This document shows, one piece after another, positions 1-64,000 of a DNA stretch of 64,000 nucleotides. The DNA is from Synechococcus sp. WH 7803 (GTDB taxonomy: Bacteria; Cyanobacteriota; Cyanobacteriia; PCC-6307; Cyanobiaceae). Numbering within the stretch: the stretch's first letter is position 1; the number at the start of each line of letters is the position of its first letter. The DNA lies in NCBI GenBank assembly GCA_000063505.1, contig CT971583.1, positions 1,085,918-1,149,917 of the forward strand, written 5' to 3'. Below the pieces are notes generated by a model. It was not told the DNA's origin. It did not search any database and saw only the letters and a program-made list of their open reading frames with translations. The translations under genes and the position numbers were made by a program.

Positions 1-2
1 AC

Positions 3-212
3 TACCGCAAAACGTCCCGAGGCAGTCAGCAGGGAGGTCCCTGTCGTTTCTACGACTATGCGGCGCCGTTCGATCGGGTTCTCAGCGTGGAGATTTACTC
101 CGCTTCTGAACTTCTTGCTGATAGTGGTGAGATTGAAATGTGTGTTGGAGTTCGCATTACTCCAGAGGCTCTCACTTTGCTACCGGGAGATGGTCGTAGC
201 GTTTACTCCTAA
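3..212 (+). CDS. C-terminus of an unidentified protein (5' end outside window)
   Basis: An open frame runs from the left edge to a TAA at 210-212 and gives 69 residues without a start. The translation has balanced composition and alternating hydrophobic and charged stretches (for example VLSVEIYSASELLADSGEIE), which looks coding rather than random. I do not recognise a family. Its stop overlaps the stop of the convergent DNA ligase gene by a few bases, a tail-to-tail arrangement seen repeatedly in this window. The other two plus-strand frames are less convincing. Confidence 0.45.
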   Translation, partial: YRKTSRGSQQGGPCRFYDYAAPFDRVLSVEIYSASELLADSGEIEMCVGVRITPEALTLLPGDGRSVYS

Positions 213-1906
213 ACAGCGCGTTGCGCCTCGCACAGTTGCACGGCGTCGATGAGTGTATTGGCACTTTGCGCGGTGCGGTCATGGCGCCAGCGCAGAATTC
301 TGGGGAAGCGAACAGCCAGTCCGCATTTGTGGCGTTTGGATGGCTGAATGCCCTCAAACCCGATTTCAAACACCAGATCGGGAGTCACCGATCGCGTTGG
401 TCCGAATCGTTCCACTGTGTTGGATCGAATCCAACGATCGAGCTCGAGAATTTCACGATCGTTCAGGCCGGAATAGGCCTTGGCAAAGGTCACAAGCTGA
501 TGCTGATCAGGATCAGCTGCGTGGCGATCCCAGAGGGCAAAGGTGTAGTCGGTGAACAGATTGGCGCGGCGTCCACGTCCTGCCTGGGCGTAGATCAGCA
601 CGGCGTCCAGGGTCATGGGATCGCGTTTGTGTTTCCACCAATGGCCGCGTTTGCGTCCACTCAGGTAGGGGGATTGCCTCTGCTTCAGCATCAGCCCCTC
701 CGCTCCTTCACGCACGGCCTGCTGGCGCAGGGTGTCGAGCTCATCCCAGGAGCTGAGTGCTTCCCCAGCGCTGATGCGCAGCTGTCCCGTGGATCGAGCC
801 TCCTGCATGGAGTCCAGCAGCAGGTTCATTGCCGCGAGGCGCTCGTCCAGGGGGCTGTTGCGACGATCCTCTCCACCGGATTCGAGCAGGTCGTAGGCCA
901 CGAAACAGGCCGGGCAGTCCTCTCGAAGTTTCCGGCCCACGCTCTTTCGACCCAGGCGGCGTTGCAGGTCGCTGAAGGGTCGCGGTCGGTCGTCTTCGGC
1001 AGCCCAGCAGATCACCTCACCGTCAAGCACGGTGTCATCGGCCAGGGACGCGGCCATCGCAATCAGCTCCGGAAACTGTTCATTGATCAGTTCCTCCCCA
1101 CGACTCCAGAGATAGGTACCGCTGTTGCGTTGGATCAGCTGCCCGCGGATCCCGTCCCATTTGTGCTCCACCCACCACTGTTGTGCCGGCGTCTCCCGCA
1201 GGGAGTCCAGTTGCAGGGGACTGGCCAGAAAAAACGGATAGGGCACCGGTCCCCGATTGGTGCGTTCCGTTGTGGGTGTTGCGGTGAGCGCTTCAAACCA
1301 GCTCCGTGACGGTTCGCTCGGGGCCATCAGCCGCTCCAGCACCAGGGCCTCCTCCAGGGCAAACCCCTTGGCGATCGCCTTCACCACAAGCCCCCTGGCA
1401 ACGCCGATCCGAAACCCTCCTGTGAGCAGCTTGTTGAATAAAAAATGCCGCTCATCCGGTACAGAGCTCCAGATTGTGAGCAGGGCTGCACTCTGAGTGG
1501 TCGGCTCGAGCAGCGCCAGTTCCGGCAACAGCTCTTCCATCCACCAGTGCAGGGGCGGGTTGGTTGCGATGGTTTCGATCCAGGCGTTCAACCTGTCGTT
1601 AACAGCCTGAACCGGAACGGACCCTTTGAGCTGCGGCCACAGCAGCGCGAGGGTCTCTGCGGAATCACCAACATGGCTCTGACAATCGTCGAAGAGCCAG
1701 TCGGGAATGGCGTCGCACGCCTGCAAAATCTCGCGAAGCCGGCGACCGGTGATCAGGCGTCGCCGCTTTTCACCCATCAGAAGCAACACGCTCCAGGCGC
1801 TGTCGTGGGACTCGCCAGCACGGAGATGGTCGGCAATCAGCGCGACCTTGCGCGCCGTGCCCGTGCATTGATCCAGGGCATCGATCAGCGTTGCGAAATC
1901 ATTCAT
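209..1906 (-). CDS. ATP-dependent DNA ligase (LigD/LigB-type, bacterial)
   Basis: A 565-residue ATP-dependent DNA ligase that would seal nicks through a lysyl-AMP intermediate. An N-terminal adenylation-associated domain covers about residues 1-220. The catalytic motif I is KWDGIRG with the nucleotidyl lysine near residue 249; LDGEVICW (motif III), EGLMLKQ (motif IV) and WWKHKRD (motif V) follow, then an OB-fold region. I chose the ATG of MNDFATL because the 35 residues upstream of it in frame look non-coding and run into the next gene. Cyanobacteria use NAD-dependent LigA for replication, so this is probably an accessory repair ligase. An MBL-fold nuclease of the ligase-associated type lies two genes upstream on the same strand, which supports a repair role. 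Confidence 0.9.
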   Translation of the reverse strand: MNDFATLIDALDQCTGTARKVALIADHLRAGESHDSAWSVLLLMGEKRRRLITGRRLREILQACDAIPDWLFDDCQSHVGDSAETLALLWPQLKGSVPVQAVNDRLNAWIETIATNPPLHWWMEELLPELALLEPTTQSAALLTIWSSVPDERHFLFNKLLTGGFRIGVARGLVVKAIAKGFALEEALVLERLMAPSEPSRSWFEALTATPTTERTNRGPVPYPFFLASPLQLDSLRETPAQQWWVEHKWDGIRGQLIQRNSGTYLWSRGEELINEQFPELIAMAASLADDTVLDGEVICWAAEDDRPRPFSDLQRRLGRKSVGRKLREDCPACFVAYDLLESGGEDRRNSPLDERLAAMNLLLDSMQEARSTGQLRISAGEALSSWDELDTLRQQAVREGAEGLMLKQRQSPYLSGRKRGHWWKHKRDPMTLDAVLIYAQAGRGRRANLFTDYTFALWDRHAADPDQHQLVTFAKAYSGLNDREILELDRWIRSNTVERFGPTRSVTPDLVFEIGFEGIQPSKRHKCGLAVRFPRILRWRHDRTAQSANTLIDAVQLCEAQRAV

Positions 1907-1931
1907 TCCAAGGGAAGGACGGTGCTCCCCG

Positions 1932-2288
1932 TCAGTAGCTCCAGCGGTTGAGATTGCTGTTGGCAGGGCCTGTGACCTGAACGTTGCAACCGGGAACCTT
2001 GGCGGCAGCACTGTTGAAAGCGCTCACGTAGGCCTTCACATAACCGCCATCGGCATAGCGATTTAGCGCTGCCTGCAGCTGTGCCAGAGAGGTCCCGACC
2101 TGATCTCTGCTGAGCACGCCGGCCTCGAGGCCAGCGCAGATGTCAGCTGCTGCGCTGCTGCCGTCAGCCGGAAACACCACCGTGTTGATCTGCTCAATCC
2201 TGACCGTGACGTCCTGTGCTGCGGCAGGCGTGGGCGCGACAGCGACGAGGAGCCCCAAGCCCATCAGCGCAAAACGGGGGTTCAGCAT
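1932..2288 (-). CDS. Small exported protein of unknown function
   Basis: A 118-residue protein that starts MLNPRFALMGLG and has a clear signal peptide: a hydrophobic core followed by APTPAAAQD, with cleavage likely after AAA. The mature part is about 93 residues, mostly helical by appearance, with two cysteines (in DICAGLE and VPGCNVQ) that could form a disulphide outside the cytoplasm. It matches no family I know. It sits 25 bp upstream of the ligase and 28 bp downstream of the exonuclease on the same strand, so the three may be cotranscribed although an exported protein has no obvious role in DNA repair. A longer in-frame start exists but would add a poor, non-signal-like N-terminus. Confidence 0.7.
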   Translation of the reverse strand: MLNPRFALMGLGLLVAVAPTPAAAQDVTVRIEQINTVVFPADGSSAAADICAGLEAGVLSRDQVGTSLAQLQAALNRYADGGYVKAYVSAFNSAAAKVPGCNVQVTGPANSNLNRWSY

Positions 2289-2316
2289 GGGTCTCGATCC
2301 GGGGCCTGACCCTAGT

Positions 2317-3294
2317 TCAGCTGAGCTGTTCGAGGGGGCGGGCATCGAGTCCGTGCCGCTCTCTGAGGTAACGGGAGAGCACATCGTTCTGGCCGTGCGT
2401 GACGTAGATCGTTTTGGCCCCCGACTCGAGCACGGTTCGGATCAAGCCCTGCCAATCGGCATGATCGCTGAGCACGAAACCCCGTTCGTAACCGCGACGC
2501 CGGCGTGCACCACGAACGGTCATCCAGCCGGAGGCGAAGGCGGTCTGCGGAGAACGGAAGCGGCGCATCCAGGCCGAACGGTGGGCCGATGGGGGAGCAA
2601 GGATTAACCGTCCGGCAATCGTGTCTTTGCGCGGCAGGGCACTCACCGGTTGGCTTGGCGTCATGGCAATTCCAGCCATTCGGTAGCTGCGGGTCACGGT
2701 TTCCACTGCCCCATGCAGAAGGACTTCGTCTTCAACGCCGATGGCATGCAGTTCGGCCATCAAGCGTTGAGCCTTGCCGAAGGCGTAGCAAAACAGCAGC
2801 GACGGGCGCTCCCGATCACCCTGCCACCAATCGCGGATCTGCTCAGCGATGCGCTGCCCCGGTTCCCACGCGTAGATCGGCAGTCCGAAGGTGGCCTCGG
2901 TGATCAACACATCACAGGGCACCAGCTCGAAGGGGTCACAGCTTGGATCGCTGCAGCGCTTGTAGTCACCAGTCACCACCCACACTTCATCGTTCACACA
3001 CAGGCGAATCTGGGCCGACCCGAGCACATGCCCGGCACTGTGAAACGAGATGCAGGCCTGATTGAGCCAGAACTCGCGGCCGTAAGGCATGGCATGGAGT
3101 GTGATGTCTTGCCCGAGTCGCTGTCTGAGGACGCCTTCGGAGGACGCAACGGCCCAGTATTCGTCACAGCCAGGCCTGGCGTGATCAGCATGGGCATGGG
3201 TGATCAGCGCGCGCCTGACTGGCCTGGACGGATCAATCCAGGCGTCCGCTGCTCGGCAATAGAGACCGCTATCGGTGTGTTCGAGAAGCGCCAT
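2317..3294 (-). CDS. MBL-fold, DNA ligase-associated exonuclease
   Basis: A 325-residue metallo-beta-lactamase fold protein of the beta-CASP/SNM1-like group. The HxHxDH metal site is HAHADH at residues 33-38; a further metal histidine lies in SAGHVLGSAQ, an aspartate in VVTGDYKR, and a late histidine in VLSDHADW. These features and its length fit the putative exonuclease that is typically encoded beside bacterial ATP-dependent ligases. Here the ligase is two genes downstream on the same strand. The usual third and fourth partners of that family (an Lhr-like helicase and a small phosphoesterase) are not visible in the window. Expected role: trimming damaged DNA ends before ligation. This is family inference, not shown by the sequence. 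Confidence 0.85.
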   Translation of the reverse strand: MALLEHTDSGLYCRAADAWIDPSRPVRRALITHAHADHARPGCDEYWAVASSEGVLRQRLGQDITLHAMPYGREFWLNQACISFHSAGHVLGSAQIRLCVNDEVWVVTGDYKRCSDPSCDPFELVPCDVLITEATFGLPIYAWEPGQRIAEQIRDWWQGDRERPSLLFCYAFGKAQRLMAELHAIGVEDEVLLHGAVETVTRSYRMAGIAMTPSQPVSALPRKDTIAGRLILAPPSAHRSAWMRRFRSPQTAFASGWMTVRGARRRRGYERGFVLSDHADWQGLIRTVLESGAKTIYVTHGQNDVLSRYLRERHGLDARPLEQLS

Positions 3295-3375
3295 CCATCA
3301 ACTCTGGCAAGCGCAACAGTGAGAGTGAGAGTGTTTTTGCAGTCAGCCTGACTACGTTGAAAAAAAAGTTTTGGC

Positions 3376-4974
3376 ATGACCAGTCGCCGTCAATTTCTTC
3401 GTTTATCCGTTGTTGGCACTGGTTTGACACTGCTTGGGCGTGATCTCAGGACACGGTCCCGCGCTGCAGCCCTCTCCCTTTGGGAAACCTTTCGAAATCG
3501 TTGGCCTTTCAACAGCTCCCGCAATGCCGCCACCACGGTGCTCAAGGTTGTGAGCAAGCCACTCACCGTGAATGGACGCACTGTGACGCGCGGATCGATC
3601 CAGCAGGCCGATGGAACCTTTGGATACGTCGTGACCCGTGATCAGGGTGTGGATGTGGAGATCGTCAACACCCTGGAGGTGCCGACAACGATCCACTGGC
3701 ATGGGCTTTACATCCCGAATCTGCAAGATGGCGTTCCCTTTGTGACCCAACCGCCGATCCCTCCGGGTCAAAGCCTGCGCATTCAGTACCCCTTGCTGCA
3801 GGACGGAACCTTCTGGATCCATTCCCATTACGGATTACAGATTCAGGATTACGTGTCGGCGCCCTTTCTCGTGCTCACACCGGAGCAGGAGCGCTGGGCC
3901 GATCGCGACGTGACAGTGATGTTGCGCGATTTTTCATTCACCCCCTCTGATCAGATTCTCAAAAACCTGATTGCTGGTGAGGATGGTGGCGGCACCGCAA
4001 TGGCGAAATCGCTCAGCAATTTCGCTTGGAATCAGCCCAGGGATGTGCTGGTGCAGGGGTGGAACCCAACCTCCCAGCGTTTTGAATGGCGCACGGATCG
4101 TCAGCCGGTCAAGCAACCGGATGTCGTGTACGACGCCCTGCTGGCGAACGACCGAACGTTGGACGACCCAGAGGTGATTGAGGCCAGGCCTGGTGACACC
4201 GTGGTGTTGCGGATGATCGCTGCCAGTGCCTTTGTGAGCTGGTTTGTGGATCTTGGCGATCTTGTTGGAACGCTGTTGCGTACGGATGCCAATCCCGTGG
4301 AACCCATTGAGGGATCTGTGTTTCAGCTGGCCACTGCCCAACGTCTCGCCATTCGCGTGACGCTCCCCGACGAACCTGGACTATTTCCCGTGCTGGCCTA
4401 TGGCCAGCGCAGCAACATGCGCTGTGGCGTGGTGATCAGAACTTCGCAGGAGTCGCTGCCGTCACTGAATCCCCAGACCGATCAATGGATCGGACGCTTG
4501 TCGTTCCTGCAAGAACAACGGCTGCGCAGCCGCACGCCTCTGGCTTCGCGCCCTGTCGACAATGAGATTCCCGTTGCCTTAACCGGTCCGGCTCCTCGTT
4601 ACAAGTGGAGCTTGAATAACAAGGTGTACCCCTACCGCGATCCCTTTCGCGTTCGCCGTGGTGAACGGGTGGAAATCGTGTTCAGCAATCCATCGCCGAT
4701 GGCTCACCCCATGCATCTGCATGGCCATGAATTCGAAATCGTGGAAATCAACGGACAGCGGCTCCAGGGAGCCACCCGCGACACGGTGATGGTGCCGAGT
4801 GGTGAAACCTGCCGTATCGCTTTCGACGCCAATCAACCTGGCATCTGGGCTTTCCACTGCCACATCACGTATCACGATGCCGAAGGCATGTTCAATGTTG
4901 TGGCTTACGACGATGCCGATCTGCGTTGGTGGCAGCCGGAGCAAGTGGATCAGGAAGACCTGCGTTTCCGCTGA
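3376..4974 (+). CDS. Tat-exported multicopper oxidase (CopA/CueO-like)
   Basis: A 532-residue multicopper oxidase. The N-terminus TSRRQFLRL followed by a hydrophobic stretch is a twin-arginine signal, as expected for a cofactor-loaded periplasmic enzyme. All four copper-binding segments are present: IHWHG (106-110), WIHSH (about 148-151), HPMHLHGHEF near residue 450, and HCHITYHDAEGM (494-505), which supplies the type 1 Cys, His and axial Met. Members oxidise Cu(I), Fe(II), Mn(II) or phenolic substrates with O2; the sequence does not tell which. No copper chaperone or efflux gene is adjacent. It is convergent with nadA with only 19 bp between stops. Confidence 0.9.
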   Translation: MTSRRQFLRLSVVGTGLTLLGRDLRTRSRAAALSLWETFRNRWPFNSSRNAATTVLKVVSKPLTVNGRTVTRGSIQQADGTFGYVVTRDQGVDVEIVNTLEVPTTIHWHGLYIPNLQDGVPFVTQPPIPPGQSLRIQYPLLQDGTFWIHSHYGLQIQDYVSAPFLVLTPEQERWADRDVTVMLRDFSFTPSDQILKNLIAGEDGGGTAMAKSLSNFAWNQPRDVLVQGWNPTSQRFEWRTDRQPVKQPDVVYDALLANDRTLDDPEVIEARPGDTVVLRMIAASAFVSWFVDLGDLVGTLLRTDANPVEPIEGSVFQLATAQRLAIRVTLPDEPGLFPVLAYGQRSNMRCGVVIRTSQESLPSLNPQTDQWIGRLSFLQEQRLRSRTPLASRPVDNEIPVALTGPAPRYKWSLNNKVYPYRDPFRVRRGERVEIVFSNPSPMAHPMHLHGHEFEIVEINGQRLQGATRDTVMVPSGETCRIAFDANQPGIWAFHCHITYHDAEGMFNVVAYDDADLRWWQPEQVDQEDLRFR

Positions 4975-4993
4975 GAGCGAGACCGGGGTTGAT

Positions 4994-5926
4994 TCAGCGG
5001 CTCATCTCAAGCATGCGCCGGATCGGAGCCTCAGCCTTCGAACGCAGGGATTCGTCCATCGCGATCTGCGGTGAGAGGGTTTCCAGACAATCACGGAGCT
5101 TCTCCAAGGTGTTCAGGCGCATGTAGGGGCAGGCATTGCAGCTGCAGCCATCGAGGCCTGGCACATCGATCAGGGTTTTGTCAGGAACCCGCTGCTTCAT
5201 CTGGTGGAGAATTCCAGGCTCCGTCAACACAATGAATGTGTCTGAAGGGCTTGATTGCGTGTAGTTGAGAAGCTTGCTGGTGGAGCCGATGAAATCGGCC
5301 AGATCCAGGAGATTCTCCAAACATTCCGGGTGGGCGATCACTTCAGCCTGGGGATTTTCAAGCTTCAGGCGTAACACCGCCTCCTCACTGAAGGTTTCAT
5401 GCACAATGCATCGCCCAGGCCAAAGGGTGAGCTCCCGGCCGCTCTGGCGTTGCACCCAACGACCAAGATTCTGATCTGGAGCAAACAGGATCGGCCGATC
5501 GGCCGGCAGCTGATTGACCAGGTCAACTGCATTGCTGCTGGTGCAGATCAGATCGCTCTGTGCTTTCACCGCCGCAGTGCAATTGATGTAGCTCACCACC
5601 AGGTGATCCGGATGCTCAGCGCGGAATCGGGCGAATTCATCGGCTGCACAATCATCCGCCAGGGAACATCCCGCGTCGAGGTCAGGCAGCACCACTGTTT
5701 TCTCTGGGCTGAGAATCTTTGCGGTTTCAGCCATGAAATGAACGCCGCAGAACACGATCACATCCGCAGCGGTGCTGGCCGCTTTGCGTGAGAGCTCGAG
5801 GGAGTCGCCGATGAAATCAGCGATGTCCTGAATGGCAGGCTCCTGGTAGTAATGCGCAAGGATCACAGCGTTGCGTTCCTTGCGGAGACGGTTGATCGCC
5901 GCGACGAGGGCGGGGTCAGCGCTCAT
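4994..5926 (-). CDS. nadA: Quinolinate synthase NadA
   Basis: Quinolinate synthase condenses iminoaspartate with dihydroxyacetone phosphate in de novo NAD synthesis and carries an oxygen-sensitive 4Fe-4S cluster. The 310-residue length and the start [20 protein letters not shown] followed by ILAHYYQEP are typical. Candidate cluster cysteines lie in VIFCGVHFM, in the TAHPECLE-like segment HPECLENL, and in the C-terminal CSCNACPYM. nadB and nadC are not in the window. The gene is divergent from the metallophosphoesterase gene, with about 43 bp between them if that gene starts at 5970, so the two promoters must be very close. Confidence 0.95.
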
Positions 5927-5969
5927 CTGAGCCTTCTGGGGCAGGATGGTCCCAGCCTAGGCAGTTGCT

Positions 5970-6830
5970 CTGACGTCGCTCCGTCTTGCCATTGCCGGGG
6001 ATCTGCACGGTGACTGGGGAGACCGGGATGCTGGATTGGCGCCGCAGCTTGGTGCTGATGCCCTGCTGTTTGTTGGCGATCTCAGCGATGGCGATCTGCG
6101 TCTTGTCAAACGGATCACCCAGCTGACCTGTCCGGTGGCTGTGATTCTTGGTAACCACGACCGGGGCAAGGACCGCAGTGGTGCCCGGCTTCAGCAGCAA
6201 TTGACGCTGCTGGGCGACCGCCATTGCGCCTGGGCACTCCGTGCCTGGCATGCTCCAGCCGTGGGCATTGTCGGCGCCCGTCCCTGCAGCGCTGGGGGTG
6301 GGTTTCACCTCTCTCAAGCGGTGCAGGCCGTGTACGGCCCGGTGACGGAAGAGGAATCAGCCCGTCGAATTGTGGAGGCCGCCTGCCGTGTTCCCAATGA
6401 CTGGCCGCTGGTGGTTCTGGCCCATTGCGGTCCTACCGGTTTGGGGTCTGAGGCGTCCAGTCCCTGCGGACGCGACTGGAAAAAGCCTGCGATTGATTGG
6501 GGTGATCGTGATCTCGCGTTGGCCTTGGAGCGCATGAAGGAGCGGCGGCGCGCTGATCTCGTGGTGTTTGGGCACATGCATCACCATCTGCGTGGGGGGC
6601 AAGGGGAACGCATCACCTTTCACCGTGACCGCGCGGGCACGCTGTATGTGAACGCTGCCTGCGTTCCACGTACGGGTCTTGATGCATCTGGGGAGCCACT
6701 GCATCACTTCACGTGGGTTGAATTCGAGGGCACCGTGCCCACTCTTGTGAGTCACCGCTGGTACCGGCCGCAGGGTGATCTCGCTTACGAGCAGACGCTC
6801 CACCGCGCGGGTGTGCAGGGGGGCATCTGA
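5970..6830 (+). CDS. Cyanobacterial calcineurin-like metallophosphoesterase; probable non-ATG start
   Basis: A metallophosphoesterase of about 286 residues. Its metal motifs run in order: GDLHGD, VGDLSDGD, GNHDRG, a middle HCGPTGLG segment, and GHMHHH. The first motif (6000-6014) lies upstream of the first ATG/GTG/TTG in this frame (TTG at 6036), while an in-frame TAG at 5958-5960 limits extension. Translation therefore probably starts at the CTG at 5970 (LTSLRLAIAGDLHGDW), unless an ATT is used or the DNA has an error. The substrate is unknown. The gene overlaps the following glycosyltransferase by one base (TGATG), so the two are probably translationally coupled. It differs from the small phosphoesterase that accompanies ATP-dependent ligases. 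Confidence 0.8.
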   Translation: MTSLRLAIAGDLHGDWGDRDAGLAPQLGADALLFVGDLSDGDLRLVKRITQLTCPVAVILGNHDRGKDRSGARLQQQLTLLGDRHCAWALRAWHAPAVGIVGARPCSAGGGFHLSQAVQAVYGPVTEEESARRIVEAACRVPNDWPLVVLAHCGPTGLGSEASSPCGRDWKKPAIDWGDRDLALALERMKERRRADLVVFGHMHHHLRGGQGERITFHRDRAGTLYVNAACVPRTGLDASGEPLHHFTWVEFEGTVPTLVSHRWYRPQGDLAYEQTLHRAGVQGGI

Positions 6831-7924
6831 TGCTGATCTACGTCTGCATCAGCAGCCATGGTTTCGGTCATGCCGCCCGTCAGGCCGCGATGCTGAGGGA
6901 GCTGCACGCCCTTCGCCCCGACTGGACTTTGGTGATCAGCACGATGGTGGATCGCCACTTCCTCGAGCTCGTGTTTCGGGATCTTCCCGTGGTGTTTCGC
7001 CCCGTGCAGTGGGATGTGGGGATGCTCCAGGCCGATGCTCTCGGTGCCGACCCGGCCGCCACCCTGGAGGCATTGCAGGATCTGGAGGACGCCCTTCCCC
7101 AGCGGCTGGATCAGGAAGTGGCCTGGATTCGCAGGCAGGAGGCGCCAGTGCTTGTTGTCGGCGACATCCCACCGGTGGCAGCCGAACTCGCCGAGCGGTT
7201 GCAAGCTCCCTTGGTCTGGATGGGTAATTTCGGATGGGACGACATCTACGAGCCCCTGGGGTCCGCTTTCGAGGGATGGGTGCGCCGCACGCGCGCGTGT
7301 TATCAACGTGGGTCCTTGCTCCTGCGCTGTCCGTTCTCCTTGGCGATGCGCTGGAGCGTGCAGGAGATTGCGTTGACGTTGGTCGCCGCTCAACCCAGGC
7401 CCATCCCTGGAGCGTTGGTGGCCGAGTTGCAGGAGCCCCCATCACCGGCTGTGCTGGTGGGCTTCGGTGGGCTGGGTTTGGGGCTTGACCCTGCGTTGTT
7501 CCAGCGTTGGCCCGATCACCGCTTCTTGCTCAACAGGCCGCGCAATCCCGATCTCAGAGACCATCTCGCGTTGATCAAGAACGTGACCTTGCTCCCCGAC
7601 GACGTTCGCCCCCTGGATGTGATGCCCTACTGCAGGCGACATCTCGGAAAACCGGGTTTCAGTAGTTTTTGCGAGGCCATGGCAGCAAATCTGGGACTGC
7701 ATGTGGTGCAGCGTGATGGCTTCGCCGAAGCCGCCGCCTTGATGAATGGTCTTCGCCAGCATGCGTTCCATCGCATTCTTCGGCGCGAGGACCTTGAATC
7801 GGGCCGCTGGGGTTTGGATGAGCCGTTGCAGCCGCCCAGCCAAAACAGGCTTGCTGCCACGGGTGCGCTTGAGGCAGCCCAGGCTGTGCAGAGGGTCGCT
7901 ATTGATACTGTTCAGCGGATCTGA
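6830..7924 (+). CDS. GT-B fold glycosyltransferase-like protein
   Basis: A 364-residue protein that begins MLIYVCISSHGFGHAARQ, a loop typical of GT-B enzymes of the MGT/MurG-like and arabinokinase N-domain type. The C-terminal half has a glycine-rich VGFGGLGLGLD stretch and HLGKPGFSSFCEAM, resembling the nucleotide-sugar-binding KPG..E segment of GT28-like enzymes. Acceptor and donor cannot be told. Its ATG overlaps the stop of the upstream metallophosphoesterase, and conserved coupling of the two would suggest a common pathway. No signal peptide or membrane segment is evident. Confidence 0.75.
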   Translation: MLIYVCISSHGFGHAARQAAMLRELHALRPDWTLVISTMVDRHFLELVFRDLPVVFRPVQWDVGMLQADALGADPAATLEALQDLEDALPQRLDQEVAWIRRQEAPVLVVGDIPPVAAELAERLQAPLVWMGNFGWDDIYEPLGSAFEGWVRRTRACYQRGSLLLRCPFSLAMRWSVQEIALTLVAAQPRPIPGALVAELQEPPSPAVLVGFGGLGLGLDPALFQRWPDHRFLLNRPRNPDLRDHLALIKNVTLLPDDVRPLDVMPYCRRHLGKPGFSSFCEAMAANLGLHVVQRDGFAEAAALMNGLRQHAFHRILRREDLESGRWGLDEPLQPPSQNRLAATGALEAAQAVQRVAIDTVQRI

Positions 7925-8148
7925 TCGCCTCCATAGGCCTGGCTTATTGCTGCTCTGATCCCTGCGCTGGTCTGGCCCTGCTCGCCGTTGGGGCTGATGG
8001 TCGGGGCTTGGACGATTGTCCGTGTGTCACAGGGTGCCTGGGTGCTGGCCCCTCTGTTCGACACAGTCGGGCGGTGTTGATTTCAACATTGGAGTTCTGA
8101 ATTCCGCTTTTAAAGCATTCATAACTTCTTGTTCTTCGGCTTCATTGC

Positions 8149-8892
8149 ATGACTTTCCTTGCTCGTTCCATCTGTCGTGTTCTTCCGGCAGTGTCAGCAA
8201 GTGTCCTGCCCCTCCTCTCTCTCTCTGCTCCTGCCGGGGCCGTTCTACCTCCGGTTGGTAATGATCGTTCCCGCCTGGTGATGCTTCCTGAGGAAGCTGA
8301 GATTTCTGCCCTTCCTTACATCATCACGCCAGAGCGTCGGGCGATGCTCAACACCATCCGTTTTGCGGAAGGAACCTGGAAAGGCGGTTTGGATCTCGGC
8401 TACAGGGTGATGTTCGGTGGAGGATTGATGAGCTCCATGGACCGTCATCCCAACCGAGTGATTTATTCCTCCCGTTACGCCAGTGCAGCAGCGGGTGCGT
8501 ATCAATTCATGCCCTTCACCTGGGATTTGGTGAAGCGCAGCCTCGGCGTGCGTGGATTCGGGCCGGAGGTTCAGGATCAGGGTGCCCTCTTCCTGATTCA
8601 GCGCCGCAAAGCTTTGAGCCTCACTGATACCGGAGTCATGACTCCGCTTCTCGCGGCCAAGCTGGCTCCTGAATGGGCGTCCTTTCCCACTCTGCGCGGA
8701 CGCAGCTACTACGGCCAGCCTGTGAAGCGCTTTACGAATCTGAAGGGCTTCTACAACTTGAACCTGGCGCAGTTGCGCCAGATCCGTGACGCGAAGCGCG
8801 ATGCTTTGGCGGATAAGGCTTCCGAAACTGAGACCGGCATGCCGAAAGCCCCTGTCTGCACAGGCCCCACCATTCTCTGTGGGATGCCCTGA
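8149..8892 (+). CDS. Secreted GH104-like muramidase / endolysin-fold protein
   Basis: A 247-residue protein with an N-terminal signal peptide (hydrophobic VLPLLSLSAPAGA, cleavage near residue 31). From about residue 66 the sequence NTIRFAEGTW places a likely catalytic Glu at 74; AAAGAYQFMPFTW follows, then a helical region ending in AAKLAPEWASFPT. This pattern is that of glycoside hydrolase family 104, the lambda-endolysin-type lytic transglycosylases. Expected role: cleavage of peptidoglycan glycan strands outside the cytoplasm. No holin or other phage gene is nearby, so it reads as a resident wall-turnover enzyme. The 224 bp upstream contain no convincing gene. Confidence 0.75.
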   Translation: MTFLARSICRVLPAVSASVLPLLSLSAPAGAVLPPVGNDRSRLVMLPEEAEISALPYIITPERRAMLNTIRFAEGTWKGGLDLGYRVMFGGGLMSSMDRHPNRVIYSSRYASAAAGAYQFMPFTWDLVKRSLGVRGFGPEVQDQGALFLIQRRKALSLTDTGVMTPLLAAKLAPEWASFPTLRGRSYYGQPVKRFTNLKGFYNLNLAQLRQIRDAKRDALADKASETETGMPKAPVCTGPTILCGMP

Positions 8893-8924
8893 GACCCAAC
8901 CTCAGCGCTCCCACGTGGGATCAC

Positions 8925-9728
8925 TTACTCCTTCGACTCGCTTAAGCGCCGCCCCACGGTCGCTTGCGCAATCAAGTAAGCGCCAACGGCACCCCCGATA
9001 AATCCCATGCCGTTGCGAATCAACGGCAGCAGCTCGCTGGTGCGTGTCACGACAGGAGCGATCCCGAACACCCCAAACAACATGATCCAAAGAGGAGAGA
9101 GGAGTAGCAGCCAGGCCCAGGCCACGCGCTCCCCTTCTTTGCGGGGATAGGCCGCAAAGCCGGCGATCAAGCCTCCGAGCACTGAAGTGCTGAGCGTCCA
9201 GAGCCATTGCTCGGTGGGCAGGCCCGGAACCACCTGGCAACCACCGCGATCGAGACAGATTTCCACCGCATCAATCGCAGCGAGCAGCGCGCCATCCTCG
9301 CCATGGTCACGCACGTAGTACTGATTGCCGTAGCGGGTTTGCAATTCCACCCACCAGGTGCGAGGCATCAGCGCGAAGAACGCATCGCCCACGTTGAAAT
9401 TGAGCAGGTTGCCGCCCCGTGGGTCGCCCACCATCAGCAAGCTGCGCTCATCGAGCCCCCAGAACTCCTTCACGGCCAGACCTGGGGTGCGTTCGTACTG
9501 GGTCAGTACCCTGATCTTCCAGCCACTGCGTTGCTCGAAGGCATCCAACGAGCCTTCAAGCGATTGCAGTTCCTTCGTACTGAACACTCTGGCCAGATCA
9601 ATCACGGGAGTCGGGTGATCTGGAAGCAGTTCGGGGTTGTCGCTGGCTTGAACGGGGGAGGCCAGCAGGAGCAACAGGGGAAGGCTTAGGAGTGCCGCCC
9701 AGCGACAGAGTGTTCGGCGGAAGCCCAT
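8925..9728 (-). CDS. TPM-domain thylakoid protein, Psb32-like
   Basis: A 267-residue protein with a signal peptide (start MGFRRTLCRWAALLS, cleavage near ASPVQA), a TPM domain over about residues 35-165 (PVIDLARVFSTKELQSLEGS, RVLTQYERTP, DPRGGNLLNFNVG) and C-terminal hydrophobic segments. This is the layout of Psb32, which is implicated in photosystem II repair and protection. The start at 9728 places the signal peptide at the N-terminus; a longer in-frame start would bury it. The cytoplasmic side is expected to be only the short C-terminal tail. Function is inferred from family and layout. Confidence 0.8.
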   Translation of the reverse strand: MGFRRTLCRWAALLSLPLLLLLASPVQASDNPELLPDHPTPVIDLARVFSTKELQSLEGSLDAFEQRSGWKIRVLTQYERTPGLAVKEFWGLDERSLLMVGDPRGGNLLNFNVGDAFFALMPRTWWVELQTRYGNQYYVRDHGEDGALLAAIDAVEICLDRGGCQVVPGLPTEQWLWTLSTSVLGGLIAGFAAYPRKEGERVAWAWLLLLSPLWIMLFGVFGIAPVVTRTSELLPLIRNGMGFIGGAVGAYLIAQATVGRRLSESKE

Positions 9729-9763
9729 GATCGTCAACGTCTGCCCGCCATTCTCACCAACTG

Positions 9764-10996
9764 ATGGTCTCGGATGTGTGCTGCCCAGCCTGGTTACTGG
9801 ATCGACTTCGGCAATCCGGAGGAGAGATTCCCTTTTCAATGTTCATGGATTGGGCCCTTCATGACCCTGTCCACGGGGCGTATGGGGCGGGCCATCTGAC
9901 GGTGGGGCCTGATGGTGATTTCGCGACATCGCCATCTCTGGGTGAGGACTTCGCTGATCTGCTTGTGGATCAGCTCGTGGATTGGCTTGGGGACCTCGGG
10001 GAGCGCCACCCCGATGACCGCCTCTCCGTTGTGGATGTTGGCCCAGGTGAAGGCACGCTCACGGCGCAACTCATCCCCCTCCTTCGCCGCAAAGCACCGG
10101 CTTTGGCTGAGCGTCTGGACTGTGTTCTTGTGGAGTGCAATCCAGGAATGGAATCGCGGCAGAAGCAGCGTCTCGGTGCGTCTCCTGCCATTCCCTGCCG
10201 CTGGACGTCCCTCGAAGACCTACGGCGCAATCCCTTGATTGGCGTTGTGGTGGCCCATGAGCTGCTGGATGCGCTCCCCGTTGAGCGTTTGGTGCTCAGG
10301 GCAGGCACTCTGCATCGTCAGATGGTTCGTCTGAGGGTCGAGGGGGCCTCAGCACAGATTCATCTGGCAGAAGGCTCCTTCGAAGGAGAGCTCAGGGCAC
10401 AGTTTCAGGAGGACTGTGCCCGCTCAGGGATGGTGATCCCACCCGCTGGGGCAGAGGATGGCTGGACCACGGAATGGCACGCCTCTGTGTCTCCCTGGAT
10501 GCGGGACGCCGCTGCGGCTGTGCGCCAAGGGGTGCTGTTGGTGGTGGACTATGCCTACGAAGCTGACCGCTATTACACCCGGCATCGCAGCGATGGAACC
10601 TTGCTTGCTTATCGAGAGCAGGTGGCGACCCATGATGTTCTTCGCAATGCCGGCACTCAGGACATCACAGCCCATCTCTGTGTGGAAGCAGTGGTTGAAG
10701 CAGCTGAACGCAATGGCTGGATGCATGAGGGGCAACGCCGCCAAGGAGAAGCTTTGCTTGCCCTCGGTTTGGCCGAACGTTTCACTGCCCTGCAGTCGCT
10801 TCCCGCGGAGCAACTGAGCGAAGCACTGCAGCGCCGAGAAACCCTTTTGCGGTTGGTTGACCCAGCCTGTCTTGGTGATCTGCGTTGGATGGTGTTCCAC
10901 CGGCAGAGCGAACGACGCGAAGATGACCCTTGGACACGCAGCCGTTTGCTCCACGATCCTCCAGCGCTCAGTGCTGGCTCGTCAGACACTGCCTGA
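9764..10996 (+). CDS. MidA/NDUFAF7-type SAM-dependent methyltransferase (DUF185)
   Basis: A 410-residue protein of the MidA/NDUFAF7 family. The early segment [16 protein letters not shown] and [16 protein letters not shown] are signature stretches; [16 protein letters not shown] is the SAM-binding glycine-rich loop, and [15 protein letters not shown] follows. The mitochondrial member methylates an arginine of complex I, and the cyanobacterial substrate is unknown, possibly NDH-1. The gene is divergent from the Psb32-like gene. Its last 29 bp overlap the 3' end of aroB on the other strand. Confidence 0.85.
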
Positions 10997-12101
10997 CGTC
11001 GTCATCACGGATCTGATCGCTGATCAGCACCGATCCAATGGCATCCGGCAGCACAAACCGCAATTGGCCGTGGCGGACCTTTTTGTCGGAGCGGAGGGTG
11101 TCAAGGACTTTGTCGATATTCAGTGAAGGCCACGCCGTGGGAAGCCCTGCCTTCTGGATCAGGGTCAATTGACGTTGCTGATCGCTGTCCGTCCAGAGGC
11201 CTTTGTTGACGGCCAGTTGCCCCACAGTTGCCATGCCGATGGCAACAGCTTCACCATGCAGCCACGTGCCGTAGCCGGTGAGTGTTTCCACAACATGACC
11301 GAAGGTATGGCCGTAATTGAGAATGGCCCGGCGTCCGCCTTCGCGTTCATCGGCGGCAACCACGGCGGCTTTGGCTTGGGCGGATCGCTCGAGAATGGTC
11401 TGGAGCAGCTCCGGCGTCATGCGGCCAGGATCGCTGAGATCCTCAGCCTGCTCGAGACGTTCAAACAGCTCGGGATCGCCGATCACTCCGTATTTGATCA
11501 CTTCCGCCATTCCGGCACGGAACTCTCTGGCTGGGAGTGTTCGCAAGGTGAGCGGATCGATCATCACCAGTGATGGTTGATGAAAGGCCCCAATCAAGTT
11601 TTTCCCACAGGGATGGTTCACGCCGGTTTTGCCTCCGATTGAGGCATCCACCATGGCCAGAAGAGTGGTGGGAACTTGAATCACTCGGATGCCACGGAGC
11701 CAGCAGGCAGCGGCGAATCCAGTCATGTCTCCCACCACTCCGCCACCAAGAGCGAGCATCAGCGAAGTGCGTTCCAGGCCGTTGTGTTGGGCGGCGTCAA
11801 GAATGATCCTGAGGGTGTCGAGTGTTTTCTGTTCTTCGCCAGCATCGATCGTTAAGAGCACAGGTTTCAAACCTGCCGCTTCGAGACTGCTAAGGCATTG
11901 GGCGGCGTAGTGATCGGCCACGTCCGGGTTGCTCACCACGAGAATCCGAGTTCCAGCGCGCACTTGCAGTGCAGAGAGCGCGTCACCAACACGGGCCAGC
12001 TGGCCCGAACCGATGATCACGTCATAGGGGTTGCGTTCGAGGGCAACACGGATCCTGGATTCTGGTTCCATTGCCGTCGTGGTCTTTGAGGTCGTGGTCA
12101 C
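10968..12101 (-). CDS. aroB: 3-dehydroquinate synthase AroB
   Basis: AroB converts DAHP to 3-dehydroquinate in the shikimate pathway, using NAD and a divalent metal. The 377-residue product has the NAD-binding segment [19 protein letters not shown], then [21 protein letters not shown] and the metal histidines in LNYGHTFGH and [10 protein letters not shown]. The start used here is the first ATG (MTTTSK); an ATG at 12071 ([13 protein letters not shown]) would shorten it by ten residues and is also reasonable. The tail overlaps the convergent methyltransferase gene. Upstream it is divergent from the sugar permease gene with about 41 bp between starts. Confidence 0.95.
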
Positions 12102-12142
12102 TGACCCTATCCTCGGCTCGAAACGTTTCGGGTTGGATCGTG

Positions 12143-13033
12143 ATGAAATCCGAAGGTGATCGCCGCCGAACCCTTACGGCCTGGAGCTTTTTGAGTCCTG
12201 CGCTCATCCTGCTGGCTCTCTCGGTTCTGATTCCAGCTGCCATGGCGCTGGTGATGAGTTTCACGCAAACAGGCCTTGATGTTTCCGAGCCCCTGCGTTT
12301 CATCGGATTCGCCAATTTGCGACGGTTAGCCGCTGATCCGATGTTTTACAAAGTGCTGGGAACGACCCTGCTGTATCTCATCGGAGTGGTTCCACCCATT
12401 GTGCTCGGTGCCCTCAGTTTGGCTGTGCTTGTGAACCGGGCGATCCCTGGAATTCACGTCATCCGGGCTGCGCTTTACACCCCTGTGCTTGTTTCGATTG
12501 TTGTTGCAGCGATCGCCTTTCGCTGGCTTTATGCCGAAAACGGTTTGATCAATGGTTGGCTCGGCGCTCTGATTGGCTCCGGCTTTCTTCCGATCGACTT
12601 TCTCTCCAATCCAGTCTTGGCGCTTCCTTCGGTGATGTTGGTCACGCTTTGGAAAGGACTCGGTTACTACATGGTGATCTTCCTGGGCGGACTGCAAGGC
12701 ATCCCAGGTGAGCTTTATGAAGCTGCTGAACTCGATGGCAGTGAGGGCTGGAGAAAGCATCTCGACATCACGCTTCCTCTGCTGCGTCCCTATCTCACTT
12801 TGGTGGCCGTGATCTCTGCGATCGCTGCCACCAAGGTGTTTGAAGAGGTGTTTTTGATGACCCAGGGGGGACCTGCTGATTCCACACGCACGCTTGTTTA
12901 TTACGTCTACGACCAGGCCTTTGCCGAGTTGGAAATCAGTTACGCCTGCACAGTGGGACTGGCTCTGTTTCTGATCGTTCTGTTGCTAACAGCTGTGCGC
13001 TTGGCCTTCAGCGATGAGCGTTCTCTGATTTAG
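12143..13033 (+). CDS. Orphan sugar-type ABC transporter permease (MalF/UgpA family)
   Basis: A 296-residue inner-membrane permease with about six transmembrane segments. The EAA loop, [20 protein letters not shown] followed by TLPLLRP, is the contact site for an ABC ATPase. The family imports sugars or sugar-like osmolytes as a heterodimer with a second permease plus a binding protein. None of those partners is adjacent: aroB lies upstream on the other strand and purK downstream. Partners must be elsewhere; the ggtBCDA set at 36-40 kb has its own two permeases. The ATG at 12143 is chosen because the in-frame upstream extension overlaps the aroB start region. Confidence 0.85.
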
Positions 13034-13106
13034 TTCAGTCCCTGGCTCGATGCTGCTGTCTGATCTCCGCTCGGATGGCAAGCTTCAGGTTGAGGACGAG
13101 GCTGAC

Positions 13107-14285
13107 ATGGGGAGCGCTGACGGCGCAATCGGTGTGATCGGTGGCGGGCAGTTGGCTCGGATGCTGTCGGAGGCGGCTGCTCTCCGCGGCATTGATGTGT
13201 TGGTTCAAACCTCATCCGAAGCGGATTGCGCTGTGCCTGCATCCACCCGATGGGTGCAGGCCTTACCCACCGATCAGGATGCGACGCGAGACCTTGCCCG
13301 TGATTGCGGCGGCATCACCTTCGAGAACGAGTGGGTGACGGTGGACGCGCTGATGCCTTTGGAACGCCAGGGCGTGACCTTCGTGCCCTCCCTGGCCAGC
13401 CTGGTTCCCCTCGTTAACAAACTGTCCCAGCGACGCCTGCTCGACGATCTTTCCATTCCCAGTCCCCGCTGGATCTGTCTGGCCGAGATCAATCCAGGAT
13501 CACCAGCGCTGCCTCCTGGTTGGACCTTCCCGGTGATGGCCAAAGCCGCATCCGGTGGGTACGACGGGAAGGGCACGCGCATCCTTGAAAATCTCAATGA
13601 TCTGGCCCATCACCTGCGCAATGTGCGTGCTCAGGATTGGTTGCTGGAGAGTTGGGTGAACTTTGAGCGGGAGCTCGCTCTTGTGGTGAGTCGTGATCGA
13701 CAGGGGCGAATCCGCCATTTACCGCTGGTGGAAACCCATCAGAGTCATCAAATCTGCGACTGGGTTCTTGCCCCTGCGGAAGCGGAGCCCTTGCTCGAGG
13801 CAACCGCTTACAACATCGCAGCCTCTTTGCTCACGCGCCTTGGATACGTGGGTGTGATGGCTCTGGAGTTCTTCTACGGCCAGGAGGGGTTGTTCGTGAA
13901 CGAAATCGCTCCACGCACCCATAACTCGGGTCACTTTTCCATCGAAGCCTGCTCCAGCAGTCAGTTCGACCAGCAGCTGTGCATCACGGCAGGGTTGCCG
14001 GTGCCCTCCACAGAACTCGTGGTGGACGGTGCCTTGATGGTGAACCTCCTGGGGTTGCAGGACGCTGCTGCCGATGGCCATGACCACAATCTCCAGGATC
14101 GACTTGCCCGGCTTCGGTCGATTGCCAATGCCCACGTGCACTGGTACGGCAAGCAGGAACTTCCCGGTCGCAAAGTTGGGCACGTCACGGTTGTGTTGCG
14201 CGAAGAGCACGCCGAGACCCGTCGACAGATGGCGATGACAGCGTTGAATCAAATTCGTGAGGTGTGGCCGAATCCCCTAAATTGA
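13107..14285 (+). CDS. purK: N5-carboxyaminoimidazole ribonucleotide synthase PurK
   Basis: PurK carboxylates AIR to N5-CAIR with ATP and bicarbonate in purine synthesis. The start MGSADGAIGVIGGGQLARML gives the usual glycine-rich N-terminal loop; an upstream ATG at 13050 would add 19 unlikely residues. ATP-grasp features include FPVMAKAASGGYDGKGT, LLESWVNFERELALVV and the metal-binding VNEIAPRTHNSGHF. Length is 392 residues. A structured RNA that I interpret as 6S RNA follows immediately; a purK-6S linkage is known from cyanobacteria. Confidence 0.93.
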   Translation: MGSADGAIGVIGGGQLARMLSEAAALRGIDVLVQTSSEADCAVPASTRWVQALPTDQDATRDLARDCGGITFENEWVTVDALMPLERQGVTFVPSLASLVPLVNKLSQRRLLDDLSIPSPRWICLAEINPGSPALPPGWTFPVMAKAASGGYDGKGTRILENLNDLAHHLRNVRAQDWLLESWVNFERELALVVSRDRQGRIRHLPLVETHQSHQICDWVLAPAEAEPLLEATAYNIAASLLTRLGYVGVMALEFFYGQEGLFVNEIAPRTHNSGHFSIEACSSSQFDQQLCITAGLPVPSTELVVDGALMVNLLGLQDAAADGHDHNLQDRLARLRSIANAHVHWYGKQELPGRKVGHVTVVLREEHAETRRQMAMTALNQIREVWPNPLN

Positions 14286-14299
14286 TTGTTGAACTACCC

Positions 14300-14476
14300 C
14301 GTTGGTGACAGCCTTCTTCTAGTGCTCTGATCTGACTCTCTTTCGACTTGGGGCAACTGTCGTGATGGTGCCGTAGACCGGCCTCGTAGCCGGAAACGAA
14401 GCCTCACTTTGTCGCCCCTTCTGGTAACTCCAGGTCGATCACTGGGGCTTGCACGGCTGGGTGGTTCACCCCCTTC
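14300..14476 (+). ncRNA. ssaA: 6S RNA (cyanobacterial 6Sa)
   Basis: The 190 bp after purK lack a gene but fold well. GGTGA at 14304 can pair with TCACC at about 14466, and CAGCC at about 14309 with GGCTG at about 14456, giving a terminal stem. GGGGCA at 14350 pairs with the TGTCGCCCC segment near 14410. An apical hairpin has ACCGGCC/GGCCGG-type arms around CTCGTA (14378-14393), and a small CTGG-TAACT-CCAG hairpin lies on the 3' side (14421-14433). This rod with a central bubble is the shape of 6S RNA, which binds RNA polymerase. Linkage to purK is known in cyanobacteria. The ends are approximate, and the strand is inferred from the purK orientation. Confidence 0.72.
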
Positions 14477-14750
14477 AAGGGCAGGAAGCGGTGATCCGCT
14501 CTCGCAATTCCTCTTTACTCAGTGGTGTCACCACAAACACCTCCTGGGCGCTGGTGCCTCGGCGCGCCACCACCTTGAATCCTCCAGACACCGGGGTTGA
14601 AATTCGCAGTTGCAAGCCAATGCAGCGACCCCTGACCCGACTGAACACTCCAGGAGTGATGGTTTGAATCGCTGGGTCCCTGGCCAGCTTCTTCAGCCAA
14701 GGAATCAGTCCCTCGACGTAGGTGCTGTGCGTGATCACGAGGCGTCCCAC
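14475..14750 (-). CDS. DUF2103 family predicted metal-binding protein
   Basis: A 91-residue protein with a GTG start (GRLVITHSTYVEGLIPWLKK). It matches the small cyanobacterial DUF2103 proteins: an early HST motif, then ITPGVFSRVRGRC and GGFKVVARRGTSAQEVFVVT. An in-frame TAG about 50 bp upstream and the lack of another start codon fix the start. The family is described as metal-binding, and its function is unknown. The stop touches the 3' end of the 6S RNA. Confidence 0.75.
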   Translation of the reverse strand: MGRLVITHSTYVEGLIPWLKKLARDPAIQTITPGVFSRVRGRCIGLQLRISTPVSGGFKVVARRGTSAQEVFVVTPLSKEELRERITASCP

Positions 14751-14828
14751 AACCAGATCAACAACGTCGAATGAGCTGGCCGAAGCTAAAGGATCTGGCT
14801 ACAGAGAAGACAACGATGCTGTCTAGCC

Positions 14829-15056
14829 ATGCTTCGATCCGTTGACAGCCTGCGTCTTGAAGTGACCGCTCCACTCAAGGACCGCTGTGGTCCCCAGGCT
14901 CGCGTCCTAACAGCGGAACTGCATGGTGACGAAGTCAGAGGTCTGGCTTTTTGTCCCGGGAAAGTGATGCGCTACGTGCTGGTTGCCCAGAACCGGAAAT
15001 TGAAAACCACAGAACTGCTCAAGCTCACCCGCACGAGCCGACAGCCGGCGGCCTGA
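14829..15056 (+). CDS. Conserved-looking small protein of unknown function
   Basis: A 75-residue basic protein with an ATG start (LRSVDSLRLEVTAPLKDRCG) and a C-terminus rich in Lys, Arg and Thr. There are two cysteines (DRCGPQ and AFCPGK) and no membrane segment or signal peptide. It lies between DUF2103 (divergent) and the PucC-family gene (convergent, 6 bp between stops). Coding is supported by position, clean open frame and protein-like composition. I do not recognise a family. Confidence 0.6.
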   Translation: MLRSVDSLRLEVTAPLKDRCGPQARVLTAELHGDEVRGLAFCPGKVMRYVLVAQNRKLKTTELLKLTRTSRQPAA

Positions 15057-15062
15057 CGTTGG

Positions 15063-16445
15063 TTAGTCAAGTTCGCTGCTGAGAACGGACGTTAGTGCCT
15101 GCTCAACCTTGCGTTGAAACAGGTTGGTATCGACGCGAAGGAGCATCACGCCAGCGATGAGTAACCCGATGGCTTGCACGATGAAGACGCCTGCATAAGC
15201 ACTGAAACTGTTCTGAGATCCGCTGAATTGACCAAAGAAGCTGAGGAGAGCACCACCTCCGATGGTGGCGAGTCCTCGGGCGTAGGCCTGCGCCAGCCCC
15301 CACACACCGATGAAGGTGCCAGCCATCAATGGAGAGGTGAGGCCCAGCATCAGGGTGAGGCTTGCATTGGTGCTGATCCCGGCTGCAGCACCAAAGAGAA
15401 AGAGTGCTCCCTTGAACAGAGGTTCGGAGTTCATGCCACCGGCGACCACGATCAGAAGCACGAAAACAGCCGATAGAAGACCTCCCAACAGGGCGGTGCG
15501 TTGGGCTCCAAGCCTGGGGACAAAGAGAAAGCCTGTTGTGGCGATGCCAAGCAATGTTCCGACTCCCCAGATGGCATTCAACCTGGTGGTGGCGCACACA
15601 TCCATCGCGAAGATTGCTCCTCCATAGGGCTCGAGAACGGCTTCTTGCAGGAAGAGAGAAAAGGTGAACAGCGATAAAACCGCAAAGAAATATCCCACCT
15701 GTGGAGAGGCTCTCAGAATCGTCCAGGACGCCCCCAGAGAGATTTCCTGATCGTTGCTCTGGGCTTGTCCGACCTTGTTGTTGGTGAGTCGTGGTTCGAC
15801 ACCCGCGATCGCGATCAGCACGAGAGCGAAAATCACCATGGGGGCAATGGCGATCAGGCGCTTTACCCCAGCGATCACGTCCGTGAGCTCCGAGCTTGCG
15901 CAGGAGGAGCCGAGAAAGGAACTCAGAAGGATGGCGCCGACGACAATTCCCACCATCAACATCGACCAAACGATCGAAACCAGCACCGGACGTTGCTTCT
16001 CAGTGCTCACGTCCACCAACAGGGCTGCAAACGGCGTTGAACTCGCTGAAATCGCAATGCCGTACAGCAGAAAAACGACGGCCAGCAGCAACCCTCGTGT
16101 GATCACAGCTGACGTGTCATCCAGCATGGATGCAGCAGCGATCCAAAGCACCATCCGACCGGCAATCCAGGTGAGTGCGCAGAAGGCAGCGGCTCCTCCG
16201 ATGATGAACGGGGTTCGGCGCAGCCCTCTCCAGCGGCAGCGATCCGATCGTTGACCAAACCACACCCGGGTGAAGGCAACGAGCTGTTGGCAGCCGAGGG
16301 CGAGGGCCGTTAGCGCGGCGGGAACAGCGAATTCTTCAATCAGAAGCCTGTTGAAGATCCCCAGGGTGAGCACCGACAGCGCGCCCAAACAGGCCTGAAA
16401 AAGACCGAGGCGGATGGCGAGCAAGACAAACTTGGCCGAACCCAT
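15063..16445 (-). CDS. PucC/LhaA (BCD) family MFS protein
   Basis: A 460-residue polytopic membrane protein with about twelve hydrophobic segments. The opening LLAIRLGLFQACLGALSVL and FGQRSDRCRWRGLRRTPFI are characteristic of the BCD/PucC branch of the major facilitator superfamily. PucC and LhaA assist assembly of bacteriochlorophyll antenna complexes. Cyanobacterial relatives are thought to handle chlorophyll delivery or pigment-protein assembly, but the substrate is unproven. It ends 6 bp from the stop of the small upstream gene on the other strand and lies downstream of clpS on the same strand. Confidence 0.85.
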   Translation of the reverse strand: MGSAKFVLLAIRLGLFQACLGALSVLTLGIFNRLLIEEFAVPAALTALALGCQQLVAFTRVWFGQRSDRCRWRGLRRTPFIIGGAAAFCALTWIAGRMVLWIAAASMLDDTSAVITRGLLLAVVFLLYGIAISASSTPFAALLVDVSTEKQRPVLVSIVWSMLMVGIVVGAILLSSFLGSSCASSELTDVIAGVKRLIAIAPMVIFALVLIAIAGVEPRLTNNKVGQAQSNDQEISLGASWTILRASPQVGYFFAVLSLFTFSLFLQEAVLEPYGGAIFAMDVCATTRLNAIWGVGTLLGIATTGFLFVPRLGAQRTALLGGLLSAVFVLLIVVAGGMNSEPLFKGALFLFGAAAGISTNASLTLMLGLTSPLMAGTFIGVWGLAQAYARGLATIGGGALLSFFGQFSGSQNSFSAYAGVFIVQAIGLLIAGVMLLRVDTNLFQRKVEQALTSVLSSELD

Positions 16446-16480
16446 GGGGGTTGATCACATGCCCGTGAACCCTACGCTCA

Positions 16481-16777
16481 CTAACAGCGTTCAATTGGAG
16501 CCATCGTTAGGCCTTCAGCTCCAAGTTGCTGGTGGTAGAGCTCTGCTTGCTCGAGAGGACCACACCAAACCTCCGCTGCACCCTCACCATCGATGCGATG
16601 GGCCAAGGACCAGGCTTTTTCGGTGTTCATGCCAGGAATGATCCTGCACAGACTCTCCACCACATGCTCAAAGGTGTTGAAGTCGTCGTTGAGAACAATC
16701 ACACGCGCTTGGGGATAGCGCTGCGCTTGCCGATCCCTTTCAAGAACGGTGGAAACGCCCGGTGATGACGAAGTCAT
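16481..16777 (-). CDS. clpS: Clp protease adaptor ClpS
   Basis: A 98-residue ClpS adaptor, which binds the N-domain of the Clp ATPase and delivers N-degron substrates. The core motif VIVLNDDFNTFEHVVESL carries the substrate-contact NDD.NT segment, and KAWSLAHRIDGEGAAEVW includes the conserved helix and pocket histidine region. The N-terminal 20 residues are flexible, as usual. The clpP gene is 2.5 kb away on the plus strand. Cyanobacteria can have two ClpS forms; this one resembles the standard ClpS1 type. Confidence 0.9.
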   Translation of the reverse strand: MTSSSPGVSTVLERDRQAQRYPQARVIVLNDDFNTFEHVVESLCRIIPGMNTEKAWSLAHRIDGEGAAEVWCGPLEQAELYHQQLGAEGLTMAPIERC

Positions 16778-16847
16778 GAGAGCTCGTGAACAACTGGCCT
16801 AAACCGGCCAATACCTTAGGTAAAATTCCCCCAACCACGTTTAAGAC

Positions 16848-16949
16848 ATGCTGTTCACCCTTGCCTGGGCTTCTCTTGCAGCTGTGTTCAGCTTTTCGAT
16901 CGCCATGGTGGTGTGGGGGCGCAACGGTGACGGCACGCTGAATTTCTGA
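16848..16949 (+). CDS. petN: Cytochrome b6f complex subunit PetN
   Basis: A 33-residue single-span membrane protein. Translation begins [20 protein letters not shown], and the end of the helix is followed by VVWGRNG, the conserved PetN signature. PetN is one of four small subunits that stabilise the b6f dimer in the thylakoid membrane. It is too short for usual gene callers. The 70 bp between it and the divergent clpS contain a possible TAAAAT -10 (16821-16826) and a GGCC-N6-GGCC inverted repeat near 16803. A small membrane ORF begins 1 bp after its stop. Confidence 0.93.
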
Positions 16950-16950
16950 G

Positions 16951-17103
16951 GTGCTCGCAACAGTTGAATCCCAGTTGCTGAATCAAGGCTTGGCGGTCAC
17001 GGCCACAGCTCTGCTCGTGTTTGTGAGTGGAGCTGTGATTTATCTGTCTACCATTGAGTGGAGAGACCGTCGTCGCCGGCGTTCACCCAGTGGTCGCAGT
17101 TGA
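16951..17103 (+). CDS. 50-residue single-span membrane protein downstream of petN
   Basis: GTG-started ORF of 50 codons, one base after the petN stop, ending in TGA at 17101-17103. The product has a short polar N-terminus (LATVESQLLNQ), a hydrophobic helix (LAVTATALLVFVSGAVIYL, about residues 14-32) and a strongly basic tail (EWRDRRRRRSPSGR). This layout, helix then positive cluster, predicts an inner or thylakoid membrane protein with a cytoplasmic C-terminus. Spacing implies cotranscription with petN. I do not recognise it. It could be an assembly factor or small complex subunit; that is speculation. Confidence 0.6.
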   Translation: MLATVESQLLNQGLAVTATALLVFVSGAVIYLSTIEWRDRRRRRSPSGRS

Positions 17104-18499
17104 GTTCAGTTCATTCGACCGTCGGTTCATTGCTTCAGGGCTCAAGTCTTGTCCTGCCACTGCGCTCGGACTTTCTCTGGTCATCCTTGGGTCGATCCTC
17201 GGCCTGGGGTCGACGGCGAGTCGCAAACTCTCTCAGCGTGATGCAACCGCGCGTTCCCTCGCTCGCTTGGCCGAAGGGTTCACCCTGATCCAGAGCTTTC
17301 AGGGGGATCCACGTCGACCTGTTCCCGCGCTTTGGAACGCTCGTCTTGGCGTTAAACCGGCGCGTGATCTTTGGAAGCGTCAGGGAGGCATGCTCTGGTG
17401 GCAAGCCTGGTCATTGGACGGAGAAGCCTATTTGCTCCTCCCCGCAACATTGGCCCCGTCTCAAGCGCAGCGGTCCATCGGCAAGCGCTACGGCTCTCTG
17501 GTGGTGATTGGCACCGATCAGTTGCACCGTGAGCAGCTGACGCAGCGCATCAAGGCGGTGACGCCTCAAACGCCAGCCTTGCGTGAAGGTGGGCTGTTTC
17601 AGTCTTGTCTCGACTCTCTGTCGAAACGACCCAGTGTGTACTGGACCGCTGATGCCTTGGCCTCCTTGAGCGGTGCTCTCGCCCCCTTGCTGCAGCAAGG
17701 ACGGGAGGGATGCATGCAACTGCGCCTTCAGGGACGGGCTTTGCAGTGGAGTGGTGTGATTGCACAACGCCCACTGCGCACCAGCGCGGCGAAAGCGCCA
17801 TTGGTTCGCTGGCCCAGCGACAACGATGAGGCAGTGGCCGCTGAGCCTTCAACCTTGCTGCGTGTCGACGGGTCTGCGTTGCAGTTGATTTTTGGAACCC
17901 TGATGAGTCGGCAGATCATTCAGGTTCCTTTGGAACAGAACTACGGCATTAACGAGGCGTTGCGATCTCGGATCAGTGCATCACCCTTTTCGCTACGACT
18001 CGTTGCCCGGCCTACAGGCCTGTATCGGGCAGGGCTGCAACTACAGATTCCTGTTCCCAAGGACCAGGCTTCGTGGTTCAAGGTGCTCACTGCCGTCAGT
18101 GAGAAGCTGAAACGTCGTGGATTCTCTCCACTGCAACGAGCCGATGATTCGGCGCCTCAGGGAGAGCAGCTGTGGTCCAAAACCGATGATCCCCAAGCCA
18201 CCATCGTTGGTGGCTGGCGTTGGCTTGGAGACAACGACCAACGGCTGCTGAGCGTGGGCTTTGGCATTGAACCGGAAGGAACGCCGTTCATCCGCAATCT
18301 CGCAGTGCCCGATGCGGCGTCCCTGGTTGTTCAAGCTGATCCACTGACGCTGGCCGGCATGGATCTCCTCAGTGGACGTTGGCCCAAGCCGATGACCAAG
18401 GCATCAACGCTGACCTTTGAGGTCAAACCCTTAGAGACCCGCCAACCGGCCAAAGGGCTTTGGCGGTTGGTGGGTCAACTGACATTGCCTCAATCTTGA
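17054..18499 (+). CDS. Membrane-anchored conserved hypothetical protein (DUF3352-like)
   Basis: A protein of up to 481 residues with one N-terminal transmembrane helix (about residues 34-54, TALGLSLVILGSILGLGS) and a long extracytoplasmic or lumenal domain with no motif I can name. Its overall look (single anchor, SLVVIGTDQL, FQSCLDSLSKRPSVYWTAD, ending with a family-like VKPLETRQP) resembles cyanobacterial DUF3352-type proteins, but I am not certain. The start is unclear: TTG at 17054 overlaps the preceding ORF, and GTG at 17090 would remove 12 residues. The last 10 bp overlap the convergent thf1 gene. Confidence 0.7.
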   Translation: MSGETVVAGVHPVVAVEFSSFDRRFIASGLKSCPATALGLSLVILGSILGLGSTASRKLSQRDATARSLARLAEGFTLIQSFQGDPRRPVPALWNARLGVKPARDLWKRQGGMLWWQAWSLDGEAYLLLPATLAPSQAQRSIGKRYGSLVVIGTDQLHREQLTQRIKAVTPQTPALREGGLFQSCLDSLSKRPSVYWTADALASLSGALAPLLQQGREGCMQLRLQGRALQWSGVIAQRPLRTSAAKAPLVRWPSDNDEAVAAEPSTLLRVDGSALQLIFGTLMSRQIIQVPLEQNYGINEALRSRISASPFSLRLVARPTGLYRAGLQLQIPVPKDQASWFKVLTAVSEKLKRRGFSPLQRADDSAPQGEQLWSKTDDPQATIVGGWRWLGDNDQRLLSVGFGIEPEGTPFIRNLAVPDAASLVVQADPLTLAGMDLLSGRWPKPMTKASTLTFEVKPLETRQPAKGLWRLVGQLTLPQS

Positions 18500-19191
18500 G
18501 GCTGCTTGTTTTCAGAGGCCTGGCGTTCCCGCTTGCGGCGCTCGGACGCGAGGGTCTCTTCCATCAATTCGACCGCTTGGGCCATTTTTTCAAGGTTGTT
18601 TCTGTACAGGCTGAGATCCTTCTCCAGACGAGGCCTCGACAGTCCTATCTGCTCACCGATGGTGTGAGCTGTCTTGCAGAGCTCCTCGGGATCCTGCGAA
18701 TCGCCCTGGGCAGAGGACAAGAGCGAAAACAGACCGACAGCCATCAGTCTCGAATAATGGAATTGCTCGCCAGCGATGTCGGCAAGACCGGTGGCAAGGG
18801 GGCCGGGAGCTCCATCCCCTTTCGCTTGCAGCCAAGTCTGAACCTCGTCGACGCTGTGACCGGACACAGCTTGCTCCGAGCCTTCGGCGAGGGATTTCAG
18901 CTCTTCGGCGTTGAAGCCATTGCAACTGCAAAGGGCATCGAACAGCTGGGGGAGGTGATCAGCAGGTCGGTATCCCTTGGTAAAAGCCGTGAACACCTGC
19001 CGCAGGCCAACAGCAAAGAGTGCATTGGTCTTGAACTGCGTCTGGTGACTGAGCAGATGCAGTTCCACAAGCAACTCATCGGCAGTGCGTCGGTAGAGCG
19101 ACGGAATCACGTAGGGAAACGCTGCGTGAAATGCCCTTTTGCTGTCTGCGATCGTCCGAAGCCCTGTCAAGGTTCTCTGCAGCTGATTCAA
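18490..19191 (-). CDS. thf1: Thf1/Psb29, photosystem II biogenesis and FtsH-related factor
   Basis: A 233-residue Thf1 (Psb29) protein. The segment [20 protein letters not shown] followed by [18 protein letters not shown] is diagnostic, and the C-terminus is a charged coiled-coil-like stretch. The family associates with photosystem II preparations and stabilises thylakoid FtsH; it also affects dynamics of photosystem I. clpP starts about 60 bp away divergently, and ftsH is 1 kb further on, so photosystem quality-control genes cluster here. The convergent upstream gene overlaps its last 10 bp. Confidence 0.92.
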
Positions 19192-19250
19192 GGCATGACC
19201 ATAGCGCTGCCGACGCCGCCGTTAGGATTAATGGAGTGTGCAGGAGCAGC

Positions 19251-19841
19251 ATGATCCCCATCGTGATCGAGGAATCCGGGCGCGGGGAAAGAGCCTTTGA
19301 CATCTATTCCCGTTTGCTGCGGGAGCGCATCATTTTCTTGGGAGAGGCTGTCACGAGTGAATCAGCCAACCGTATCGTTGCCCAGCTGCTTTTTTTGGAG
19401 GCAGAAGATCCGGAAAAAGATATCTTCTTGTACATCAATTCACCTGGTGGATCCGTTTACGACGGACTGGGTATTTTCGACACGATGCAGCACATCAAAC
19501 CCGATGTGCAGACCGTCTGTGTTGGTCTTGCGGCAAGCATGGGAGCGTTCCTGCTTTGCGCAGGAGCGAAAGGAAAAAGAAGCAGCCTCCGTCATTCTCG
19601 GATCATGATTCACCAGCCCTTGGGCGGTGCCCGTGGCCAGGCGAGCGACATCAGAATTCAGGCCGATGAAATTCTGTTCCTCAAGAACCGTCTGAACCAA
19701 GAGCTGTCGGAGCGCACATCTCAGCCATTGGAGAAGATTCAGGAAGACACAGACCGTGACTTCTTTATGTCACCCAATGAAGCTGTGGATTATGGGCTGA
19801 TCGATAGTGTGATCGACAAACGTCCTGTGCACTCCGTCTAA
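19251..19841 (+). CDS. clpP: ATP-dependent Clp protease proteolytic subunit ClpP
   Basis: A 196-residue ClpP, the serine peptidase chamber of the Clp machine. ATG at 19251 follows an AGGAG-like site, and the earlier in-frame start would prepend 40 unlikely residues. The active-site serine is in [11 protein letters not shown], the histidine in [10 protein letters not shown], and the aspartate in [10 protein letters not shown]. The N-terminus [20 protein letters not shown] is typical. Cyanobacteria have several ClpP/ClpR paralogues; the intact triad makes this an active ClpP. A strong bidirectional terminator follows. Confidence 0.95.
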
Positions 19842-19861
19842 TCGACTGCGAAACAAAAATT

Positions 19862-19898
19862 CCACTCAGGTCAGGGTCGGTGACTTGAGTGGATTTTT
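19862..19898. terminator. Bidirectional intrinsic terminator after clpP
   Basis: A near-perfect inverted repeat pairs CCACTCAGGTCA (19862-19873) with TGACTTGAGTGG (19881-19892). It is followed by an ATTTTT run on the plus strand and preceded by AAAAATT, which gives a T-run on the minus strand. It can end clpP and the convergent 77-residue gene. Confidence 0.8.
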
Positions 19899-19909
19899 AT
19901 GGTTGGTTG

Positions 19910-20143
19910 TTAAATAGACAGATCTTTTTTGCTGGTTCGTAATTCGTTCCAAAGTGATTTGATCTCAGCGTAAGCCTCGCTCTGTTCAATTTTTCCGTTG
20001 GCTTGTAGGCCAACAATCAAGCCCACGCGTTCAGCGAATTGCTCAAGATTCTGATGGAAAGCTAAGCGTTCCGGAGACCAGTCATCTCCCCGATAACTGC
20101 TGAAACTCTCAAGTGGAGAATGAATTCCTTCTCCAGGCTCCAT
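19910..20143 (-). CDS. Small cyanobacterial protein of unknown function
   Basis: A 77-residue acidic, soluble protein that starts MEPGEGIHSPLESFSSYRGD and contains an amphipathic helical core (NLEQFAERVGLIVGLQANGK, then SEAYAEIKSLWNEL). It resembles a small group of conserved cyanobacterial hypotheticals (DUF7219-like), with no known role. It lies 42 bp upstream of nothing on its own strand but is preceded by ftsH on the minus strand: the ftsH gene ends at 20186 and this one follows 42 bp later in the same direction. It may therefore share the ftsH transcript before the terminator at 19862-19898. Confidence 0.65.
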   Translation of the reverse strand: MEPGEGIHSPLESFSSYRGDDWSPERLAFHQNLEQFAERVGLIVGLQANGKIEQSEAYAEIKSLWNELRTSKKDLSI

Positions 20144-20185
20144 AGACCAACCAAAAAATCAATCATGGAACCCGGAGATTAAATC

Positions 20186-22099
20186 TCAGTTAAGAACGGG
20201 TGAGAAGCGTTCTTTTTCGGGGATGTTGGTAACTTTGGCAACCATGTCTCTGAATTCATCTCCGTCGAGCGTTTCTTTCTCGATCAGTAGCTCAACGAGA
20301 TCGTCCATGAGCTCTCTTTGGGCGCCAACAAGCTCCAGTGTTTCCTGATAGCACTGCATCACAATGTTGCGCACCTGATCGTCAACTTGCTTTGAAATCG
20401 CTTCCGAAACATCACTGCGAGTCATCAGGTCGCGTCCAAGGAACACTTCCTGACTGCCACCTTCCAGAGACATGGGGCCAAGGTTGCTCATGCCGAAGCG
20501 GGTCACCATCTGACGGGCCATCGAAGCGACCTGTTGAATGTCTCCACCCGCTCCGGTGGTGACTTCAGAGCGTCCGAACACCACGTCTTCGGCGGCGCGC
20601 CCACCAAGGGCTCCCATAATGCGCGCCTTCAGCTGTGAACGTGAGACCAGCATCTGCTCTTCATCCGGCGAGAACCAGGTCAAACCCTGCGCCTGGCCCC
20701 TTGGAATCAGGGTGACTTTCTGAACAGGGTCGTGGTCTTTCACCAGAGTGCCCACAAGGGCATGCCCAACTTCGTGATAGGCGATCAATCGCTTGCTCCG
20801 ACCGTCGGTGAGCGGTTGACCTTCCATGCCAGCGATGATTCTGTCGACGGCATCGTCGATCTCCGAGAGGCTGATCGTTTCCTTACGACGGCGGGCGGTG
20901 AGGATTGCTGCTTCGTTGAGAAGATTGGCCAGGTCTGCTCCGGTGAATCCGGGGGTGCGTCTGGCGATGCTGTCGAGTGAAAGCTCGGGATCGAGTTTTT
21001 TATTTCTGGAATGCACCTCCAGAATGGATAGACGGCCTTTGATGTCCGGAGCGTCAACAGTGACCTGGCGATCGAAGCGACCGGGACGCATCAGTGCAGA
21101 GTCGAGAACGTCGGGACGATTGGTTGCGGCAATGATGATGATCCCGCTATTGCCTTCAAAGCCGTCCATTTCTGTGAGCAACTGGTTCAGGGTTTGCTCA
21201 CGTTCGTCGTTGCCACCACCAATTCCAGCGCCTCGTTGACGGCCAACAGCATCAATTTCATCGATAAAGATCAGGCAAGGGCTGTTCTCTTTGGCACGCT
21301 TGAAGAGATCGCGAACGCGGCTTGCACCAACGCCAACAAACATCTCCACGAACTCCGAACCGGAGAGGGAGAAAAAGGGAACACCAGCTTCACCAGCAAT
21401 TGCTTTGGCAAGCAGGGTCTTGCCCGTACCCGGAGGGCCCACCAGGAGAACACCTTTGGGGATCTGTGCACCAACTGAGGTGAATTTTTCGGGTTGCTTC
21501 AGGAAGGTGACAACTTCTTGAAGGTCTTGCTTGGCCTCGTTCACGCCGGCAACGTCGTCAAACATCACGCCGGTTTCGGCCTCCATCGCAAACCGGGCCT
21601 TCGTCTTGCCGAATTGCATGGCTTGACCCGGTCCCCCAGGCATGTTGTTGGAACGCCGCGCCAGGAAAATCAAGGAACCGATCAGGAGCAGAGGGAACAA
21701 CAGGTTCCCGAGCAGACCCAGGGCCGGTGGTGCTGTTTTTGGAGGGTGGATGTCGAAGCTGATTCCCTCCGCCTTCAGGGTGTTGATCAGCTCGGGGGCA
21801 AGCCCAGGAAGATCAACTCTCAGACGTTGCACGCGGTTGTCGAGGTCGGGGTCGACGGCTTCCACGACGGCGTCCCGTCCTCCGTCATAGATATCGACAG
21901 AGGTGACCCGCCCTGCTTGGACGTAATCGAGGAAGCGTCCGTAGCTCATGCGGGCAACCGCAGTGTTTCGCGGTGCCACGGTGGGTCCACCAGGCTTGAG
22001 ACCGTTCAATCCACCGCTCCCCAGCACCTGCCAGGCCAGCACCAGAGCAATCGTGATCGGGAGACCCCAAAGAAGGATCTGGCGCCAGCGTTGGTTCAT
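20186..22099 (-). CDS. ftsH: ATP-dependent zinc metalloprotease FtsH
   Basis: A 637-residue FtsH: transmembrane helices at about 8-26 and 128-147 flank a lumenal or periplasmic domain. The AAA module has Walker A GPPGTGKT (221-228), Walker [10 protein letters not shown] (275-283) and the second region of homology [20 protein letters not shown]. The zinc site is HEVGH at 442-446. Cyanobacterial FtsH hexamers remove damaged D1 from photosystem II and act in other membrane turnover. Thf1, which supports FtsH, is encoded nearby. Which of the usual four paralogues this is cannot be decided from the window alone. Confidence 0.95.
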
Positions 22100-22162
22100 G
22101 GATCTCGTCTTGATTGGGTGATCGTAAGAGCTGTAGGTGTTGAACTGCAGACGCAGAGCGTT

Positions 22163-23392
22163 TTAAAGACTGCGCAATGCCGTGATCGGATCAAGTTGAG
22201 CTGCTCGTCGAGCCGGGACAACTCCGAAAAACAGGCCAATGGAGCCTGATAAGCCCACGGTGACCAGAACTGTGGAGACTCCAATCGCTGCTGGCAGGGG
22301 AGTGAACGCGGAGACCAAGGCGATGGCTCCGTAACCAGCTGCGGTGCCGATCACTCCGCCAAGGCTGGCCAGAACGAGGGACTCAACAAGAAACTGACGC
22401 AGAACATCGGAACTTCTTGCGCCAAGGGCCTTGCGCAGACCGATTTCCTCGGTGCGCTCGCTGACCGACACCAACATGATGTTCATGATCCCGATACCAC
22501 CCACCAGCAGCGAAACGCCTCCGATCGCTCCCAACATCAGTGTGAGTCCACCGGTGATTGTGCCAACGATGGTGAGGGCGTCCTGCTGGGAACGCACTGC
22601 GAAATCGTCGTTGCGCAGGATCTTGTGCCGTTGCCGAAGAAGATTGGAGATTTGAAATTTCGCAGCCCCGGTGCTTTGTTCCGAGAGCGCTTCAGCACTG
22701 ATGAAACTCAGACTGACGCCATAGGTGGGATCGCGTCCCGTGAGTCGGCTCACCATGGTGGTGAGTGGGATGTAAGCATTTTCATCCTGGTTGGAGCCGA
22801 ACACGGCTCCCTTGGGCGCCATCACACCGATGACCGTGAAACTTTGATCACGGATCCGCAGGTTTTGGCCAATGGCACTACCGCTGGGGAACAGTTTGTC
22901 TCGCAAATCAGGGCCAATCACCACAACAGTGCGCGCGGCTTTGACATCTTGTTCGGTGATGAACCGCCCCCTGGAGATCTCGAAACTTCTCACAGGGAGA
23001 AATTCAGGTGTGATTCCAAAGATCGCTGCGGTGCTGCTTCTTGCGCCCGACTGCACAACCTCATTGGCATTGATCTGTGGTGCCACCCGCTTCACGCTCG
23101 GCACCTGCTCCGCAATTGCTTCAGCGTCTTCCAAAACGAGTGTCTTTGGAAACGCCACGCCTTGCCTGCGGGTGTCGTTGCTTCCGGGCACCACGAACAG
23201 CACATTGGCGCCGAGGGTGCTGAGTTGACTTTCCGCGAGATTTTGTGCGCCCCGGCCCACGCCAACAAGGGTGATCACGGAGGCATTGCCGATCACGATC
23301 CCCAGCATGGTGAGAAGGCTTCTCAGTCGATTGGCTCTCAGTGTGGTGAGAGCCATGCCGACGGTTTCGGCGATGGGCAGGTTGCTCGCCAT
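22163..23392 (-). CDS. MacB/FtsX-type ABC transporter permease
   Basis: A 409-residue protein with the MacB layout: an N-terminal transmembrane helix in LRSLLTMLGIVIGNASVITL, a periplasmic domain of about 200 residues, and three C-terminal helices including SLLVGGIGIMNIMLVSVSERTEEIG (given here in part: GGIGIMNIMLVSV, TEEIGLRKALGA), the FtsX signature. These permeases couple ATP hydrolysis to movement in the periplasm or to export. The matching ATPase is not adjacent. It lies 14 bp downstream of pyk on the same strand, and its role in this strain is unknown. Confidence 0.88.
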   Translation of the reverse strand: MASNLPIAETVGMALTTLRANRLRSLLTMLGIVIGNASVITLVGVGRGAQNLAESQLSTLGANVLFVVPGSNDTRRQGVAFPKTLVLEDAEAIAEQVPSVKRVAPQINANEVVQSGARSSTAAIFGITPEFLPVRSFEISRGRFITEQDVKAARTVVVIGPDLRDKLFPSGSAIGQNLRIRDQSFTVIGVMAPKGAVFGSNQDENAYIPLTTMVSRLTGRDPTYGVSLSFISAEALSEQSTGAAKFQISNLLRQRHKILRNDDFAVRSQQDALTIVGTITGGLTLMLGAIGGVSLLVGGIGIMNIMLVSVSERTEEIGLRKALGARSSDVLRQFLVESLVLASLGGVIGTAAGYGAIALVSAFTPLPAAIGVSTVLVTVGLSGSIGLFFGVVPARRAAQLDPITALRSL

Positions 23393-23406
23393 GGGTTCGG
23401 TCGTGC

Positions 23407-25191
23407 TTAGAGCATCGTGTCGAGTTTCATCAGCGTGTTGCTGCCGGTGCCACGGTGAACTGCGCCTTCCTTGATGTGGAGGGTGACCACCTCACCTTCC
23501 CGTAAATCCCTGGTGGCATTGGCGACACCGGTGATCACTGACAAACCGAGCCGGCGGGCAATGACTGCTGCATGCGAATCATCGCCACCGCATTCGGTGA
23601 TGATTGCTGCAGCTTCACGGAAGGCGTCAAGGTAGTCAGCGTTGGTGTCGCTGGCTACAAGGATTTCGCCGGGTTCCAGACGAGCACAGTCACTGGCGTT
23701 GAGGGCGATGCGCACCTTTCCACTGATCGAACCGTTGCCGATTCCAGTTCCCCGTCCCAGCACAGCGCTCACAATGCCCACTTTGATCAGATCGGTGGAG
23801 CCGCTCACCCCTGCGAGGGTTCCTGCCGTCTGAACGCAGAGATCACCATCTTTGAGAACGCCCATCTCCTGGGCGACTCCCATCGCAAGGGTGAAGGTGG
23901 CTGTTGTGCTCTTCTGCGTTTCAATCAGCAAGGGGGTGACTCCCCACACCAGCTGCAGTTTGCGTGCCACCGAAACTTCTGAAGTGATCGCCAGAATCGG
24001 CGTGGAGGGCCTGAACTTGCTCACGTTGTGGGCTGTGGCACCACTCTTGGTGAGGGGAAGAATGGCTGCTGCGTTGAGTTGTCGAGCAATACTGCTCACC
24101 GCTCCACTGATGGCGTTGGGGATGGTGCTGGGCAGGTGGGTGTCAATGGGACGCTGGGGGTAGTCCCGTTCAATCCGCCGCGCAATCGTGGCCATGGTTT
24201 CGACCGCTTCAACGGGGAAATCTCCAACGGCGGTTTCATTGGAAAGCATGACCGCGTCGGTTCCATCCAGGATTGCGTTGGCCACGTCACTCACCTCTGC
24301 TCGGGTGGGTCTGGGGCTTGAAGCCATTGAGTCGAGCATCTGGGTTGCCGTGATGATCGGGATGCCCAGGCTGTTGGCTTTGTGAATGAGATCCTTCTGC
24401 AGCAGGGGAACTTCTTCAGCAGGCATTTCAACGCCGAGATCTCCGCGGGCCACCATGACCCCGTCGCAGAGCGGCAAGATCGCGTCGATCTGGTCGATCG
24501 CTTCAAATTTCTCGATCTTCGCCACCACAGGAGTGGTGAAGCCATGTTTGCGAATGAGTTCCCGGATCTCCTGCATGTCCGAGGGATTGCGCACGAAACT
24601 GAGGGCGACCCAGTCGACACCCTGCTGAAGTCCGAAGGCGAGATCCTGGCGGTCTTTCTGGGTTAGTGCACGCACAGAAAGTTGCACATCAGGGAAATTC
24701 ACCCCTTTGTTATTGGAGAGAACACCGCCAACGGTGACGACGCAATGAAGGGTCTGATCCGCCAGATCGACCCTGTCCACACGCATTTCGACGCGGCCAT
24801 CGTCGAGAAGTATGCGACTGCCTGCGGTGACCTCATCAGCAAGCTTGTCGTAGGTGACCGTGGCAACCGTTTGGTTGCAGCGCACCTGTTTTGAGGTGAG
24901 CGAGAAGTGATCACCTTTGCCAACGGTGATCGGACCTTCCTCAAAACGGCCGAGCCTGATCTTGGGTCCCTGAAGGTCCTGGAGGATGCCGATATGAACG
25001 CCCAGCTCATGCGCCACCTGGCGGATTGTCGCCATCCGAGCGGCATGCTCGCTGTGATCCCCGTGGGAAAAATTCAAACGGAAGGTGGTGGCACCGGCCT
25101 GAATCAGCTCACGGATTCGCTCAGGACTCTCGGTGGCTGGGCCGATCGTTGCAACGATCTTGGTTCTACGGTTCAGATCGAGCACCGCCAT
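23407..25191 (-). CDS. pyk: Pyruvate kinase with C-terminal PEP-utiliser domain
   Basis: Pyruvate kinase transfers phosphate from PEP to ADP at the end of glycolysis. The catalytic barrel is recognisable from RRTKIVATIGPATESPERIR, LNFSHGDHSEH and MVARGDLGVEMPAEEVPLLQ. The product has 594 residues from this start, longer than the usual ~480. The extra C-terminal part carries a PEP-utilising mobile-domain-like region (GEILVASDTNADY, ECGGDDSHAAVIARRLGLSV) as in many bacterial pyk proteins. ATG at 25191 (MAVLDLNRR) is preferred; ATGs at 25206 and 25203 are alternatives. Confidence 0.94.
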   Translation of the reverse strand: MAVLDLNRRTKIVATIGPATESPERIRELIQAGATTFRLNFSHGDHSEHAARMATIRQVAHELGVHIGILQDLQGPKIRLGRFEEGPITVGKGDHFSLTSKQVRCNQTVATVTYDKLADEVTAGSRILLDDGRVEMRVDRVDLADQTLHCVVTVGGVLSNNKGVNFPDVQLSVRALTQKDRQDLAFGLQQGVDWVALSFVRNPSDMQEIRELIRKHGFTTPVVAKIEKFEAIDQIDAILPLCDGVMVARGDLGVEMPAEEVPLLQKDLIHKANSLGIPIITATQMLDSMASSPRPTRAEVSDVANAILDGTDAVMLSNETAVGDFPVEAVETMATIARRIERDYPQRPIDTHLPSTIPNAISGAVSSIARQLNAAAILPLTKSGATAHNVSKFRPSTPILAITSEVSVARKLQLVWGVTPLLIETQKSTTATFTLAMGVAQEMGVLKDGDLCVQTAGTLAGVSGSTDLIKVGIVSAVLGRGTGIGNGSISGKVRIALNASDCARLEPGEILVASDTNADYLDAFREAAAIITECGGDDSHAAVIARRLGLSVITGVANATRDLREGEVVTLHIKEGAVHRGTGSNTLMKLDTML

Positions 25192-25247
25192 GTTTGCCGC
25201 CATCAACCTGCGGAATCTACCGTCAAGCCCGTTGGCGCCTCTCCACC

Positions 25248-25577
25248 GTGCAGCTCAATGATTACCAGCGGGACTCCAGAACAACGGCCCGCTACCCCGA
25301 TCTTGGAAGCAATCTGATTTATCCAACGCTGGGACTTGCCGGAGAAGCTGGAGAGGTGGCTGAGAAGGTGAAGAAACTGATCCGGGATCGGAACGGGGTG
25401 GTTGATGAACGCTTCAAGCAAGACCTTGCTCTCGAACTGGGCGACGTTCTCTGGTACGTCGCCCAGCTCTCCGCTGAACTGGGACTGACCCTCGACGACG
25501 TGGGCAGGATGAACCTCGAAAAGCTCAAGAGCCGTTCGACACGAGGCACGTTGCACGGCGAAGGCGACCATCGCTGA
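25248..25577 (+). CDS. MazG-like nucleotide pyrophosphohydrolase
   Basis: A 109-residue all-helical protein of the MazG-like NTP pyrophosphatase superfamily. The motifs are GLAGEAGEVAEKVKKLIRD (the ExxE helix) and LELGDVLWYVAQLSAELG (the ExxD helix), which bind magnesium. Members hydrolyse (d)NTPs and may clean up non-canonical nucleotides. The only good in-frame start is the GTG at 25248 (VQLNDYQ), divergent from pyk with about 56 bp between the starts. The start of the gene overlaps no other gene. Confidence 0.85.
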   Translation: MQLNDYQRDSRTTARYPDLGSNLIYPTLGLAGEAGEVAEKVKKLIRDRNGVVDERFKQDLALELGDVLWYVAQLSAELGLTLDDVGRMNLEKLKSRSTRGTLHGEGDHR

Positions 25578-25580
25578 AGG

Positions 25581-25883
25581 TCAGCCGAAGCTGCCAAAAC
25601 CACCTGCGAAGGAAAAGCTCGCGGAGATCAGCAGGCGCTGCATGAGGCTGAGAGCGAAGAACGCAAGAATCGCTGAGAGGTCGAGCCCACCGAGTGGGGG
25701 AATCAGGCCTCGAAACGCGTTGAGGTAAGGATCAGTGATGGAACTCACGGTGCTCAGCACCGGGTTGCTCCAATCGATGTTGGGGAACCAGCTCAGCAGC
25801 ACGCGCACAATCAAAACGAGCGAATAGATCTGCAGGGTCTGCGCCAGCACTTGGAGCGTGGTGGAGACCAACTCGAAAGCCAT
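25581..25883 (-). CDS. YggT family membrane protein
   Basis: A 100-residue protein with two hydrophobic helices and the YggT signature: LVLIVRVLLSWFPNIDWSNP and ITDPYLNAFRGLIPPLGGLD. YggT and the chloroplast Ycf19 proteins are involved in thylakoid or cell-envelope organisation and osmotic adaptation. The stop lies 3 bp from the stop of the MazG-like gene on the other strand. It follows scpB by 24 bp on the same strand, so it probably shares the scpB transcript. Confidence 0.88.
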   Translation of the reverse strand: MAFELVSTTLQVLAQTLQIYSLVLIVRVLLSWFPNIDWSNPVLSTVSSITDPYLNAFRGLIPPLGGLDLSAILAFFALSLMQRLLISASFSFAGGFGSFG

Positions 25884-25907
25884 GGAAGCGGGATGACTGA
25901 ACGAACT

Positions 25908-26468
25908 CTATGCAGCCTGGGGCGGTTCGGTGCCACCGATTTCAGGGAGCACGGAAAAGGTTCGATGAAACTTTTCTGTCAACGTGATCCAGTACGAGCG
26001 ACCATCACTCTGGCGCTTGCGTTCAATGAAATTTTGACTGATCAGTTCTTTGATGTGGTCGTAGGCCCCAGAGCCGCGCAAATCCACCAGATCCGACTGC
26101 AGGATGCGCTTTTTCAAGGCGATCGTGGCCAACGTTCTCAGGGCCGCTGTTGAGAGATCGACGGGAAGGAGATCCCTCACCAGATCTCCCAACCCTGGTC
26201 GGAGCTGGAGACCGTAACGGCCGTTGGCGTGGTTGATTTCCAGGGCCGTGTCTCGCTGGGCGTACCCGGCAATCAACACCAATAAACCCTGTTCCGCTTC
26301 GGACGCTGAGACGCCAGAGAGTGCGGCCAGCTCCTCGAGCGAGAGGGGACGACCCTTTAAGTAGAGAATCGCCTCCAAACGCGCTGGTAGGGATAGGGCC
26401 GGCTCCAGGGGATGCTCACGTGTCCTCACCGCGGCCAACGTGTCGTCACTCAAATCCCCACCTCTCAA
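25908..26468 (-). CDS. scpB: Segregation and condensation protein ScpB
   Basis: A 186-residue ScpB, the winged-helix partner of ScpA in the SMC condensin complex. Recognisable stretches are ARLEAILYLKGRPLSLEEL, ALRTLATIALKKRILQSDLV, and DLRGSGAYDHIKELISQNFI. The N-terminal 25 residues before LSLPARLEAILY are not family-like, so the real start may be later. scpA is not adjacent, as is usual in cyanobacteria. The downstream neighbour is the YggT gene. Confidence 0.88.
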   Translation of the reverse strand: MRGGDLSDDTLAAVRTREHPLEPALSLPARLEAILYLKGRPLSLEELAALSGVSASEAEQGLLVLIAGYAQRDTALEINHANGRYGLQLRPGLGDLVRDLLPVDLSTAALRTLATIALKKRILQSDLVDLRGSGAYDHIKELISQNFIERKRQSDGRSYWITLTEKFHRTFSVLPEIGGTEPPQAA

Positions 26469-26507
26469 CCCGACAGTTCAAGGTAACGTCCCCACCCCAA
26501 AGGGCCA

Positions 26508-28040
26508 TCAGGCCCCCAGAAAGAGGCGATAAGCCGGATTCGACGTTTCCTCCCAGCTCGCATAGCCAAGTTCTCTGAGCACCACCTGCCAGTCCTGGAG
26601 CTCATCGGGTTTCACCAGGACCCCCACCACAATGCGACCCACGTCCGCCCCATGGTTTCGGTAGTGAAAAATGCTGATGGACCAGTCCGCATGCAAGGCG
26701 CTGACAAAGCGCATGAGCGCTCCCGGGCGTTCTGGGAACTCGAAGCGATAGAGCAATTCCTGGGGTTGCTGGTTGGCTGGATCAACGCGCATGGGCAGCC
26801 GCCCTCCCACCATGTGGCGAAGGTGAACTTTCGCCAGTTCGTCATCACTGAGATCGAGGCACTCATAGCCATGACTGCGCAGGTAAGCGAGCAGATCCGA
26901 GCGGTCCTGGAGGTCAGCCACCTGGATGCCCATAAAGATCTGGGCGGTCTCGCCGGCACCCATGCGGTAGCTGAATTCAGTGAGGCTTCGTTTGTGAAGT
27001 AGTTCGCAGAGTCGTCTCAGGCTTCCCGGTTGTTCGGGAATCTCCACAGCCAGCATGGCTTCCCGCTCCTCGCCCAATTCAGCCCGTTCGGCAACGAAGC
27101 GCAACCGGTCAAAATTCATGTTGGCTCCGCAAGCGACAGCCACCAGGTGCTGGTCTTTCAGGCCGCGTCGAGCCACATCCGCTTTCAAACCTGCCACTGC
27201 CAAAGCCCCAGCCGGCTCGAGAATCGACCGGGTGTCTTCGAAGACATCCTTGATCGCTGCACAGATCTCGTCGGTGCTGACCGTGACGATGGAATCCACG
27301 TAACGCTGCACCAGGCGGAAGGTGTGCTCACCGACCTCGCGCACGGCCACACCATCAGCAAACAATCCGACTTGCGGAAGTCGAATGCGTTCACCGGCCT
27401 CCAGCGAGAGGGTCATGGCGGCAGCGTCGTGGGGTTCAACGCCAATGATTTGCACATCGGGCCACAGGGTTTTCACGTAGGCCGCAATGCCCCCGATCAG
27501 GCCACCTCCACCAATCGCGATGTAGATGGCATCGGGCGGACGGGGACTCTGACGCAGGATTTCCATGCCCACGGTTCCCTGACCGGCGATGACATCCGGG
27601 TCATCGAACGGGTGGATGAAGCAGAGATGTTCGTTCTCGCTGCGACGGCAGGCTTCGGCATAGGCCTCGTCGTAGGTCTCTCCGTGGAGAACAACTTCAC
27701 CGCCAAGTTGCTTCACGGCCTCAACCTTCACGCTTGGTGTGGTGACCGGCATCACAATCACTGCCCGGCAGTGGAGATGGGACGCACTGAGTGCGACACC
27801 CTGCGCATGGTTCCCCGCACTGGAGGCGATCACACCCCGGCTCAGCTCCTCCTGGGACAGCTGGGCCATCCGGTTGTACGCCCCGCGAAGCTTGAACGAA
27901 AAAACGGGTTGCAGATCCTCCCGTTTGAGACGGACGGTGTTGGCGAGACGGCGACTGAGATTGCTCGCTACATCAAGGGGGGTTTCACGGGCGACGTCGT
28001 AGACCCGCGCACGAAGAATTCTTTGGAGATAGTCGTCCAT
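26508..28040 (-). CDS. ilvA: Threonine ammonia-lyase, biosynthetic IlvA
   Basis: A PLP enzyme that deaminates threonine to 2-oxobutanoate, the first step of isoleucine synthesis. The PLP lysine is in VFSFKLRGAYNRM, and the glycine-rich phosphate-binding loop is in IAIGGGGLIGGIAAYV. The C-terminal third (from about residue 320) contains two ACT-like regulatory repeats (IPEQPGSLRRLCELL and FPERPGALMRFVSAL), which allow feedback inhibition by isoleucine. Length is 510 residues, like the long biosynthetic form. The dxs gene starts 78 bp away in the opposite direction. Confidence 0.95.
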   Translation of the reverse strand: MDDYLQRILRARVYDVARETPLDVASNLSRRLANTVRLKREDLQPVFSFKLRGAYNRMAQLSQEELSRGVIASSAGNHAQGVALSASHLHCRAVIVMPVTTPSVKVEAVKQLGGEVVLHGETYDEAYAEACRRSENEHLCFIHPFDDPDVIAGQGTVGMEILRQSPRPPDAIYIAIGGGGLIGGIAAYVKTLWPDVQIIGVEPHDAAAMTLSLEAGERIRLPQVGLFADGVAVREVGEHTFRLVQRYVDSIVTVSTDEICAAIKDVFEDTRSILEPAGALAVAGLKADVARRGLKDQHLVAVACGANMNFDRLRFVAERAELGEEREAMLAVEIPEQPGSLRRLCELLHKRSLTEFSYRMGAGETAQIFMGIQVADLQDRSDLLAYLRSHGYECLDLSDDELAKVHLRHMVGGRLPMRVDPANQQPQELLYRFEFPERPGALMRFVSALHADWSISIFHYRNHGADVGRIVVGVLVKPDELQDWQVVLRELGYASWEETSNPAYRLFLGA

Positions 28041-28117
28041 GGTTCCAGTGTGACAACCGAGTGGCTGTCGCGGCCGGTAAGGAGGGCCCGTAGATTGCCT
28101 GAATCAGAAGCGGGCCC

Positions 28118-30061
28118 ATGCACCTGAGCGACCTAGCCCATCCCAATGAGCTGCATGGACTCTCCGTGGCAGAGCTCCAAGACGTTGCCAAACAGATCCG
28201 AGAACGCCATCTCGAGGTTGTGTCCAACAGCGGAGGACACCTCGGCCCTGGCCTCGGCGTTGTCGAGTTGACCCTGGCGCTTTATCAAACCCTGGATCTC
28301 GACAAGGATCGTGTGGTTTGGGATGTGGGCCACCAGGCCTATCCCCATAAATTGATCACAGGCCGTTATGCAGATTTCGACTCACTCCGCCAGCAAGGGG
28401 GTGTGGCGGGATATCTCAAGCGCTGTGAGAGTGAGTTCGACCATTTCGGTGCAGGCCACGCCAGCACATCCATTTCCGCTGCACTCGGGATGGCGATGGC
28501 CCGTGACCGCCAAGGTTTGGACTACAAGTGCGTCGCTGTGATCGGTGATGGCGCTTTGACCGGTGGAATGGCCCTCGAGGCCATTAACCATGCCGGTCAC
28601 ATGCCCAACACCCCACTTCTGGTGGTGCTGAATGACAACGACATGTCGATATCTCCCCCTGTCGGGGCGTTGTCAAGCCATCTCAACCGGATGCGCCTCA
28701 GTCCGCCGATGCAGTTCCTCTCTGGAAGTGTTGAAGAAAGCATGCGCCATCTCCCTTTCATGGGCGGCGATTTGCCTCCAGAACTCAATCGGCTGAAGGA
28801 AAGCATGCGCCGACTCGCGGTGCCGAAGGTTGGTGCTGTGTTCGAAGAACTTGGTTTCACCTACATGGGGCCCATTGATGGCCATGACATGGGGGAAATG
28901 ATCCGTACTTTCCAAGCAGCGCATCGCATCGGCGGACCTGCTCTCGTTCATGTGATCACCAAGAAAGGGAAGGGCTATCCCTACGCGGAAGCTGATCAGG
29001 TTGGTTATCACGCCCAGTCAGCCTTTGATCTGGGAACCGGCAAGGCCAGACCCAGCAAAACTCCCAAACCACCGAGCTACAGCAAAGTGTTTGGGCAAAC
29101 ACTGGTGAAAATCTGCGAGCAGAACTCCAAAGTGGTTGGCATCACTGCAGCGATGGCAACGGGCACTGGCTTGGACCTGCTCCAAAAAGCGCTTCCAGAT
29201 CAATACGTCGACGTGGGAATTGCTGAACAGCACGCGGTCACCCTGGCCGCTGGCATGGCTTGCGATGGCTTGCGGCCGGTCGTGGCGATCTACAGCACCT
29301 TTCTGCAGAGAGCGTTTGATCAGATGATCCACGATGTGGGCATTCAGAATCTGCCTGTCACGTTCGTGCTTGATCGTGCAGGAATCGTCGGTGCCGACGG
29401 CCCCACGCATCAAGGTCAGTACGACATCAGCTATCTGCGGGCGATTCCGAATTTCACCGTGATGGCCCCGAAAGATGAGGCCGAATTGCAACGCATGCTG
29501 GTCAGCAGCCTCCAGCATTCCGGACCCTGTGCCATCAGGATTCCTCGGGGACCCGGTGAGGGTGTTCCGCTGATGGAGGAGGGCTGGGAACCCCTGCCGA
29601 TCGGTCGTGGCGAAGTGCTTCGTGACGGTGACGATCTCCTGATCGTGGCCTACGGGGCCATGAATTCAAAAGCGCTTGCGACCGCAGACCTGCTTGCGTC
29701 CTGTGGTGTCCAGAGCACGGTTGTGAATGCCAGATTCCTCAGACCACTGGATGATGAGTTGTTGCATCCGCTCGCGCGTCGAATCGGCAAGGTTGTCACC
29801 ATTGAGGAAGGGACCTTGGCGGGAGGGTTCGGGTCTGCGCTGACTGAGTCGCTGCTGGACGCAGACATCAAGCCTTCAATTTTGCGATTGGGTATCCCAG
29901 ACGTTCTTGTGGATCACGCAACGCCCCAACAAAGCTTCGAGAAATTGGGACTGACCCCTGCTCAGATGGCAGAGTCAATTCAGGGCTTCCTTCAGCGTTC
30001 CAAGCTCACAACGGCCACTTCAGTGGTGCAGCAGCCGAGTGTGAGTGTGTTGGAGAGCTGA
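28118..30061 (+). CDS. dxs: 1-deoxy-D-xylulose-5-phosphate synthase Dxs
   Basis: Dxs condenses pyruvate with glyceraldehyde-3-phosphate, the entry step of the MEP isoprenoid pathway, and so feeds carotenoids, the chlorophyll phytyl chain and quinones. The 647-residue product shows the thiamine-diphosphate motif [19 protein letters not shown], the catalytic [16 protein letters not shown] region, and the transketolase-type [18 protein letters not shown]. The ATG at 28118 is well placed ([20 protein letters not shown]). A long inverted repeat lies immediately after the stop. Confidence 0.96.
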
Positions 30062-30101
30062 GGTGAGCTCAGGAGGGTCGATCCCCTGTCCTGAGCTCAC
30101 C
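30062..30101. terminator. Hairpin between dxs and psaK (probable bidirectional terminator)
   Basis: A 13-bp perfect inverted repeat, GGTGAGCTCAGGA (30062-30074) and TCCTGAGCTCACC (30089-30101), with a 14-nt loop, lies between the convergent dxs and psaK genes. Only a short T-run (CTTTAG) follows, so termination may be partial or the hairpin may act as a mRNA 3'-end stabiliser. Confidence 0.65.
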
Positions 30102-30112
30102 CTTTAGCTGCA

Positions 30113-30370
30113 TCAAAAGACGCCGCGGGTTGAGAGTCCGAGAATGGCGCCCATGCCGAGCAGGTGACCGAAACTGGTGCAACCGAGCATGGCGCCGTGA
30201 CTCATGCCACCGAAGAAGGATGCGCTGGGCATTTTTGCGCCTTCATTGGGGTACTTGATCGTGGCCTTGCCGATTGCAATGGCGATCACATTGCAGATGA
30301 TCATCACCAGGGCAACCTTGGGCGTCCAAGACACGGATGCGGGGGTGATGGCCAGAAGGGACAGGAACAT
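30113..30370 (-). CDS. psaK: Photosystem I subunit PsaK
   Basis: An 85-residue photosystem I subunit with two transmembrane helices (around VALVMIICNVIAIAIG and FGHLLGMGAILGL), joined by the conserved basic loop ATIKYPNEGAKMPSASFFGG. PsaK sits at the edge of the PSI monomer and can take part in antenna binding. The start MFLSLLAITPASVSWTPK fits the family; the longer in-frame extension (to 30475) is not PsaK-like. The gene is convergent with dxs, and the DUF3593 gene lies 67 bp upstream on the same strand. Confidence 0.93.
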   Translation of the reverse strand: MFLSLLAITPASVSWTPKVALVMIICNVIAIAIGKATIKYPNEGAKMPSASFFGGMSHGAMLGCTSFGHLLGMGAILGLSTRGVF

Positions 30371-30437
30371 GCTGGTTGGAGGCGACGCTTTATCTTCAGC
30401 GTTCAAGGTGACTTCGCTCGTGTCTCGTAAGAGATAT

Positions 30438-30728
30438 TCATCGCCCTGGTTCGTCGATGCGGAGGAGACCAGCAACGATCAGCGCGTTGCTGAGTGTGAG
30501 GAAAGCTTCAGCTCCGCCATGCAGTGGGTCGATGGCAACAAGTTCGGCATCGAAACGTACTTGAGCCACTACTGCAGCAACGATGGTGACGCCAACGAAC
30601 AGGAGTGTGAGTTGAAAGCCCAATCGCGTGAGTCGGTTGAACCAACCGTTGGTGCCGAGCTTGAACAAGAAGAAGAGATAGGGGAACAGCGAAAGCGCAA
30701 AAAGGGGGGCCGGGTCAATGCTGCCCAT
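30438..30728 (-). CDS. DUF3593 small membrane protein
   Basis: A 96-residue, three-helix membrane protein of the DUF3593 family, which is restricted to cyanobacteria and plastid-bearing lineages. The start is MGSIDPAPLFALSLFPYLFF; a longer in-frame ORF runs into the preceding gene and is rejected. The stretch DPLHGGAEAFLTLSNALIV is typical. Its ATG overlaps the stop of the DUF2499 gene (TGATG, one base shared), so the two are translationally coupled. The function is unknown. Confidence 0.85.
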   Translation of the reverse strand: MGSIDPAPLFALSLFPYLFFLFKLGTNGWFNRLTRLGFQLTLLFVGVTIVAAVVAQVRFDAELVAIDPLHGGAEAFLTLSNALIVAGLLRIDEPGR

Positions 30729-31051
30729 CAGTGCTCCTTCATCGAGGATTCTGTGGAAACCGATGGTGTTCCCCGCCAGCTTGCTGCTACGAAGGCAAGA
30801 CAACCATTCCCGATCAAGGTTGTGAAGGCTTGAAGCGTGACCAACCAGCGCAACGATTCCGCATTGTCGTAGAGGTGCCAGGTGCAGGCTGCCATTGCAC
30901 TGATCAAGGCTGGGACCATGGCAAGGCTGAAGAGGCTCACACCGGCGAAGCGGAGACCCGGAGCACGGCGTTGAATCAGAACGATGGCTGCGAGCCACTC
31001 CACAACAGAGGCCCAGTGGATCCACCAGGTTCCCAGCGACAATTCATGCAT
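30728..31051 (-). CDS. DUF2499 small membrane protein
   Basis: A 107-residue protein with about three hydrophobic helices that begins MHELSLGTWWIHWASVVEWL, the DUF2499 signature. Further conserved stretches are ALISAMAACTWHLYDNA and LQAFTTLIGNGCLAFVAA. The family occurs in cyanobacteria and chloroplasts and is usually beside DUF3593, as here. The role is unknown. Its promoter must lie in the 46 bp that separate it from the divergent csaB start. Confidence 0.85.
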   Translation of the reverse strand: MHELSLGTWWIHWASVVEWLAAIVLIQRRAPGLRFAGVSLFSLAMVPALISAMAACTWHLYDNAESLRWLVTLQAFTTLIGNGCLAFVAASWRGTPSVSTESSMKEH

Positions 31052-31097
31052 GACAGGTGACCTCGTGACACCACCGTAACGGCGCTGCCATTCGATA

Positions 31098-32204
31098 ATG
31101 GCTTACAGCGCATCGATCACTGTGGCGAACTCCAGCAACAGCGCTCGTTCCAGGATCCTGATTTGTGGATACTACGGAGAACACAACCTGGGAGATGACG
31201 CGTTACTCTCTGTTCTCTTGAATCAGCTGCAAGGTCGATGGACCCCAGTGATCACCGCCAGAGACCGGCGGGCTGTGCACTCAATGGCGCCAAGTGTTGA
31301 GACTGTTGACAGGCGATCCCTGATCGCGGTGCTGAAAGAGGTGAGACACGTTGATGCAGTGATTCTTGGTGGTGGAAGCCTGCTGCAAGATTCAACAAGT
31401 ACGCGGAGTTTGATTTATTACGTCCTGCTCATGTGGCGAGCCAAGATTCTTCAGAAACCTGTTTTTTTATGGGCTCAAGGTTTAGGGCCTTTGAAACGAC
31501 GAACCAGCAGGCTTCTCGTTGCACGAACGCTGAAAACGGTCACTTCAGCGTCTTGGAGAGATCCGGCTTCATTGCAACAAGCCGAGAACTGGTCGTTGGA
31601 TATTCCAATGGCGATCGGTCCAGATCCCGTTTGGTCTCACACCGCACCGGATTGGAAATCTGGACATTCGTTGATTTTGTGTTGGAGACCAACACCACTG
31701 TTAAGCAACAAGGGCTGGGAGCAGCTGGTCAATGCTTTGGCTCAATTCAGTGAGAAGCACGATTTCAATGTTGTTTGGCTTGCTTTTCATGGTCAGCAAG
31801 ATGCCGATTTGTTCACGCATCTTTGTGAAGAGGCACTCGTTCCCGAAGAACTAGAGAGGCGATCAACTGTTGTTTGCGCAAATTCAATTGCTCAAGTTCA
31901 GAAGCTCTTCAGTGAATCAACGATGGTGATTGCAATGAGGCTTCATGCCCTTATTTTAGCCGCTGTTGGTGGTGTGCCAACGAGTGCACTAAGTTATGAC
32001 CCAAAAGTGAGTGCTGCAGCTGAGCTCGCAGGACTCACTTGCTGCGAGCTCAGTGATCAGCTTTCAGAACAATTGCTAATTGATCAATGGACTGGAGCGA
32101 TGAAGAGTCCTTTACAGAAGCAACAAATCGACACTTTGGCGATTGATGCAACAATACACAGCAAGAATCTCAACCAACAACTTCAAACGTTGCTTGCTGA
32201 TTGA
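31098..32204 (+). CDS. csaB: Polysaccharide pyruvyl transferase CsaB
   Basis: A 368-residue CsaB-family enzyme. These transfer ketal pyruvate from PEP to cell-surface polysaccharide; in some bacteria the product anchors S-layer proteins. The N-terminal CGYYGEHNLGDDALL and VILGGGSLLQDSTSTRS are family signatures, with MVIAMRLHALILAAVGGVP near the C-terminus. The gene opens an AT-richer stretch of the window. Neither an S-layer protein nor a polysaccharide locus is adjacent; the downstream genes on the other strand concern phosphate and ions. Confidence 0.85.
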   Translation: MAYSASITVANSSNSARSRILICGYYGEHNLGDDALLSVLLNQLQGRWTPVITARDRRAVHSMAPSVETVDRRSLIAVLKEVRHVDAVILGGGSLLQDSTSTRSLIYYVLLMWRAKILQKPVFLWAQGLGPLKRRTSRLLVARTLKTVTSASWRDPASLQQAENWSLDIPMAIGPDPVWSHTAPDWKSGHSLILCWRPTPLLSNKGWEQLVNALAQFSEKHDFNVVWLAFHGQQDADLFTHLCEEALVPEELERRSTVVCANSIAQVQKLFSESTMVIAMRLHALILAAVGGVPTSALSYDPKVSAAAELAGLTCCELSDQLSEQLLIDQWTGAMKSPLQKQQIDTLAIDATIHSKNLNQQLQTLLAD

Positions 32205-32232
32205 ATCTTAATTCATTGAGAGGCAAAGAAAC

Positions 32233-33252
32233 TCAGCGAAATTGGGGTTTTTTGTGAACATCAAAACTCATTTGCAAGATCTGTCCAATCGTCATGCCAA
32301 CGGGAATATTGCCGCCAAATGATGAGCCGAGAATATGACGGTAAAGCTTGGAATCAACAAGACGATAGGTTGCACTCTGCAAAGGGATATAATTTGACTG
32401 CTTGACAAGCTGTTCAACGTTACGCAGGTAAAACGTGATGAAGTTTCTGAGAGGGGTCTTCTTGCGTAAAGAAAGGTCGTTGATATAGAGGAAGAGAGGT
32501 CTAGAAAGTGGCTGATAGATTTCTTTTTGTACTGCAGTAACGGAGGGAAGGATGGCATTTCCCTTTGGGTTGACGATACGAATTGCTTTTAAGAGTGAAC
32601 GATTATTTTGATAATAGGAAAAACCAAAATAACCAAGCGCATTCACATTCTTAGCAACACAATTTACAATGACGTTATCGTCTTCGCTAGACTTATAGTC
32701 TGTCCTTGAATTGGTTTTGGATTGATTGATGGCCTTATTGAATATATCAAATGTACCCGAATCCTTACCTGGACCGCACAACTTGATGGGTTGTTCGGGA
32801 AAATCAAGATTGACTTGATTCCAAGTCGACACTTTTCCCTGGGACGACTTTGACCACAAGCGTGAGAGTTCTGATGGCGTTAGGGTATTAAGCCAATTGT
32901 TGGACTGATTAGCAACAACAGTGATGGCATCAAAAGCTATGGGTAACTCAATAAAGTTGACCCCATTTTGTTTGCATTGCTTGATTTCCTGTGCACTGAT
33001 CGGTCGCGAGGCATTCGTCAACGGGATTTTGTTGCTACAAAACTCCCTGAATCCTGCAGACGATCCAGTCGATCGGAGTGATATCTTGACGTTCTGACCC
33101 TGCCCCGTTTCGTTGAATTTTTTGATCGCCAGTGAAGTAACGGGATAAACCGTACTGGAACCCGCAATTGAAAGACTCGCTGCTGATGCAGTTGAGATAA
33201 AGGGTGCAATCAACGCGAGTGAAGCCAGGAAAAAAGAACGACTTAATCCCAT
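32233..33252 (-). CDS. sphX: Periplasmic phosphate-binding protein SphX/PstS-like
   Basis: A 339-residue exported phosphate-binding protein. The signal peptide ends near STASAASLS; SIAGSSTVYPVTSLAI and STGSSAGFREFC carry the phosphate-contacting serines, and GKDSGTFDIFN follows. The pattern is that of the PstS/SphX family, with SphX being the separate high-affinity form of cyanobacteria. The ABC parts of the transporter, pstCAB, lie 14-17 kb away in the same window. Upstream are a CATAAT -10 box and a Pho-box-like direct repeat, consistent with induction by phosphate limitation. The gene is AT-rich relative to most of the window. Confidence 0.88.
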   Translation of the reverse strand: MGLSRSFFLASLALIAPFISTASAASLSIAGSSTVYPVTSLAIKKFNETGQGQNVKISLRSTGSSAGFREFCSNKIPLTNASRPISAQEIKQCKQNGVNFIELPIAFDAITVVANQSNNWLNTLTPSELSRLWSKSSQGKVSTWNQVNLDFPEQPIKLCGPGKDSGTFDIFNKAINQSKTNSRTDYKSSEDDNVIVNCVAKNVNALGYFGFSYYQNNRSLLKAIRIVNPKGNAILPSVTAVQKEIYQPLSRPLFLYINDLSLRKKTPLRNFITFYLRNVEQLVKQSNYIPLQSATYRLVDSKLYRHILGSSFGGNIPVGMTIGQILQMSFDVHKKPQFR

Positions 33253-33261
33253 TGCGCAAAT

Positions 33262-33280
33262 ATCATCAACTCCATTATGA
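33262..33280 (-). repeat. 19-bp leader element, sphX copy
   Basis: A 19-bp sequence located 9 bp upstream of the sphX start. It is repeated with one mismatch before corA at 34475-34493. It contains the predicted -10 box (CATAAT on the minus strand) followed by GGA(G/A)TTGATGAT, so it spans the -10 element and the transcription start. Confidence 0.75.
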
Positions 33281-33316
33281 ACAGAAAAAACATGTTTGGG
33301 TTAACAAAACATTAGG
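33274..33316 (-). promoter_or_regulatory. sphX promoter with Pho-box-like direct repeat
   Basis: On the minus strand a CATAAT -10 box maps to 33274-33279. Upstream, CCTAATGT (33309-33316) and GTTAACCC (33298-33305) form an 8-3-8 direct repeat that resembles the cyanobacterial Pho box (CTTAACCT-type half sites, 5/8 and 6/8 matches). The second half overlaps the -35 position, as in PhoB-type activated promoters. No good TTGACA is present. The repeat partly overlaps the corA stop codon. Confidence 0.5.
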
Positions 33317-34466
33317 AACTGAATTTCCGGCTTCGCCCGGAAAGATCCTGAAACCATCCACGCTTCCATAGAAAATAGGCCTGAAATAAAGCGATTAGAA
33401 TCATCAATATTAAAGAATATAAGTAACCATACTTCCATTTTAATTCGGGCATATTTTCGAAGTTCATCCCATAAATGCCGGCGATAAACGTTAACGGTGC
33501 GAAGATAGTACTCACAATGGTGAGCGTTTTAATGATCTGGTTCATCACATTTCCAGTGCTGGCCATATACGCATCATTGATACTATTCAGTTGTGTACGT
33601 ATGCTATCGCCTATTTCAAGCAATGTATTCACATGTTCAGCCATGTCATGGAGACCTTCGCGAGCAACTGGACCAAGAAGACGCTGACCTTGCCTGAGAA
33701 GGATGATGAGCTCATTGCGTAGAGGCCAAAGCTGTCGGCGAGCAACTCGGTGATTAAATCTCACTTGATAAGCTCGGTTGAGAATCGAAGGAGAAGGTTT
33801 TAATAAAGCAAGTTCCTCCAAATCATCGAGAAAAACACTCATCGATTCAAGCATTGGCAAATGGCTATCTAAAATATCGTCGACAACAAAATGAAATAGG
33901 TTATCCAAGTCGATCGCTTTGACATTATTGGATTTAGCATTCAACCAAGCTTCAAGGTCACCAAATGAACGTTGCGGATTCTCCTGAATTGTAATAAGCA
34001 TGCGATTGGTAAGTACTAAATTATATTGTGCACTGATTAAGTGGGTTGGATCAGTAGCATGAGAAAACTCATGCAGTACTGCCAATACACTATTGTTCGT
34101 GGAATGAATTCTTGACTTCTGAGGAAAAGTTAGGAGAATTTCAATTACGCTTGGCTCCAATGACAGTAATGACAGGTATTGACGTAACTGATCTATATTG
34201 CCGAGGCCACGGAATTGCAACCACATCAACGATTGGGAATTTAAAATGGTCTGCAATTCATCACATGTTTGCACATGAGAAGTGCGCACTTCTTTCGCAT
34301 CAAACTGAAGAATTTTGCAAGACAATGGCGCTCGACCACCATGCAAAAACAAGTGTGCCGGTAAATCGCCTGGACGATCGTGTAAGGGTAATGGCTCGGG
34401 AATACTGTCGGGGGCTAGGCGATCACCAGATTTAAATAGAGACTGATCGCTTGATGAATCGGACAT
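33312..34466 (-). CDS. corA: CorA-family divalent cation transporter
   Basis: A 384-residue CorA protein, which imports Mg2+ (sometimes Co2+, Ni2+ or Zn2+) as a pentamer. The C-terminal signature is IYGMNF (GMN at about 333-335), followed by a second helix (LYSLILMILIALFQAYFL). The cytoplasmic domain has the usual long helices (LPMLESMSVFLDDLEELALL; SIRTQLNSINDAYMASTGNV). The first 35 residues are Pro/Asp-rich and not typical of CorA. It stands between sphX and the RCK protein gene, all on the minus strand. Confidence 0.92.
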   Translation of the reverse strand: MSDSSSDQSLFKSGDRLAPDSIPEPLPLHDRPGDLPAHLFLHGGRAPLSCKILQFDAKEVRTSHVQTCDELQTILNSQSLMWLQFRGLGNIDQLRQYLSLLSLEPSVIEILLTFPQKSRIHSTNNSVLAVLHEFSHATDPTHLISAQYNLVLTNRMLITIQENPQRSFGDLEAWLNAKSNNVKAIDLDNLFHFVVDDILDSHLPMLESMSVFLDDLEELALLKPSPSILNRAYQVRFNHRVARRQLWPLRNELIILLRQGQRLLGPVAREGLHDMAEHVNTLLEIGDSIRTQLNSINDAYMASTGNVMNQIIKTLTIVSTIFAPLTFIAGIYGMNFENMPELKWKYGYLYSLILMILIALFQAYFLWKRGWFQDLSGRSRKFSS

Positions 34467-34474
34467 GTTGAAAG

Positions 34475-34493
34475 ATCATCAATTCCATTATGA
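34475..34493 (-). repeat. 19-bp leader element, corA copy
   Basis: Copy of the element found before sphX (33262-33280), 18 of 19 bases identical and 8 bp upstream of the corA start. It covers the predicted -10 box and transcription start. Confidence 0.75.
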
Positions 34494-34516
34494 GTGTTTT
34501 TTCTAATTACGATCAA
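34487..34516 (-). promoter_or_regulatory. corA promoter
   Basis: On the minus strand a TTGATC -35 box (34511-34516) and a CATAAT -10 box (34487-34492) are separated by 18 bp. The predicted start near 34480 leaves a leader of about 14 nt. The -10 box lies within the 19-bp element shared with sphX. Confidence 0.55.
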
Positions 34517-34543
34517 GAGTACGGATTCGTTTAAGAATGAAAT

Positions 34544-36415
34544 CTATTGCATACGGGAGACTTCAGCACGAATTGCATATTTTTTTAGCGATTCTTGCAA
34601 TTGCATGGCAATTGAATAGTCAATGCAATCAATCGTATGCTTAGCACCATCCATTAAAGAAAGAAACTCACCTGGTGCTTTGCTAAGTAAACGAGCAAAG
34701 CATTGTTGAATCTCATAGGTATGAAATAATTGATTATGTATAGAAAATGAAATCGCCCAATTTGGGGGCATTAACTCATGACCGTCAATTCTTTGTATTC
34801 CCTCAAGGTCAGAAACAATGAACAGATCATCCCCAGGTTCAATGATTGTGAACCGTGATGGGAATATCTTCAAACTGCTGCGTGGTGACGAACGTCGGCC
34901 GATGACCGTGATTCCATAGCCTTCTTCGAGTCGTGATATGGATAAACCGTTAAGCGTATCGGTTTGCTCAATCGAATATTTAACAATCAGTAAATTTCGT
35001 CCATGAAAGCGAATGACTTGTTCAACGGATTCGCCAAAGGCAGTGGCGATAATCGCGTCAGCTGCAATATCAGTGGTTGAAATAAGAGAGATACCACCTA
35101 ATAACTGACTCATCGAATCAGAGGAGGACAAATGCTTTGTAACGATCGAGAGATTTAACTTGGGATCAATTTTCTGGAGTTCTAAGGCCCAACGTAAATT
35201 ACTGATTAAATCTTTGCAGAGCAAGGCTGCTCCAGTTAGTTTACCTTTTTTTGCCAACTTCATTGCCTTCGCCATTGATAAACCTGTTTCAGACTGAGAA
35301 TCAACACGGAGAACTCCGAAACCCTGCGAACGTAATAATCTAGAGACAATTTGATTGAGTTCCATTCCATCGACTAAGAGCATGGAGTCAACACCTCGTT
35401 TGATGCGTTCATGTCTCCGCAATCCCAAACGTCGACTCAATATTTGGTCTAATATTAGGGCTACAAATAATGATGTTAAAACCGTACCAATAATGGCATA
35501 GATAAGGGTTATGAATAAGACAAATAAGGGGAATTGCATGACTGATTGCTTGCTTTCGTCAATCAAGACATTGACAGGATCAACAAATTCACCTTTTAGG
35601 AGTGCAACGGTCACGAAAACGCCTGTTTGCAGATTTATTTTGTCGAAACTGAATGTCAGTGTTCCCAATACAAGTAAGAAAATCAATAAGAGTACTAGAT
35701 AGTCATAGATTTGCAAGTTTCGCAGACGGTTGCTGATGTTACTCTTTAGTTCTTCTAGTTTGTAAAGCAAGCGATTAATGATTGACTGTAATTCAATTTT
35801 TTGGTGAGACCGTTTGAATCGATAGGGGCGTAGGGATGACTCTGATAAGATGAATTTCTTATGCTTAGGTATTAATTCTTGCTGAAGTCGTAATTCTCGT
35901 TGATGAATTGAGGAGTAATCAAATAGATCTGGATCTGCCTTAGTGAACCGATAGCCATGGCCTTCCATCTGAAAACAGAGATCGTCGTCCGCATTTATAA
36001 GTGATTGTGTTGTTGCATTGGCTGTCAGCAATAATGGATCAACAATCACTAACTTAGGAATTCTGCTTTCAATTAATGAGTTGATATCGCCTTGCTGCTT
36101 AGACGACCGCACGACAATAACAGCGTTAGGATTTAATACACGAGCTTGCAAGGCTGCTTCAAGATTATTTGTTGAATTGGAACTCAGGAAAAGGATGCTT
36201 CGCGCACTGCCAACATCTGCCTGAGAAAGTATGGATGGTTCTCTCATATCACCCAGAACCATCGAATGGCACATCTTATTTTTAAGAGATTTTGATAGCC
36301 ACTTGGGTTCATTTTCATTGATGCACTTAATGCTGATGTTTGTCGGCATCAAGCGCTCAATACATGTCTGCGCTAATGTTCCAACGCCACAGATCAGCAC
36401 CAACGAGCGATTCAT
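34544..36415 (-). CDS. Double-RCK (TrkA-N) membrane protein, ion-channel-like
   Basis: A 623-residue protein with an N-terminal Rossmann-like TrkA-N/RCK domain (LICGVGTLAQTCIERL, LNPNAVIVVRSSKQQGD, about 1-150), a basic linker, two transmembrane helices (about 237-258 and 295-323), a second RCK domain (about 335-490) and a RCK-C-like region. No potassium-filter motif (TVGYG) is visible between the helices, so whether it conducts ions is unclear. It resembles the CASTOR/POLLUX-like group only loosely. It starts 23 bp after ggtA on the same strand, suggesting cotranscription with the glucosylglycerol genes. It is among the most AT-rich genes here. Confidence 0.75.
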   Translation of the reverse strand: MNRSLVLICGVGTLAQTCIERLMPTNISIKCINENEPKWLSKSLKNKMCHSMVLGDMREPSILSQADVGSARSILFLSSNSTNNLEAALQARVLNPNAVIVVRSSKQQGDINSLIESRIPKLVIVDPLLLTANATTQSLINADDDLCFQMEGHGYRFTKADPDLFDYSSIHQRELRLQQELIPKHKKFILSESSLRPYRFKRSHQKIELQSIINRLLYKLEELKSNISNRLRNLQIYDYLVLLLIFLLVLGTLTFSFDKINLQTGVFVTVALLKGEFVDPVNVLIDESKQSVMQFPLFVLFITLIYAIIGTVLTSLFVALILDQILSRRLGLRRHERIKRGVDSMLLVDGMELNQIVSRLLRSQGFGVLRVDSQSETGLSMAKAMKLAKKGKLTGAALLCKDLISNLRWALELQKIDPKLNLSIVTKHLSSSDSMSQLLGGISLISTTDIAADAIIATAFGESVEQVIRFHGRNLLIVKYSIEQTDTLNGLSISRLEEGYGITVIGRRSSPRSSLKIFPSRFTIIEPGDDLFIVSDLEGIQRIDGHELMPPNWAISFSIHNQLFHTYEIQQCFARLLSKAPGEFLSLMDGAKHTIDCIDYSIAMQLQESLKKYAIRAEVSRMQ

Positions 36416-36438
36416 AAAATTCAGAATCTTCTAGAAAT

Positions 36439-37410
36439 TTAGCTTGTACGCAATCCTGTCTTTGCATCGAACCTAAAAACTTTTGATTGTTGCCATGTCA
36501 CAAAGAGTCGTTCTGGACACTGAAATGACGGCTCCGCGACCATCCTTAGGCCGCCTTCGGCGGATTCAAGATAAAGAAGTTGCGTGTTGCCGAGCCATTC
36601 TCGTGAGACAAGCCGACAAGGGAGTCCTGATTCACTGAATTTCAGGTCTTCGGGACGTATGGCTTGGATCTGATGATCACGAGGCTTCAGACAATTGATT
36701 TGAGGTCGACCTAAAAATTGGGCGACAAACAGTGAGTTCGGATTGTTATAGAGATGGATGGGTGTATCCAACTGGACGATTTCTCCGTTGTTAATAATTG
36801 CAATTTTATTTGCCATTGCCAATGCCTCATTTTGATCATGTGTGACATACACAGTTGGCTTTCCTTGATCCAAGATTAGGCGTCGTAATTCAGGTCGAAT
36901 TTGCTCACGTAATTGTGCATCTAAATTACTCATTGGTTCATCAAGCAAATACACCATTGCATTTCTAAGTAGTGCACGGGCAAGTGCAACCCTCTGTCTT
37001 TGACCACCAGACAGAGCTGAGGGCCGGTGATTTGCACGATCTGCCAACTGGACAAGATCAAGAATGTGTTGAATTCTTCGCGATCTTTCCTCGATGCGCA
37101 CACCACGAATTCGCAATCCGAGCTCGAGATTTTCGTAGACAGTTAAATGAGGAAGCAGAGCATAACTCTGAAAAACCATACCCACGGCCCGCTCTGAGGG
37201 AGGTAGGTGTGTGACATCACGATTGCCAAACTTGATAGTGCCCTGCTGGCAACGATCTAAGCCCGCAATCAAACGAAGCGTAGAGCTTTTCCCACAGCCA
37301 CTGGGACCCACCAGAACAAGGCACTCATCCTGTTTGACAGAAAAACTCAAATCATGAACAATCCATTTTGCATTGATTTGCCGTCCAACAGATTGAAGTT
37401 CGAGGGTCAT
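36439..37410 (-). CDS. ggtA: Glucosylglycerol ABC transporter ATPase GgtA
   Basis: A 323-residue ATPase of the MalK/UgpC group. Walker A is GPSGCGKSS, the signature LSGGQRQRVALARALL, Walker B VYLLDEP, and a C-terminal TOBE-like region (IQAIRPEDLKFS) follows. It powers import of leaked glucosylglycerol and of external sucrose or trehalose in the Ggt system. It overlaps ggtD by 4 nt. Assignment to the osmolyte system rests on the linked ggtB, ggtC, ggtD and ggpS genes. Confidence 0.87.
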   Translation of the reverse strand: MTLELQSVGRQINAKWIVHDLSFSVKQDECLVLVGPSGCGKSSTLRLIAGLDRCQQGTIKFGNRDVTHLPPSERAVGMVFQSYALLPHLTVYENLELGLRIRGVRIEERSRRIQHILDLVQLADRANHRPSALSGGQRQRVALARALLRNAMVYLLDEPMSNLDAQLREQIRPELRRLILDQGKPTVYVTHDQNEALAMANKIAIINNGEIVQLDTPIHLYNNPNSLFVAQFLGRPQINCLKPRDHQIQAIRPEDLKFSESGLPCRLVSREWLGNTQLLYLESAEGGLRMVAEPSFQCPERLFVTWQQSKVFRFDAKTGLRTS

Positions 37411-38222
37411 CCTTTTACTGCTCCACTGGTGAGTCCTGAAACAATCGGCTTTTGAAAAACGATCACTAAAAGTATGAGTGGGATCGCGCCAAGTACCGTT
37501 GCGGCAGCGTAGGCACCGTAGGGGACCGAATGAATTGATGAACCAGCAATACGCGCCATTGCAACTGGAAGGGTGAGCTTCGATGTTTCACTGATCCATG
37601 TTAGAGCAATCGGATATTCATTCCATGAGAACAAGAAAACGAGGATTGCTGTGCTAGCAATTGCTGGAGCTAGTAACGGGATATAGATCCAGCGAAAACG
37701 ATTGATTAACGTCAGTCCTTCAACACGCGCTGCATCATCCAGCTCCGGCGGGATGGATGTGAATGCGCTGCCTAATAATAATATCGCAAGCGGTTGTGAC
37801 AAGGCTGTGTACGGCAAAGCCAGAGCAAAAAGATTATTTCCTAAGGAGAGAGCTCTTGCAATTTCCAGTAAGGCGAGAAATAGCAATACATACGGAAAGA
37901 GTGCACAACCAACAAGTATTATGCGGATGAGATTTGACTTTGTTGTTGATAATTTGCTGAGCGAATATGCAGCTGGAAGTGCGATAATCAGCGTGAGTAG
38001 TGTGGCAAGGATGCCAACAAACAAGCTGTTAATCAGATACAGAAAAAATGGAGGATTGGCTGAGATCACACTGCGATAGTGTTCCAGCGTCCAACGGTTT
38101 GCCATTGTCTCAAATGGAGTGACTAAGGCTTGATCTGTTGAAAATGATGTATAAAGTTGCCAAAGGAGCGGTGCCAATGACCATGCAAGAAGGAGAATAA
38201 TCGAAGCTGATTTAAGTTTCAT
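37407..38222 (-). CDS. ggtD: Glucosylglycerol transporter permease GgtD
   Basis: A 271-residue MalG-type permease with six membrane segments and the EAA loop DDAARVEGLTLINRFRWIY followed by IPLLAP. The start MKLKSASIILLLAW places its ATG in the ATGA overlap with the ggtC stop (38219-38222); the longer in-frame ORF to 38270 overlaps ggtC too far. It pairs with GgtC. Length and topology are normal. It lies in the middle of a five-gene operon in which every junction overlaps by 4 nt. Confidence 0.85.
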   Translation of the reverse strand: MKLKSASIILLLAWSLAPLLWQLYTSFSTDQALVTPFETMANRWTLEHYRSVISANPPFFLYLINSLFVGILATLLTLIIALPAAYSLSKLSTTKSNLIRIILVGCALFPYVLLFLALLEIARALSLGNNLFALALPYTALSQPLAILLLGSAFTSIPPELDDAARVEGLTLINRFRWIYIPLLAPAIASTAILVFLFSWNEYPIALTWISETSKLTLPVAMARIAGSSIHSVPYGAYAAATVLGAIPLILLVIVFQKPIVSGLTSGAVKG

Positions 38223-39091
38223 TCTGTCACTGCCATTGATCCGCGTTGATTCAAGAGAATCATTAACCACCAGCCAAAAGCCACGATTGTGCTCAACAGA
38301 ACAAAGCTGGCAATCATGATGGTAGCGCTATATCCAAAGTCGAGGAATCGCAGAGCATTCCAATAGGCATAGAGCGCAAGGCTTTCAGTGCTGCTGGCTG
38401 GTCCTCCTCCTGTCATCACTTGTACGAGGTCAAACACACCAAAAGCCTGTGCCAGCCTGAATGTCATCGCGAGCCCCAGATAGGGTTTCAATAATGGCAA
38501 TGTAATCTTGCGAAAGCAAGTGAACGATGAAGCTCCTTCGAGAGTACAAGCTTCATAAAGATCGTTTGGAATGCTTTGTAGTCCTGCAAGCAAAATCAGA
38601 GCAACGAATGGCGTTGTTTTCCAAACATCGGCGTACACTAATGCAATCCATGCAAAGGATGGATTCCCCAGTATGTTCAGCGATATTCCTGATAGAGATG
38701 TGAATTGATCGATAGGTCCGTATGGCGTATTGAAGATCCATCGCCAACCAAGTGCCATTACGGTTGTTGGTAATGCCCATGGGATTAATGCTGCCGAGCG
38801 AATCAGTCCCCTTTTTCTCATTGGTTGGTGAAGAAGTAGTGCAATCGCTAGGCCCAGGAGAAGCTCGAAGCCAACGGACGCAAATGCAAAGCGGAGTGTT
38901 TGTATGAGGTCTTGCCAATAGCGTTGATCATGCATGAGTCGCAACCAATTGGCTCCATCATTTGCGATTGGCTGGAGCCCCGTTAACACTGAATCCGCAT
39001 GAAAACTCAGCCATGCGTATCGGAGTAAGGGCAGTCCAAAGACACTTGCTAATAAAAGAAATGCAGGAATCAGTAGATAGACAACAGTCAT
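38219..39091 (-). CDS. ggtC: Glucosylglycerol transporter permease GgtC
   Basis: A 290-residue MalF-type permease with six predicted helices. The EAA loop reads DLYEACTLEGASSFTCFRKI then TLPLLKP, with a Cys where many members have Ala. The start MTVVYLLIPAFLLLASVFGL gives a direct membrane start without a long periplasmic loop. It forms the membrane channel together with GgtD and contacts GgtA. Junctions with ggtB and ggtD are ATGA overlaps. Confidence 0.85.
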   Translation of the reverse strand: MTVVYLLIPAFLLLASVFGLPLLRYAWLSFHADSVLTGLQPIANDGANWLRLMHDQRYWQDLIQTLRFAFASVGFELLLGLAIALLLHQPMRKRGLIRSAALIPWALPTTVMALGWRWIFNTPYGPIDQFTSLSGISLNILGNPSFAWIALVYADVWKTTPFVALILLAGLQSIPNDLYEACTLEGASSFTCFRKITLPLLKPYLGLAMTFRLAQAFGVFDLVQVMTGGGPASSTESLALYAYWNALRFLDFGYSATIMIASFVLLSTIVAFGWWLMILLNQRGSMAVTE

Positions 39092-40377
39092 TTCATCAGT
39101 CCTCCTGCCGCAAGCATGATTTGTTCTGAGGTACTTGTTGCATTCTTCATCGATATTTTTGCAGTCAATTCCTGTGTAAGAGATTCACTAAGGTTGCGCT
39201 GAAGGACGTCACTAAGTTGGGCATAGACTGGCGTCTCAGGTCGCATTCTGCCAACCTTAAGAGCCTTATAGAGTTCAATAATGTAGGGATATTTTTCGAG
39301 CATTATTGGATCTTCGTAGATAGATTTTAGCGTTGGTGTATATCCATACTCTTCAAACATTTTCAATTGCGACTCTTTCGACGTTAAAAATTTGAAAGCC
39401 TCGATCACTGCTTCTTTGTGTTTAGATCCTTTGAGCAAACTAAAACCCCAACTCCCGACTGTTGATGCGGGTGAAGCTCCTGGAGCTGCGACCATTGTCG
39501 ATATTCCAACCTTTCCTCGTACGCGACTGTCTTCTTTTTGAAGTTCGGCCCATGCATAGGGCCAGTTGCGCATGAATGCACTATCACCGGACTTGAAGCT
39601 CTGCAAGGTTTCAGATTCAGCATAGTTGGTTACTGCTTCTGGGCTGATGCCCTCTTGAATCAAATCAGTAAGCCATTGTGCTGCATTCACCCCTGGTTTT
39701 TGATCCAAACCAAAAGTTCCACGATCTGGATTAAACCAATTACCGCCAAAACCATCAATCATTTCGAGATAGACACAACTTAATCCTTCATATTGGCGTC
39801 CCTGCCATACGTATCCCCAGGGTACTTTTTTGTTGTTTTGAAGATTGCGACTCACAGCCACCAACTCATCTGGTGTTGATGGTGGTTTCTCCATGAGATC
39901 TGTTCGCCAGAACAACAGGCCAATATCAGCGACCAAAGGCCATCGGTATAAAACACCTTGATAGTTATTCCCTAGCTGGGCACCATTGGTTAAATCGTTG
40001 ATGTCTGATTCGTCAAATCCGTTGTCCAGTGCTTCAAGCCACCCTGCTCGCGCATACTTCGGTAGCCACGTGATATCCATCAACAGGGCGTCAAAGGGGG
40101 TGTCTCCTAACAACAAGCTACTGATTGCCAGATCGGATATTGCTTCTGTTTCAAGGGGACCACGAATGACGTCGAGGTGAATTGACTTCTCATACTTTTG
40201 ATTAAAATCCTTCACCAGATCTCTTGTCGAGTCAGCAAAAGGAGCAGGCATCAAAATTGTGACGGGTTCAATTTCCTGAGCAGTCAATGTCGGAATCAAG
40301 ACAAGGGAAAGAACGAGTGACAACCCGATTGTCAGCCCGACCGATAGTTTCTTGCGCCAACGAAACATCAGCTTCAA
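39088..40377 (-). CDS. ggtB: Glucosylglycerol-binding protein GgtB
   Basis: A 429-residue extracytoplasmic solute-binding protein of family 1. The signal peptide is basic then hydrophobic (KKLSVGLTIGLSLVLSLVLI), with cleavage near LTAQE. The mature part has the usual SBP_bac segments (LGDTPFDALLMDITWLPKYA, GVLYRWPLVADIGLLFWRTD, FMRNWPYAWAEL). There is no lipobox cysteine. Members of this group bind sugars or glucosylglycerol; the osmolyte assignment follows from the operon. It overlaps ggpS by 4 nt. Confidence 0.87.
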   Translation of the reverse strand: MKLMFRWRKKLSVGLTIGLSLVLSLVLIPTLTAQEIEPVTILMPAPFADSTRDLVKDFNQKYEKSIHLDVIRGPLETEAISDLAISSLLLGDTPFDALLMDITWLPKYARAGWLEALDNGFDESDINDLTNGAQLGNNYQGVLYRWPLVADIGLLFWRTDLMEKPPSTPDELVAVSRNLQNNKKVPWGYVWQGRQYEGLSCVYLEMIDGFGGNWFNPDRGTFGLDQKPGVNAAQWLTDLIQEGISPEAVTNYAESETLQSFKSGDSAFMRNWPYAWAELQKEDSRVRGKVGISTMVAAPGASPASTVGSWGFSLLKGSKHKEAVIEAFKFLTSKESQLKMFEEYGYTPTLKSIYEDPIMLEKYPYIIELYKALKVGRMRPETPVYAQLSDVLQRNLSESLTQELTAKISMKNATSTSEQIMLAAGGLMK

Positions 40378-41864
40378 TCCACGGTTTCTAGTGACTGCAT
40401 TTGTTCATTAGCCCAGTCTGTAACCGTAAACTCGTCAACCGCATCAACCATTTTTTTCATTCTGGAGACTTGTTCTTCTTGCGGTAAAGCCAATGCAGTT
40501 TCAATTGCATCATCCATTTGTTTATGTGAGTATGGATTTGTTAAAAGAGCTCCATCAAGCACAACTGAAGCCCCTGTAAATTCTGACAAAACAAGAACCC
40601 CGTCTCTGCCTTTACGTGCAGCCACATATTCCTTGGCCACGAGATTGAGACCATCCCTTAAGGGTGTAATCCAGCAAATATCCGACTTTGAAAACCACGC
40701 AATCATTTCCTCATAGGGGATACGGTTGGTTGAAAAGCGAATTGGCACCCAATCAATCAAACTGAACCGTCCATTGATACGCCCTGCCGTTTCTTCAATC
40801 AGTCGTTGAGTTTCTTCATAGATTTTCATCCCTGAAGCAGCTGCAACGCAAGCCAACATCAAAACTACCTTTCCATGCAGATCCGGCCGCCTCTCCAGTA
40901 ATCGCTCGAATGCGAGTAGAAGTTCTTCATTCCCCTTTGTGTAGTCGACGCGGCTTGCTGAGAGAATGAGCTTTCGCCCCTTTTTTGTGTCTTCATCAAT
41001 TTTCTTGCTTAACTCAGCAACATCGTTGCGTACGGCGAGGGTCTGAATCACGTCTGGTGAGGTACCGACAGGTGAAGAGACGAGTTTAACTTTACGATTC
41101 TTGTATTTAAGCCATGGTGTTTCAGTTGGTTCAGTTAAAGCAGAACCAAATTTTAGGAATTTCGTTGCAACACTCTCTTTCGGCCCTTTTTCAACGCCAA
41201 GCAGACAGCTTGCAGCACGGGCAAAATTTTCTGTGTAGCGCGGTATGTGGAATCCAACCACATCGCAAGCTAATAAACTCTCGATGATTTGTTTTCTCCA
41301 CGGCAGTATGGCAAAGACGTCATTGCCTGGAAATGGCGTGTGATGAAAAAATGCTATTTTTAAATCAGGACGTTTCTCACGGATAAAACCTGAAACGAGC
41401 CATAAGTTGTAGTCGTGAATCCAAACTGTGGCACCTTCTGCTGCTTCAGCGCAGGCAGCATTAGCAAATCGTTGATTAACCTCTTCAAATATTTGCCAAT
41501 TTGCATTGTTTACATCAAAATATGTTGGAAATGTATGAAGAATTGGCCAAAATGATTCTTTTGATGTTACGTGGTAAAAACTTGAAATTTGTTCTTGCTC
41601 AAGCGGGATCCTCCTCAACGAAAAAGTTGCGGGATTGTTCATTACAATCCTTTCGTCGCGTTCGTTTTTTACATCATCAACTCGACGCCATGCAATCCAT
41701 GTGCCATTCTCTCTACTGCGAAATAAGTTTCTTAGGGTTGGTATGATGCCATTGGGGCTTTTTTGGTCTCTCCAAATTCGATTTCCGAGTTCGTCGGTTG
41801 ACTCATCAAATGGAGTTCGATGATAGAGAATGATAAAGTCACTTTTGCCTTCATTTATCAGCAT
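40374..41864 (-). CDS. ggpS: Glucosylglycerol-phosphate synthase GgpS
   Basis: A 496-residue GT20-family enzyme related to trehalose-6-phosphate synthase. It makes glucosylglycerol-3-phosphate from ADP-glucose and glycerol-3-phosphate, the main compatible solute of many marine cyanobacteria. Recognisable segments are TVWIHDYNLWLV, FFHHTPFPGNDVFAILPWRK, LSASRVDYTKGNEELLLAFE and TPLRDGLNLVAKEYVAAR. The phosphatase gene (stpA/ggpP) is not in the window. It heads the operon ggpS-ggtB-ggtC-ggtD-ggtA, and a CATAATGG motif with an upstream TTGACA lies in front of it. Confidence 0.93.
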   Translation of the reverse strand: MLINEGKSDFIILYHRTPFDESTDELGNRIWRDQKSPNGIIPTLRNLFRSRENGTWIAWRRVDDVKNERDERIVMNNPATFSLRRIPLEQEQISSFYHVTSKESFWPILHTFPTYFDVNNANWQIFEEVNQRFANAACAEAAEGATVWIHDYNLWLVSGFIREKRPDLKIAFFHHTPFPGNDVFAILPWRKQIIESLLACDVVGFHIPRYTENFARAASCLLGVEKGPKESVATKFLKFGSALTEPTETPWLKYKNRKVKLVSSPVGTSPDVIQTLAVRNDVAELSKKIDEDTKKGRKLILSASRVDYTKGNEELLLAFERLLERRPDLHGKVVLMLACVAAASGMKIYEETQRLIEETAGRINGRFSLIDWVPIRFSTNRIPYEEMIAWFSKSDICWITPLRDGLNLVAKEYVAARKGRDGVLVLSEFTGASVVLDGALLTNPYSHKQMDDAIETALALPQEEQVSRMKKMVDAVDEFTVTDWANEQMQSLETVD

Positions 41865-41895
41865 TTCTCGAAAAAACAGTTAATCCACTTCCACC

Positions 41896-41921
41896 ATTAT
41901 GCAAAATCAGTGATTTGTCAA
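41896..41921 (-). promoter_or_regulatory. Candidate promoter of ggpS operon
   Basis: On the minus strand TTGACA (41916-41921) precedes CATAAT (41896-41901) with a short 14-nt spacer, followed by GG as in the sphX and corA promoters. The leader would be about 25 nt. The suboptimal spacing could mean regulated or alternative-sigma use, or a coincidental -35. Confidence 0.4.
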
Positions 41922-41925
41922 TCGT

Positions 41926-42483
41926 TTATGAGGTTTGTAATCCCTTCAGTGCTTCCAAAACCTCCTGAGCGTGGCCTACGGGCCTCACACCTGTCCATCG
42001 CGCTTGAACGACACCAGAAGGATCGATCAAAAAAGTGTGTCGTAGTGAATATGGCGCCATCCAGGAGCCGTAGCTGCGACTGACGACGCCATCATGGTCG
42101 GAAAGAAGGGTGAAGCCGAGGTCTTCGCTGTTGCAGAACGATTCGTGGTCTTCCACAGAATCAGCACTGATGGCTGTGATTTCACAGTTCAGCTTTTGAA
42201 ATTCAGTCAGAGTATCTTGAAAGCCATGGGCTTCGATTGTGCACCCTGAAGTGAAATCTCTGGGATAGAAGTAGAGAACCAGCCACCGTCCACTCCAATC
42301 AGAGAGCGTCCAACGATTTTTCTCTGGATCGTTGAGGTTGGTTCCCGCAAGCTCAAAATCTGGAGCTGATGAACCTATTTCCGGTGCTACACCTCCAAGC
42401 GCCCAGGTTTTGCCCGGACGCAATGTGATCGCAGCGGCTGCCACTAAACCTGATTGCAGCAGTTGGCGCCGGTTCATCAACAC
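41926..42483 (-). CDS. Exported peroxiredoxin of the Bcp/PrxQ group
   Basis: A 185-residue thioredoxin-fold peroxidase. The N-terminus NRRQLLQSGLVAAAAITL followed by a cleavage-like WALGG is a probable twin-arginine signal; ATG at 42477 would give the same protein two residues shorter. The peroxidatic cysteine is in DFTSGCTIEAHGF. The typical PrxQ resolving cysteine five residues later is replaced by His, so resolution must use another Cys (NCEIT or SFCNSE) or a partner. Expected function: reducing peroxides at the thylakoid or periplasmic face. It lies just upstream of the ggpS promoter region and 10 bp after rpmB. Confidence 0.88.
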   Translation of the reverse strand: MLMNRRQLLQSGLVAAAAITLRPGKTWALGGVAPEIGSSAPDFELAGTNLNDPEKNRWTLSDWSGRWLVLYFYPRDFTSGCTIEAHGFQDTLTEFQKLNCEITAISADSVEDHESFCNSEDLGFTLLSDHDGVVSRSYGSWMAPYSLRHTFLIDPSGVVQARWTGVRPVGHAQEVLEALKGLQTS

Positions 42484-42493
42484 AGTGATTGGA

Positions 42494-42730
42494 TCAAAGA
42501 CGGGCTAAATCAATTCCCAGGGACTTGGCGTAAGCACCGAGACCCTTTTTCTGAATCGTTTTCAAAGCGCGGGTTGTGATCCGCAGGTTGACCCATCGCT
42601 TGCCTTCAGCCCACCACAGGCGGCGCTGTTGCAGGTTGGCCTGTTGCAGCTTCTTGGTACGAATGTGGGAATGGCTGACAGCCATGCCGTTATTGGCTTT
42701 CGTACCCGTGAGCTGACACACCCTCGACAT
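42494..42730 (-). CDS. rpmB: 50S ribosomal protein L28
   Basis: A 78-residue L28. [20 protein letters not shown] followed by [19 protein letters not shown] is diagnostic. The start at 42730 is chosen over the earlier in-frame start because the family begins SRxC. Bacterial zinc-type L28 has extra cysteines; only one Cys is present here. It follows htpG by 57 bp and precedes the peroxiredoxin on the same strand. Confidence 0.93.
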
Positions 42731-42787
42731 GATCCCGATCCCTTGAAAACGTGGCACTTGCCAAGGGCCAATCTTAGCAAACGGGCC

Positions 42788-44689
42788 TCAACCCCTCTGT
42801 TGCAGCAGCCTGGACATCAAGCTTGTGGCTTTGGACTGAAATTGTCCGAGCTCTTCGGGCTCAAGCCCACCCACTGCTAAGCGCGCCAGATCGTAGAGAT
42901 GGTGAGCAAGGTCGACCGCCAGTTGATGGCTGGGCGACGTTGCCCCATCCGCGATCACAACAGAACCCGATTCGAGCTTCAGCAGCTCTTCAACCAGTGG
43001 ATGCTGTTGATTCACCAGCAGCACATGGTGTTCTGGGAGACCAGGCAGTCTCTGTTCCATCAGCGCACCAATATCGTTCATTCTGCGCATCTGTTCAGGC
43101 AGCAAGATCAAGGCTGCAGGCGCATCAGCCCCTCCCTTCAACGCTTGGACTTGCACGGTGACTTTGTCGTTGCTGAGCGACTCCTTCACCAGTGTCCTAA
43201 GGGATTCGCCCTTGGTTTCACCTTCACGGTCGCTTAATTCCGGCTGGTCGTCTTGAAGACTCCGATCCAGTTCAGAATCAACGCGCTGGAATGTGAGCTC
43301 ATTTTCTTGCGATTCCAGCCAGGGAATGAATTGACTATCGAGGACTGTTTCGGCAAAAATGACCTCCGCACCTTGACTTTTCCACAATGATAGTGCCCCT
43401 GCTTGAGCGATTTCATCCGTACAGTACAAAACGCGATTTTGGTTTTCACTGGCTTGGCGATTTTTGTAATTGGTTATTGTTGTATACGATTTAGCGTTGG
43501 CAGTTAACACATCTGAATTGTCGTCTGTGGATGCTGTCGTTTGAAATAAAATCAAGTCTGATACTTGCTCTGCAAATTTTTCGTCTTCCATCGCACCGAT
43601 CTTAACGAAAGGTGCCAATGAATCCCACGCTTCAGCGTATTGATCGGGACTTTCATCTTTCAGAACACGGAGCTTGTCGGCAACCTTCTTTGAGACGAAC
43701 TGCCCGATCGATCGAACTCGACGATCGGTCTGCAGAGCACTTCGGCTTACGTTGAGAGGAATGTCAGGAGAGTCGAGGACGCCCCGCAGTGGCAAGAGAT
43801 ACCGAGGAACAACTTCCTTGATCGAGTCGCTGACAAACACCTGGTTGCAGTACAGCTTGATCTCTCCCTTTTCCCAGTCAGCTCGACCTGTTTGTTTGGG
43901 GAAAAACAGAATCCCTTGAAGGCTGTATGGGTAATCAGTGTTCAGATGGACCCAAAGGAGTGGGTCACCTTGGAATGGATAGAGATACCGGTAGAGGTCA
44001 ATGTAGTCCTGATCGTCGAGCTCCCTTGCACTGCGTCGCCAGGGGGCGTTCATCTTGTTGATTGTTTCTCCCTCTAGTTGAACAGGTACTGCCATAAAGT
44101 CGCAGTAGGTGTTGATCAGCGTCTTGATTCGAGTTGGTTCCAGGTATTCGAGTTCTTCCTCAAGCAGGTGGAGAATAATATCTGTTCCCGCTTCAGTTCT
44201 TTGCCCCTCTGATAACGAGTAATTGGGAGATCCATCACAGCTCCAATGCACTGCAGAGCTGTCTGGTCGGGCAGAGAACGTGGATATTTCAACGCGTTCG
44301 GCCACCATAAAGCTGGAGTAAAAGCCCAGGCCAAAATGACCGATTATTGCTTCGCTGTTTTGCTTGTATTTTTCTAGGAAATCTTCTGCACTGGAAAATG
44401 CAACTTGATTGATGTATCGCTTCACTTCGTCGGCTGTCATGCCGATTCCGTTATCGCTGATTGTGAGCGTTTTTTTCTCTCGATCAATCCGAACTTGAAT
44501 TTTACCGTCTTCGCCTTCCAGGCAATCGCCAGCCATCGAAGCCATGCGTCTCTTGCTGATGGCATCCACGCCATTGCTCACCAGCTCTCTTAGGAAAACC
44601 TCGTGCCCAGAATAAACAGCCTTTTTAATAATTGGAAAAATATTTTCAGTATGAATCTGAATTTGACCGTTCTCTTCTTGCACAGCCAT
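42788..44689 (-). CDS. htpG: Molecular chaperone HtpG (Hsp90)
   Basis: A 633-residue Hsp90 chaperone. The N-terminal ATPase domain shows LRELVSNGVDAISKRRM, SDNGIGMTADEVKRYINQVA and GHFGLGFYSSFMVAERV; the middle domain has NVSRSALQTDRRVRSIG. The gene begins MAVQEENGQIQIHTENIFPI. HtpG handles client folding under heat, light and osmotic stress and interacts with phycobilisome linker and Mn-related proteins. A 6-bp inverted repeat (TAAAAT...ATTTTA, 44698-44712) lies just upstream of its start, and no CIRCE element was seen. Confidence 0.95.
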   Translation of the reverse strand: MAVQEENGQIQIHTENIFPIIKKAVYSGHEVFLRELVSNGVDAISKRRMASMAGDCLEGEDGKIQVRIDREKKTLTISDNGIGMTADEVKRYINQVAFSSAEDFLEKYKQNSEAIIGHFGLGFYSSFMVAERVEISTFSARPDSSAVHWSCDGSPNYSLSEGQRTEAGTDIILHLLEEELEYLEPTRIKTLINTYCDFMAVPVQLEGETINKMNAPWRRSARELDDQDYIDLYRYLYPFQGDPLLWVHLNTDYPYSLQGILFFPKQTGRADWEKGEIKLYCNQVFVSDSIKEVVPRYLLPLRGVLDSPDIPLNVSRSALQTDRRVRSIGQFVSKKVADKLRVLKDESPDQYAEAWDSLAPFVKIGAMEDEKFAEQVSDLILFQTTASTDDNSDVLTANAKSYTTITNYKNRQASENQNRVLYCTDEIAQAGALSLWKSQGAEVIFAETVLDSQFIPWLESQENELTFQRVDSELDRSLQDDQPELSDREGETKGESLRTLVKESLSNDKVTVQVQALKGGADAPAALILLPEQMRRMNDIGALMEQRLPGLPEHHVLLVNQQHPLVEELLKLESGSVVIADGATSPSHQLAVDLAHHLYDLARLAVGGLEPEELGQFQSKATSLMSRLLQQRG

Positions 44690-44799
44690 TGCAACAATAA
44701 AATTCTATTTTACGTGCACACTGCTTCCCTCCCAATATCCCCTTGGGTGGGGGTTTCCGAACCCTCTTCTGTGATCGCGGATCGTGTTGATGCCGTTTG

Positions 44800-45024
44800 C
44801 TACTTGACTTTTTGAAGATCGCTTCGTTCTTCAGCTAAAATCGCTCCATCAACTGGACAAACTTGTAAACAGATACCGCAGTCAATGCAAGTGTCAAAGT
44901 CGATCCAATAAAAATCAGTCCCTTTTTTGTTTTTTCCTTTTCCTGGTTGAATGCACGCCACCGGGCAGGCGTCAACGCAATCTGCAACTCCTTCGCAGAC
45001 ATCAGTGACGATGGTATGTGCCAT
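44800..45024 (-). CDS. Bacterial-type ferredoxin (probable 3Fe-4S/4Fe-4S)
   Basis: A 74-residue ferredoxin that starts MAHTIVTDVCEGVADCVDAC. Cysteines fall in two clusters, CEGVADCVDACPVAC and CIDCGICLQVCP. The first cluster spacing (five residues between the first two cysteines, and three between the next ones) suits a 7Fe-type cluster, and the second is a regular CxxCxxCxxxCP 4Fe-4S set. It carries electrons between soluble partners in the cytoplasm; the partner is unknown. It starts 24 bp after hisZ on the same strand. Confidence 0.85.
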   Translation of the reverse strand: MAHTIVTDVCEGVADCVDACPVACIQPGKGKNKKGTDFYWIDFDTCIDCGICLQVCPVDGAILAEERSDLQKVK

Positions 45025-45048
45025 GAATTTTTAAGGGCGAATCCGATC

Positions 45049-46230
45049 TTAGTCGCCGACCCATTCCAATGAGTTGCAACCTGCTTCCCTCAAGCGTTCT
45101 TCCGCCTCGGCTTTGGTTTCACAGGGATGATGGTCAACCTGACAGCTCAGTCCCCTGCGGTGAAGACCGGCCTGTGCCTGCAGCGCCTGCTCCATGGACG
45201 AGTTTTGGGAGTAACACAGGAGAATTCGATCGGTTCGGCTGGTCGTCATCGCGAAGGCTCCTGGCAGATCCCTGAGGTCGTCCACACAAAAGCTGAATCC
45301 AAGGCCAGTGGCATCCTTGCCCCTGGCTCCCAGTCGCTGCACAACTGTGTCGTAGCGGCCACCACGAGCCACAACCACAGGCGACGACGTCCCTCGACAG
45401 ACGAGTTGGAACACGATGCCGTCATACAAGGCATACATCGGTTGAAACGTTGGATCGAGCTGAAGGCTGATACCTGTCGTTTCGGCCAGTGGGCTGAGAT
45501 GGTTGATCAGCCTTGTGAGTTGCTGAAGTACGGGTGCGTCTGGGAATGCGTCTTTGAGCTGGCTGATCACAGCATCCGGAGCCCCCCGACGATCCAGCCA
45601 CTGCTGGAGGTGAGCATGTTGGGGTTGGGTGTTGATCAGTTCGCGTAGTGCGAGACGATCCAGTTGGGTCAGGCAGTTCCTGTAGGCCGGATGGTCTTGC
45701 TCGTCAACGTTTTTCAGAAGCAATTGCATCAAGCCTGTGTGGCCGATCAGCAGTTGCGGCGGCTCGCTCAGCGGGAGTGCCAGGGCTTTGAACGATGCCA
45801 TCAACAGTGACAGCAGTTCCAGCTCTGCTTCCACCCCACGGGCTCCGAACAGCTCCACCCCGCAATGCAGTTTTTCCTCAATGCAGAGTCCGCCCTCGTC
45901 AGCCTGACGCCCCTCAAATACGGTGCCATGGCTCCAGAGTCTCAAGGGCCGTCGACGATTCTGGAATCGCGTGCAGGCCGCCCGAGCAATGGATGCTGTC
46001 ATCTCAGGGCGCAAGCCCAAGGGTTCGTCCGCAACGAGTCGAACAATGTCGCGACTGTCGATGGCCCCCCCTGCTTTGAGCGTGTCCATGCGCTCAATCC
46101 TTGGTGGTGCGACTTCTTCATAGCCCCAGAGCCTGTAGACCGCTGCCAGTGCTTCCCTTAATTCATGGTTGCGTTGAACCTGCTGAGGGTTCAGATCCCT
46201 CACACCGGAGGCAGGCTGAAGGGCCATCAC
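45049..46230 (-). CDS. hisZ: ATP phosphoribosyltransferase regulatory subunit HisZ
   Basis: A 393-residue HisRS-like protein that allosterically regulates the short form of HisG in histidine synthesis. Segments MALQPASGVRDLNPQQVQRN and LGLRPEMTASIARAACTRFQ are typical; the motif-2-like arginine is retained, but the anticodon-binding domain is missing, as in all HisZ. The start is ATG at 46230 or 46227. It lies in a run of minus-strand genes (2Fe-2S ferredoxin, IMPase family, hisZ, ferredoxin) with gaps under 25 bp. Confidence 0.92.
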   Translation of the reverse strand: MMALQPASGVRDLNPQQVQRNHELREALAAVYRLWGYEEVAPPRIERMDTLKAGGAIDSRDIVRLVADEPLGLRPEMTASIARAACTRFQNRRRPLRLWSHGTVFEGRQADEGGLCIEEKLHCGVELFGARGVEAELELLSLLMASFKALALPLSEPPQLLIGHTGLMQLLLKNVDEQDHPAYRNCLTQLDRLALRELINTQPQHAHLQQWLDRRGAPDAVISQLKDAFPDAPVLQQLTRLINHLSPLAETTGISLQLDPTFQPMYALYDGIVFQLVCRGTSSPVVVARGGRYDTVVQRLGARGKDATGLGFSFCVDDLRDLPGAFAMTTSRTDRILLCYSQNSSMEQALQAQAGLHRRGLSCQVDHHPCETKAEAEERLREAGCNSLEWVGD

Positions 46231-46248
46231 GATGAATCGTCGATCAGA

Positions 46249-47133
46249 TCAGGATCCCACGTCTTGGTGCACTCCATAGCCCTCACCTGGCATGGGTGAC
46301 ACCTTGGCGAGCTCCTGTTTCAGCGGATGGTGGAGCGCCGTGCCTGTGGCCAAGATTCGTCCGGAATGGAGCTGGAAGCTTTCTCCGCGGTAATCGTTCA
46401 CCACGCCGCCAGCCAGTTGCACCAGTGCCGCACCAGCGGCCAAGTCCCAGGGCGCCAAACCCCTCTCCCAGTAGCCATCCAGGCGACCCGCGGCCACAAA
46501 GGCCAGGTCGACGGCAGCGGCACCACCGCGGCGCACTCCCCTTGTGCGGTGCGTCATCCATGCAAATTCGGCATAGTTGTTGTCCAGCACTTCACGGCGG
46601 TCATAGGCAAACCCCGTCACCAGAAGACTCTCTTCAAGGCTTGAGCAGTCGGAGACGCTGATTTTCTGGTCGTTCAGAAACGATCCCTCTCCGGGGCAAC
46701 ACCAGTACATCTCATTGAGAAACGGGACGGAGATGGCTCCCAGTACTGGCTGATCACGCCAGACCAGGCCGATTGACGTGGCAAAGAGTGGGTAGCTGTG
46801 GGCAAAGTTGGTGGTTCCATCGAGTGGGTCGACGCACCAGCAGAGATCCGCCACATGGTCGCTGGCGCCAGACTCCTCCGCGAGAACAGCAATCTCAGGG
46901 GTTAAACGGGACAGTAGTCCCAGCACTTCAGCCTCAGCTGCGTGATCCGCTGCTGTAACCAGGTCACCTGACCTGCCTTTTTCTTGAATTGAGTTCAGCT
47001 TGCCGAAGTGCCTCATCAACGTGTCGCCGCCTCGCTTGGCTGCCTGGAGCGCAACGGCAGACAGTGATTTGAGCCGTTCTGCAGACAATCCAGCTTCTGC
47101 GGCCACGGCGTAGCAATCAAGACCTCTTGGCAT
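46249..47133 (-). CDS. Inositol monophosphatase-family phosphatase
   Basis: A 294-residue Mg2+-dependent, Li+-sensitive phosphatase of the IMPase superfamily. Metal-binding motifs are AEESG (DHVADLCWC following), DPLDGTTNFAHSYPLFA and, near the C-terminus, LAPWDLAAGAALVQLAGG. Substrates of this family include inositol-phosphate, histidinol-phosphate, fructose-bisphosphate and PAP; hisZ directly downstream makes histidinol-phosphate phosphatase (HisN) an appealing guess, but nothing in the sequence proves it. The start ATG overlaps the upstream ferredoxin stop by one base. Confidence 0.86.
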   Translation of the reverse strand: MPRGLDCYAVAAEAGLSAERLKSLSAVALQAAKRGGDTLMRHFGKLNSIQEKGRSGDLVTAADHAAEAEVLGLLSRLTPEIAVLAEESGASDHVADLCWCVDPLDGTTNFAHSYPLFATSIGLVWRDQPVLGAISVPFLNEMYWCCPGEGSFLNDQKISVSDCSSLEESLLVTGFAYDRREVLDNNYAEFAWMTHRTRGVRRGGAAAVDLAFVAAGRLDGYWERGLAPWDLAAGAALVQLAGGVVNDYRGESFQLHSGRILATGTALHHPLKQELAKVSPMPGEGYGVHQDVGS

Positions 47134-47498
47134 TACTCCTCATCCAATGGCAGACCACGGGTCACAACCCCCTTGCCGAAGTGTCGGCCGAACTGAAGCT
47201 CGTAGACCTCATCCTCATCCTGGGTTTCCGCCTCCAATGGACCGATGGCGCGTGCCACACAGAGAAGGCCATACCCTTTGGCCCGCAGCTCCCGGGACAA
47301 GCCCATCGCTTCACGTTGGTCGAGCTCGCCGTCTAACACCCTGACCGCACAGGACGTACAGCACCCATTTCGACAGGAAAACGGCAGGGGATCTCCCTGG
47401 CGTTCAAAGCTCTGCAGGATGTACTCGCCTTCCTGCACGTCATGACTGATCACCCGTCCCTCTTGACGCCAGTGGATGGTGATGCGGTGACTCGGCAT
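47133..47498 (-). CDS. 2Fe-2S plant-type ferredoxin
   Basis: A 121-residue [2Fe-2S] ferredoxin. Its ligand pattern is [10 protein letters not shown] (Cys-x4-Cys-x2-Cys) with a fourth Cys in [11 protein letters not shown]. The family's start pattern is [19 protein letters not shown], and the C-terminus is acidic ([12 protein letters not shown]). It resembles the accessory ferredoxins of cyanobacteria rather than the main PetF, which is shorter. ATG at 47498 is used; the ATG at 47501 is an alternative. It starts a four-gene minus-strand run. Confidence 0.87.
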
Positions 47499-47554
47499 CA
47501 ATGCGACTCCTCAGGGACTGCCCTGCTACATTCTCACTTGCCCCATCAGCCGCT

Positions 47555-47641
47555 GGAGAGGTGGCCGAGTGGTCGAAGGCGCAGCACTGGAAATGCTGTA
47601 TAGGGGCAACTCTATCGAGGGTTCGAATCCCTCCCTCTCCG
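47555..47641 (+). tRNA. trnS-GGA: tRNA-Ser (anticodon GGA)
   Basis: A full cloverleaf: the acceptor arm GGAGAGG (47555-47561) pairs with CCTCTCC (47634-47640) with discriminator G at 47641. The anticodon stem CAGCA/TGCTG holds the loop CTGGAAA with anticodon GGA at 47589-47591. A long variable arm (TATAGGGGCAACTCTATCGA region) and the T-loop GTTCGAATC fit serine. It reads UCC and UCU codons. A strong terminator follows. Confidence 0.97.
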
Positions 47642-47648
47642 CTTCCAC

Positions 47649-47674
47649 ACCGGCCCTAAGGCCGGTTTTTTTTT
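47649..47674 (+). terminator. Intrinsic terminator after tRNA-Ser
   Basis: Perfect hairpin ACCGGCC-CTAA-GGCCGGT (47649-47666) directly followed by a run of eight or nine T. It ends the tRNA transcript before the convergent pstB gene. Confidence 0.92.
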
Positions 47675-47728
47675 GCCAATGGTGGGAACTGCGGCAGTCC
47701 CCACGGGTTCATGCCGCAAGACGACGGC

Positions 47729-48544
47729 TCAACCGAAGCGGCCGGACACGTAGTCCTGAGTGGCCTGTTGGGTGGGTGCGTTGAAGATTTTTTCAGTCTC
47801 GTTGAATTCAACGAGATAACCGACCTTGCCGGAGCCTCCCTCGACCGCTTCAGCGTTGTAGAAGGCGGTCATGTCACTCACCCGCACAGCCTGTTGCATG
47901 TTGTGGGTGACGATCACGATGGTGAAGCTCTTCTTGAGCTCATGCATGGTTTCTTCGATCTTCAGTGTTGAGATCGGGTCCAGAGCTGAACAGGGCTCAT
48001 CCATCAGGATGACTTCGGGCTGGATGGCAATGGTTCGTGCGATGCAGAGCCGCTGCTGCTGGCCTCCAGAGAGGGAATATCCACTCTCATTGAGCTTGTC
48101 CTTGCATTCGTCCCAAACGGCCGCCTGTCGCAAGGAGCGTTCAACCAGCTCATCCATATCCCCTGTAAAGCCATTGATACGGGCGCCGAAGGCGATGTTT
48201 TCGTAGATCGACTTCGGGAATGGGTTGGGTTGCTGGAACACCATGCCAATTCGTCGCCTGACCTCAACAGGATCGACTGATGGGTCGTAGAGATCGGCAC
48301 CATCAAAGAGGACGCGTCCCCGCAATGAGCAACCTTCGATGAGGTCGTTCATGCGGTTGAGAGCTCGCAAAACTGTTGACTTACCACAACCTGATGGTCC
48401 GATGAAGGCTGTGACTTTTCCGCGAGGGATGTCGCAGTAAACGTTTTTGACGGCCTCATAGCTGCCGTAGCTGATGGTGGCGTTTTGGATCGAGATGCAG
48501 GTGTTTTCGGAAACAGGCTGAGGAGTCAATGTGGAATCAGGCAT
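47729..48544 (-). CDS. pstB: Phosphate ABC transporter ATPase PstB
   Basis: A 271-residue ATPase of the phosphate importer. Walker A is GPSGCGKST, the signature [15 protein letters not shown], Walker [13 protein letters not shown]. PstB-specific features are [20 protein letters not shown] and [10 protein letters not shown]. The gene follows pstA by 38 bp; the pst cluster order here is pstC-pstA-pstB, and the binding protein SphX is encoded 14 kb away. A phoU gene is not seen. Confidence 0.96.
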
Positions 48545-48582
48545 GGTTAGGGAGAAAAGACAGGTCGGCGGACTTGAGTGAA

Positions 48583-49494
48583 TTATTTAGACGCGAACTG
48601 GCCCAGCCAGCGCGCGAAAAGGTTCAAGCCAAGGATGAACAGAACCAGTACAAAGGAGGCAGCCCATGCCAGCTCGTTCTGCGCCTCGTAAGGCATGATT
48701 GCGAAGTTGTAAATCAGAACAGACAAGGTCGCGATGGGATTGAAGACTCCATCGATCCCTTCCGACCAAAAGGGTGAAAAGAGTGCTGTAAAAATCAGTG
48801 GAGCGGTTTCACCAGCCGCTCTTGCAATCGACAACACCACGCCGGTGGCGATTGGAGTAAACGCTGTAGGGAGCGTGATCCTTACGACCGTGACGAATTT
48901 GGAGGCGCCAACGCCGAGAGCGCCGCGACGAAGATCGTCTGAAACAAGCTTTAGGCCTTCATCTGTGGTTTTAATCACAGTGGGAAGCATGAGGATTGAC
49001 AATGCCATGCCTCCAGCAGCTGCGCTGTAGGCATTGCCAAACAAAATCCTGCTGGTGACGATCGTTCCATAGATGAACACACCGGCAATGATTGAAGGAA
49101 CGCCAGACAAAACATTGGTTCCAAATCGGATAAATTGCGCGAATTTTCCACCTCGTGAGTATTCGGCAAGGAAAATTCCGCCGCCAACACCCACAGGAAT
49201 GGCGATGACAGCTGCAATCAAGGTGACAACGATGCTGCCGATAATGGCATTGGCAATGCCACCGCCTTCCAAGCCTGGTGGTGGCGGCAATTCAGTTAAC
49301 AACGTGAGGCTGATTTTTTGCCCGCCTTTGATCAGGACATAAACCAACACTGCAATCAAAGGAAGCACAGCAATGGCGGCAAATAAGCCGGCAATCACCG
49401 TGAGCAGTCGCGCAATCAGGTTCCGTCGTAATCCCTGCTTGTAGGCAAGGTCGGGAACGCCATTGGCGAGGCGATGGGAAGAGGAGAAGGTCAT
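48583..49494 (-). CDS. pstA: Phosphate ABC transporter permease PstA
   Basis: A 303-residue permease with six helices. Typical segments are [40 protein letters not shown] and [20 protein letters not shown], with the ABC-contact EAA-like loop in [20 protein letters not shown]. It forms the channel with PstC, whose gene ends two bases before this ATG, so translation is probably coupled. Confidence 0.95.
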
Positions 49495-49496
49495 GA

Positions 49497-50444
49497 TCAG
49501 TACTTAAGGCTCAAGCGCTTAACCAGCCATTGTGCGAAAACATTCACCGCAAGGCTAAGGATCATCAAGATGAATGCTGCATACATCAGTGATGAAACCT
49601 GGCTTCCATCGGCTTCCCCAAACTGATTGGCGAGCATGGCAGCAATCGTGTTTCCAGGGGCCAGAAGCGAGGGACTAAAATTATTTGAGTTTCCGATGAT
49701 CATCGTGACCGCCATCGTTTCCCCCATGGCTCTTCCAAGGGCAAGCATCACACCACCAACAATTCCAGAAATAGCTGCTGGAAGTAACACATTAAGAACT
49801 GCTCCCCAACGGGTGGTGCCAACGCCATAAGCGGCTTGGCGAAGTTTGTCGGGAACCTGATTCAATGAGTCTCTAGAAATCGATGTGATGATGGGCAGGA
49901 TCATCACCACGAGAATCAAAATTGCTGGCGCTGTGCCTGGACCAATGGGCGGTGATGAGAAAATTGGTAACCACTCAAACGTTGCATAGAGAAATTCGAG
50001 AAAGGGTCTGATGAAGGGCTCCATCACAAAAATGGCCCAAAGCCCAAGCACCACCGATGGAATCGCGGCTAACAGCTCAACCATCACGCCGATCACGTTG
50101 CGTATCCGCAAAGGAATGATGTTTTCGGTGATGAACACTGCGGTTCCCACGCCGAGAGGCACGGCGATCAACAACGACAGCATCGAGGTGACGATCGTTC
50201 CGTAAATGGCTGTGAAAGCGCCGTACTCGTCATCGACCGGATTCCAGTTGGACGTGACCAAAAATTTCAAGCCGTAACGGCCCATCGATTCCAGTGACCC
50301 CCAGAAGACGACGATGAGGATGGCGAACAACACCACGGCCACCATCGAGGCGAGGGTGACGGCTAGGTATTTGAAGCTCACATCCACCACCTTTTCCGAT
50401 GGTGGACGGCGCCTCAGGAGATACAGCTCCTTGGACTCGGACAT
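49497..50444 (-). CDS. pstC: Phosphate ABC transporter permease PstC
   Basis: A 315-residue permease with six helices and the family segments GVGTAVFITENIIPLRIRNV, ELLAAIPSVVLGLWAIFVME and DKLRQAAYGVGTTRWGAVL. The N-terminal 25 residues are cytoplasmic and charged. It leads the pst cluster. The 145 bp to the divergent dnaK gene hold no clear Pho box; only a weak GTTAAAGC/CTTAGTGA-like pair was seen near 50494-50512. Confidence 0.95.
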   Translation of the reverse strand: MSESKELYLLRRRPPSEKVVDVSFKYLAVTLASMVAVVLFAILIVVFWGSLESMGRYGLKFLVTSNWNPVDDEYGAFTAIYGTIVTSMLSLLIAVPLGVGTAVFITENIIPLRIRNVIGVMVELLAAIPSVVLGLWAIFVMEPFIRPFLEFLYATFEWLPIFSSPPIGPGTAPAILILVVMILPIITSISRDSLNQVPDKLRQAAYGVGTTRWGAVLNVLLPAAISGIVGGVMLALGRAMGETMAVTMIIGNSNNFSPSLLAPGNTIAAMLANQFGEADGSQVSSLMYAAFILMILSLAVNVFAQWLVKRLSLKY

Positions 50445-50589
50445 CCCGCTTTGGCAAAGACGACTGAAACGTAACGGTCGAACCCCATGGAATTCACTAA
50501 GGACGCTTTAACGCAAGCTGCTTCAGACCTTGTCACGGACTGGGAGGCAGCGGTTTGGACCGTTAGCTTGGAAGCCCCCACAGGCGTCT

Positions 50590-52590
50590 ATGGGACGGAT
50601 CGTCGGAATCGACCTGGGTACGACCAACTCCGTTGTTGCTGTTCTCGAGGCAGGTCGCCCTGTGGTGATAGCGAACGCCGAGGGGACCAGAACCACCCCC
50701 TCTGTTGTTGGCTACACCAAAGACAACGAGCTGCTGGTGGGTCAGCCTGCCCGCAGGCAGCTGGTGCTGAACCCACGCAACACCTTCTCGAACCTCAAAC
50801 GTTTCGTTGGTCGGAGCTGGGATGAACTCGATGACAGCTCCCTCACCGTGCCTTACACCGTGAGGGCCAATCCTCAGGGCAATGTGCGCGTCGCTTGCCC
50901 GCAAACCGAACGGGAATATGCCGCTGAGGAGCTGGTTGCCAGCATCCTGCGCAAGCTTGTGGACGATGCTTCGACTTACCTCGGTGAAGAGGTGGAAGCC
51001 GCTGTGATTACGGTTCCCGCTTACTTCAACGATGCCCAACGCCAAGCCACACGGGATGCGGGTCGACTAGCCGGACTGACGGTTGAACGCATCCTGAACG
51101 AGCCGACCGCAGCCGCTCTGGCCTATGGATTTGACCGTAGTGCCGTGCGCCGTGCCCTGGTTTTCGACCTAGGCGGAGGCACCTTCGACGTGTCCTTGCT
51201 GAGGATCGCCAATGGTGTGTTTGATGTGAAAGCCACCAATGGCGATACCCAGCTGGGCGGGAACGATTTTGATCAACGCATTGTTGACTGGCTCGCCGAA
51301 GCGTTTCTCAAAGAGCACAACCTTGATCTCCGCCGTGACCGCCAAGCCCTGCAACGCCTGACCGAAGCTGCCGAAAAGGCCAAACAAGAGCTCTCAGGTG
51401 TGAGCACAACACCGGTGTCGCTCCCCTTCATTGCCACTGGGCCTGATGGGCCCTTGCATATCGAAACCACACTGGATCGTGAAACATTTGAGGGGTTGTG
51501 CCCCGATCTGCTCGATCGCCTGATGTTGCCTGTGCAGTCGGCTCTGAGGGATTCGGGCTGGAGTGCTGAGGACATTGACGATGTGGTGCTGGTTGGTGGA
51601 AGCACGCGGATGCCGATGGTGCAGCAACTGGTGAGAACGCTTGTTCCCAACGACCCTTGCCAATCCGTGAACCCCGATGAGGTGGTGGCCATCGGTGCCG
51701 CGGTTCAGGCCGGAATCATCACCGGGGATCTGAGAGATCTTCTTCTCAACGACGTCACGCCCCTGTCCCTCGGTCTGGAAACCATTGGCGGCTTGATGAA
51801 GGTTCTGATTCCAAGGAATACGGCGATTCCCGTGCGTCAGTCCGATGTGTTCAGCACCTCGGAACCCAACCAGTCTTCCGTCGAGATTCACGTTTGGCAG
51901 GGGGAGCGTCAGATGGCCACTGACAACAAATCCCTGGGGCGTTTCCGTCTCTCCGGTATCCCTCCAGCCCCGAGGGGTGTACCTCAAATTCAGGTTGCTT
52001 TCGATATTGATGCCAACGGCATTCTTCAGGTGAATGCCACCGATCGAACCACTGGCCGCAAACAGTCGGTGACGATCCAGGGTGGATCCACTCTCAGCGA
52101 AGACGAGATTCAGACCCTTCTCGCCGAAGCCGAGGCCAAGGCCGATGAAGACCGCCGCCGTCGCGCCACCATTGAGCGGCGCAATTCGGCCCTGACCCTT
52201 GTGGCGCAGGCGGAACGACGTTTGAGAGATGCGGCACTGGAGTTCGGACCGTATGGAGCAGAGCGCCAGCAACGTGCCGTTGAAATGGCCATGCGCGATG
52301 TGCAGGACCTACTCGAGCAAGAGGATCTCCAGGAACTGGAGCTGGCCGTAAGCGGACTGCAGGAAGCCCTGTTTGGACTGAATCGCCGCCTCACGGCCGA
52401 GCGCCGCACGGAATCGGGTCCACTCCAGGGCTTGAAAAGCACGCTCGGAACCTTGAAAGATGAGCTGTTTGCAGAGGATGACTGGGATGATGACCCCTGG
52501 TCATCTCCTCAGGACCGCTACGGCTACGACACCCGTCCGCGCAATGGACGCCGAGGTCTAGACCCCTGGGACGATGACAACTTCCGCTGA
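50590..52590 (+). CDS. dnaK: DnaK-type Hsp70 chaperone
   Basis: A 666-residue Hsp70. The start MGRIVGIDLGTTNSVVAVLE is unmistakable; the earlier in-frame start adds 20 unlikely residues. Further motifs: LVFDLGGGTFDVSLLRIANG, NGDTQLGGNDFDQRIVDWLA, and the substrate-binding region with PRGVPQIQVAFDIDANGILQ. The C-terminus is acidic and ends DPWDDDNFR rather than the EEVD- or PEAEYEE-type tail. Cyanobacteria have several DnaK forms; a J-protein gene is directly coupled to this one (17-nt overlap). It is not certain whether this is DnaK1, DnaK2 or DnaK3, but the genomic context with a J-protein fits DnaK1. Confidence 0.92.
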   Translation: MGRIVGIDLGTTNSVVAVLEAGRPVVIANAEGTRTTPSVVGYTKDNELLVGQPARRQLVLNPRNTFSNLKRFVGRSWDELDDSSLTVPYTVRANPQGNVRVACPQTEREYAAEELVASILRKLVDDASTYLGEEVEAAVITVPAYFNDAQRQATRDAGRLAGLTVERILNEPTAAALAYGFDRSAVRRALVFDLGGGTFDVSLLRIANGVFDVKATNGDTQLGGNDFDQRIVDWLAEAFLKEHNLDLRRDRQALQRLTEAAEKAKQELSGVSTTPVSLPFIATGPDGPLHIETTLDRETFEGLCPDLLDRLMLPVQSALRDSGWSAEDIDDVVLVGGSTRMPMVQQLVRTLVPNDPCQSVNPDEVVAIGAAVQAGIITGDLRDLLLNDVTPLSLGLETIGGLMKVLIPRNTAIPVRQSDVFSTSEPNQSSVEIHVWQGERQMATDNKSLGRFRLSGIPPAPRGVPQIQVAFDIDANGILQVNATDRTTGRKQSVTIQGGSTLSEDEIQTLLAEAEAKADEDRRRRATIERRNSALTLVAQAERRLRDAALEFGPYGAERQQRAVEMAMRDVQDLLEQEDLQELELAVSGLQEALFGLNRRLTAERRTESGPLQGLKSTLGTLKDELFAEDDWDDDPWSSPQDRYGYDTRPRNGRRGLDPWDDDNFR

Positions 52591-53494
52591 AACCGACTAC
52601 TGGTCTCTCCTCGGTCTGACTCCTGATGCGGATCAGGAGACTCTGAAGCGCGCGTTTCGACGGGAAGCCCGCCGTTGGCATCCCGACCTCAATGGCAATG
52701 ACCTGCAGGCAGAGGAGCGTTTCAAGCTCGTCAACGAGGCCTATGCCGTCCTCAGTAACCCCGATCGCAAAACGGAATGGATCCGTTCGCGGCAGGGACA
52801 GGCGGAAGGAAGCGATCCTTTCAGCACTGGTTTTCCCGATTTCGAGGATTACCTGGATGTGGTGTTTGGCTCTGGGCGGCGGCGGCGATCAGTCCCTGAC
52901 ATTGACACTCCCGAGGAGCCAGCGCGTGGCGCCGAACAGGACCCACCTCACTGGCCCGAACCGGCTCCCCAACCATCGCCACCGATTCGATCACAGGATG
53001 ATCTGGAAACGGTGGTTGAGCTCTCACCAGACCAGGCACTGCTTGGCACGTTGGTGGAACTCGAACTGGGGGACGGAACGGTCGTGGAGGTGAGCACGCC
53101 CCCCCAGGCTGGTGACGGATGGCGCTTGCGGCTGGAAGGGGTGGCGCCGGGCGGAAAGGATCACTTCCTGCACTTGCGCGTGGTCACCGAGGAGGGATTG
53201 CGGATCGATGGACTCCGGGTGCACTACCGACTGGAACTGCTTCCCCCAGATGCCGCCTTGGGATGTGCCGTCGACGTCCCCACCCTGACGGGCACCGTGA
53301 CGCTTCAGGTCCCTCCTGCATCGTCCAGTGGACGGTTGTTGAGATTGCGAGGGAGAGGTCTTGAGCTCGGAACCCAGAGGGGAGATCAACTCGTTGAGAT
53401 CGTGATCGTGATCCCCTCGTCGTTAGAGGACGATGAGCGTGCGCTTTACCAGCGATTGCAGGAGATCAGTCTCGAACGGTCTGGCCTGGCCTGA
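52574..53494 (+). CDS. dnaJ: DnaJ-type cochaperone without zinc finger
   Basis: A 306-residue type B J-protein. The J-domain occupies residues 6-70, with the HPD motif at 36-38 (RRWHPDLN). It is followed by an acidic, proline-rich spacer and a C-terminal peptide-binding domain (VVELSPDQALLGTLVELELG; RLRLEGVAPGGKDHFLHLRV). The cysteine-rich CxxCxGxG zinc region is absent. The start ATG lies inside the last codons of dnaK, so it is probably produced in fixed ratio with that chaperone and stimulates its ATPase. Confidence 0.9.
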   Translation: MTTSAETDYWSLLGLTPDADQETLKRAFRREARRWHPDLNGNDLQAEERFKLVNEAYAVLSNPDRKTEWIRSRQGQAEGSDPFSTGFPDFEDYLDVVFGSGRRRRSVPDIDTPEEPARGAEQDPPHWPEPAPQPSPPIRSQDDLETVVELSPDQALLGTLVELELGDGTVVEVSTPPQAGDGWRLRLEGVAPGGKDHFLHLRVVTEEGLRIDGLRVHYRLELLPPDAALGCAVDVPTLTGTVTLQVPPASSSGRLLRLRGRGLELGTQRGDQLVEIVIVIPSSLEDDERALYQRLQEISLERSGLA

Positions 53495-53534
53495 GCGGGA
53501 AACGATGAGAGACTCGCATGGGCGATTCATTGGC

Positions 53535-53936
53535 ATGTTGGTTCACGTTCTGCTGTTCGACGCAGGTCAGGACAGCGAAGGCATTCACTCCCTTGAGCTT
53601 TCAGGTCACACCGTGGTGCTCATGTTCGAAGACAGCGACGACGCTGAGCGTTACGCCGGACTTCTTGAAGCGCAGGATTTCCCCACACCCACTGTTGAAG
53701 CACTGGAGCTCGAGGAGGTTGAGCTGTTCTGCCGTGAGGCTGGCTACGAGGCGCGTCTGGTTGCAGCAGGGTTCGTACCCCAAACAGAAGAAGATCGTCT
53801 GATGCTTGCGCCCCCTGCCGCGAATCGGGATGTGAGCAACTGGCAGGAGAGCGAGCTGGAGAGCAGCCCGGATTCAGCGAATGGTGACAGCGCTGATCTC
53901 GATGCAGTGCGTCGACGTCTCGAGGGATTGTTGTGA
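53535..53936 (+). CDS. DUF3110 family protein
   Basis: A 133-residue acidic soluble protein. MLVHVLLFDAGQDSEGIHSL and VVLMFEDSDDAERYAGLLEA are signatures of the DUF3110 family, found in cyanobacteria and plants, with no known function. ATG at 53535 is preferred; ATG at 53505 (MRDSHGRFIG) adds ten residues. It lies 40 bp after dnaJ and overlaps murQ by 4 nt (GTGA), so it may belong to the chaperone transcription unit. Confidence 0.82.
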   Translation: MLVHVLLFDAGQDSEGIHSLELSGHTVVLMFEDSDDAERYAGLLEAQDFPTPTVEALELEEVELFCREAGYEARLVAAGFVPQTEEDRLMLAPPAANRDVSNWQESELESSPDSANGDSADLDAVRRRLEGLL

Positions 53937-54883
53937 TCGAACCGTCCGCCGATCGAGGCCATCTGCTGACCGAGCAGACCAATCCATCCAGTGAAAACCT
54001 GGATCAGCTCTCCACCGATGCACTCATCAGCCTCTTCGTGGAAGAGGACCGACGCCCCCAGATGGCTGTGCAAGGTGCCATCAGCGCTCTGTCTGAAGCA
54101 GTGGACGCCATCGCGAAACGCCTGAAAGCTGGCGGGCGCTTGTTTTATCTGGGTGCTGGGACATCTGGACGACTCGGTGTTCTGGATGCGGCCGAATGTC
54201 CGCCGACGTTCTGCAGCCCGCCGGAGCTGGTTCAAGGTGTGCTGGCTGGGGGGCCTGCAGCCCTTCTGCGCAGCTCCGAAGGACTGGAAGATCTTGAATC
54301 GGCAGGAGCGTCCGATCTCAAGGATCGGGACTTCTCGGGAAACGACTGCCTCGTGGGCATCGCTGCAGGGGGGACGACGCCCTACGTGAAAGGTGGATTG
54401 CGTTACGCCCGTGAGCTCGGTGCACTCGCGATTGCCATGGCCTGTGTTCCCTCCGATCAGGCTCCCTTGCCGTGCGATATCGATATCCGGCTCTTAACAG
54501 GTCCTGAACTGCTAACCGGTTCCACCCGACTCAAGGCGGGCACAGCCACCAAGATGGCCCTGAACATCCTGTCCACCGGGGTCATGGTCAGGTTGGGAAA
54601 GGTGTACGGCAATCGGATGGTGGACGTTGCTGCGAGCAACAGCAAGCTCGTAGACCGATCCATGCGGATTCTGCGTGACCTCCTGGGGCTGGATCGTGCC
54701 GCCTCCCAGGCCCTTCTCGGTTTGGCGGGAGGTTCCGTGAAGCGCGCCCTTGTGATGGGCAGCTGCCAACTGGATGCTGCAGAAGCCGATGCCCTGCTGA
54801 AGGCCCATGGTTCGGACCTTCGTCAGGCACTGCTCAGCCGCGGGGTGAGTCTTCCTCAGGAGGCTGTCACGCTTCCCCAGTAG
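53933..54883 (+). CDS. murQ: N-acetylmuramic acid 6-phosphate etherase MurQ
   Basis: A 316-residue MurQ, which removes lactate from MurNAc-6-phosphate in recycling of cell-wall sugars. The SIS domain includes FYLGAGTSGRLGVLDAAECP and the catalytic-type segment GIAAGGTTPYVKGGLRYA; TGSTRLKAGTATKMALNIL follows. The start is a GTG in the GTGA overlap with the DUF3110 gene. The matching anhydro-MurNAc kinase (anmK) is not in the window. The last 28 bp overlap the convergent mtnP gene. Confidence 0.93.
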   Translation: MIEPSADRGHLLTEQTNPSSENLDQLSTDALISLFVEEDRRPQMAVQGAISALSEAVDAIAKRLKAGGRLFYLGAGTSGRLGVLDAAECPPTFCSPPELVQGVLAGGPAALLRSSEGLEDLESAGASDLKDRDFSGNDCLVGIAAGGTTPYVKGGLRYARELGALAIAMACVPSDQAPLPCDIDIRLLTGPELLTGSTRLKAGTATKMALNILSTGVMVRLGKVYGNRMVDVAASNSKLVDRSMRILRDLLGLDRAASQALLGLAGGSVKRALVMGSCQLDAAEADALLKAHGSDLRQALLSRGVSLPQEAVTLPQ

Positions 54884-55773
54884 GGAGAGGTGAAGAGATC
54901 AAGGCGTTGGCGTGTGGCTTCAGGCACAACCTCTGCAGGCGTCATCAAGGCATCGGCCAGGGCGCGATGGGCCTTGGACGCCGGAGGCTCTTGGCGCATG
55001 CTCTCCATCAGACGGCTGAGGATGGGGCCGGTGGCCAGGGCGTTGGCTTTCAGGTTGCCAACCACCATTTCCACCGTGACCGCATCGTGATCGTTGTGCC
55101 AGCAATCGAAGTCGGTCACCATGCTCAGGGAGGCGTAGGCGATTTCGGCTTCCCTCGCCAAACGAGCTTCCGTGTGATTGGTCATGCCAATCACGTCGCA
55201 ACCCCAACGGCGATACAGCTCACTTTCCGCGCGGGTGGAAAACGCCGGTCCTTCCATGCAGAGGTAGGTTCCGCCCCGGTGCAGATGGTGTCCGGTGGGC
55301 ATCTCCATGGATGCCGCGGTCGCCAGGAGGTCACTGAGTCGTGAACAGAAGGGATCGGCAAGGCTGACGTGAGCCACGCAGCCATCGCCAAAAAACGATT
55401 GCGGGCGCTGCATCGTGCGATCGATGAATTGATCAGGAACCACCATGTCGCGGGGGCGGAGATGCTCTCGTAATGACCCGACGGCTGAAACCGAGACCAG
55501 CCAGCGCACGCCAAGGCTTCGCAAAGCCCAGACGTTGGCCCGGTAGGGAACTTCACTGGGAAGCAGATGGTGATGCCGTCCGTGGCGCGCCAGAAAGACG
55601 ATGTCCACACCATTGAGTCGCCCAACCCTGAAGGCGTCGGATGGTGGGCCGAACGGGGTCTCCAGCTCAACCTCACGGACATCCTCGAGGGCATCGATGG
55701 CATAAAGGCCGCTTCCACCGATCACGCCCACCTTGGCCGAGTCGAGCGAGGGCGAGGCGGAAATGTTGCTCAT
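54856..55773 (-). CDS. mtnP: S-methyl-5'-thioadenosine phosphorylase MtnP
   Basis: A 305-residue MTA phosphorylase that cleaves methylthioadenosine, a polyamine and ethylene by-product, to adenine and methylthioribose-1-phosphate. The N-terminal [33 protein letters not shown] and [20 protein letters not shown] are family features; [19 protein letters not shown] contacts the purine. It is convergent with murQ, whose 3' end it overlaps, and its start lies about 60 bp from the divergent cyclophilin start. Confidence 0.94.
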
Positions 55774-55833
55774 GGCTTGCGTGAGTCACTCGATTTATCC
55801 ACTTGCCTAGCATGGTGTTTTGGTGTTGAAGCT

Positions 55834-56277
55834 TTGACCACGGTTCTCATGACCACGGACGCCGGCCAGATCAAGCTGGAGATGTTCGACAACGATGCCC
55901 CGAACACCGTGGCCAACTTCGTCAAGCTGGCAAAAGATGGGTTTTATGACGGACTCGCTTTCCATCGCGTGATCGACGGTTTCATGGCCCAGGGTGGTTG
56001 CCCCAACAGCCGCGAAGGATCCCGAGGCATGCCTGGAACGGGTGGCCCCGGCTACACGATCGACTGCGAAATCAACAGCAAAAAGCACGTCCCGGGTGCG
56101 TTATCGATGGCGCATGCCGGCAAGAACACCGGTGGAAGCCAATTCTTCATCGTGCATGAAGCCCAACCCCATCTCGATGGTGTGCACACCGTTTTCGGTC
56201 AGACCGGTGACATGGATGTGGTGCTGGCCCTCAAAAACGGCTCCAAGATTCAATCGGTCACGGTTCAGGACCAGTGA
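55834..56277 (+). CDS. Cyclophilin-type peptidyl-prolyl isomerase
   Basis: A cytoplasmic cyclophilin of about 147 residues without signal peptide. The family core is [35 protein letters not shown] and [20 protein letters not shown]; the catalytic arginine is in AFHRVID. The TTG at 55834 gives [12 protein letters not shown] and completes the first beta-strand, while ATG at 55849 is the conservative choice (142 residues). The last 13 bp overlap the convergent ribBA gene. Confidence 0.9.
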
Positions 56278-57947
56278 ATCAAGGCGGGCTGGTCTCCAGC
56301 GGGGAACCAGCCCCAGCCCTGTTGGGAGCTGCCCAGCGATGCAAGGCTGAGCTCTTTGCGTTCCAGGGTTTGCGGTGGATGGGAGATCTGTTCTGGATTG
56401 ACCGCATGGAGCAGACCCATCCGAGACGTTGCCGCCCAGCTGGCCATCGTCGTCAGCAGGGTTTTGAGTGTGGCAGCCTCTGGTTCCGTCCCCTGCAGTG
56501 ACCAGACAAATCTGGGCCGCTCCCACAGCGCCAGCAGACGCGGCGCCTGTTCTGCCTGCAGTTGAAGGCCGTGCTCCTGGCTCAGTGTTTCGACACGGTG
56601 CAAGAGCTCCGATAACTCCCCCTCATCGGTGGAAGAACTGTCGAGACAGATCACCCAATGAGACCGTTGCTGGTGATCATCCATTAAATGCCCCAGCTTC
56701 TCCCTTTTGGTGGCGAGGTACTCAGCATTGAAGTCGCCGAGGGCTGGTTTCATCGGCACCCGCTTCACCACCTCAAGGCCATAGCCGCCTAAACCGGCAA
56801 TTTTTCTTGGATTATTGGTCAACAGATTCAAGCGATGAATGCCGAGATCGCTGAGAATCTGCGCTCCAACGCCATAGTTGCGCAAATCCGGCGCGAATCC
56901 GAGCTTTTCATTGGCCTCGACGGTGTCAAGACCTCCCTCCTGCAGGCTGTAGGCCTTGAACTTGTTGATGAGGCCGATTCCACGGCCTTCCTGGCGCAGG
57001 TACACGACCACACCTTCCCCCTCGGCTTCGATGCGCTTTAGGGCGCTGTGCAACTGGTCACGGCAGTCACAACGCAGCGAGCCAAACGCATCTCCGGTGA
57101 GGCATTCGGAGTGCATCCGCACTAAAACCGGTTCTTGCAGATGGCTCGGGTCCCCTTTGACCAGAGCCACGTGCTCACTGCCATCGAGCTCGTTGCGGTA
57201 GCCGATCGCCAGAAATGAACCGAATTCAGTGGGAAGCGAGCATTGGGCAGAACGCACAACAAAGCGTTCGTTCTCCAGCCGGTAGCGGATCAGATCTTCA
57301 ATGCTGATCAGTTTCAGCCCTTTCTCTCTGGCGTAAACCTGAAGTTCCGGAAGCCGGGCCATGGAGCCGTCTGGATTCTGGATTTCGCAAATCACACCCG
57401 AGGGGTACAGACCCGACATTTGGGCAAGATCAACAGCGGCTTCGGTATGTCCGGCGCGTTTGAGGACGCCCCCGGGACGAGCACGCAGCGGAAAAATATG
57501 ACCTGGTCGGCGCAGATCCGCAGGTTTGGCGTCCGGTTGGATGGCGATTTGGATCGTGCGTGATCGGTCATCAGCCGAAATTCCCGTCGAAACACCGTGC
57601 TCAGGTCCGGCGTCGATGCTGACCGTGAAGGCCGTCTGGTTGGCGTCGGTGTTGCGATCCACCATCAAAGGAAGATCCAGGGCATCGAGGCGATCCCCCT
57701 GCATCGCCAAACAGATCAATCCCCTGGCTTCTGTGGCCATGAAATTGATCTGTTCCGGGGTGGCGAACTGGGCTGCGCAGATCAGGTCGCCTTCGTTCTC
57801 CCGTCGCTCATCGTCGACGACAACAACACATTCACCGTTGCGAATGGCCTTGAGCGCATCAGGAATGGTGTCAAACAGAGTTTGAGATTGCGTTGATTGA
57901 TCGACAGAATCGGGCAGAGCTCTCGATGTCCTGAGTTCAGACACCAT
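56265..57947 (-). CDS. ribBA: RibBA (DHBP synthase / GTP cyclohydrolase II) with C-terminal extension
   Basis: A 560-residue bifunctional riboflavin enzyme. The DHBP synthase half has [20 protein letters not shown] and the magnesium-binding [23 protein letters not shown]-region (shown in part). The GTP cyclohydrolase II half has [17 protein letters not shown] zinc cysteines and [23 protein letters not shown] ends near residue 422, and 138 residues follow, beginning [15 protein letters not shown]. This extension has no motif I know and is longer than in Bacillus RibBA (about 400 residues total). It starts 40 bp from argC divergently, and its tail overlaps the cyclophilin. Confidence 0.94.
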
Positions 57948-57987
57948 TATCGACGCCGGTACGATCGGTTGATGTGATGGCGCAGGG

Positions 57988-59052
57988 ATGGTGAATCAAC
58001 GGGTTGCCGTGGTGGGTGCCTCGGGATACGGAGGGCTCCAAACCTTGCGCCTCCTCAAAGAGCACCCCTCCTTCCAGGTGAGCTTTCTGGCGGGCGAGCG
58101 ATCAGCAGGACGTTCCTGGAGTGAGATCTGCCCCTTTCTCCCTCTCGAGGGTGATCGCGTTGTTGAAGCTGCCGATCCGGAGCGCATCGCTGCAACGTCG
58201 GACTTCGCCGTTCTGAGCTTGCCGAACGGTTTGGCCAGCAAGTTGGTGCCTCCTCTGCTCGAGCGGGGCGTGAGGGTCGTCGATCTCTCGGCGGACTATC
58301 GCTACAAATCGCTGGATCAATGGTCTTCTGTCTACGTGCAGGAGGCCAGGAGCTCTGCGAGAACAGATCATGATCTCTGTCGGGAAGCCATTTACGGCCT
58401 GCCCGAATGGCATCAGCAGGACATTGCCGACGCGCGATTGGTTGCAGCACCTGGCTGTTTCCCAACAGCAAGTCTCCTGCCCTTGCTCCCCTTCCTCAAG
58501 CAGGGATTGATCGAGAGTGATGGCTTGATCATTGATGCCAAAACGGGCACGTCCGGTGGAGGGCGCGCAGCGAAGGAGCACCTGCTGCTTGCTGAGGCCT
58601 CCGAATCGATTGCCCCTTACGGCGTGATCGGGCACCGTCACACCTCTGAAATCGAACAGTTGGCCAGCAACGTCGCCGGCTGCCCCATCCAACTTCAGTT
58701 CACGCCCCACCTTGTGCCGATGGTGCGTGGACTTCTCTCGACTGTGTACGCCAGGCTGAGGGATCCCGGGCTGACTGCAGAAGACTGCACCACAGTGCTG
58801 CAGACCGTTTATCAGGCCCATCCCTGCGTCGAGGTTCTGCCAGTGGGCACCTATCCAGCGACGAAATGGGCCAAGCACACAAACCGCGCCATGCTTTCGG
58901 TGCAAGTTGATACACGCACCGGTCGACTCGTGCTGATGAGCGCCGTGGACAACCTGCTCAAAGGCCAGGCTGGACAGGGTGTTCAGTGCCTCAACCTAAT
59001 GGCGGGACTCAAGCCCACTGAGGGATTGCCCCTGACGCCGTTCTACCCCTGA
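57988..59052 (+). CDS. argC: N-acetyl-gamma-glutamyl-phosphate reductase ArgC
   Basis: A 354-residue NADP-dependent enzyme of arginine synthesis, reducing N-acetylglutamyl-phosphate to the semialdehyde. The nucleotide-binding [18 protein letters not shown] is at the N-terminus; the catalytic Cys is in [30 protein letters not shown] and [14 protein letters not shown] are conserved. argJ and argB are not here, as is usual. The final 10 bp overlap the 3' end of purN. Confidence 0.95.
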
Positions 59053-59735
59053 ACAAAGGCCTGTCCCTTGCGTCTCCACTCCACGCCTGCAAGGGCTGTG
59101 GCCCAGGGAAGGAGCCGATGCTCCTGACGTTGAATCCTCCTGGCGAGTGTTGCTGCGTCATCGCTTGCGAGCACGGGAACTGCCGCCTGGGCGATGACCG
59201 CGCCTGAATCCACATCGGCTTGAACGTGATGGACGCTGCAGCCGGCGATCCTGACTCCTGTAGCGAGCGCTTGACCAACGGCATCCAACCCTTTGAACGC
59301 AGGAAGGAGGGAGGGATGGAGGTTGATCAGCCTGCCGGCGTAAGCGTCGATCAGAACCGGTGTGACGATTCGCATCCAACCCGCCATGACGACTGCTTCG
59401 ACATCAGCCGCCCGGAATGCAGACACCAACGCGTGATCCAGGGATTCACGGGTGCTGTGTTGTCTGTGATCAATGAGCTGGCAGGGAATCTGAAGGCGTT
59501 CAGCCCGCTCCCGGGCTCCACATCTTGGGTTGTTCACAATCAGCAACTGCAAAGAGGCCTCGAGGCATCCCTCTGATGTGGCCTTGTACAGAGCTTCGAG
59601 ATTGCTGCCAGAGCCAGACGCCATGACGCCGATCCGCAGCGGCGGCGAGAACTGCGGCCAGGCTCCGATTGCCGGAACAATCAATTCAGGAGGATCTTGT
59701 TCAAGGATCTGGCTAGTGTCTGAACACGCGGGCAT
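59043..59735 (-). CDS. purN: Phosphoribosylglycinamide formyltransferase PurN
   Basis: A GAR transformylase that uses 10-formyl-THF in purine synthesis. Characteristic segments: LRIGVMASGSGSNLEALYKA, VMAGWMRIVTPVLIDAYAGR, LINLHPSLLPAFKG with the catalytic His, and VHHVQADVDSGAVIAQAAVP. The start is uncertain: the ATG at 59735 gives 230 residues, but the protein family begins near LRIGVM, and a TTG at 59684 (MIVPAIGAWPQFSPPLR) would give 213 residues, close to the normal length. With the ATG start only 9 bp separate it from the divergent DUF1257 start. Confidence 0.92.
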   Translation of the reverse strand: MPACSDTSQILEQDPPELIVPAIGAWPQFSPPLRIGVMASGSGSNLEALYKATSEGCLEASLQLLIVNNPRCGARERAERLQIPCQLIDHRQHSTRESLDHALVSAFRAADVEAVVMAGWMRIVTPVLIDAYAGRLINLHPSLLPAFKGLDAVGQALATGVRIAGCSVHHVQADVDSGAVIAQAAVPVLASDDAATLARRIQRQEHRLLPWATALAGVEWRRKGQAFVQG

Positions 59736-59744
59736 CTGGATTTC

Positions 59745-60119
59745 ATGTCCCATCTCTCCATCCTGCCCACTCTGGTCAACGATCTCGACCTGCTGGCTTC
59801 TGCATTGCGTGCCGAAGGTTTTGCAGTGGCCATTGGCGGGCAACTCTGTTCCTTCGGAACGCAACACAACGTGGCTCTTGCGGCCACCCATGCCAAGGGG
59901 ATTGCCCTCGGCTGGTCTTGGAACCGCCACCATGACTCCCTCAATGTGGTGGTGGATCTCGGCAGGCCGTCGCAGGCCGTTTCAGTGGAGCAGGCCCTCA
60001 GCCGGGTTCTGCGTCGCTATGCCTTGCAGAAAGCCCTGAGCGACGCCAGCCAACAGAACCTTGCTGTGGCCGGTGTTGACAACCAGCTCACCATTCCGTC
60101 GCCAGCATCCGTACGGTGA
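59745..60119 (+). CDS. DUF1257 (Ycf35-like) protein
   Basis: A 124-residue protein of the DUF1257 family, homologous to the plastid-encoded Ycf35. Segments MSHLSILPTLVNDLDLLASA, HNVALAATHAKGIALGWSWN and YALQKALSDASQQNLAVAGV are the family pattern. The function is unknown. It overlaps the M61 peptidase gene by 4 nt, and that gene overlaps the amidase, so the three form one translationally coupled unit. Confidence 0.85.
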   Translation: MSHLSILPTLVNDLDLLASALRAEGFAVAIGGQLCSFGTQHNVALAATHAKGIALGWSWNRHHDSLNVVVDLGRPSQAVSVEQALSRVLRRYALQKALSDASQQNLAVAGVDNQLTIPSPASVR

Positions 60120-61825
60120 TGTTGGGAGGCGTCAGCACCCATCTGGATCTCAGCAATCCAGCTGCCCAGACCATCGGTGTTGTTCTGCAGTGGACTCCAA
60201 GGCAGTCGGTTCAGACCATTTCGCTGCCCGTCTGGACCCCTGGCTCCTACACGGTTCGTGATCCGTCTCAGCATCTGCACAGCCTTTCAGCCGTTCAGGG
60301 TGAACGCACGCTGTTGTTGGAACGTCGTTCCCCGGAGTGCTGGCAGTTCTCGTGTGAGCCTGGCGAACCGTTGTGCATTCGCTACCGGCTTGAGGCCAGG
60401 CAGCTCACTGTGCGTACCAATCACCTAGATCCTGAGTTCGCCTCTCTCAGCCTTCCCGCTGTGGTGATGTTGGTGGAAGGTGAACGTTGGAATGAACATC
60501 GCCTTCAGATTTCCGTACCAGAGCATTGGTCTGTGGCGGTGCCCCTTGGACAGGACGGGAGCGGCTCGGTGTTTGTGGCCGAGGATTTTGATCATCTCGT
60601 GGATGCTCCGGTCCATGCCGGCAGCTTTGATCCGGAGCCTTTGTGTGTGCGCGGGCAGACGCATTCGTTAATTCTGCTCGGCTCTCCACCCTGCGGTTGG
60701 CCGTCTGGTTTCAAGCACGATCTCGAAGCAGTTTGCACAGCTGTTTGTGATCTGGTGCAGTCCGATCCATCCGCCGATCAGGAGTATCAGCTCGTGATCC
60801 AGACCCTGGAGCAGGGGTATGGAGGCTTGGAGCATGACAACGCCTCCGTGATGCAGTTTCCCTGGCCAACGCTTCAAGAGCCAGGCGGGTATCGCAAGCT
60901 TCTTCAACTGGTGGGCCATGAATATCTGCACCAGTGGAACGTGCGCAGACTCCGTCCCAGCGAGTTCATTCCTTACCGCTACGACAGGCCTGTCATCAGT
61001 GACGGCCTCTGGTTTGCAGAAGGAGTCACGAGTTACTTCGATCTTGCCCTTCCTTTGCTTGCGGGACTTTCCTCTCGCCTGGATCTGCTCAAAGACTTAG
61101 GAGCAGACCTGTCCCATGTGCTGTTGAACCCGGGGGTCGCCATTCAATCGCTGGCCGACAGTTCGAGGGAAGCGTGGGTGAGGCTCTACAAACAGACACC
61201 AGCCAATGCTCACAGTCAGATCAGCTATTACCGGTTAGGCACAGCGTTGGCGTTTTGCCTTGATGTTCACCTGCGTCAATCGCAACACTCTCTGGCAGAG
61301 GTGTTGCGTTGTCTGTGGAACCGCTTCGGAGTGCATGGACGGGGTTATCGACGTTCTGATTTGCTTGCCTGTTTCAGCGAGTATTCCAAGGATCTTGAAA
61401 CACTCTTGCCGGATTGGTTAGACGGTCGATCGGCACTGCCGATTGAGGCCAGCCTTCAACGGATCGGGTTGTCACTGAATCCAGTGCGTGACAAAACACC
61501 CTCGGCAGGCTGGCTCATCCGAGAGCGACAGGGCCGGGTCTGGATTGATCGCACCGATGTTGATGGTCCTGCGCAACGGGGAGGGTTGGTGGCTGGAGAT
61601 GAAGTGGTGGCTCTGCGCGACTGGCGCTGCCACTCTGTTCAACGCTGTTCAGAGCTCCTGCAAGGCGATTCCAACCTCAAGGTGACGTACAGCCGGAGGG
61701 GAGTGCTCAAAACCACGGACCTCCTTCTCCAAGATCCAGGGGTGGACCGACATGAACTGGCCTGGGATCCTGGGGCAACCCAGGCTGAACGTGCCCTACG
61801 CGATCAATGGTTCGGCTTCCTCTGA
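60116..61825 (+). CDS. M61-family glycyl aminopeptidase with PDZ domain
   Basis: A 569-residue zinc peptidase of family M61. GGLEHDNAS at about 237-245 is the M61 signature; the zinc-binding HEYLH is at 268-272, with the third ligand Glu at 302 in WFAEGVTSY. A C-terminal PDZ domain covers about 465-550 (VDGPAQRGGLVAGDEVVALR). No signal peptide is seen, so it is probably cytoplasmic. Its start (GTGATG) overlaps DUF1257 by 4 nt, and its last 19 bp overlap the amidase gene. Family members prefer N-terminal Gly or Ala; the substrate here is unknown. Confidence 0.9.
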   Translation: MMLGGVSTHLDLSNPAAQTIGVVLQWTPRQSVQTISLPVWTPGSYTVRDPSQHLHSLSAVQGERTLLLERRSPECWQFSCEPGEPLCIRYRLEARQLTVRTNHLDPEFASLSLPAVVMLVEGERWNEHRLQISVPEHWSVAVPLGQDGSGSVFVAEDFDHLVDAPVHAGSFDPEPLCVRGQTHSLILLGSPPCGWPSGFKHDLEAVCTAVCDLVQSDPSADQEYQLVIQTLEQGYGGLEHDNASVMQFPWPTLQEPGGYRKLLQLVGHEYLHQWNVRRLRPSEFIPYRYDRPVISDGLWFAEGVTSYFDLALPLLAGLSSRLDLLKDLGADLSHVLLNPGVAIQSLADSSREAWVRLYKQTPANAHSQISYYRLGTALAFCLDVHLRQSQHSLAEVLRCLWNRFGVHGRGYRRSDLLACFSEYSKDLETLLPDWLDGRSALPIEASLQRIGLSLNPVRDKTPSAGWLIRERQGRVWIDRTDVDGPAQRGGLVAGDEVVALRDWRCHSVQRCSELLQGDSNLKVTYSRRGVLKTTDLLLQDPGVDRHELAWDPGATQAERALRDQWFGFL

Positions 61826-62715
61826 AACAGAACCTGTCAGCACTGCTGAAGCGGATGCAGCGCCCAGGGGTGGGCATCGTCCTGGTCAGCACGGCCTCAC
61901 TGCTGGTGGTTGTTTCCCTCGTGGGTGTCACCGCAGAAAAAGACAGCGGGGCGAGGCGCCCCTCGCTGCTTGATCTTCTCAATGATGTGGGCAAGGACAA
62001 GGATTCCGGCCGAACGATCGAGGGTGAGCCACCCGTTCCTCCCAAGGCGTTGTCCTGGTCATCCCCCTTGGCACGCCAGTGTTCCGGAATCGATCCGAGC
62101 GTTCGCAAGCGCTTGTTGCAACGCAAGCGCACCCTGTCCGAGCAACGCAAAACCATCCCTGCCGATCCAACCAACTTCGGAACCCGTTATCGACGCAATC
62201 CGTGGGGCCAACCCCTCAACCCTGATCCGAGGGTGGTGGTGCTGCATGAAACCGTGTATTCCCTTGGTTCAGCCCTGAACACCTTTCAGACGCCCCATCC
62301 CCGTGATGAGGATCAAGTGAGTTACCACACCCTGATTGGTTTGGATGGGGCGATCGTGGATCTTGTCGATCCCCTGCAGCGCGCCTTCGGCGCTGGTTAT
62401 TCGGCTTTCCTGGGCGAATGGGCTGTGACCAACGCCAAATTCAAGGGTTCAGTGAATAACTTCGCGCTTCATTTGAGTTTGGAAACTCCCAAGGACGGAC
62501 ATGACAACGACAAGCGTCACAGCGGGTACACGCCAGCGCAATATGACGCGATGGCCCTTGTTCTCGACAATTGGATCGAGCGATTTGGCTTTCAGCCTGC
62601 AGCCATCACAACCCATCAACATGTAGACCTTGGTGGCGTGCGAGCTGATCCACGCAGCTTCTCATGGGCTGATTTGCAAATTCGTCTAGCGGCCCTTGGA
62701 AAGCTTTGCCTTTAA
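61807..62715 (+). CDS. N-acetylmuramoyl-L-alanine amidase (Amidase_2), membrane-anchored
   Basis: A 302-residue amidase. The N-terminus is short and basic, followed by one hydrophobic helix (about 21-42), which can be a signal anchor, and a linker. The catalytic domain begins near 130: VVVLHETVYSLG holds the first zinc His (147), VSYHTLIGLDGAIVDLV is typical of the family, and THQHVDLGGVRADPRSF carries the second His and an Asp. It removes stem peptides from peptidoglycan. ATG at 61807 lies inside the end of the M61 gene, with 19 nt overlap, in a different frame. Confidence 0.87.
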   Translation: MVRLPLKQNLSALLKRMQRPGVGIVLVSTASLLVVVSLVGVTAEKDSGARRPSLLDLLNDVGKDKDSGRTIEGEPPVPPKALSWSSPLARQCSGIDPSVRKRLLQRKRTLSEQRKTIPADPTNFGTRYRRNPWGQPLNPDPRVVVLHETVYSLGSALNTFQTPHPRDEDQVSYHTLIGLDGAIVDLVDPLQRAFGAGYSAFLGEWAVTNAKFKGSVNNFALHLSLETPKDGHDNDKRHSGYTPAQYDAMALVLDNWIERFGFQPAAITTHQHVDLGGVRADPRSFSWADLQIRLAALGKLCL

Positions 62716-62739
62716 CAGGCAATCTCCACAGGGAGTGAC

Positions 62740-63564
62740 TTAGATGAGATAAGCCTTCGCCGGTTGTCGCGCGCTGTAGATCAGTCCATGAAGGGCGGGA
62801 TCCTGCATGTAGCGCAAAATCCTCGCCGGATAATCGAGCTTGCCGTTGTGCAGATAGGCCAGGGTGGCAATGGCCTTCGCATCCACATAAGAACGGCTGG
62901 CGATCAGAATTGCTCCCTGATCGAGACCGAGTTCACTCTTCAGCCTTGATAACTTCGCTGCAAGCAGCTCGATGTTGGCATCGGGGTTCATCAGCAAGTC
63001 ACGGGCTGCGCTGATCTGTTCGCTGGTGGGCTCTGCTGGAAGGCGGCCCTGGTGGATCAGTTCACTGATCCCGAGTTGCGCCGGGCCGTGGGTCTCAACC
63101 AAGCCGGAATGCACCACAAATGGAAGGTCCTCTCCAGGCTTGGAGTGCTGGATTTCATCGAAAAGAATTGCCGTGATCAGCATCGGGTTGATGCGATGGC
63201 GGAAGGCCTCGCGCTGGATTACCGGTTTCAGATCGCGCAACCGGGAGAGCGTGTTGGCGCGAAGCGGCTGCAATTGATCCACCCCTCGGGTGAAGAGCTG
63301 GGCGAGAGGGGTCTGGGGACCATGCACCCCGAACCGACGCTGCAGAAGTTCCAACTCCTCGGCACTGAAATCAGTCGGATCCGGATTGGATTCATTGGTG
63401 CTCGAGTCCGCCTGATCCTCTGTTGAAGAACGCGTTGCGATGTCGTTGATGGACAGCGGCTGCAAAGACGCGTGGAAAGCCAGGGAAGTGGCTGCCAGTG
63501 CAGCGGCAGCGCAGAGCATTCCGCGCATGGAGACAACTCGGACTGGAAACCTGTTTAGGGCCAT
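62740..63564 (-). CDS. DUF1402-like exported protein, possible lysozyme-fold
   Basis: A 274-residue protein. An N-terminal hydrophobic stretch (LCAAAALAATSLAFH) is a probable signal sequence. After a Ser/Thr/Asp-rich spacer, a helical domain carries INPMLITAILFDEIQHSKPG and THGPAQLGISELIHQ, reminiscent of Glu plus GxxQL in lysozyme-like or lytic transglycosylase folds and of DUF1402. The assignment to DUF1402 is tentative. It is convergent with the amidase gene, so the pair may both act in the wall. The function is unproven. Confidence 0.65.
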   Translation of the reverse strand: MALNRFPVRVVSMRGMLCAAAALAATSLAFHASLQPLSINDIATRSSTEDQADSSTNESNPDPTDFSAEELELLQRRFGVHGPQTPLAQLFTRGVDQLQPLRANTLSRLRDLKPVIQREAFRHRINPMLITAILFDEIQHSKPGEDLPFVVHSGLVETHGPAQLGISELIHQGRLPAEPTSEQISAARDLLMNPDANIELLAAKLSRLKSELGLDQGAILIASRSYVDAKAIATLAYLHNGKLDYPARILRYMQDPALHGLIYSARQPAKAYLI

Positions 63565-63646
63565 GGGCGGAGATTAGCCGCGGTGTTCCAGTTGATGGGC
63601 AGAGAGCCGGATTGTCGATACCTTCAGTGCGTGCATGCACCTCGTG

Positions 63647-64000
63647 ATGAGTTTCCCGGATTTCAGCGCCACTGACACCCAGATTCAATGGCAACGCTTC
63701 TGCGATCTCCTCTGGTATCACGACGATCTCGGTGTCTGGCTCGATGTCAGCCGCATGCATCTCAACGCCGCAGCATTGGCCGAGCTCACGCCTCCTCTCG
63801 AGCAGGCGTTCGAAGCGATGGGCAAGCTCGAGGCCGGTGCCATCGCCAATGCCGATGAAAACCGACAGGTGGGGCATTACTGGCTTCGTGATCCGCAGTT
63901 GGCGCCCGATCAGAGCGTGGGCCAACACATTGCCGCCGAAATCAACGATATCGAGCAATTCGGACAGGCTGTCGTTAACGGTGAAATCAAGTCCCCCACG
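63647..64000 (+). CDS. pgi: Glucose-6-phosphate isomerase, N-terminal part (cut by window end)
   Basis: Open frame from ATG 63647 to the right edge, 118 codons without stop. The translation MSFPDFSATDTQIQWQRFCD continued by LLWYHDDLGVWLDVSRM is that of cyanobacterial Pgi, which interconverts glucose-6-phosphate and fructose-6-phosphate. The gene continues beyond the window. Start chosen by homology-like pattern; a GTG slightly upstream is possible. Confidence 0.9.
   Translation, partial: MSFPDFSATDTQIQWQRFCDLLWYHDDLGVWLDVSRMHLNAAALAELTPPLEQAFEAMGKLEAGAIANADENRQVGHYWLRDPQLAPDQSVGQHIAAEINDIEQFGQAVVNGEIKSPT

Follow-up and report, generated by a model that had tools for sequence, protein, structure and literature searches.

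A channel-like RCK-2TM-RCK gene with a replaced filter loop behind the glucosylglycerol operon of Synechococcus sp. WH 7803

Results

Gene order at the glucosylglycerol locus

What kind of protein does the gene directly behind the glucosylglycerol genes of Synechococcus sp. WH 7803 encode, and does its place there say anything about its role? We analyzed a stretch of 64,000 nucleotides of contig CT971583.1 (the window), in which the relevant features are as follows:

40374–41864, minus strand: ggpS, glucosylglycerol-phosphate synthase (TIGR02398, 792 bits; cut-off 569)
39088–40377, minus strand: ggtB, solute-binding protein, TTG start (ORF and domain matches)
38219–39091, minus strand: ggtC, ABC permease (ORF and domain matches)
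37407–38270, minus strand: ggtD, ABC permease, ATG start at 38222, first possible start at 38270 (ORF and domain matches)
36439–37410, minus strand: ggtA, ABC ATPase (ORF and domain matches)
36416–36438, minus strand: 23-bp gap, measured from the ggtA stop to the ATG of the RCK gene
34544–36415, minus strand: RCK-2TM-RCK channel-like gene, 623 aa (ORF, RCK domain matches, model, homologs)
33312–34466, minus strand: corA (TIGR00383, above cut-off)

The initial annotation described 4-nt overlaps throughout ggpS-ggtB-ggtC-ggtD-ggtA, followed after 23 bp by the RCK gene on the same strand, and this operon-like arrangement is confirmed: the four junctions read TTGA, ATGA, ATGA, and ATGA (that between ggpS and ggtB overlaps only with a TTG start for ggtB). 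A chance adjacency peculiar to the window was rejected, the gap being short in all six intact adjacent loci: 23, 24, 24, 24, 24, and 4 bp. The 24-bp gaps belong to four relatives of the same genus and the 4-bp gap to a genome of another genus (G054). The terminator scan, which found eight sites against 7.5 expected, listed no terminator-like site in the 23-bp gap; the promoter scan was uninformative (12 sites against 13.5 expected). Since the four same-genus relatives keep the 24-bp gap, co-transcription of the RCK gene with ggpS-ggtBCDA is likely in the window's lineage, where it could bring salt-dependent expression; a salt link of the gene is something that we infer.

Domain layout and predicted structure

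The window protein is laid out as follows:

35837–36415, minus strand: RCK1, residues 1–193, N-terminal gating-ring domain with CGxGxLxQ motif (TrkA_N, model)
35648–35821, minus strand: linker and first membrane helix, residues 199–256 (model)
35597–35632, minus strand: pore helix, residues 262–273 (model)
35579–35593, minus strand: filter loop G275-E276-F277-V278-D279, aligned with G-G-Y-G-D of relatives (alignments)
35426–35527, minus strand: second membrane helix, residues 297–330 (model)
34553–35389, minus strand: RCK2 with RCK-C region, residues 343–621 (model; Foldseek matches to TrkA and GsuK)

As first proposed, RCK domains flank a two-helix membrane part; they are of the gating-ring fold. 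TrkA_N is matched at residues 6–107 (Pfam, E = 3e-12) and TrkA_C at residues 488–543, the latter under the curated cut-off (E = 0.011); each occurs in all 53 members of alignment A2 (E ≤ 1), which comprises the window protein and 52 of 55 related loci. The AlphaFold2 model of the whole protein as a monomer (mean pLDDT 87.4, pTM 0.81) gives the order RCK1, TM1, pore helix, filter loop, TM2, RCK2, and a separate model of the pore, also a monomer, is modest (pLDDT 76.9, pTM 0.48). Given the two long hydrophobic membrane helices in the model, a soluble regulator of the TrkA/KtrA kind was rejected. The five Pfam families listed for the window protein at E ≤ 1 include neither Ion_trans_2 nor PF06241, which we take to be the model of the CASTOR/POLLUX/DMI1 family; a CASTOR homolog was likewise rejected, the protein having no sequence match to that family. 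The CGxGxLxQ motif of RCK1 is found in 17 of 19 rows from other cyanobacterial families and in all nine picocyanobacterial rows of alignment A3. The GxGxxG motif of RCK2 is absent from the window protein and appears to have decayed in picocyanobacteria, which would leave RCK1 as the likelier ligand-binding site.

Comparison of the whole protein by VIA gave the highest gating-ring score to GsuK (Z 21.8, rmsd 3.2, 247 residues aligned), the other matches being to TrkA, KtrA, MtDMI1, LjCASTOR, and Slo rings. MtDMI1 (Z 20.6) and LjCASTOR (Z 20.0) both have an rmsd over 10, a likeness common to other RCK rings. Foldseek, run with the pore by itself, gave 48 rows titled NaK or sodium-potassium channel among its top 50, the other two (6dz1) being K+ channels, and all of these matches are weak (best E 0.09, none ≤0.001); VIA matches the pore to NaK (Z 10.8, rmsd 6.8, 102 aligned) and GsuK (Z 9.9, rmsd 2.5, 93 aligned). 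The predicted monomers contain a TM1-pore helix-loop-TM2 unit whose fold matches carry weak E-values; the pore model resembles those of NaK, GsuK, SthK, and MthK, each match being weak singly and helical.

MthK and Slo/BK are RCK-gated pore-loop channels, structurally matched by the window protein, that have a TVGYG-type filter and RCK domains only after the pore. RCK1 of the window protein is N-terminal, and this also sets it apart from GsuK of Geobacter sulfurreducens, a nucleotide-activated K+ channel that shares its two transmembrane helices and two RCK domains per subunit but carries the RCK domains in tandem after the membrane part (available portion of PMC3510474); the loop also differs, reading KGEFVD in the window protein. 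CASTOR/POLLUX/DMI1 resemble it in having no TVGYG and an acidic filter residue, and may do so in their RCK gating ring; the accessible part of PMC6697748 describes four predicted transmembrane helices before both RCK domains and the filter AD-S/A-GNHA. The domain order, called unusual at the outset, is so relative to the solved relatives GsuK and CASTOR, in which the membrane part comes before the RCK domains, but it is common to homologs in 19 other cyanobacterial families.

A filter loop replaced within an old family

The usual K+ filter was correctly noted as missing. Residues 274–279 of the window protein read KGEFVD, with no TxGYG-type filter and both GYG glycines gone, so that its pore may not conduct. 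Relatives place this loop in context. A scan of genome contigs with the window protein as single query found no relative; with an alignment as query it found 55 loci. Of the 55 picocyanobacterial genes fetched, 41 are in alignment A1 together with the window gene; A2 leaves out L178 (cut start), L164, and L171 (unresolved bases), and the broken copy L067 is outside A1, A2, and the tree. Beyond the picocyanobacteria, homologs at E ≤ 1e-30 occur in 56 genomes of 19 other cyanobacterial families, and full-length homology to them runs through RCK1, pore, and RCK2.

The loop separates the two groups. All 53 picocyanobacterial rows of A2 have G-[ED]-[YF]-[VIL]-D and none has GG[YF], which is present in 19 of 20 full-length homologs from other families (19 of them in A3, the loop of the twentieth, L204, being examined separately); in 11 of these 20 it is a K+-like GGYGD or GGFGD. 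Pfam Ion_trans_2 is matched by seven of the 19 other-family pore stretches (best E 2.2e-4) and by four whole proteins, these four matches lying under the curated cut-off. A profile-profile comparison of the picocyanobacterial and other-family pore sets gave a probability of 97.5 (E = 5e-12). Against solved structures, the outgroup pore profile gave nonsignificant matches (best E 0.62), with 12 of 13 rows K+ channels or a channel-like "transporter" entry and one a hydrogenlyase. In the tree, the picocyanobacteria form a clade with support 100 on a branch of 1.44; the window gene differs from that of G246 by a dN of 0.16 and a saturated dS of about 2.

The GG[YF] loop of other families and the G-[E/D]-[Y/F]-x-D loop of picocyanobacteria therefore point to an old channel family in which replacement of the K+ filter is the derived state, and sequence comparison places the window protein in a diverged branch of the class-wide cyanobacterial RCK-2TM-RCK family. 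It had initially been suggested to be a new kind of membrane sensor. A derived member of this channel family describes it better, because in other-family relatives a K+-type, GGYGD-like loop occupies this position, and because the pore model looks like the pores of known channels.

We therefore favor, at a probability of roughly 0.6, a putative cation channel: The window gene would encode a subunit of a tetrameric, RCK-gated pore-loop channel of the cyanobacterial RCK-2TM-RCK family, with its filter replaced and its operon linkage specific to its lineage. Four TM1-P-TM2 units would form a pore above a gating ring of eight domains, an N-terminal RCK1 and a C-terminal RCK2 from each subunit. With the mostly K+-like GG[YF] loop of other members, many of them GGYGD, replaced by G-[E/D]-[Y/F]-x-D, K+ selectivity would probably have been lost or changed. 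A bolder version is speculative and, taken whole, rather unlikely: Picocyanobacteria would have turned a K+-type GGYGD into a conserved acidic GE[YF]VD, giving a channel with permuted domain order that is ligand-gated and passes Na+, mixed cations, or divalents; in one marine lineage this channel would have been wired into the glucosylglycerol operon, tying ion release to osmolyte build-up at the level of expression. If the pore conducts, the family offers a natural selectivity experiment, with K+-like GGYGD in many cyanobacteria and, at equivalent positions of the alignment, a fixed acidic loop (E/D) in picocyanobacteria, and the window protein is a candidate ion route in picocyanobacteria. 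The permuted gating ring, with RCK domains on both sides of the pore, would then also offer a comparison for GsuK, MthK, BK, and CASTOR.

corA is the closest genomic partner

Among seven window genes checked, corA is most often near the RCK gene in the family. A same-strand corA lies within 2.5 kb at 25 of 56 RCK loci, the window included, in three arrangements. A close corA ortholog is found in 57 of 63 RCK carriers vs. 45 of 237 noncarriers, counts that take in close orthologs only (102 of 108 matched genomes; two of the six left out are RCK carriers) and ignore kinship and genome size. corA is the closest genomic partner of the RCK gene, and phylogeny confounds their co-occurrence. In the window's genus, five of five RCK carriers have corA compared with one of 19 others, and joint loss of the two genes there may partly reflect one deletion.

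These figures favor a divalent or mixed-cation channel acting alongside CorA in the homeostasis of Mg2+ (or Ca2+), as does the conserved acidic loop, whose Glu/Asp would select divalents, loosely like the filter Asp of CASTOR, a Ca2+ channel in which the D265N filter mutant gives no current (accessible part of PMC6697748). The confounding by kinship and the possible single deletion weigh against this, and no corA was detected at 20 other-family loci with one picocyanobacterial CorA as query; we regard the proposal as unlikely. At the same 20 loci, no gene family recurs beside the channel in three or more (blastp, E 1e-10, over half length), and gene neighbors therefore yield no function there. 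Antisense frames contaminated the ORFs picked at high-GC picocyanobacterial loci; these ORFs served only for naming some neighbors, and gene linkage was drawn from other searches.

The RCK gene does not track ggpS

The RCK gene is carried by 63 of 300 genomes of the family; the carriers among the 55 loci of the alignment-query scan are mostly records of Cyanobium, Synechococcus, and Vulcanococcus, many of them presumably from fresh water. Sixty-six genomes matched at first, and G010, G094, and G166 were dropped for short, weak, RCK-only matches; completeness reaches 90% or more in 197 of the 300, and some absences may therefore be gaps. Searches of viral contigs, and of plasmids with one other-family homolog as query, found no relative.

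Out of the 63 carriers, 46 have no ggpS match (E ≤ 1e-100), 10 have ggpS elsewhere, and seven have it adjacent, one of these being a broken copy. The gene is thus separate from ggtA in a majority, 56 of 63 carriers, an outcome that the initial annotation had named as counting against its reading, and a sensor built for the osmolyte system is not supported as a general role. Surroundings were covered for 56 carriers, including the window (all except G074, G087, G103, G125, G144, G251, and G293); the ggp contig of G103 (L113) has no RCK match, and the contig of L095 ends within ggtA. Some loci have generic ABC ATPases similar to GgtA (28%–47% identity) several kilobases from the RCK gene, and these were not counted as ggtA.

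The window's genus includes 19 ggpS-bearing genomes without the RCK gene, 18 of which were examined (all except G283). In at least two relatives the RCK gene behind ggtA is damaged, decayed in G204 and broken in G112, and it is dispensable there. The adjacent sequences need two changes on the tree, the G054 copy being not firmly grouped with the other five; adjacency to ggtA may have had one origin.

An ion-exit valve coupled to the osmolyte, produced together with the products of the glucosylglycerol genes and releasing the ions of early salt shock as the osmolyte accumulates, would suit the short gap conserved in G054 and in five genomes of the window's genus, the window among them, and the lack of a listed terminator-like site. 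It is improbable when set against the wider distribution: Besides the 56 carriers lacking the linkage, carriage does not follow ggpS across the 300 genomes (odds ratio 0.59, P = 0.11), 91 ggpS genomes have no RCK gene, and in G051 the gene follows prxQ without any ggp operon. The link to the ggp operon is a lineage-specific arrangement, not a general role of the family.

A nonconducting sensor and leads from the literature

The last alternative is a nonconducting membrane sensor, its filter lost, that reports ion or nucleotide state through conformational change of its RCK domains. The RCK fold is kept in the model, the window protein has no known channel filter, and the GYG position is E-[YF]-[VIL] in 52 of 53 A2 rows and D-Y-V in one. 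However, drift would be expected in a pore that no longer conducts, and the replacement loop is itself conserved (T269, L273, G275, D279, and G310 invariant; E276 in 52 of 53); no output domain appeared in the domain search or model. We consider the sensor quite improbable and retain the putative channel.

No description of the RCK-2TM-RCK arrangement was found in the portions available of the literature searched, which left out preprints and most subscription journals, nor any mention of such a gene in the accessible parts of PMC7771541, PMC2874817, and PMC2853561. Sll0536 of Synechocystis PCC 6803, a fifth K+ channel homolog with no functional information (available portion of PMC13099474), possibly belongs to the same cyanobacterial family, a lead only. 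The putative potassium transporter CK_00002470 occurs in 43 of 67 freshwater, seven of 17 brackish, and eight of 48 marine strains (PMC9361551, accessible part), a pattern that may resemble that of the RCK gene.

Operon layout

The WH 7803 genome is a single contig of 2.37 Mb that contains the window. Open reading frames there show ggpS, ggtB, ggtC, ggtD, and ggtA overlapping by 4 nt at every junction, and the gene for a 623-aa putative channel (34544-36415, minus strand) starting 23 bp after ggtA on the same strand; the identity of GgpS was confirmed with a curated model. Both features had been described in the initial annotation and are real. A scan for terminator-like sites listed none within the 23 bp between the two genes, though promoter and terminator counts were not above those of shuffled sequences. 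Because of this spacing, co-expression of the channel gene with the glucosylglycerol genes is likely in the window's lineage.

Domains and predicted structure

Pfam places a secure TrkA_N domain at the N terminus of the channel protein (E 3e-12) and a weak TrkA_C; across the alignment of the window with named genomes, both are matched at E<=1 by 53 out of 53 members. An AlphaFold2 model built with this 53-member alignment has a mean pLDDT of 87.4 and a pTM of 0.81.

Elements of the AlphaFold2 model (residues)
1-193, RCK1, the N-terminal gating-ring domain
199-256, helix
262-273, short helix, then loop
278-288, short helix after the loop
297-330, helix
343-621, RCK2, the C-terminal gating-ring domain

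In Foldseek, the full-length model hits TrkA, GsuK, MthK, and Slo proteins. By VIA-align, it scores Z 21.8 with GsuK (rmsd 3.2, 247 residues aligned), 20.9 with TrkA (5.7, 385), 20.6 with MtDMI1 (10.4, 335), and 20.0 with LjCASTOR (11.4, 335). The pore stretch was also modelled separately (pLDDT 76.9, pTM 0.48), and the best 50 Foldseek rows for it are pore-loop cation channels: 48 NaK-type pores and two of another K+ channel entry, with a best E of 0.09 and no row <=0.001. VIA scores for the pore (NaK, Z 10.8; GsuK, 9.9; SthK, 9.8; MthK, 9.2) are likewise individually weak matches, of a size that helical bundles can reach.

We found no described family with the RCK-2TM-RCK order in the literature searched, a scope outside which preprints and most subscription journals fall. 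Synechocystis Sll0536, described as a fifth K+ channel homologue with no functional information (PMC13099474), may be a member of such a cyanobacterial family. A putative potassium transporter cluster, commoner among freshwater strains in a survey (PMC9361551), may be a relative of the channel gene.

An altered filter loop

A profile search of 386 phylum genomes matched 101. Homologues at E<=1e-30, mostly full-length, occur in 56 genomes of 19 other families; the remaining matches outside the window's family, the three from beyond the class among them, mostly cover RCK alone. The filter loop (residues 275-279 of the window protein) reads G-G-[YF]-x-[DN] in 19 of 20 other-family homologues (19 aligned and one read apart), 11 of them having GGYGD or GGFGD; the sole G-G-[YF] exception is GSYDI (locus L206). 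The G-G-[YF] loop is a filter of the K+ type, with other residues in place of the customary Thr-Val. Pfam Ion_trans_2 is matched by seven of 19 other-family pore stretches (best E 2.2e-4), and the four whole-protein matches listed all fall under the curated cut-off.

In the same columns, the picocyanobacterial loop is G-[ED]-[YF]-[VIL]-D in all 53 rows of the alignment of 52 loci plus the window, and G-[ED]-[YFL]-[VILA]-D in 42 out of 42 rows of the alignment of 41 genes plus the window, where a few rows differ by an L or A at one position; the window protein has KGEFVD. The pore profiles of the two sets align (probability 97.5, E 5e-12). In a tree built by a quick method, with several long branches flagged, the sets split at support 100, the branch between them measuring 1.44 changes per column. 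Three features speak for selection on the altered loop: L273, G275, and D279 are invariant in the picocyanobacterial alignment, E276 is present in 52 of 53 rows, and dN/dS of the channel gene is ~0.08 against genome G246 (with dS saturated).

The glycine motif GxGxxG in RCK2 is found in 15 of 19 other-family rows versus none of nine picocyanobacterial rows, and CGxGxLxQ in RCK1 in 17 of 19 and nine of nine, respectively.

The most likely working scheme is modelled on GsuK, which is activated by ADP and NAD+ and inhibited by Ca2+ (PMC3510474). Four subunits would form one pore, with eight RCK domains in a ring beneath it, and binding of a nucleotide or an ion to RCK1 would shift the ring and open the pore; here we infer the tetramer, conduction, and ligand. 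Strict K+ selectivity is unlikely because of the acidic loop; permeation may be of Na+, mixed, or divalent cations. CASTOR, which like the window protein is without TVGYG, is reported as a Ca2+ channel in which changing the filter Asp gives zero current (PMC6697748).

Distribution and linkage to ggpS

The channel gene is present in 63 of the 300 family genomes (after removal of three weak short matches) and ggpS in 108; 17 have both. It lies straight after ggtA in seven of these 17 (the window, G246, G181, G193, G260, G054, and G112) and elsewhere in the other 10. The gap is 23, 24, 24, 24, 24, and 4 bp in the six intact cases. In G112, a one-contig genome, the channel gene behind ggtA is split over three frames (locus L067, about 8245-10104), and the corA match sits away from it.

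All 24 genomes of the window's genus have ggpS, and five have the channel gene. In 15 of 18 channel-less genomes read, the next window gene past ggtA is the convergent one (31098-32204). G204 keeps corA and pstS; of the channel gene, nothing but eroded 5' and 3' ends persists in the gap from ggtA to corA (L087, about 8248-8678; tblastn E 5e-6 and 5e-4). The blastn match there to G246 DNA (E 6e-38; 194 nt at 76.8%) takes in the intergenic part as well. This gap is a decay remnant of the channel gene. G231 keeps only pstS behind ggtA. The channel gene therefore stood behind ggtA in an ancestor of at least part of the genus and was later lost there.

In G051 (L048) and Cyanobium sp. Morenito 9A2 (L143), the channel gene comes after prxQ and there is no ggp operon. 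Both loci have the order htpG-prxQ-RCK with nothing of the operon between the last two, which means that this site has seen either an insertion of the operon or its clean loss.

The initial annotation had suggested that the gene may encode an ion-linked sensor built into the osmolyte operon, a reading borne out in part. The short-gap adjacency to ggtA speaks for this, but presence of the channel gene does not track ggpS (17 of 63 carriers versus 91 of 237 others; odds ratio 0.59, P = 0.11). Single-sequence queries of the 8-9.5 kb surrounding each of the 20 other-family homologues detected no ggp gene and no corA. Taken over all these genomes, the distribution indicates that the role of the channel does not hinge on glucosylglycerol.

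Neighboring corA and pstS

The channel gene does track corA, found in 57 of 63 carriers versus 45 of 237 others (P = 3e-26, a statistic that ignores kinship). At 25 of the 56 channel loci read, the window included, corA lies within 2.5 kb on the same strand, in three arrangements. Across picocyanobacterial genera these are RCK-corA, RCK-~2 kb ORF-corA, and corA-RCK (corA being at 33312-34466 in the window); the ~2 kb ORF looks pyruvate-kinase-like from its translation. Adjoining corA in the window is a gene for a PstS-family phosphate-binding protein (32233-33252). Neither it nor corA was found behind ggtA in 15 of the 18 channel-less same-genus genomes read.
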